From IMG/VR virus record IMGVR_UViG_3300025132_000392, positions 1 to 20,606 of that record: a stretch of 20,606 nucleotides of DNA. One strand, written 5' to 3'. Positions 1 through 20,606 of the stretch are shown here, piece after piece. The translations under genes were made by a program, and so were the position numbers. The DNA is from a virus. Under the pieces are notes generated by a model. That model was not told the origin of the DNA and did not search any database. It saw only the letters and a program-made list of their open reading frames with translations. Each line of letters starts with the position of its first letter. The first letter of the stretch is position 1.

Positions 1-101
1 AAGATATATTTATCAGCATCCTTAGGACATTGTCCTTGGTCTCCATTAATATTGCATTTTCTTTTTACGTTAATCTTTTCACCAGTTAATGTATCTATCA
101 C
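1..101 (-). CDS. Partial small ORF at window edge, unknown function
   Basis: This reading frame starts at a GTG (99-101) behind an AAGGAG Shine-Dalgarno (six bases before the start) and runs off the left edge, so only about 33 residues are visible. It contains two cysteines about ten residues apart in a Lys/Asp-rich stretch (KCNINGDQGQC). I recognise no family. The same frame is open for some 18 codons upstream of the GTG and there encodes AKASPKV, which resembles the end of a signal peptide. The overlapping ORF at 124-201 could supply the start of that signal peptide after a +1 shift. It is the last visible member of the leftward mini-gene run. Confidence 0.35.
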   Translation of the reverse strand, partial: MIDTLTGEKINVKRKCNINGDQGQCPKDADKYI

Positions 102-123
102 AGCTTGCTCCTTATTTGTAACT

Positions 124-201
124 TTAGGTGAGGCTTTCGCAAGAGATTAATAATATTACCAAAACAGTTAGTTTGTTTGTTTTCTCTTCTACTTGACTCA
201 C
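124..201 (-). CDS. 25-residue ORF with hydrophobic segment and lipobox-like Cys
   Basis: A GTG-started ORF of 25 codons begins just after the 66-aa gene. It has a short charged N-terminus, a hydrophobic run (LTVLVILLIS) and then Cys followed by only four residues. L-I-S-C matches a lipoprotein signal-peptidase II box, but a mature peptide of five residues would be strange. Skipping a single T near 140-146 would join the hydrophobic segment to AKASPKV and the partial ORF at 1-101, giving a standard signal peptide with an AKA cleavage site. So this is either a lipopeptide, a chance ORF, or the 5' half of a frameshifted secreted protein. The Shine-Dalgarno is poor (GAAG directly against the GTG). 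Confidence 0.25.
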   Translation of the reverse strand: MSQVEEKTNKLTVLVILLISCESLT

Positions 202-212
202 CTTCAGTTAGT

Positions 213-413
213 TTATTTTAATTTTGCTTTTATCATGTTTTGCATTATTGTTAATAGTGCATCAGCATCATTTAATTCGCTTAGTGTAAAAAGACTAGCA
301 CTCTTACCCAATTCAGTTTCTTCTCTGTGTGAGTCAGCGCTTTCCTCATAACAATAATCAATATTGTACAATGCTTTCATTATTCTTTTTTTGTTTCTTT
401 TATTAATCTTCAT
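213..413 (-). CDS. Hypothetical phage protein, 66 aa
   Basis: A small leftward gene whose ATG overlaps the end of the preceding zinc-ribbon mini-gene by 11 bases (ATGAAGATTAA), a typical translational-coupling arrangement in phage early operons. The N-terminal dozen residues are strongly basic. The rest is acidic and then helical with Leu/Ile/Met. There is no good Shine-Dalgarno for the first ATG, and Met12 is an alternative start that would remove the basic leader. No family recognised. It is supported mainly by its position in a row of tightly packed leftward genes. Confidence 0.55.
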   Translation of the reverse strand: MKINKRNKKRIMKALYNIDYCYEESADSHREETELGKSASLFTLSELNDADALLTIMQNMIKAKLK

Positions 414-564
414 TTTTTGTTTTAATTATAAAAGGTCCATCTTCGTCTACATCTACATCAAAATCATAGAAACCTGCGTGGTCCATACATTCTCCGCAAA
501 TTGCTATATTATCTACTATTTCCATACTGTTCCAACTTTCAGCATTACAACATTCACTTAACAT
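403..564 (-). CDS. Zinc-ribbon-like mini-protein, 53 aa
   Basis: A 53-codon leftward gene with a strong AAGGAGG Shine-Dalgarno six bases before the ATG. The protein begins MLSECCNAES and carries a second cysteine pair, CGEC, about 17 residues later, followed by a very acidic tail with alternating Asp and Val. A CC near the start plus CxxC is the pattern of short phage zinc-ribbon proteins often found in early regions. The likely role is metal-stabilised binding of nucleic acid or protein; the target is unknown. It starts immediately after the 24-aa gene (TGAATG) and overlaps the 66-aa gene, so the three form one operon. The plus-strand ORF covering the same bases is an antisense shadow. Confidence 0.72.
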   Translation of the reverse strand: MLSECCNAESWNSMEIVDNIAICGECMDHAGFYDFDVDVDEDGPFIIKTKNED

Positions 565-639
565 TCAATCCTCCTTAAAATTTCCATAAATACCAAAGCC
601 TATAATCAGCCATAAGGCTATACCGATTGCTATTTCCAT
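565..639 (-). CDS. 24-residue single-pass membrane peptide
   Basis: A leftward ORF of 24 codons preceded by AAGGATAATT. After MEIA it is almost entirely hydrophobic (GIALWLIIGFGIYG) and ends in NFKED, the pattern of a one-helix membrane peptide with a charged C-terminus. Its stop codon abuts the ATG of the zinc-ribbon gene, and the Shine-Dalgarno of that gene (AAGGAGG) lies inside its last codons. Function unknown. Small phage membrane peptides can affect lysis, superinfection or the host envelope, but nothing here selects among these. It could alternatively be a leader ORF. Confidence 0.55.
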   Translation of the reverse strand: MEIAIGIALWLIIGFGIYGNFKED

Positions 640-665
640 AATTATCCTTTAGTTTAAATTGTGGA

Positions 666-810
666 GAGAGACCAGAGAACAACCTATTCAAGGTTGATTT
701 TGAATCCTTTGCAGGAAATTGAAACAAACTCTGGTCTTTCCGTTTATAGAGAGATAAAGGGCTGACCTTTATGTGCTAAACCACAGGTACCAATGTCGCT
801 AAACTCTCTA
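666..810. other. Two adjacent branched inverted-repeat structures
   Basis: The only bases between the ParB-like gene and the mini-gene operon form two multibranch folds. The right fold pairs TAGAGAG (747-753) with CTCTCTA (804-810) and encloses the hairpin ATAAAGG/CCTTTAT (754-760/766-772). The left fold pairs 666-677 with 729-740 (12 pairs including one G·U on the plus strand) and encloses CAACCT/AGGTTG (680-685/691-696) plus a short CCT/AGG hairpin. Neither half fits a tRNA cloverleaf: the arms are too short. There is no T tract, so these are not simple terminators. The transcribed strand is uncertain; the single G·U slightly favours plus. Confidence 0.4.
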
Positions 811-814
811 AGCT

Positions 815-1567
815 CTACCAAAGACGTAAATCTTTTGTCCCTGGCTGATTATTTCTGTTATAAATATCTTCAATCATGCGTAAATAGTCCTTATTGTTCC
901 TTTGTTTAGTAAACAACTGAGGAGCTAATTCTACTTTATGTAAGAACTTCTTGTGACTGAAGTCTGGGTGGGTTAATGCTTGTTCAGTATAGGCTTTAAT
1001 AAATGCTCTATGTCTGAACGTGGATTCACTGTGAGGTTTAAAGTCTACTATCTTAGACAATACACTTTCTATATGCTCTAGACTTTGACTAATCTTAAGC
1101 TGTCCTAGTTTAAAGTCTGTGAATACAGCATGAGTGCTATTACCTGTTAATATGGTTATTAATGTGGTTATAGCAAATGGATATCTCTTCACAAATGTCT
1201 GAAATATCTTATATTGCTCATGACCTTGACTAACATAAAAGTTAAGGTAATCAGCGTATCCCCAAGCCTTACCTACTGAATTAAATGAACCAATATCAGT
1301 CTTTTGCATTTCTGTAAACATGTAGTATACAGGTATTTCTAGCTTTTTACAGGCTAATAAAGTATGTTGTCCATCTAATACTTCATAATCTGGACTTACT
1401 TTAATAGGGTTTTCTTTTGTTAAGTTTACACGCATGATTTCATTCATCACGTGGTTTACTTGTTTCATAGTAACTGGTCTGTTACATTCAACCAGCTTGA
1501 ACTGGTCATAATTCATGGTACTTCTAATGGTGTATGATTCTTCAATCTCATTAAATAGTTGTGCCAT
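815..1567 (-). CDS. ParB/Srx-like domain protein
   Basis: The product is 250 aa if started at the ATG at 1567, which has AAGGAG seven bases upstream; an upstream ATG at 1621 would place the promoter inside the gene. Residues 53-83 (IKVSPDYEVLDGQH then a helix and IPVYYM) match the ParB N-terminal motif, in which a GxR/GQH box follows a DG turn and precedes a conserved 'leucine, helix, proline, valine' strand. Residues 129-160 look like a helix-turn-helix segment. Chromosomal and plasmid ParB bind parS and CTP. Phage relatives also serve as nucleases, transcription modulators or antirestriction proteins, and no second ParA gene is visible here. The product probably acts on DNA in the cytoplasm. 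The C-terminal third is unassigned. Confidence 0.7.
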   Translation of the reverse strand: MAQLFNEIEESYTIRSTMNYDQFKLVECNRPVTMKQVNHVMNEIMRVNLTKENPIKVSPDYEVLDGQHTLLACKKLEIPVYYMFTEMQKTDIGSFNSVGKAWGYADYLNFYVSQGHEQYKIFQTFVKRYPFAITTLITILTGNSTHAVFTDFKLGQLKISQSLEHIESVLSKIVDFKPHSESTFRHRAFIKAYTEQALTHPDFSHKKFLHKVELAPQLFTKQRNNKDYLRMIEDIYNRNNQPGTKDLRLW

Positions 1568-1594
1568 TTTAATCTCCTTCTTGTTAGGTGTTAA

Positions 1595-1621
1595 TTTATA
1601 CATACTATACATAAGTGTCAA
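1595..1621 (-). promoter_or_regulatory. Sigma70-type promoter for the ParB-like gene
   Basis: Reading leftward, a perfect TTGACA (-35, bases 1621-1616) is followed after 15 bases by TATAAA (-10, bases 1600-1595), or after 16 bases by ATAAAT with an upstream TG. Transcription would begin near 1588, about 20 bases before the ATG at 1567, leaving room for the AAGGAG site. The 15-base spacer is shorter than the usual 17. The position supports the shorter start of the gene. Confidence 0.55.
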
Positions 1622-1643
1622 GTTTACTAGATAAAACTATACT
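1615..1643 (+). promoter_or_regulatory. Divergent plus-strand promoter candidate
   Basis: GTGTCA (1615-1620; four of six matches to TTGACA) is separated by exactly 17 bases from TATACT (1638-1643; five of six matches to TATAAT). It overlaps the -35 of the leftward promoter of the ParB-like gene, a back-to-back arrangement. It would drive a plus-strand transcript starting near 1650 that ends at the terminator at 1831-1876. Confidence 0.35.
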
Positions 1644-1649
1644 ACTGTT

Positions 1650-1876
1650 TTAGGTTGCAGAGGCTCACCAGAGCGTATCTTCATACTGTACAAAATAGTT
1701 CTTACTAAACCGTGTCTACGACTGCACACGACATGGGAGCTACCCAAGTATGTCATTTAGCTGATATCAAGAACCCAGTAGTATATTGAGTTAGAACGAT
1801 AGGCGTTCTAGTGGAATAAATAATGAAACTAAGCAGTACTGTCGTAGCGTAGCGAAGACCACTGCTTTGTTTTTTA
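1650..1876 (+). ncRNA. Candidate structured non-coding RNA
   Basis: This stretch has no supportable gene on either strand but carries a promoter-like pair upstream, a terminator at its end and a chain of hairpins. CGTGT/ACACG pairs at 1711-1715/1726-1730. GACAT-GGG/CCC-ATGTC pairs at 1730-1737/1743-1754 with a four-base bulge. TAGAACG/CGTTCTA pairs at 1792-1798/1804-1810. The last hairpin is the terminator. The predicted length is about 225 nt. I do not recognise a known RNA family; it matches neither tmRNA nor 6S RNA by eye. It could be a regulatory RNA acting on the neighbouring ParB-like gene or on the host. Confidence 0.38.
1831..1876 (+). terminator. Intrinsic terminator, plus strand
   Basis: AAGCAGT (1831-1837) pairs with ACTGCTT (1861-1867) around a 23-base loop with further internal pairing (GTC/GAC), followed by TGTTTTTT up to 1875. 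The T tract lies only on the plus-strand side, so it stops rightward transcription, although no rightward protein gene precedes it. Confidence 0.55.
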
Positions 1877-1896
1877 ATACATTATACTGCTTTAAA

Positions 1897-1970
1897 TGGT
1901 TGCGGAGGAAGGAATCGAACCTTCGGAGGTGGGCTTATGAAACCCACTTGAACACCAGTTCTCCACCGCA
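1897..1970 (-). tRNA. tRNA with CAT anticodon (Met or Ile2)
   Basis: The leftward cloverleaf is 74 nt including an encoded CCA. The acceptor TGCGGTG pairs with CTCCGCA with one T-T mismatch. The anticodon stem TGGGT/GCCCA closes the 7-base loop TTCATAA, whose anticodon is CAT. The variable loop is CCTCC, and the T arm GAAGG-TTCGATT-CCTTC is canonical. The D arm is short (GAAC, four-base loop TGGT, GTTC) and three bases separate it from the anticodon stem. CAT can mean elongator Met, initiator Met or lysidine-modified Ile. The first base is T paired to A, unlike the mismatched start of bacterial initiators. The plus-strand ORF here is the usual tRNA antisense artefact. Confidence 0.88.
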
Positions 1971-2124
1971 AATCTTTGCTAGACCTTATGAATACTTTTT
2001 TCACACCGATACCCAACCCACTTACTATATTGGTTCTGGTAGTATTCCTTTACATGATTTTAAATGTACTAAGGTGAAATACATATCGAGCTATCTAGCC
2101 TTACATACGCTTTTAGCGTTTATC

Positions 2125-2133
2125 TTATGACAT
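2125..2133 (-). other. Minimal ORF Met-Ser-stop with Shine-Dalgarno
   Basis: An AAGGAG (2146-2141) sits seven bases before ATG TCA TAA. The start is well formed, yet the frame closes after two codons, and no overlapping frame gives a usable gene. It is the second such site in 130 bases. It may be the remnant of a gene, or a functional minimal ORF. Confidence 0.3.
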
Positions 2134-2243
2134 TAGATTTCTCCTTGTCTTAAATTTTTGCACAGACCATTACTTTATTAGTGAATGGATACTAAGACTA
2201 TCTATGCTTTATCAGCTTCTCGCCATTGTCTACTCAATTCATA

Positions 2244-2252
2244 TTAACTCAT
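2244..2252 (-). other. Minimal ORF Met-Ser-stop with Shine-Dalgarno
   Basis: The stop of the 59-aa gene (TAAGGAG) overlaps a Shine-Dalgarno that lies seven bases before ATG AGT TAA. Beyond the TAA the frame continues with coding-like codons (YELSRQWREADKA) before a TAG, as if a glutamine codon had become TAA. This suggests a decayed mini-gene, though a leader or minimal ORF is possible. The bases from 1971 to 2243 hold no other supportable gene. Confidence 0.3.
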
Positions 2253-2263
2253 GAGTGAACTCC

Positions 2264-2443
2264 TTAATCAAAATATCTATCTTCTAGAATCTTTATAACA
2301 ATATCTATTACAGTTAAATTAATGTCAAGCTCATCTTGATGACCTCTGTTATTATAATCTTTAGGTCTAGCTTTCTTTAAACATTTCTTTATATTATGTA
2401 ACTGATTAATAATATCTTCATCAAACCAAACATCGTTAGTCAT
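2264..2443 (-). CDS. Hypothetical phage protein, 59 aa
   Basis: A 59-codon leftward gene with a strong AAAAGGAG Shine-Dalgarno. It begins MTNDVWFDED, has a basic central stretch (KKCLKKARPKDY), and ends in a hydrophobic helix-forming segment (INLTVIDIVIKILEDRYFD). It is probably a small, soluble, mostly helical protein. No family recognised. It follows the two-CxxC mini-gene by 25 bases, and its stop codon provides the Shine-Dalgarno of the next, abortive, start. It is short enough to be missed by callers with a 60-residue limit. Confidence 0.68.
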   Translation of the reverse strand: MTNDVWFDEDIINQLHNIKKCLKKARPKDYNNRGHQDELDINLTVIDIVIKILEDRYFD

Positions 2444-2468
2444 AACTGTCTCCTTTTAATATATACTG

Positions 2469-2585
2469 TTAAACATTATAAATTCTTACAAAATAGCCTA
2501 GGCAGAGCAGACAGTCTTGTTGCTTTCGTGCATTGCACCAACAACAACGCCTTACTCTACCTATCAAGCTATCCGATATGGACAT
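2469..2585 (-). CDS. Two-CxxC zinc-knuckle mini-protein, 38 aa
   Basis: The ORF starts within the last bases of the preceding gene (17-base overlap) and encodes a basic peptide with CCWC at residues 14-17 and CLLC at residues 25-28, separated by NARKQQD. Two CxxC pairs seven residues apart make a compact zinc-binding knuckle, and the surrounding Arg/Lys would suit nucleic-acid binding. GGAG lies only two bases from the ATG, so initiation may depend on coupling to the upstream gene. No named family can be assigned. Placement in a leftward row of mini-genes supports it being real. Confidence 0.5.
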   Translation of the reverse strand: MSISDSLIGRVRRCCWCNARKQQDCLLCLGYFVRIYNV

Positions 2586-2694
2586 CTCTCCGAATGTCAG
2601 GAGCAATATCCCACTGAGGCTTGCGAGTTCCCCAATGTATGTTGCACATCATATCTAGTGTTATTAACACTGTTTCAACAATAATTCTTAGCAT
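2569..2694 (-). CDS. Hypothetical mini-protein, 41 aa
   Basis: A leftward ORF with its start taken at 2694 because a GAGG lies nine bases before that ATG. An in-frame ATG at 2709 would add five residues but has no ribosome site. The N-terminal half is hydrophobic and helix-like (LRIIVETVLITLDMM); the second half is polar with Trp (WGTRKPQWDIAPDIRRD). No family recognised. It overlaps the two-CxxC gene and follows the 44-aa gene by about 40 bases, consistent with one operon. The N-terminal helix could be a membrane anchor, but it contains Glu and Asp. Confidence 0.5.
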   Translation of the reverse strand: MLRIIVETVLITLDMMCNIHWGTRKPQWDIAPDIRRDVHIG

Positions 2695-2735
2695 GATACT
2701 AGCCCTCATGCAAGGGGATTATCGGTTCTGAAAAC

Positions 2736-2870
2736 CTAGGAAGTAGCCTTTTCCCTAGCACGTGCAATCGCTTGCACATACGTAGGGTACTTAACTTTGC
2801 TCACTTCAATAAATGAGCCTAACCAACCTTGGAATACCCAGAACTTATCTGTTTCTAACACCAATCCCAT
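2736..2870 (-). CDS. Hypothetical mini-protein, 44 aa
   Basis: A 44-codon leftward ORF preceded by AAGGAG ten bases before the ATG. The sequence alternates short strands and aromatic residues (FWVFQGWLGSFIEVSKVKYP) and finishes with a basic helix (TYVQAIARAREKA). This looks like a beta-hairpin-plus-helix domain of the kind seen in small phage single-domain proteins. No known family can be named. It is the first gene after the long intergenic hairpin at 2928-2982. Confidence 0.58.
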   Translation of the reverse strand: MGLVLETDKFWVFQGWLGSFIEVSKVKYPTYVQAIARAREKATS

Positions 2871-2927
2871 CTCGTGTTTTCTCCTTATGGTTATATAATT
2901 AGCGTGCTTTTTAATGCACGGATTAAA

Positions 2928-2982
2928 TAGCCTTAGGACTCTACACCCACGAAACGTGGATGCAGAGTCAAGCTCTAAGCTA
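2928..2982 (-). other. Long RNA hairpin between two leftward genes
   Basis: Read leftward, GACTCTGCATCCACG pairs over all 15 positions with CGTGGGTGTAGAGTC around a TTT loop; two of the pairs are G·U. On the other strand these two become A·C mismatches, so the structure is adapted to the leftward transcript. The outer arms TAGCTTAG and CTAAGGCTA add eight more pairs with one bulge. The TAG at the base is the stop of the 108-aa gene. There is no T tract, so an RNA-processing or stability element (for example an RNase III site) is more likely than a terminator. Confidence 0.55.
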
Positions 2983-3306
2983 TTTGGAGCTGAGGGAAGC
3001 CAGAAGGAACGAAGAGTCGTCTATCTTCGGTTCTCTCGCTTGTCCAACAAACCAGTTGCCGTTACTGGTTGCCTTGGACACGAGGTCGCCAGCGAAGTCT
3101 GGGAACACCTGCTTTATGGTGTTAACAGCCTGAGCTTCCTCGGCTTGGCTCTTCACGTAGATTGCTACGTAAGTGGTGTTGTCTACCATGCCACGTATCT
3201 CGTCTTGAGTGAAGTTCTCCTTAGTAAGACGCAGTGCCTTACCCTGTGCATTACTGTTAAGGAGAGCCAAAGCTCCTCTCACAATGCCTTTCAATTGAAT
3301 TTGCAT
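2980..3306 (-). CDS. Hypothetical phage protein, 108 aa
   Basis: A leftward gene with AGGAG six bases before the ATG, the first gene of the accessory arm. The N-terminus is basic and helical (QLKGIVRGALALLN). The centre contains TTYVAIYVKSQAEEAQAVNTI, a strand-helix unit, and the C-terminus is polar and flexible. It appears to be a small soluble alpha/beta protein; I recognise no family. Its stop codon forms part of the long RNA hairpin that follows. The plus-strand ORF over the same bases, starting at 2914, lacks a ribosome site and is a shadow. Confidence 0.68.
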   Translation of the reverse strand: MQIQLKGIVRGALALLNSNAQGKALRLTKENFTQDEIRGMVDNTTYVAIYVKSQAEEAQAVNTIKQVFPDFAGDLVSKATSNGNWFVGQAREPKIDDSSFLLASLSSK

Positions 3307-3354
3307 AATCTTCTCCTATGCTAGTTAATGAAATGTTTCCAATTGTGACAGGGG

Positions 3355-3432
3355 CGCCCGAGGGCATGGACGCTTAGGGTCAACCTTGAAGTTTTTCAAC
3401 GAAAAAGTGACCCTACCATGCCCGAACGGGCG
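3355..3432. repeat. GC-rich nested palindrome upstream of packaging genes
   Basis: Three inverted pairs are nested: CGCCCG (3355-3360) with CGGGCG (3427-3432), GGGCATGG (3362-3369) with CCATGCCC (3416-3423), and TAGGGTCA (3375-3382) with TGACCCTA (3408-3415). Together they give 22 pairs, with a five-base bulge on the left and a 25-base apical loop. The stem is far richer in G and C than its surroundings. It sits in the divergent gap between the two arms, just before the packaging genes. Candidates are a cohesive-end or packaging site, a replication origin, or a protein-binding site. Confidence 0.6.
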
Positions 3433-3471
3433 GGAGTGGTAAGTGTATATATAACCCACGCACACCGCAGA

Positions 3472-3477
3472 TATAAT
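3472..3477 (+). promoter_or_regulatory. Consensus -10 box (TATAAT)
   Basis: A perfect TATAAT lies 55 bases before the ATG at 3532 in the divergent region. No good -35 is found at 16-18 bases; the bases at that distance are ATATAA. It may be a late promoter needing a phage activator, or chance in AT-rich DNA. Confidence 0.3.
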
Positions 3478-3494
3478 TTTCAAGATTTTCCCTG

Positions 3495-3513
3495 TTTGCG
3501 AACCCCACCCCTG
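3495..3513 (+). repeat. TTTGCGAnnCCCC motif, copy 1
   Basis: The first of three dispersed copies of a motif close to TTGCGA(a/c)ACCCCCTA, here TTTGCGAACCCCACCCCTG. It lies about 20 bases before the start of the 57-aa gene. The other copies are at 3712-3727 and 6510-6525. Confidence 0.4.
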
Positions 3514-3531
3514 GATTATGTACTATCGTCT

Positions 3532-3705
3532 ATGAAATATGAAAGATGGAATAAGACTACACAGAGGTACGAACAGGCAGAAATGTCGTCTGATGACTTT
3601 AATCTGTATTTAATCGCCTATCAAAAAGTACAGGCAGAGTGTGCTATAGAGGATAGAATTGCCGAAATGAAGCAATTTCCTAAAAATAAATACAAAAATG
3701 ATTAA
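3532..3705 (+). CDS. Hypothetical phage protein, 57 aa
   Basis: The frame is open from 3418, but those earlier codons cross the palindrome, the TATAAT box and a repeat motif, so the ATG at 3532 is preferred. The product starts MKYERWNKTTQRYEQAEM and is charged and helical throughout, ending in a Lys/Asn-rich tail. No family recognised and no clear Shine-Dalgarno. It is the first rightward gene before the terminase module and could encode a small accessory packaging or regulatory protein; that is a guess from position only. Confidence 0.5.
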   Translation: MKYERWNKTTQRYEQAEMSSDDFNLYLIAYQKVQAECAIEDRIAEMKQFPKNKYKND

Positions 3706-3711
3706 AAAAGA

Positions 3712-3727
3712 CTTGCGAAACCCCCTA
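3712..3727 (+). repeat. TTGCGAAACCCCCTA motif, copy 2
   Basis: CTTGCGAAACCCCCTA begins six bases after the stop codon of the 57-aa gene and directly precedes the operator-like cluster. It aligns with copies at 3495 and 6510. Confidence 0.45.
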
Positions 3728-3740
3728 CTTATGTTGTTTT

Positions 3741-3810
3741 TTTACAGTATTGTATACAATACAGTATTGTAGTCAGTTATGTTATATACAATACAGTATT
3801 GTCAATACAG
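3741..3810. promoter_or_regulatory. Operator-like cluster of ACAATAC/GTATTGT dyads
   Basis: The 17-base dyad TACAATACAGTATTGTA is at 3755-3771. A second copy of its 15-base core is at 3788-3802, centred 32 bases away (about three helical turns). Extra half-sites lie on both sides: GTATTGT at 3747-3753 and CAATACAG at 3803-3810. TTTACA (3741-3746) with TATTGT (3765-3770) at 18 bases could form a promoter covered by the operators. The arrangement is typical of binding by a dimeric helix-turn-helix repressor. No repressor gene is visible in the window apart from the ParB-like protein. Confidence 0.6.
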
Positions 3811-3849
3811 ATGGTTTAAAAATCCATTTACCCTCGATAACCCCGAAAA

Positions 3850-3875
3850 AAAGTGGGTCGCCAGTGACCCATTTT
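3850..3875. terminator. Bidirectional terminator-like hairpin
   Basis: On the plus strand AAAGTGGGTC pairs with GACCCATTTT (ten pairs, one G·U) around GCCAGT. On the minus strand the TGGGTC/GACCCA core is followed by CTTTTTTT, a better T tract. It lies directly before the ATG at 3880, so on the plus strand it may act as an attenuator or insulate the late operon, and on the minus strand it would stop antisense transcripts. Confidence 0.4.
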
Positions 3876-3879
3876 CATT

Positions 3880-4155
3880 ATGATAGAGTTTAGAAAGGGT
3901 AGAAAACACCCTAAAGATAAGATTGTCTTGTATAATGGTGAGGCGATGACCTTTTACGATTGGATTCTTATGGGTTTGACCTTTTTTCAGAACGAAGACA
4001 ACATATATCCCCCACCAGCACAAGGCGGTAAGTATTTATTAAAGGCATTATGTGAAATATGTTGGAAAGGTGCTATGGATACTAAAATTTTAAAAAAATA
4101 TAAAATCCCAATTCCTGATTATCATGGACTTTTTGAATCGAAAGCTAAAGATTAA
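3880..4155 (+). CDS. Hypothetical protein upstream of TerS, 91 aa
   Basis: The product begins MIEFRKGRKHPKDK, has an aromatic, hydrophobic middle (FYDWILMGLTFFQ), a PPPAQGG turn and a second helix with two cysteines (ALCEICWKGA), then a basic C-terminus. The initial ATG follows the hairpin at 3850-3875 closely and has no Shine-Dalgarno. Its 3' end overlaps the TerS reading frame by 32 bases, consistent with translational coupling. No family recognised. Genes in this position are often small terminase accessory or head proteins, but nothing in the sequence proves that. Confidence 0.6.
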   Translation: MIEFRKGRKHPKDKIVLYNGEAMTFYDWILMGLTFFQNEDNIYPPPAQGGKYLLKALCEICWKGAMDTKILKKYKIPIPDYHGLFESKAKD

Positions 4156-4882
4156 CGACTGGGTAGAAACAACTTACCCTATTTTTACAGAATCTGAGGC
4201 AAAAGAGCGGGGATTAGAGTATTCTCACTGGAAAACAGTCAATAAAGGGGAATTAGGTCTTTCAGATGATGGATATGTAGCAGAATGCTTGGCAGTAAAC
4301 CAATATAAAGACGCATCTCAGGCTGTATTTCCTTATGGAAGGATGTGGAGAAGTGGTAAGGCTCAATTATTGTACGAACCTCATCGAAATGCGGGTGAAT
4401 ATGGTCAAACTGGAACTAGGACATGGCAAGAGAGAGAAAGTGCGCTTACCCGTACAAAAAACGCCGTTAACCTATATGTTAACATGTTTATGCAGACAGG
4501 TAAAATAGACTGGAGACAATTAGGTCAGGCTTATCGCCCAGACCAACAAGACCCCAGTGCTACAGTTAAGAGATTATTTAAGCAAGAAAGGATAAAAGGA
4601 ATGGTTGATAGCAAGATACAAGAATATTTAGATAAAAGAAAGCTAGACCAAGGTGATGTACTGGATATTATAGCAGATGCAGTAGAGTTAGCTCGTCAAA
4701 ATGGAGACCCCTCTAATATGTTAAGAGGTGCTGACCAATATATCAGGATTATGGATATGTTGCCTAATAAGACCCAGGTAACAGATACCGTTCAAATTGA
4801 CGTGACTAAGAAGATATTAGATGAAATACAGAGTGAAGAAACTAGAAAAATTAGCTTAGAGAGGAAACAAGATGGAGAATGA
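4124..4882 (+). CDS. terS: Terminase small subunit
   Basis: This 252-aa protein precedes TerL. TerS recognises the packaging site and hands the DNA to the large subunit. Residues 145-215 show the telling pattern: a helical DNA-binding-type segment (SATVKRLFKQERIKGMVDSK), then DVLDIIADAVELARQ, GDPSNMLRGADQ and MDMLPNK. This resembles the oligomerisation part of phage terminase small subunits, where a 'GDPS..LRA' stretch precedes the last helix. Residues 1-110 are longer than in many TerS and may include an extra site-recognition domain. The ATG at 4124 overlaps the preceding gene and has no ribosome site; a nearby TTG at 4133 is possible. The identification rests on pattern and position. Confidence 0.68.
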   Translation: MDFLNRKLKINDWVETTYPIFTESEAKERGLEYSHWKTVNKGELGLSDDGYVAECLAVNQYKDASQAVFPYGRMWRSGKAQLLYEPHRNAGEYGQTGTRTWQERESALTRTKNAVNLYVNMFMQTGKIDWRQLGQAYRPDQQDPSATVKRLFKQERIKGMVDSKIQEYLDKRKLDQGDVLDIIADAVELARQNGDPSNMLRGADQYIRIMDMLPNKTQVTDTVQIDVTKKILDEIQSEETRKISLERKQDGE

Positions 4883-5018
4883 TGAAAGAATCAACAAAAA
4901 GGTAACGATAGTTGTTAATAAGCAGGATAAGATGAAGTTAGACATATTTTTGGCTGTATTAGTAGATGTAGCTGAAGATATGGGTATACTAGCTACAATT
5001 ACAGATATTAATGGATGA
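4872..5018 (+). CDS. Mini-protein between TerS and TerL, 48 aa
   Basis: A 48-codon gene not found by callers with a 60-residue limit. It starts inside the last codons of TerS behind AGAGG at a proper distance, and its stop overlaps the TerL start in the run ATGGATGA. The product is a strand (KVTIVVNKQ) followed by an acidic hydrophobic helix (LDIFLAVLVDVAEDMGIL) and a final strand. The arrangement ties its translation to both subunits of the terminase. It may be a terminase accessory factor or just a ribosome carrier for TerL. No family recognised. Confidence 0.68.
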   Translation: MENDERINKKVTIVVNKQDKMKLDIFLAVLVDVAEDMGILATITDING

Positions 5019-6507
5019 CGCCAGTAGAAAACAGATTCTAAGGAAAATCAAGCATGATATGATGCTTTTTGGGAAAGTATGTATTCCCTCTATGTTTTCT
5101 GCAAAATCCCCTGACTTTCACTATGAATTAGCAGGACACGTTAATAACGCATCTAATAAGCAGATTAATATTGTAGCACCCAGAGGTCACGCTAAGAGTT
5201 CTATTGTAGGTGGTATACTGCCTTTGTACCATATATTCTTTGGAGAAGGTAAAAAATTAATTGTTTTGTGTTCTAGGACTCAAGACCATGCAGTAAAGTT
5301 ACTAGGATTGATAAAAGACACATTGGATTTTAGCGACCAATGTAGACAAATATTTGGATATTGGGGTCAACACTCAGCTAAGAGCTGGTCTAAGTCAGAG
5401 ATTGAACTGAAAGACGGGTCAATGATAATATGTAAGGGAACAGGTCAACAGTTACGAGGAATAAAAATCGGGAACCAGCGTCCAAGTCTTATTATCATTG
5501 ACGACCCTGAAGATGAAAACAACACTAAAACGGCTGAAGCTATGGAAAACAACCTAAGATGGTTGTTACAATCGGCTGTTCCTTCCTTAGACCCACGTAA
5601 AGGAAGAATTATTGTGATAGGGACTCCCCAGCATGAACGCTGTATGGTAGAAACTTTAAAAGAGATGAAAGGTTGGGTTAATCTACAATATAAACCAGAC
5701 ATGGAGAATGGTATTGCTCTATGGGAAGATTGGTGGTCTATAAAGAAATTAAACCAGAAAAAGGCTGAACTGGAGTCTATTAATCGTCTTTCTGTGTTTT
5801 ACAGAGAATATATGTGTGAGATTGTAGGAGATGAGGACCAGTTGTTTAAAGCAGATGATTTTAGGTATTATAAAGGCGATGTATTTATTGATGATGAAAA
5901 ACAAGCTTACATCAATATGACCTCCCCTGAAAAGAAACAAATCCCTATAAATATCTTTACAGGAGTTGACCCAGCATCTAGCACAAAACAGACAGCAGAC
6001 TATTCAGTTATTTTCAATATTGGTGTAGACGCAGAAAATAATCGTTATATACTACCATATTACAGAAAAAGAGCTACTCCACTAGATATTGCAGAAGAAA
6101 TTGTGAATAATTACAAAAAATACTATCCTCAAAAGACTAGGATTGAGAGTGTTGGGTATCAAGAGATGTTAAGGCAGTATGTAATTAAACGTTGTGAAGA
6201 TGAAAATATGTTTATTCCTGGATTAAATATTAAAGAAAATCCTAGAACGAACAAATCAAGAAGACTAGAAAGCTTACAACCTATCTTTGCTAGGGGGCAA
6301 GTATACATGAAAAAAGAGATGGAACCATTTATTAATGAATTATTGTTGTTTCCACGAGGAAAACACGATGATTTACTAGATGGATTCTTTTACGCCAACA
6401 AAGGATGTTATCCTCCTCATCATGAAACACAAGAAGAACAGTCTTCTTTACTTTCAAAAGGACGGAGTTCCATGCGACACAGAGCAAATGACTGGATGCT
6501 AGCTTAA
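5011..6507 (+). CDS. terL: Terminase large subunit (ATPase and nuclease)
   Basis: The 498-aa DNA packaging motor binds the portal of the empty capsid, hydrolyses ATP to pump in DNA, and cuts the concatemer. The ATPase half shows a Walker A-like loop APRGHAKSS (residues 56-64), Walker B with the acidic pair SLIIIDDPED (159-168; catalytic Glu probably E167), and coupling motif GTPQH (204-208). The nuclease half shows the RNase-H-like acidic residues D320 (TGVDPAS), E379 (RIESVGYQ) and D453/D454 (KHDDLLDG). All are present, so the enzyme should be intact. The length is normal. The start overlaps the preceding mini-gene by eight bases and has no own ribosome site, so reinitiation is likely. Confidence 0.95.
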   Translation: MDDASRKQILRKIKHDMMLFGKVCIPSMFSAKSPDFHYELAGHVNNASNKQINIVAPRGHAKSSIVGGILPLYHIFFGEGKKLIVLCSRTQDHAVKLLGLIKDTLDFSDQCRQIFGYWGQHSAKSWSKSEIELKDGSMIICKGTGQQLRGIKIGNQRPSLIIIDDPEDENNTKTAEAMENNLRWLLQSAVPSLDPRKGRIIVIGTPQHERCMVETLKEMKGWVNLQYKPDMENGIALWEDWWSIKKLNQKKAELESINRLSVFYREYMCEIVGDEDQLFKADDFRYYKGDVFIDDEKQAYINMTSPEKKQIPINIFTGVDPASSTKQTADYSVIFNIGVDAENNRYILPYYRKRATPLDIAEEIVNNYKKYYPQKTRIESVGYQEMLRQYVIKRCEDENMFIPGLNIKENPRTNKSRRLESLQPIFARGQVYMKKEMEPFINELLLFPRGKHDDLLDGFFYANKGCYPPHHETQEEQSSLLSKGRSSMRHRANDWMLA

Positions 6508-6509
6508 GG

Positions 6510-6548
6510 TTTGCGACACCCCCTAGTGACTTTTTTAAAATCCGTCAC
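6510..6548 (+). promoter_or_regulatory. TTGCGACACCCCCTA motif (copy 3) plus GTGAC dyad before portal
   Basis: The gap between TerL and the portal holds TTTGCGACACCCCCTA (6510-6525), the third copy of the dispersed motif, overlapped by the inverted repeat GTGAC (6526-6530) and GTCAC (6544-6548) around a T/A-rich 13-base loop. No Shine-Dalgarno precedes the portal ATG, so this element may be what sets its expression. Confidence 0.42.
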
Positions 6549-6551
6549 TTT

Positions 6552-8762
6552 ATGCCACAAACCATTCATCCAGAAGTACAAAAGTCAGAAGACTTACTCG
6601 AAGATTATACAGCTCAGCGCACCGATTGGGCGACTCAGGCTATGGAAGATGATGAGTTTCGTAATAATTCCCAGTGGACTAAAGACCAAATTAACATATT
6701 AAGGGATAGGGCGCAGTCTCCTGTAGTTGACAATGTTATTCACCCTGCTGTAGAACAAGCAAAGGCATTACTTACAGCAAATAAACCTAAGTTTCAGTCT
6801 ACAGGTAGAGATGACAGCGACACTAAAGTAGGTCGTTTATTTTCAGATATCATGTCTTATATATGGGATAATTCCTCAGGGAGTTCTGAACTTAAGCAAG
6901 TTATAGACGATTATTATGTAAAAGGCATGGGGGTTATGCAAGCTTATGTAGACCCTATGATGGATTTTGGAAGAGGTGAGGTTTGCTTTAAGAGTATAGA
7001 CCCTCTTGATTTATTTATAGACCCTTCTGCTAGAGACACGCATGTTCGTGATGCTAGTAATTTGATTATATCTCGTTTATTTACCGAAGAGCAAATTAAG
7101 ACTTTATACCCTATGGTCATGGAACCTCAAGGAGAAAACGGAGAAACTCTTTTGAGCAACATGACGACTGAAACAAATAATAGATATCCAGTCAGTTCAC
7201 GAGAAAATACGGAGGACCAATCAATCGGTCCTATTATGGACGGCAATGGGAATACCACAAAAACATATCAAGTCTTAGATAGATACGAAAAAGTAAAACT
7301 CCCATTCTGGCATTGTTTAGATACGACTAATGGAAATGAGCTTATCCATGATGATGAGGGCTATCAAGAGTTAATGGAGACTCCAGCTATTATCATGGAA
7401 ACAGCTCAAGGTATTACACATATTACAGATAAGCCTAAAGTTCAAGAACTTATGGCAATTCATGAATCAACAGGTGGTGTATTTCATCAAATGATGGACA
7501 TGCAAACAGGACAACCTAAAATGATGGCAGGTCCTGAACATCCTGAGGCAATTCCTGGTAGTGAAACAAGATTAACAATTATTACAATTCAAGACCTAGT
7601 GGCAAAGGGAATTGTAGTATGCAATAAGGTATTGGTAGACCGCATAAAGAGGGTACTATCAGTTGGTAGGGTTTTGGTTGCTCTTCAAATAATGGACATT
7701 GAGGAGTTTCCTATCGTCACACTAATGAATAGACACAATAGAAATCCATACCCAATTAGTGATGTACGCTTTATCAAACCTATTCAAGAGTACATAAATA
7801 AGATAACCTCTTTGATTATTGCTCATGCAAGTTCATCTACCAACACTAAGCTACTGATACCTCGTGGTTCAATGAACAGGAAACAGCTCGAAGAGGAATG
7901 GTCTAGAGCTGGAACTGGTGTTATAGAGTTTGACCCTGAATTAGGTCAACCAATCGTTGCAGGACCCGTCCCTTTGCCCAACGAATTATATAAAAACAGA
8001 GAAGACGCTAAACAAAGCATATATCATATCCTGGGAATACATCCACTTCAAAGTGGAGACCCTAGTTCGGCTCCTTCTACTTATAAAGGTACTGTAGCTA
8101 TTGATGAATATGCTCAAAGAAGAATCAAGTCAAAATTAGATGACATTGATTCAGCTTTAAATCAAATGGGCAAAGTTATTATAAAGCTTATTCAACAAAC
8201 TTATACCGATGAGAAAGTTATACGCCTTATGAAGCCAGATGGTCAAGTAAGTGAAGTGACTATGAACGGTCCTATTTATGACGATTTTACCAATGAAGTT
8301 ATTGGAAGAATGAATGATGTCACTATGGGTAATTACGATTTAGTAGTGGTAAGTGGTAGTACTCTACCTTCAAATAGATGGGCAAGATTTGATTATTATA
8401 TGAATTTATATGAGAAGGGAATTATAGACCAACAAGAGGTCTTAGAACAAACTGAAGTTGCTGACACTGAAGGTGTATTAAAACGCACCAGTATTATACA
8501 ACAGTTACAACAACAAGTTGAGCAACTTACAGAAGAAAATAAAGAATTAGCTGGCGACCTACAGACCGCTCAAAGAGAATCCACGAGCGATAGGAAGCGA
8601 GTAGAAGTAGAAAAATTCAAAACCAAACTAAATAACTCAGCAAATAAAACGGAACATGCCTCAAGTTTATTTGAAGCAAGGCTGAATGATGAGCTTAGTG
8701 CGGTTAAGAAAGAAAACAGGGAAGTCGAACAAAAACAAAAAAACCCCGTTGCCGTCAGTTAG
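6552..8762 (+). CDS. Portal protein (P22-like size)
   Basis: A 736-aa protein placed between TerL and the scaffold. The portal is the dodecameric ring at one capsid vertex through which DNA enters and leaves. Residues 60-160 carry a portal-type core: DNVIHPAVEQAKALLTANKP, a helix-rich clip region, and CFKSIDPLDLFIDPSARD, where a D-P-x-D/S 'fixed' strand is usual. The C-terminus (about 640-736) is a Gln/Glu/Lys-rich coiled coil, comparable to the long barrel helix of P22 portal (725 aa). The ATG at 6552 has no Shine-Dalgarno, and no in-frame start lies upstream. The family assignment is from position, length and motifs. Confidence 0.82.
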   Translation: MPQTIHPEVQKSEDLLEDYTAQRTDWATQAMEDDEFRNNSQWTKDQINILRDRAQSPVVDNVIHPAVEQAKALLTANKPKFQSTGRDDSDTKVGRLFSDIMSYIWDNSSGSSELKQVIDDYYVKGMGVMQAYVDPMMDFGRGEVCFKSIDPLDLFIDPSARDTHVRDASNLIISRLFTEEQIKTLYPMVMEPQGENGETLLSNMTTETNNRYPVSSRENTEDQSIGPIMDGNGNTTKTYQVLDRYEKVKLPFWHCLDTTNGNELIHDDEGYQELMETPAIIMETAQGITHITDKPKVQELMAIHESTGGVFHQMMDMQTGQPKMMAGPEHPEAIPGSETRLTIITIQDLVAKGIVVCNKVLVDRIKRVLSVGRVLVALQIMDIEEFPIVTLMNRHNRNPYPISDVRFIKPIQEYINKITSLIIAHASSSTNTKLLIPRGSMNRKQLEEEWSRAGTGVIEFDPELGQPIVAGPVPLPNELYKNREDAKQSIYHILGIHPLQSGDPSSAPSTYKGTVAIDEYAQRRIKSKLDDIDSALNQMGKVIIKLIQQTYTDEKVIRLMKPDGQVSEVTMNGPIYDDFTNEVIGRMNDVTMGNYDLVVVSGSTLPSNRWARFDYYMNLYEKGIIDQQEVLEQTEVADTEGVLKRTSIIQQLQQQVEQLTEENKELAGDLQTAQRESTSDRKRVEVEKFKTKLNNSANKTEHASSLFEARLNDELSAVKKENREVEQKQKNPVAVS

Positions 8763-8783
8763 ACGAATGGGAAAGGAAAATAA

Positions 8784-9692
8784 ATGATAGACGAAACCCA
8801 ACAAGGCGTTGCTGAATCTACTCCTCAAGAACCTGCTGGTCAGGAATATTGGGGCGAAGAGACAAACGTTGACGTTGAACCCACAGTAGAGCTAGATGCT
8901 TTTGATGAAGCGGTAGCTCCTCCAGTTCAAGAAACTGGAACGCCAGAGAATGCAGGTGACGAACAAAAACGTTACCAGTATTGGCAATCACGGTATGACC
9001 AAAAGGCAAGTGAATTTGACGCAATGAGTGAAAAGATAGCTAATTACGAAAAAATGGCTCCGATAGCAGAGTACATTCAAAGTAATCCTGAAGTCTTAAA
9101 CAATGTCGCAAGGTCACTTTCTGGTGACACCCCAACGGTTCCCTCTCAAGAGAAATCGGTGGAATTACCACAGAAACCAACACGTCCAACCAAACCTACT
9201 AACTATGATGCGACTGAAGCTTATATGGATGCAGACAGTAGTTCGTATAAATACCGAGTTCAATTAGACGATTATAGGGATAGCATGATTGATTACCAAG
9301 AACATCAAGAGCAAATGCGTATTGAAGAAAACAATAAGCGTGAAGCTATATGGCAACAACGTCAACAAGATGCTCAACGTAATCAAGCTGTAGACGGAAT
9401 GAAAAATCAATTAGTTAATCAATATGGATATACTCCTGAGAAAGCTGTTGAGTTTATCAAACACTACAGTTCTCCTGAATCTCTGTCTTTAGACAACTTG
9501 GTCAATTTAGACAGACTACGCAATGCGCCCTCACAAGCAGAAGTTGCAACAAAACAGAAAGCTGAAATGATGCAAAACCAAAGCAAAAGACTTCAGGTTC
9601 CTACTCCAGCAGGCATTGTCTCTGGACAAACTGAACCTCAGTTTAATGAATCGGATTTGTTTAATCTCGGCTTGATGGCGAATAAAAAATAG
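8784..9692 (+). CDS. Capsid scaffolding protein
   Basis: A 302-aa protein directly before the major capsid gene with an AAGGA ribosome site. The N-terminal third is very acidic (Glu/Asp/Pro/Thr, no hydrophobic core). Residues about 60-85 form a helix (QYWQSRYDQKASEFDAMSEK). The middle is Pro/Thr-rich, then a long Gln/Glu helix (EEQMRIEENNKR type), and the last part is a globular or helical zone ending in NLGLMANKK. Acidic disorder plus helices and coiled coil are typical of scaffolds, and the length matches P22 gp8 (303 aa). It would line the procapsid and be released or cut before DNA entry. No protease gene is visible nearby. Confidence 0.75.
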   Translation: MIDETQQGVAESTPQEPAGQEYWGEETNVDVEPTVELDAFDEAVAPPVQETGTPENAGDEQKRYQYWQSRYDQKASEFDAMSEKIANYEKMAPIAEYIQSNPEVLNNVARSLSGDTPTVPSQEKSVELPQKPTRPTKPTNYDATEAYMDADSSSYKYRVQLDDYRDSMIDYQEHQEQMRIEENNKREAIWQQRQQDAQRNQAVDGMKNQLVNQYGYTPEKAVEFIKHYSSPESLSLDNLVNLDRLRNAPSQAEVATKQKAEMMQNQSKRLQVPTPAGIVSGQTEPQFNESDLFNLGLMANKK

Positions 9693-9720
9693 ACCTTGGA
9701 GGGTCTAGGAGGATAATACA

Positions 9721-11046
9721 ATGGCAAATACAGCCGTAACAGGAGCTAAGAATCTTGGCTCATCTGGTGTTCTCTATACTGATAGAAGGGATTTCTACAT
9801 TCGTCCAAATGTTGTTAAAGAGCTTTGGACTGATGTAACGCCTTTTACCACCGTTATTGCTAATCAAGCAACAATGTCTGGTATGGCTGACCCTACTTTC
9901 AAAATGTTTGAACATCGTAACCCTTGGGTTAAACAGCAGTTTGATATTGATTCAGCACACGCAAAAACAGCGTGGGGACATGACGGCTCATCCGCAGTGT
10001 CGGCAGGGTCAAACGTAAAATCTGTTAATGTAACAATAAGTAATCCAGTTGGACTTGAATTAGGTGCGAATTTAGCAGGACTTGAGTTAGAAATTTTTGA
10101 CGCTAATGACGTTGCAAAATTTCGTTGTGTAGTTACAGAAGCTACTGCTACTACTATGAAAGTAGTTGCTTTAGATAATGTGACAGAATCTGCATTTGCA
10201 AATACGGATTATGCGATGGTAATTGGTAGTGCATTTGGTGAGGGAACCAATTCTCCAACTGCATGGGCAGATGACTTAAAAGTCGTCTTCAACCAGTGTC
10301 AAATTTTTAAGACACCAGTTGAAATAACAGGTACATTGCTACAGGCATCTTTAAGAGGTGTTTCTAAAGAATTAGGTCGTCTTCGTGATATGAAGTCACA
10401 AGAACACAAAATTCAAAAAGAACGTGCTTTCTTATTTGGTGCAAACCCTCAAGGTATTAATGGTACTTTTACCAATTTAGAAGACCTTACAGATAAAGAC
10501 GGAAATGCACTACGTACAACAATGGGATTAATTCCTGCTCTTAACAAGCATGGAATTTCTGATGCAAGTAAGTATGAGCAAAATGTTTTTGCTTCTAGCG
10601 ACATCGAAACTTATTCCAAGTTTGTAGACTCTATGGAAAAGATTTTCCAGTATGTTCCTACAAGTGGAATGAAACGTGCTTTCGTTGGAGCTGGTGCATT
10701 AGGTCATTGGTCCAAAATGAGTGGTGCTAGCGGTTTTGCTGGTGACTCAGGATGGGGTGTAGATATTGGAGATATGAAGAGAGATACTCTAGGTTTCAAT
10801 TACAGAACCTTAGAAACACCTCACGGAATGCTTCAGTTGATTCCTACTCCTTCTTTAAGAGGACCGTACAACAAGCACATGGTTATTGTTAATGACGAGA
10901 ATCTATTCCATGCTCAATACAGAGCGCCAAAGTTCGAGGCTTCTATACAAGCTAACGACTATGATGGAGTTAAAGACCAATACGTTTCTGACGAAGGTAT
11001 CGGTATTACACTAATGGAAAGTCACGCATTGATGGTAACACCATAA
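9721..11046 (+). CDS. Major capsid protein
   Basis: The 441-aa gene has the strongest ribosome site of the late operon (AGGAGG eight bases from the ATG), as expected for the most abundant virion protein. Position after the scaffold and before a small decoration-like gene supports it. Residues near 25-75 (RRDFYIRPNVVKELWTDVTP) and the C-terminal half with many short strands and Gly turns are of the HK97-fold type. Around residues 85-160 there is a Ser/Thr/Val-rich strand insertion (KSVNVTISNPVGLELGANL), which could be an I-domain like that of P22 coat. The exact subfamily cannot be fixed by eye. Confidence 0.85.
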   Translation: MANTAVTGAKNLGSSGVLYTDRRDFYIRPNVVKELWTDVTPFTTVIANQATMSGMADPTFKMFEHRNPWVKQQFDIDSAHAKTAWGHDGSSAVSAGSNVKSVNVTISNPVGLELGANLAGLELEIFDANDVAKFRCVVTEATATTMKVVALDNVTESAFANTDYAMVIGSAFGEGTNSPTAWADDLKVVFNQCQIFKTPVEITGTLLQASLRGVSKELGRLRDMKSQEHKIQKERAFLFGANPQGINGTFTNLEDLTDKDGNALRTTMGLIPALNKHGISDASKYEQNVFASSDIETYSKFVDSMEKIFQYVPTSGMKRAFVGAGALGHWSKMSGASGFAGDSGWGVDIGDMKRDTLGFNYRTLETPHGMLQLIPTPSLRGPYNKHMVIVNDENLFHAQYRAPKFEASIQANDYDGVKDQYVSDEGIGITLMESHALMVTP

Positions 11047-11057
11047 GGAGGTAGCAA

Positions 11058-11477
11058 ATGGCTAGACCTTATATGGGAGGAACCAAACCAAACGTAAAAT
11101 TATGCAATGTTGCTGAAACTACTTATAATCTTATAGAAGGCGATAGTAACAAGATTATAATGGTTGGGAAAAAGAATATTACTATCAACTTACCAGCACC
11201 AAGAGCAGGCTATGCCTTTTCTTTTGTGATGCAAGCTGATGGAGATACAACTAACTGCAAGATTGCAACACCTTCAGGAGCTTTCGCAGGTCATGTTTAT
11301 TCAAAAGACCTGGATAGTTCTGCTGATGGCGCAACGTCTGGAAGTTCTAGCGTTACAATTATAAATCTAGTACATGGTTCAGTCAAAAAAGGAGACCAGA
11401 TAGAAATGGTCTGCGATGGTACTGACTATTACTTTAGAGGATATGTTGCTGACGTGGGAGCAATAACCTTAGCTTAA
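11058..11477 (+). CDS. Putative capsid decoration or head protein, 139 aa
   Basis: A small protein starting 11 bases after the capsid stop, with GGAGG before its ATG. It is almost entirely short beta strands with Gly/Ser/Asp turns (KNITINLPAPRAGYAFSFVMQADGD, a charge-poor Ser/Gly stretch, then HGSVKKGDQIEMVCDG). This resembles trimeric beta-barrel decoration proteins or a small head-fibre subunit. It is co-transcribed with the capsid gene and followed by an intrinsic terminator, which would give both a high level. Function is inferred from position and composition. It could also be a tail component. Confidence 0.5.
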   Translation: MARPYMGGTKPNVKLCNVAETTYNLIEGDSNKIIMVGKKNITINLPAPRAGYAFSFVMQADGDTTNCKIATPSGAFAGHVYSKDLDSSADGATSGSSSVTIINLVHGSVKKGDQIEMVCDGTDYYFRGYVADVGAITLA

Positions 11478-11491
11478 GGTTAATAAACTAT

Positions 11492-11522
11492 AAAGGGGGG
11501 AGTTTCGACTCCCCTCTTTTAA
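11492..11522 (+). terminator. Intrinsic terminator after the capsid genes
   Basis: The eleven-pair stem 11492-11502/11509-11519 (core GGGGAG/CTCCCC, one G·U) with a six-base loop TTTCGA ends in TCTTTTAA. It follows the decoration-like gene and precedes the 76-aa gene. The short T run suggests partial read-through, so capsid proteins are made in excess of the neck and fibre proteins. Confidence 0.75.
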
Positions 11523-11534
11523 GAAGGAAAAATT

Positions 11535-11765
11535 ATGCAACAAAAATATACAACACAAGAAAGCGTAGCACCTTATTACAAAGCTACAGTAAGTGATGGT
11601 TCTACCGTAGTACCTGAATGTAGGGCTGTTGTAAACAGAGGGGACTCAGCATTAGTTGATTTAACTATGAATGGAGCCGTAGTAAGACTTTGGTTAGAGA
11701 AAGGCACGGTTTATCCTTTTGCCTGTACCCTAGCAACTGACACAGACGTGGTATACTTGTATTAA
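11535..11765 (+). CDS. Hypothetical small structural protein, 76 aa
   Basis: The gene begins after the terminator with AAGAAGGAA before its ATG and ends in a TAATG overlap with the next gene. The product has repeated short strands (VAPYYKATVSDGSTVV, ALVDLTMNGAVVRLWLEKG) and closes with VVYLY, so it is predicted to be a single beta-rich domain. No family recognised. Its position among head and neck genes suggests a structural or assembly role, unproven. Confidence 0.6.
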   Translation: MQQKYTTQESVAPYYKATVSDGSTVVPECRAVVNRGDSALVDLTMNGAVVRLWLEKGTVYPFACTLATDTDVVYLY

Positions 11766-12421
11766 TGGCGACGTTTCAAACACAGATTGAAGCAGTAGTT
11801 GGAAAGCCTAGGCTAGTTGGTTCTGGTCAATTAACAGAGTATCAGAATGAATTAAACGATTTTCTAAAGCAGTCAGCTATGGCAGTAATTGATGTGTTAC
11901 CCAATGAAGCCTTAGCTCAAGATTCTATTTACTTAGAACGAACTAACGCTGGTTCTATTGTAGCTAGTGATAAAAAAATATTAAAAGTATTAAGAGCGAA
12001 TTATGGTTGTGTTTTAGCACCTTTAGAAAGAAAAGCTTTTTACGAGTCAGGCTCAGGAAGTTTATATGAACCAACGAAGAGAACGCCTTTATATTATATC
12101 GAAGGTTCTAACGCTACGGGTTCTGTTGCAGTAATAAAACCTACTCCCACAGCTAGTGAAGTTGGTAGAGTTTATTATATAGGGTACCCTTCACCGTTGT
12201 ATTCAGATTCTTCTATAACGAACTTTCCAGATACAGCAGAATATGCTGTAGTTCTAGGAGCTTCTATACGAGTATTGCAAAGCAGGATAAATGATTTAGT
12301 TCATAAAGATGAAGACCCTGAATTAGCTCAAATAGCTACACAAGAATTAGGTACGTTGTTACAGATGTACAACGATAAAATTACACGTCTAGGTGGTCAA
12401 CCAATTATGGGGGATAAATAG
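11765..12421 (+). CDS. Neck / head-completion-like protein, 218 aa
   Basis: It starts in the TAATG overlap with the 76-aa gene and ends in a TAGTG overlap with the next. The last 60 residues (FPDTAEYAVVLGASIRVLQSRIND, then EDPELAQIATQELGTLLQMYNDKI) form two amphipathic helices. Many phage head-tail adaptor and tail-tube neighbour proteins share this 'DTAEYAVVLGAA' plus long-helix ending, which packs in a ring on the portal. The middle contains short strands around a YYIGYPSPLY turn. I call it a neck protein from this pattern and from the following small genes. The exact adaptor class is uncertain. Confidence 0.55.
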   Translation: MATFQTQIEAVVGKPRLVGSGQLTEYQNELNDFLKQSAMAVIDVLPNEALAQDSIYLERTNAGSIVASDKKILKVLRANYGCVLAPLERKAFYESGSGSLYEPTKRTPLYYIEGSNATGSVAVIKPTPTASEVGRVYYIGYPSPLYSDSSITNFPDTAEYAVVLGASIRVLQSRINDLVHKDEDPELAQIATQELGTLLQMYNDKITRLGGQPIMGDK

Positions 12422-12735
12422 TGGCTCAAAGTAATTCAACGACAACAAACTCTCCCGCACATGGTTATGGATTAACCCAAGAACAAATGATTGAATTAGT
12501 TCGCACTCATCACCCAAATATGCTGGAAAACGAGATAAGAGTTTATCTAAATCAAGCATTACGAGAGTTTACAAAAAGAACAAAAATTTTAAGAGGTATC
12601 TTTACAAAAGATATTGCAAATGGTGTTAGGTGGTATCAGATAGACGATGAAATAGTTTCTATTAATAACGTTTATTTTGACGGAAAAAAGATAGAAAGAA
12701 TGATTCAATCTCCAGATGAGGAGGATATAACATAA
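12421..12735 (+). CDS. Hypothetical neck-region protein, 104 aa
   Basis: It starts with GTG, sharing one base with the upstream TAG; GGGGGAT lies eight bases before. The N-terminus is Ser/Thr-rich and flexible, followed by a helix (LTQEQMIELVRTHHPNML) and ENEIRVYLNQALREFTKRT, a pattern seen in small proteins that contact the portal ring, then a strand pair (RWYQIDDEIVSINNVYFDG). It ends in a TAATG overlap with the 129-aa gene. The two genes may be halves of one neck protein that is a single chain in relatives. Function inferred from location. Confidence 0.5.
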   Translation: MAQSNSTTTNSPAHGYGLTQEQMIELVRTHHPNMLENEIRVYLNQALREFTKRTKILRGIFTKDIANGVRWYQIDDEIVSINNVYFDGKKIERMIQSPDEEDIT

Positions 12736-13124
12736 TGGCTAAAGTATATTGGATAGATAAAGATGCGTTGGCTATTGCTGATATGAGTTCTGATAGAAAA
12801 ACTTTATCAGGACCAACAGCAGGTTCACTTAGTTTGCATTGTTCCAGACATGATTCTCCTTTCGTATCTCCTGACAATGGAGCAAGCGTCTCAGGGGTAA
12901 GGGTAGAAACTGGAATGGTTGAATCTCCTGTGATTCCTGTAGAATATCATGAAGCTATCTGTTATAAGGCAATAGCTCACGGCTATGAAAAAAGATTAGA
13001 TACATTGCCTCAAGCAAAGTATTTCTTATCAAAGTTTGAAAAAGCAGTAGCATCAGGAAAGCAAGAAGCAAATACTCACAAGTCAGAAGAAGGTTCTGTA
13101 GTTATTCAAGGGAGGGAGTTCTAA
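12735..13124 (+). CDS. Hypothetical neck-region protein, 129 aa
   Basis: The ATG overlaps the previous stop and has AGGAGG ten bases upstream, encoded in the end of the preceding gene. The first half is strand-rich (VYWIDKDALAIADMSSDRKT), and the second has a helical region (EYHEAICYKAIAHGYEKRL, then AKYFLSKFEKAVASGKQEAN). It contains no recognisable enzyme motif. It could be the C-terminal portion of a neck protein together with the 104-aa product. The stop overlaps the next ATG (TAATG). Confidence 0.5.
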   Translation: MAKVYWIDKDALAIADMSSDRKTLSGPTAGSLSLHCSRHDSPFVSPDNGASVSGVRVETGMVESPVIPVEYHEAICYKAIAHGYEKRLDTLPQAKYFLSKFEKAVASGKQEANTHKSEEGSVVIQGREF

Positions 13125-13336
13125 TGGCATTAAAAAAAGGAGGAGCGGTTTCAGGAGATGGAATCGGAGCTTGGGCTACGTCTTCAGTTTTATGGAGACA
13201 AGGCTTATCTTGGAAGAGTGTTACGAGCAAAGTATTGGTTAAGATGGAACCAGCATCAGTGGTTCCTTCTGTTAGAGTACCTATGCCTACGGCTTCAGTA
13301 CAGCCTTCCACTTTAGTTCCATTAAACCTGGGCTAA
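13124..13336 (+). CDS. Hypothetical small structural protein, 70 aa
   Basis: It follows GGGAGGGAG, a strong ribosome site. The N-terminal part is Gly-rich with AWATSSVLWRQG, and the last half is rich in Val, Pro, Ser and Thr without charges (VVPSVRVPMPTASVQPSTLVPLNLG), probably extended. Such Pro/Val tails are seen in small proteins that thread along fibres or heads. I recognise no family. It is the last of the neck-type genes before the fibre genes. Confidence 0.5.
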   Translation: MALKKGGAVSGDGIGAWATSSVLWRQGLSWKSVTSKVLVKMEPASVVPSVRVPMPTASVQPSTLVPLNLG

Positions 13337-13340
13337 TATT

Positions 13341-13652
13341 ATGGCAAATCTAACAAGCTATACAGTAAGTGAAACTTACAAAGACTTATTAACTGTGCTA
13401 GGAAGTACGGCTAATCAAGGGCTGGAAAACACAGCGAAAAGAGTGTTTGACGGTGAGGGAACAGGTAGTCCGTTGTACCTTGGTACAACAACCTTAGATG
13501 TAGTGGGTACTACAACTTTTACAGGAGATGTGACGATTACAGGAACCTTAGCGCCAAGCAAGTTCATAATAAAAACAGAGACATCAGTACCAAGTAGTCC
13601 TAGTACAGGAGAAATTTACATACATGGTGGTGAGGTCTACATAAACCTATAA
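13341..13652 (+). CDS. Fibre-type beta-repeat protein, 103 aa
   Basis: The product begins with a short alpha region (SETYKDLLTVLGSTAN) and then turns into repeated beta units (GTTTLDVVGTTTFTGDVTITGTL) of the same 'T-F-T/S-G-D' style found in the giant fibre. It ends in the strand turn GEIYIHGGEVYINL. It is probably a tail or baseplate structural protein that nucleates the fibre, or an adaptor. The ribosome site is weak (GGG). Similarity to the two fibre proteins downstream suggests duplication of a common repeat. Confidence 0.5.
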   Translation: MANLTSYTVSETYKDLLTVLGSTANQGLENTAKRVFDGEGTGSPLYLGTTTLDVVGTTTFTGDVTITGTLAPSKFIIKTETSVPSSPSTGEIYIHGGEVYINL

Positions 13653-13664
13653 GGAGAATATACT

Positions 13665-14864
13665 ATGGGTGTTGTAAAAATTGCTAGAGAAACCTCGGCA
13701 AACACAATAGCACAAAACACGACTGGTGGTTCAGCTAAATGGAACAATGCTAGAACTATCACTCTTGGCGGAGATTTATCAGGAAGTGTTTCTATTGATG
13801 GTACAGCTAACGTCACTTTAACGTCTACAGTTAGAGATGATGCGGTTGAAACAACAATGATAAAAGATGGTTCTGTAACTACAGCTAAAATCACAGCAGA
13901 TAACATTACAAATGCGCTAATCGCAGATGGAGCAATTAATCCTGAAAATCTTAGTGGTACACTAGGAAATGGAACTGCTGGAGATATTTTAGTTTCTGAT
14001 GGTGATGGTACTTTTAGTTGGGAGACTAGACCAGTAAATAACAATACGCTAACTCTTGTTGGTGGTGTTGGTATGTCAGATACCATTGGTGACTTTACTG
14101 CAAATCAAGGTTCAGATGAATCATTAACGATTAATTTAGCTATTGATGATTTAGCAGATGGTGGTGCTGACTTGGCGGCAGGTGACAAATTTGCTTTTTA
14201 TGACTTAAGTGGTTCAGACCATAACAATGCAACCATTACACAGTTATCTACTTTTCAGGCAGGTGCTGGAATAGATGCAAATAGTGGGGTTTTGAGTATT
14301 AATCTAGGCTCTTTAAGTTCATTTGATGCAATTCAAAAAGGCGATGGTCTTATTGGTTTAGATGGAAGTAATAGTGGAGCAACAGGAAAAACTACTGTCG
14401 CAGATGTTGGAGCTTTTTATGCTGGAACTGGTATTTCGACTGCTTCAGATGGAAAACTGCATGTAGACGCTACTCAAGCAATTACTAACATTAGTGGTAA
14501 TCTTGAAATTACTGGAGACTTAACTGTTACTGGTAAAACAATTACTACAGCCACTGAAACATTAGAAATTGCTGACAATACAATGATATTAAACTCTGAC
14601 TTGACAGGTTCAACAGCAGTTGATGCTGGTATGGTTGTAAACAGAGCTGATGCTAGTGGTGATAAATACAAGCATCTATTTTGGGATGAATCTAAAGGTG
14701 GTTGGGCGATTGGTACACACGATACGAGTTCAGCAATGCCTGCAACTTCCAACTTGCTCATGGTAAACGCTGTAGTGTCTGGAACACCTGACGGCACAGA
14801 AACAAATGTTGGTGGTTTAGTTTTCGATTCAGGTTCTGATGAAATCTACTTGGTGACATCTTAA
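13665..14864 (+). CDS. Fibre-like structural protein, 399 aa
   Basis: A 399-aa protein with AAGGAG before the ATG, made of Ser/Thr/Asp/Gly-rich beta units (GDLSGSVSIDGTANVTL, NLEITGDLTVTGKTIT, ETLEIADNTMILNSD). Repeats of 'ITGDLTVTG' followed by an 'IADNTMILNSD' strand are common in the shafts of phage tail fibres and head fibres. There are no cysteines, no enzymatic motif and no S74 domain, unlike the giant fibre. It may form the shaft base or an accessory fibre. It ends just before a 52-aa gene. Confidence 0.65.
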   Translation: MGVVKIARETSANTIAQNTTGGSAKWNNARTITLGGDLSGSVSIDGTANVTLTSTVRDDAVETTMIKDGSVTTAKITADNITNALIADGAINPENLSGTLGNGTAGDILVSDGDGTFSWETRPVNNNTLTLVGGVGMSDTIGDFTANQGSDESLTINLAIDDLADGGADLAAGDKFAFYDLSGSDHNNATITQLSTFQAGAGIDANSGVLSINLGSLSSFDAIQKGDGLIGLDGSNSGATGKTTVADVGAFYAGTGISTASDGKLHVDATQAITNISGNLEITGDLTVTGKTITTATETLEIADNTMILNSDLTGSTAVDAGMVVNRADASGDKYKHLFWDESKGGWAIGTHDTSSAMPATSNLLMVNAVVSGTPDGTETNVGGLVFDSGSDEIYLVTS

Positions 14865-14897
14865 TTGTCTCGATACACAAAAACAAAACAAGAAGTC

Positions 14898-15056
14898 ATG
14901 CCTAATCAAGAGCCTTCAATTAAGCTCAACGTAAAAGACACTGACTTTTTATTAAAGGTACTAGGTCGCTCTACTTTCGATGGTTCGGAGGTAGAGCAGG
15001 CTTATATCGTAATTCAGAAAATAGGTCAACTACATAGGAGTAATCTCGATGGCTAA
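14898..15056 (+). CDS. Hypothetical small protein, 52 aa
   Basis: The frame is open from a TTG at 14865 next to the preceding stop, but the ATG at 14898 is preferred, with AAGAAG just upstream. The product is MPNQEPSIKLNV, then KDTDFLLKVLGRSTFDGSEV and a helix (EQAYIVIQKIGQLHRSN). The 'KDTDFLLKVLGRSTFDG' segment resembles small proteins near tail genes of marine phages, from memory only. Its end overlaps the next ATG by eight bases. Function unknown; it may be a fibre-assembly factor. Confidence 0.55.
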   Translation: MPNQEPSIKLNVKDTDFLLKVLGRSTFDGSEVEQAYIVIQKIGQLHRSNLDG

Positions 15057-15195
15057 TAAGAAAGAAACCCCAGAGGCACTTACTAATGATGATTTAGTTG
15101 TAATTGAACAAATTATTCTTCAAGCAACTATTAAGGCTTCAGATGCTACAATAATAGCAAGTATTCTTACTAAACTTAAAAATATGATAAAATAA
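15049..15195 (+). CDS. Mini-protein before the giant fibre, 48 aa
   Basis: A 48-codon gene below common size limits, with AGGAG eight bases before the ATG and an eight-base overlap with the preceding gene. After a charged N-terminus (MANKKETPEALTNDD) it is helical and hydrophobic (LVVIEQIILQATIKA, then ATIIASILTKLKNMIK), so it may form a helical bundle or coiled coil. It ends just before the ATG of the 1688-aa fibre, which has no Shine-Dalgarno of its own, and may drive translation of the fibre by coupling. Confidence 0.65.
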   Translation: MANKKETPEALTNDDLVVIEQIILQATIKASDATIIASILTKLKNMIK

Positions 15196-15196
15196 T

Positions 15197-18100
15197 ATGG
15201 GTGTAAAAAAACTCGCATTTAGTAGTGACGTATCATCAAAGCTCGGTCTTTCTGGAGGTACACTTACTGGTGGCATAGAAATAGACAGAAGTTCTGACCC
15301 TTATGTCCGTGTAACAGATGGTACTAAAATTATGTATGCAGGGTATATCACTTCTTCAAGTGGTATGCTAGGTACTACAACTAATCATCCTCTAGAAATA
15401 AGAACTAATAATACTGCAAGACTGACTTTTTCTAATAGTGGTATATCTACATTTAGTGGAAATGTAATTATGAACGCAAGTTCATCAGTAGCAGTAGCTA
15501 TTACAAATACAGATACGACAGATGGCTATGGTTTAGCAGTCGAATCTCAAGGTACTTCAAATACACGCTACAATGTAATTTTTAGAAATAATGATGAAAG
15601 CGTAATCTATGGTGGTATATCTACAATGACTAACCAAGTAGGTCATTGGGGAATAGGTTATACTCCTGCAAGTACATTAGCAAGCAGATTATCTGTTAAT
15701 GGTGGTGTAAGTATAGGAAGTAATACTGCAACCGCACCTACTAATGGATTGCTTGTTAGTGGTGATGCTTCATTTGGTGGAAAAGCTACTATTACTGGTA
15801 CAAGTGGTTCAGTTGTATTAGATGTTCATACTGGAAAAGCTACTTTTGGAGATGCTGGTACAACTTATTGTACAATCAATCAAAATACTCTTATGTTTAA
15901 ATCTGCAACTGGAGATATTGGAACATCAACCGAACATAATGTACATTTTAAAACTAATAGCACCACAAGAATGACTATTAGTTCTAGTGGACTTACTGGA
16001 ATTCAAGAATCTTCTCCAACTTCTCAGTTACACTTAAAAGTATCATCTGCATCGCATGGAGCAAATAACGCTCATAATTTCAGAATTACAACTGGTTCAG
16101 GTGGTACAGGCTCATCTATAATGATGGGAGTAAATGATGGGAACTATGGTTGGATAACTGCTAAAAATTTAGGAACAGCCGAATTACCACTTTACTTAAA
16201 TCAAGGTGGAGGTGACGCTCAATTCGGTGGCAAATTAGGTATAGGTAGAACGCCTGTAAATTATCCTCTCGAAGTTGCAGGTCATGTAGAATTAAAAAGT
16301 AGTGGTCGTGTATTTCTTGAGACAGGTGGTGCGATTGCTGATAATGGTTCAAATAGTTGGTTAATGATACCTAAAGATGGTTCTTCTAGACAAGCTTTTT
16401 ATACAGCAGGTTCATTGGCTATGTATTTTGCAAGTGACCAAGTTGCTACATTTTCTAATAATATTTCTATTTTCAAAGCTAGCAATAGTGGTAATCCTGA
16501 ATTCCATGTAGGTGCTTCTGCAACAGAGAAGTTACATATTCAATCTGTTTACGCTTCAGGAACTCAAACATTATCGTATGTGACCTTTAATACTTATACT
16601 GCATCTACTACAGCTAATGCAGGACAAATATACTTTGCAGTTGATGAAGACTATAAGCTTAACATTCATGATAGTGGAGTTACAGTTACAGGTGATGCTA
16701 CATTTAGTGGAGATATTAGTATTACAAAAGCTAGTAATGCCTCTATTATATTAACAGAAACAGGTGCTAGTGCATTACGAATTGATTCTAGAAGTGATGG
16801 TGCTGTTATAAGGCAACAAACACAAGATAAAGATATATATTTTGATGTTAATGACGGTGGTACTAATACAGAAGTAATAAGAATTAAAGGTTCGGATTTA
16901 TCTACTGCGTTTAGTGGTGCTGTTGGATTAGAAAACAATAAGTATTTTACAGGAAAACAAACTAACGGAACTGTCAATAACTTAATAGGGGTTAAATCAG
17001 ATGGGTGGATAAGCATAGGACATAGTGGTTATGGCGTAGTTTTTGCGAATGGTGGTGGAAGTATTGATGGTGCAGGTAAATTTTATATTAGCAATGATGC
17101 TACGTTTAGTGAAGATATATTTTTAAAGGATAATAAATATTTATACTTAGGGGATGATAGTGACTTAGAGGCAATCCATACAGGTACTCATGGTCATATT
17201 ATTAACAATACTGGTAATCTTTATTTAAAACAAAATTCTTCAGGTGCTAGTATAGTTTTTCACACAATGTTTAGTGGGAGTTCTCAAGCAGTTTTTGAAA
17301 TAACTGATGCAGGAATTTATCAAGGTTTAGGAACGACTCAACTTCATGGTACAGGTAAGATTAACTTAGTTAATAAAACTGCAAATAACGCTTGGACAGG
17401 GTTTGATATTCAACATAACTCTAGTAATGGCTTAGATATAATAAAGAAGTCTTATAGTGGTTCAGGGGATGTAACTGCTATAAATATTAATACAGCAGGT
17501 GCAGTTACTTTTGCTACATCTCCTGTTTTTACAGATTTACAATCAAAATATTCAAGTCAATACCCAACTACTGCAACACTATCAACTGCTGATACAGTTG
17601 GTAATTTAAATGTTGCTCAAAGTAATGGAGCGCCTTGCGAATTAAAATTTCAAATTAATGGAACTACCAATACAAGTTTAATTCCAAATGTGAGCTATCA
17701 TTGGACTACTAATAGTGTAGGTAATACAGCTTACAATCAATACTTTAAAATGGCTGATGGAACAAACATTGGTCAGATAGAATTTCATCCTACAGGGACA
17801 TCTCAAATAGTTACTAGAGTAAATCAACCTCTAGCCTTTGGTGTAAATAATTCGCATAAGATAACTATTGGTACAGATGGAAAGACTACATTTGGTGGTC
17901 GAGCGCATATAAAACTTGCAACAGCAGGCAGTTCTGTTGAAGCGAATACTGAAAATGATGATTTAGTTATTGAAACTAATGGAAACACAGGAATGACTAT
18001 GTTGTCTCCTGATGCTAACGATGTTGGTTTAGGGTGGGGAAGTGCTAGTTTAAATAGAGCAGTTTTAGCTAAATGGAACTACGACGCTAATTCTTTTAGG

Positions 18101-20263
18101 TTTAGAACAAATAAATCTAATGCTATTATGGTATTTGGTGGTGGAGAAAGTCTTAACACTCTTACTTTAGATGGTAGTGGTAACTCTACGTTTGATGGAA
18201 AGGTAAGAATTGGAAGTAGTGGAAGTCCTGATGTCCAACTTCATGTACAAGAAACAGCCTCAAGTACAGATTTAATTGCAAAGCTTGTAGCTACTAGAGA
18301 TGTATATTTACAGTTTTGGGCTGATGGCACTATTGATTATGCTTTAACAAATGGTGTTCAAGGAGCTAGAGATTTTAGCATATATAATTACCCTAATAAT
18401 CGCCACGACTTAACATTTGCTAGTGATACAGGAAATGCTACGTTTAGCGGTGTACAATTAAATCATATTTCTAACACAGATGCACAGATGCTTGTGAGGT
18501 CTACTTCTGCTTCTCATAATGCTAGTATTACTATTGATTCAGCAGGAACTAGAGATGCAGTATTTGGACTTCATTCAGCTAATACTTATAAATGGTTACT
18601 TTACAATAAAGCAAATGATAGCCATAAATTTAAAATTCAAGCAGGAGATGGCAGTACACCTTTTATCTTAGAGCAAGGTGGTAACGCTACGTTTAGTAGT
18701 TCTGTAACAGCATCAACATATACAAGTAATGACAATATTACTATTAAAGGAGCTTCAGGAGCAGATGGTCGAATTGACTTAGGTGCTAATGCAGGAGCTT
18801 CTAATGGAAATTGGTGGAGAATACAATCTACTAATTCTGACTCATTCTTTAAAGTTCAAAGTAAAGCTACAGGAAGTTATGTTGATAAATTTTCATTAAA
18901 TACAGTAGGCGATGCTACATTTAGTGGTACAATACATACTAAACTATCTAGTGCAGGAAATTCTATTACTGCTCATGGCGATGCTGATAATTTAGTAGTA
19001 GAGTCAGGAAGTGGTAATACAGGTATTACTATACTAAATCCATCTACTAATCATGGTGCTATTTTCTTTGGGGATGAAGATGATGCTGATGCAGGTAAGA
19101 TTGATTACGACCATGATTCTAATTCAATGAAATTTGCAGTAAATGGTTCAGCATTAGGTAGTTCAGCATTAGTTTTAAATTCAGATTCTTCAGCTACATT
19201 TAATGGTAAAATAACCTCAACTGGAGTAACAGCTACACACGAACTACTACTTTTAAATGCAGGTGAGGGAAATCATTATCCTTACATGAGAATCCAAAGG
19301 AATAATGGTAGTTATAAATGGGATATAGGTATGAGTAGCGATAGTCTTTCTGCCTTGTTCTTTAAAAGGTCTGATGGTTCTAATGCTTTAAAATTAGATA
19401 CTGATTTATCTGCTACGTTTAGTGGAGATGTTATTGTTAATGATGCAGGTCTACAACTTAAAAGCACTAATGCAGGTGCAGATGTAAATCCAACTTTATC
19501 TTTAATCAGAGATTCGGCTTCTCCTACTATTGGTGACAAATTAGGCATGATTGAGTTTAAGGGTGAAGATACAATGGGTGCATCTGAAAACTACGTTGAT
19601 ATGTATGCTTTTATTGATGAAGTGACTCATTCTATTGAACGTGGTGGATTGCATTTTAGAACGATGAAAGGTGGAACAAAAGCTGAGATACTTACTCTAA
19701 AAGGAGATACAGTAATTATAGGTCATAACTATGATACTACTGCTGATGGCAAACTTCATATTGCAGGTATTGATGGTGTAGGTATTGCCTTAAACAATGC
19801 TTCCAGTGGAAACAACAACATGATTCGTTTTCAAAATGGAGGTCAGGATAAATGGGATATTGGTCAAAATGGAAATGGAGACCTAAGTATCTATGCTTAC
19901 GAGTCAAGTGAAACTATTATAAACATTGATGGTGGAACAGAACATGTTACATTTTCAGATAGAGTTTATGTTAGTGGCTCAACCTTAGTCACATCAGATA
20001 TTAGATATAAGAGCGATATCGCTACTATCACAAATAGCTTAGACACAGTTTCAAAGCTAAGAGGAGTTAGTTATAAAGATATTCGCACAGACGAAGACAA
20101 ACTTGGTGTAATTGCTCAAGAAGTTGAAGCAATACTACCAACAGTGGTAGCAACAGAGGAACACAAATCTGTTGACTACAATCAAATCATTCCAGTGTTG
20201 ATAGAATCTATCAAGGAATTAAAAACAGAAGTTGAATCACTTAAAGCTAAACTAGGAGAATAA
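15197..20263 (+). CDS. Giant tail fibre with C-terminal S74 chaperone domain
   Basis: The 1688-aa protein is a tail fibre or spike. It opens with a short attachment part (MGVKKLAFSSDVSSKL) and then repeats a beta motif about fifteen times: x-A-T-F-S-G-x-[hydrophobic strand], for example GDATFSGDISI and GNATFSGVQL. Each copy is followed by a variable domain-like segment. The C-terminal 89 residues hold a peptidase S74 intramolecular chaperone domain, with catalytic S1600 (SDIRYK) and K1605, the conserved LGVIAQEVE and SVDYNQIIPVLIESIKEL, and a final coiled coil. In known S74 proteins the fibre trimerises on this domain, which then cuts itself off just before the Ser. The ATG follows the 48-aa gene directly and lacks a Shine-Dalgarno. 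Confidence 0.92.
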   Translation: MGVKKLAFSSDVSSKLGLSGGTLTGGIEIDRSSDPYVRVTDGTKIMYAGYITSSSGMLGTTTNHPLEIRTNNTARLTFSNSGISTFSGNVIMNASSSVAVAITNTDTTDGYGLAVESQGTSNTRYNVIFRNNDESVIYGGISTMTNQVGHWGIGYTPASTLASRLSVNGGVSIGSNTATAPTNGLLVSGDASFGGKATITGTSGSVVLDVHTGKATFGDAGTTYCTINQNTLMFKSATGDIGTSTEHNVHFKTNSTTRMTISSSGLTGIQESSPTSQLHLKVSSASHGANNAHNFRITTGSGGTGSSIMMGVNDGNYGWITAKNLGTAELPLYLNQGGGDAQFGGKLGIGRTPVNYPLEVAGHVELKSSGRVFLETGGAIADNGSNSWLMIPKDGSSRQAFYTAGSLAMYFASDQVATFSNNISIFKASNSGNPEFHVGASATEKLHIQSVYASGTQTLSYVTFNTYTASTTANAGQIYFAVDEDYKLNIHDSGVTVTGDATFSGDISITKASNASIILTETGASALRIDSRSDGAVIRQQTQDKDIYFDVNDGGTNTEVIRIKGSDLSTAFSGAVGLENNKYFTGKQTNGTVNNLIGVKSDGWISIGHSGYGVVFANGGGSIDGAGKFYISNDATFSEDIFLKDNKYLYLGDDSDLEAIHTGTHGHIINNTGNLYLKQNSSGASIVFHTMFSGSSQAVFEITDAGIYQGLGTTQLHGTGKINLVNKTANNAWTGFDIQHNSSNGLDIIKKSYSGSGDVTAININTAGAVTFATSPVFTDLQSKYSSQYPTTATLSTADTVGNLNVAQSNGAPCELKFQINGTTNTSLIPNVSYHWTTNSVGNTAYNQYFKMADGTNIGQIEFHPTGTSQIVTRVNQPLAFGVNNSHKITIGTDGKTTFGGRAHIKLATAGSSVEANTENDDLVIETNGNTGMTMLSPDANDVGLGWGSASLNRAVLAKWNYDANSFRFRTNKSNAIMVFGGGESLNTLTLDGSGNSTFDGKVRIGSSGSPDVQLHVQETASSTDLIAKLVATRDVYLQFWADGTIDYALTNGVQGARDFSIYNYPNNRHDLTFASDTGNATFSGVQLNHISNTDAQMLVRSTSASHNASITIDSAGTRDAVFGLHSANTYKWLLYNKANDSHKFKIQAGDGSTPFILEQGGNATFSSSVTASTYTSNDNITIKGASGADGRIDLGANAGASNGNWWRIQSTNSDSFFKVQSKATGSYVDKFSLNTVGDATFSGTIHTKLSSAGNSITAHGDADNLVVESGSGNTGITILNPSTNHGAIFFGDEDDADAGKIDYDHDSNSMKFAVNGSALGSSALVLNSDSSATFNGKITSTGVTATHELLLLNAGEGNHYPYMRIQRNNGSYKWDIGMSSDSLSALFFKRSDGSNALKLDTDLSATFSGDVIVNDAGLQLKSTNAGADVNPTLSLIRDSASPTIGDKLGMIEFKGEDTMGASENYVDMYAFIDEVTHSIERGGLHFRTMKGGTKAEILTLKGDTVIIGHNYDTTADGKLHIAGIDGVGIALNNASSGNNNMIRFQNGGQDKWDIGQNGNGDLSIYAYESSETIINIDGGTEHVTFSDRVYVSGSTLVTSDIRYKSDIATITNSLDTVSKLRGVSYKDIRTDEDKLGVIAQEVEAILPTVVATEEHKSVDYNQIIPVLIESIKELKTEVESLKAKLGE

Positions 20264-20264
20264 A

Positions 20265-20486
20265 ATGGCTGATAAGTTCACAAAGAAAGCAGTATCAGAT
20301 AGCAATGATTGGAAAGATGTTCTTGTCGAAAAAGAGCATCAGCCTGCTAAAGTAAAGTCTACTGTTTCTTACAAGCAGTTAGAAAATCAAGTTGCAAACA
20401 TAGATACGCAAATAGCGAATCTAGGAAATCAAAAAGCTGAAATAGAAGCTGAAATGGCAAAAGTCAAGAAAGCAGTTGAAGCGTAA
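20265..20486 (+). CDS. Coiled-coil small protein, 73 aa
   Basis: It begins one base after the fibre stop with GGAGAATAAA before the ATG. Residues 1-35 are polar and basic (DKFTKKAVSDSNDWKDV). Residues 36-73 form a regular heptad helix (YKQLENQVANIDTQIANL, ending in KVKKAVEA) with hydrophobic positions at a and d, so it is a predicted coiled coil. It could be a fibre-assembly chaperone (fibre chaperones often follow the fibre gene) or a small structural protein; no family is recognised. The next gene starts after 16 bases with an AAGGA site. Confidence 0.62.
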   Translation: MADKFTKKAVSDSNDWKDVLVEKEHQPAKVKSTVSYKQLENQVANIDTQIANLGNQKAEIEAEMAKVKKAVEA

Positions 20487-20502
20487 ATACAAAGGAAAAC
20501 CA

Positions 20503-20606
20503 ATGGCTAAAAAAGAAAAACAAAAGCCTGATACAATTACGTTACCTAATGGTAAGGAGTTTGTGATACAGGACTTAAAAGATAAAGAACAGATGTTGTG
20601 TCATCA
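20503..20606 (+). CDS. Partial small protein at right edge
   Basis: The gene starts with AAGGA before the ATG and runs off the window after 34 codons. The visible part reads MAKKEKQKPD, then TITLPNGKEFVIQDLKDKEQ. A strand with N-G-K-E followed by 'DL.D' is typical of short phage proteins of unknown function (around 60-90 aa) that carry the pattern 'TINGKEY..EDL' near tail genes. I cannot see the end, so neither length nor function can be stated. Confidence 0.55.
   Translation, partial: MAKKEKQKPDTITLPNGKEFVIQDLKDKEQMLCH

Follow-up and report, generated by a model that had tools for sequence, protein, structure and literature searches.

A conserved, probably structured non-coding element between a ParB-like gene and tRNA-Met in a phage known from a metagenome contig

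In the 20,606-base window analysed here, which corresponds to IMG/VR virus record IMGVR_UViG_3300025132_000392 and belongs to a phage known from a metagenome contig, a conserved non-coding element was found at positions 1612-1877 approximately, with a conserved length of about 260 nt. We read it, with slightly more confidence than doubt, as a stand-alone structured RNA of the phage, which would be encoded on the plus strand, measure roughly 230-260 nt, act through its fold and end at a terminator. Its conserved, structured and non-coding nature is supported, at the level of sequence comparison, by selection, by three compensated base pairs and by the failure of the open reading frame alternative.

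The right side of the window carries packaging, portal, SU10-like capsid and tail genes, and the left side carries small leftward genes. As originally predicted, the genes on either side of the element, one ParB-like and the other for a tRNA, face the opposite way; both were found on the minus strand. The features of this region are as follows.

815-1567, minus: ParB-like gene (phrog_12305, E 4.6e-23)
1593-1621, minus: promoter-like sequence TTGACA-17-TAAATT, 10/12 matches, within the most conserved block
1615-1643, plus: promoter candidate GTGTCA-17-TATACT of the original prediction, 9/12 matches
1638-1647, plus: 5′ arm of putative helix P0, TATACTACTG, pairing with 1776-1785
1655-1690, plus: variable hairpin region, GCTC/GAGC in the window and GCTTT/AAAGC in L004
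1697-1703, plus: 5′ arm of P1, AGTTCTT, pairing with 1769-1775
1705-1709, plus: 5′ arm of P2, CTAAA, pairing with TTTAG at 1756-1760, invariant in three phages
1711-1730, plus: hairpin HP1, stem CGTGT/ACACG with a 10-nt loop
1730-1754, plus: hairpin HP2, GACAT..GGG-AGCTA-CCC..ATGTC
1738-1742, plus: HP2 loop AGCTA, complementary to TAGCT at 1758-1762, invariant and without covariation
1776-1785, plus: 3′ arm of P0, CAGTAGTATA, complementary to 1638-1647
1792-1810, plus: hairpin HP3, stem TAGAACG/CGTTCTA invariant, loop altered at two positions
1831-1875, plus: intrinsic terminator, 7-bp stem, inner GTC/GAC, T6 tail
1897-1970, minus: tRNA-Met (CAT), convergent with the element

Distribution and conservation of the element

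A homologue search with the large terminase as query yielded 80 viral loci, just two of which, L002 (about 111-396) and L004 (about 6697-6962), contained the element. All homologues occupied the same genomic place. Three exact DNA motifs taken from separate parts of the element were found only in L002 and L004 among 2.9 million IMG/VR viral contigs, and no exact-motif match turned up in 84,980 genomes; since these scans, from which records very close to the window may be missing, returned no copies beyond the two, the element appears to be lineage-specific. The relatives obtained by ParB-based searches (L088-L092) were all without it. A covariance search with related phages had been proposed along with the original prediction; run on 29 related viral records and 54 loci, and also on ParB-neighbour loci, it brought no further copy; of the three stems named in that prediction, HP2 has one compensated pair and those of HP1 and HP3 are invariant. 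Matches in GenBank phages were restricted to the tRNA and its surroundings, and searches of Rfam at low thresholds gave chance matches only.

Between the window and L004, fourfold sites in the small terminase, large terminase, portal and scaffold genes were 17-24% different. In the same comparison, the element core (alignment columns 101-283) differed at 13 of 182 sites (7%) and the first 49 columns at a single site (2%), and the terminator showed one difference per 54 columns (2%) between the window and either relative. Columns 53-100, corresponding to the variable hairpin, differed at 11 of 23 sites (48%) with large gaps. As divergence elsewhere in the element is lower than at fourfold sites, the element is constrained except for one freely changing hairpin, and by this measure it is under selection.

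Predicted fold and possible role

All three hairpins of the original prediction are present. The structure model tested on the three sequences included P0, the variable hairpin, P1, HP1, HP2, the AGCTA/TAGCT contact, HP3 and the terminator, and 97.5% of its cells were paired. Three pairs were changed on both sides, two in the variable hairpin and one in HP2, a number reached by 29 of 500 shuffles; when the partners were slid by 1-3 columns, 0-2 two-sided pair changes were obtained. Because the model was built from the same three sequences, this structural support is moderate. Among the 19 variable columns of the core, 15 were unpaired and 4 paired, and two of these 4 constituted one compensated pair. 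The substitution pattern supports HP1, HP2 and HP3 as moderate evidence: all five substitutions in HP1 fall in the loop, and the compensated pair in HP2 converts GGG/CCC into GGA/TCC in L004. The variable hairpin still folds in spite of its divergence and indels.

P0, P1 and the putative pseudoknot rest on complementarity and invariance. P0, a possible closing helix, consists of 10 perfect pairs in each of the three phages, a length that 13 of 300 shuffles reached; a long alternative form of P0, made of TATACTACTGTTTTAGATGCAG and CTGATATCAAGAACTCAGTAGTATA, competes with P1 in the three sequences. The first pair of P1 is broken in the window (A-C). Pairing of P2 is an alternative to the AGCTA/TAGCT contact, which is possibly a pseudoknot. 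Another contact, CTACGAC/GTCGTAG, would join the HP1 loop to that of the terminator; it was present in the window but broken in both L002 and L004, and was therefore dropped.

In the mechanism proposed, the conserved core (P1, P2, HP1, HP2 and HP3) would work as a folded unit during infection, and its role would be protein binding or that of a decoy. This is thought likelier than antisense pairing, since the exposed HP1 loop varies and the HP1 stem and joining segments are constant. A duplex search of the element against the phage start regions of the window gave nothing beyond shuffled controls. This result speaks against a simple antisense role within the contig, and together with the variable HP1 loop it makes a conserved antisense seed less likely. 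Counted against the structured-RNA reading are the thin covariation afforded by three sequences, an ordinary folding energy (z -0.9, unremarkable on both strands) and a promoter not above chance.

Ends, strand and alternative readings

The terminator has the stem AAGCAGT (1831-1837)/ACTGCTT (1861-1867), followed by T6 at 1870-1875. In our own scan no other plus-strand terminator in the window scored better; when the 700 bases around it were shuffled, 7 of 400 permutations had one at least as good on either strand. In L002 and L004 a second, AT-rich hairpin lies beside the terminator, towards the tRNA, as two convergent units would lead one to expect. The terminator claimed for the element is thus present as a sequence signal. 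The claimed promoter did not fare as well; sequences of the GTGTCA-17-TATACT type were seen 15 times in 4 kb, compared with 13.9 expected in shuffles. Moreover, the TATACT hexamer falls inside the 5′ arm of P0, and the true 5′ end of the RNA may therefore be upstream of the one proposed. Transcription on the plus strand would begin between about 1618 and 1650 and stop at the terminator; a start near 1650, as given by the TATACT box, would drop the 5′ arm of P0, and one near 1618 would keep it.

The plus strand is favoured, mainly by the terminator, rather than proven. In each of the three phages, and likewise in the consensus (-55.3 vs -53.8), the plus strand folded slightly better, and unpaired positions of the plus-strand consensus fold hold more A than U. 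Single-sided changes were divided equally between the strands. Those fitting plus only were in the variable hairpin and the outer HP2 pair, both in L002; those fitting minus only were in P1 of the window and the inner HP2 pair of L004. On the minus strand P2 would gain two G-U pairs; taken together, G-U pairs leave the strand undecided.

All neighbouring genes, as well as the RNAs of relatives, sit on the strand opposite to the one favoured here. It is conceivable, though we regard it as unlikely, that the RNA comes from the minus strand, released from the tRNA-Met transcript. In the relatives, structured RNAs do come immediately after tRNA-Met or a tRNA-like gene, on the same strand as the tRNA; P2 and part of the one-sided changes agree better with minus, and P0 closes the fold on both strands alike. 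However, plus is the strand that suits the T6 tail and the terminator, and no comparable stop was seen on minus; furthermore, in L002 the RNA that follows tRNA-Met forms a domain of its own, which TTAGGAAAG/CTTTCCTAA closes, and the element is located beyond it.

A second reading, to which we give equally little credence, dispenses with a functional RNA and explains the region by a promoter of the ParB-like gene and a two-way terminator between convergent units, the middle being leader or spacer. Conservation is indeed highest exactly at the promoter block and the terminator: block 1593-1655 is almost identical among the window, L002 and L004, and overlaps the minus-strand promoter-like site TTGACA-17-TAAATT, which probably serves the ParB-like gene. 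The folding energy also agrees with this reading. An ordinary two-way intrinsic terminator would likewise be a hairpin with a T tail in such a position, but it fails to explain why the middle, 1697-1810, is conserved too, with the core well below the fourfold sites; in addition, the middle contains a compensated pair and its changes are mostly confined to loops.

A short protein of 25-37 aa starting from GTG 1712 is very improbable, since the frame, ungapped and open in all three phages (VSTTAHDMGATQVCHLADIKN.. in the window; 25 or 37 codons), differs in length among phages and shows no suitably spaced ribosome-binding site; by hand count its 14 variable positions comprise 5 first, 7 second and 2 third codon positions, the opposite of a coding pattern. 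The coding alternative was ruled out on these codon positions, in agreement with the original prediction that the unit has no protein frame.

An accessory locus and its relation to known RNAs

In relatives, the locus is bracketed by a homologue of a 148-aa gene (L004 4724-5170, beyond the left edge of the window) and by a 44-aa gene (window 2736-2870). The size of the bracketed region is approximately 300 bases in L009, 1.8 kb in L014 and L078, and 2.6 kb in the window. The spot between the two genes is an accessory locus of this phage group, rich in structured RNAs; relatives hold different ones there, often downstream of tRNA-Met. Those identified by comparison, together with two further structures in the window, are listed below.

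L029 7105-7500, L020 7112-7552, L032 6676-7075, L078 6562-6960 and L094 5523-5922, minus: ORF-free RNA of about 390-440 nt
L002 430-956, minus; L090 3318-3790, plus; L088 3855-4452, plus; L014 6095-6670, minus: RNA-like regions of about 500 nt
Window 2486-2620, minus: structured block that precedes a 59-aa gene, with seven pairs compensated among three phages
Window 2923-2987: long hairpin, one compensated pair, CCCACG/CGTGG to CCTACG/CGTAG in L004

The RNA of about 390 nt lies on the gene strand, in the bracketed region or a comparable setting, and is closed by GAATTGCA/TGCAATTC. Its covariation is strong, with 35 compensated pairs out of 102 in four sequences and 28 out of 99 in five, and in L078 and L032 it adjoins a tRNA-like gene on the downstream side. 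No Rfam match was obtained for the three copies scanned, those of L029, L032 and L078. It is probably an undescribed large phage RNA. The regions of about 500 nt follow tRNA-Met or occupy the same place in L090/L091, L088/L089, L014 and L002; their mutual similarity is weak, with a CGTGACC-GAAA-GGC-like motif in L002, L090 and L088. That of L002 has a folding z of -2.8 and is cleanly missing from the window and L004, as if excised between short TAAAT repeats.

It is possible, although we hold this only tentatively, that the locus exchanges several unrelated and mostly undescribed structured RNAs beside tRNA-Met in a cassette-like manner, the element, the RNA of about 390 nt (L020/L029/L032/L078/L094) and the RNA of about 500 nt after tRNA-Met (L002/L090) being among them, and that these are functionally comparable to GOLLD and ROOL. 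GOLLD and ROOL are phage-encoded RNAs that often lie close to tRNA genes; GOLLD env-38, whose structure has been solved, comes from a marine metagenome and is situated downstream of tRNA-Met (PMC12286853). The element is likewise phage-encoded and near a tRNA gene. It differs from GOLLD in size, being about 260 nt whereas many GOLLD members exceed 800 nt and have a conserved 3′ region, and from ROOL in being smaller and without an Rfam match. Neither the GOLLD nor the ROOL covariance model of Rfam matched the region 1400-2100, scanned up to E 10, or the whole window at the gathering threshold; no Rfam match to GOLLD or ROOL was found in any of the relatives' RNAs scanned.

The original prediction regarded a stand-alone structured RNA in this place as new. 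Nothing resembling the element was present in Rfam 15, 50,697 phage records or the 84,980 genomes, but non-coding RNAs between phage genes, such as CfrI of cyanophage S-PM2, DicF and c4, are already known (PMC12197685), and the element resembles them in this respect while its sequence matches nothing in Rfam or the phage records. The novelty therefore concerns the sequence and not the kind; the element is real and constrained, and probably acts at the RNA level. Taken alone, it would be one more lineage-specific phage RNA without known relatives. The context points to a locus of marine phages that holds many structured RNAs next to tRNA-Met, a setting like that of GOLLD and ROOL, and a family of smaller, variable RNAs at one syntenic place would ease functional tests of GOLLD/ROOL-like RNAs.

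Three other observations were made in the window. The ParB-like genes of the window (815-1567) and L004 (5899-6654) are only 50% identical in protein, and the non-coding blocks flanking them are 90-98% identical, which suggests gene replacement or fast evolution. The non-coding block at 601-800 has 98% identity to L004 between much more diverged flanking genes; on the minus strand it resembles a tRNA-like fold (AGACCAGAG/CTCTGGTCT), which ARAGORN does not report. Finally, a block at 3300-3520, upstream of the packaging genes, is kept in about 30 relatives and contains a large hairpin and a TATATATAACCCACGC stretch; it may be a leader or a late promoter.
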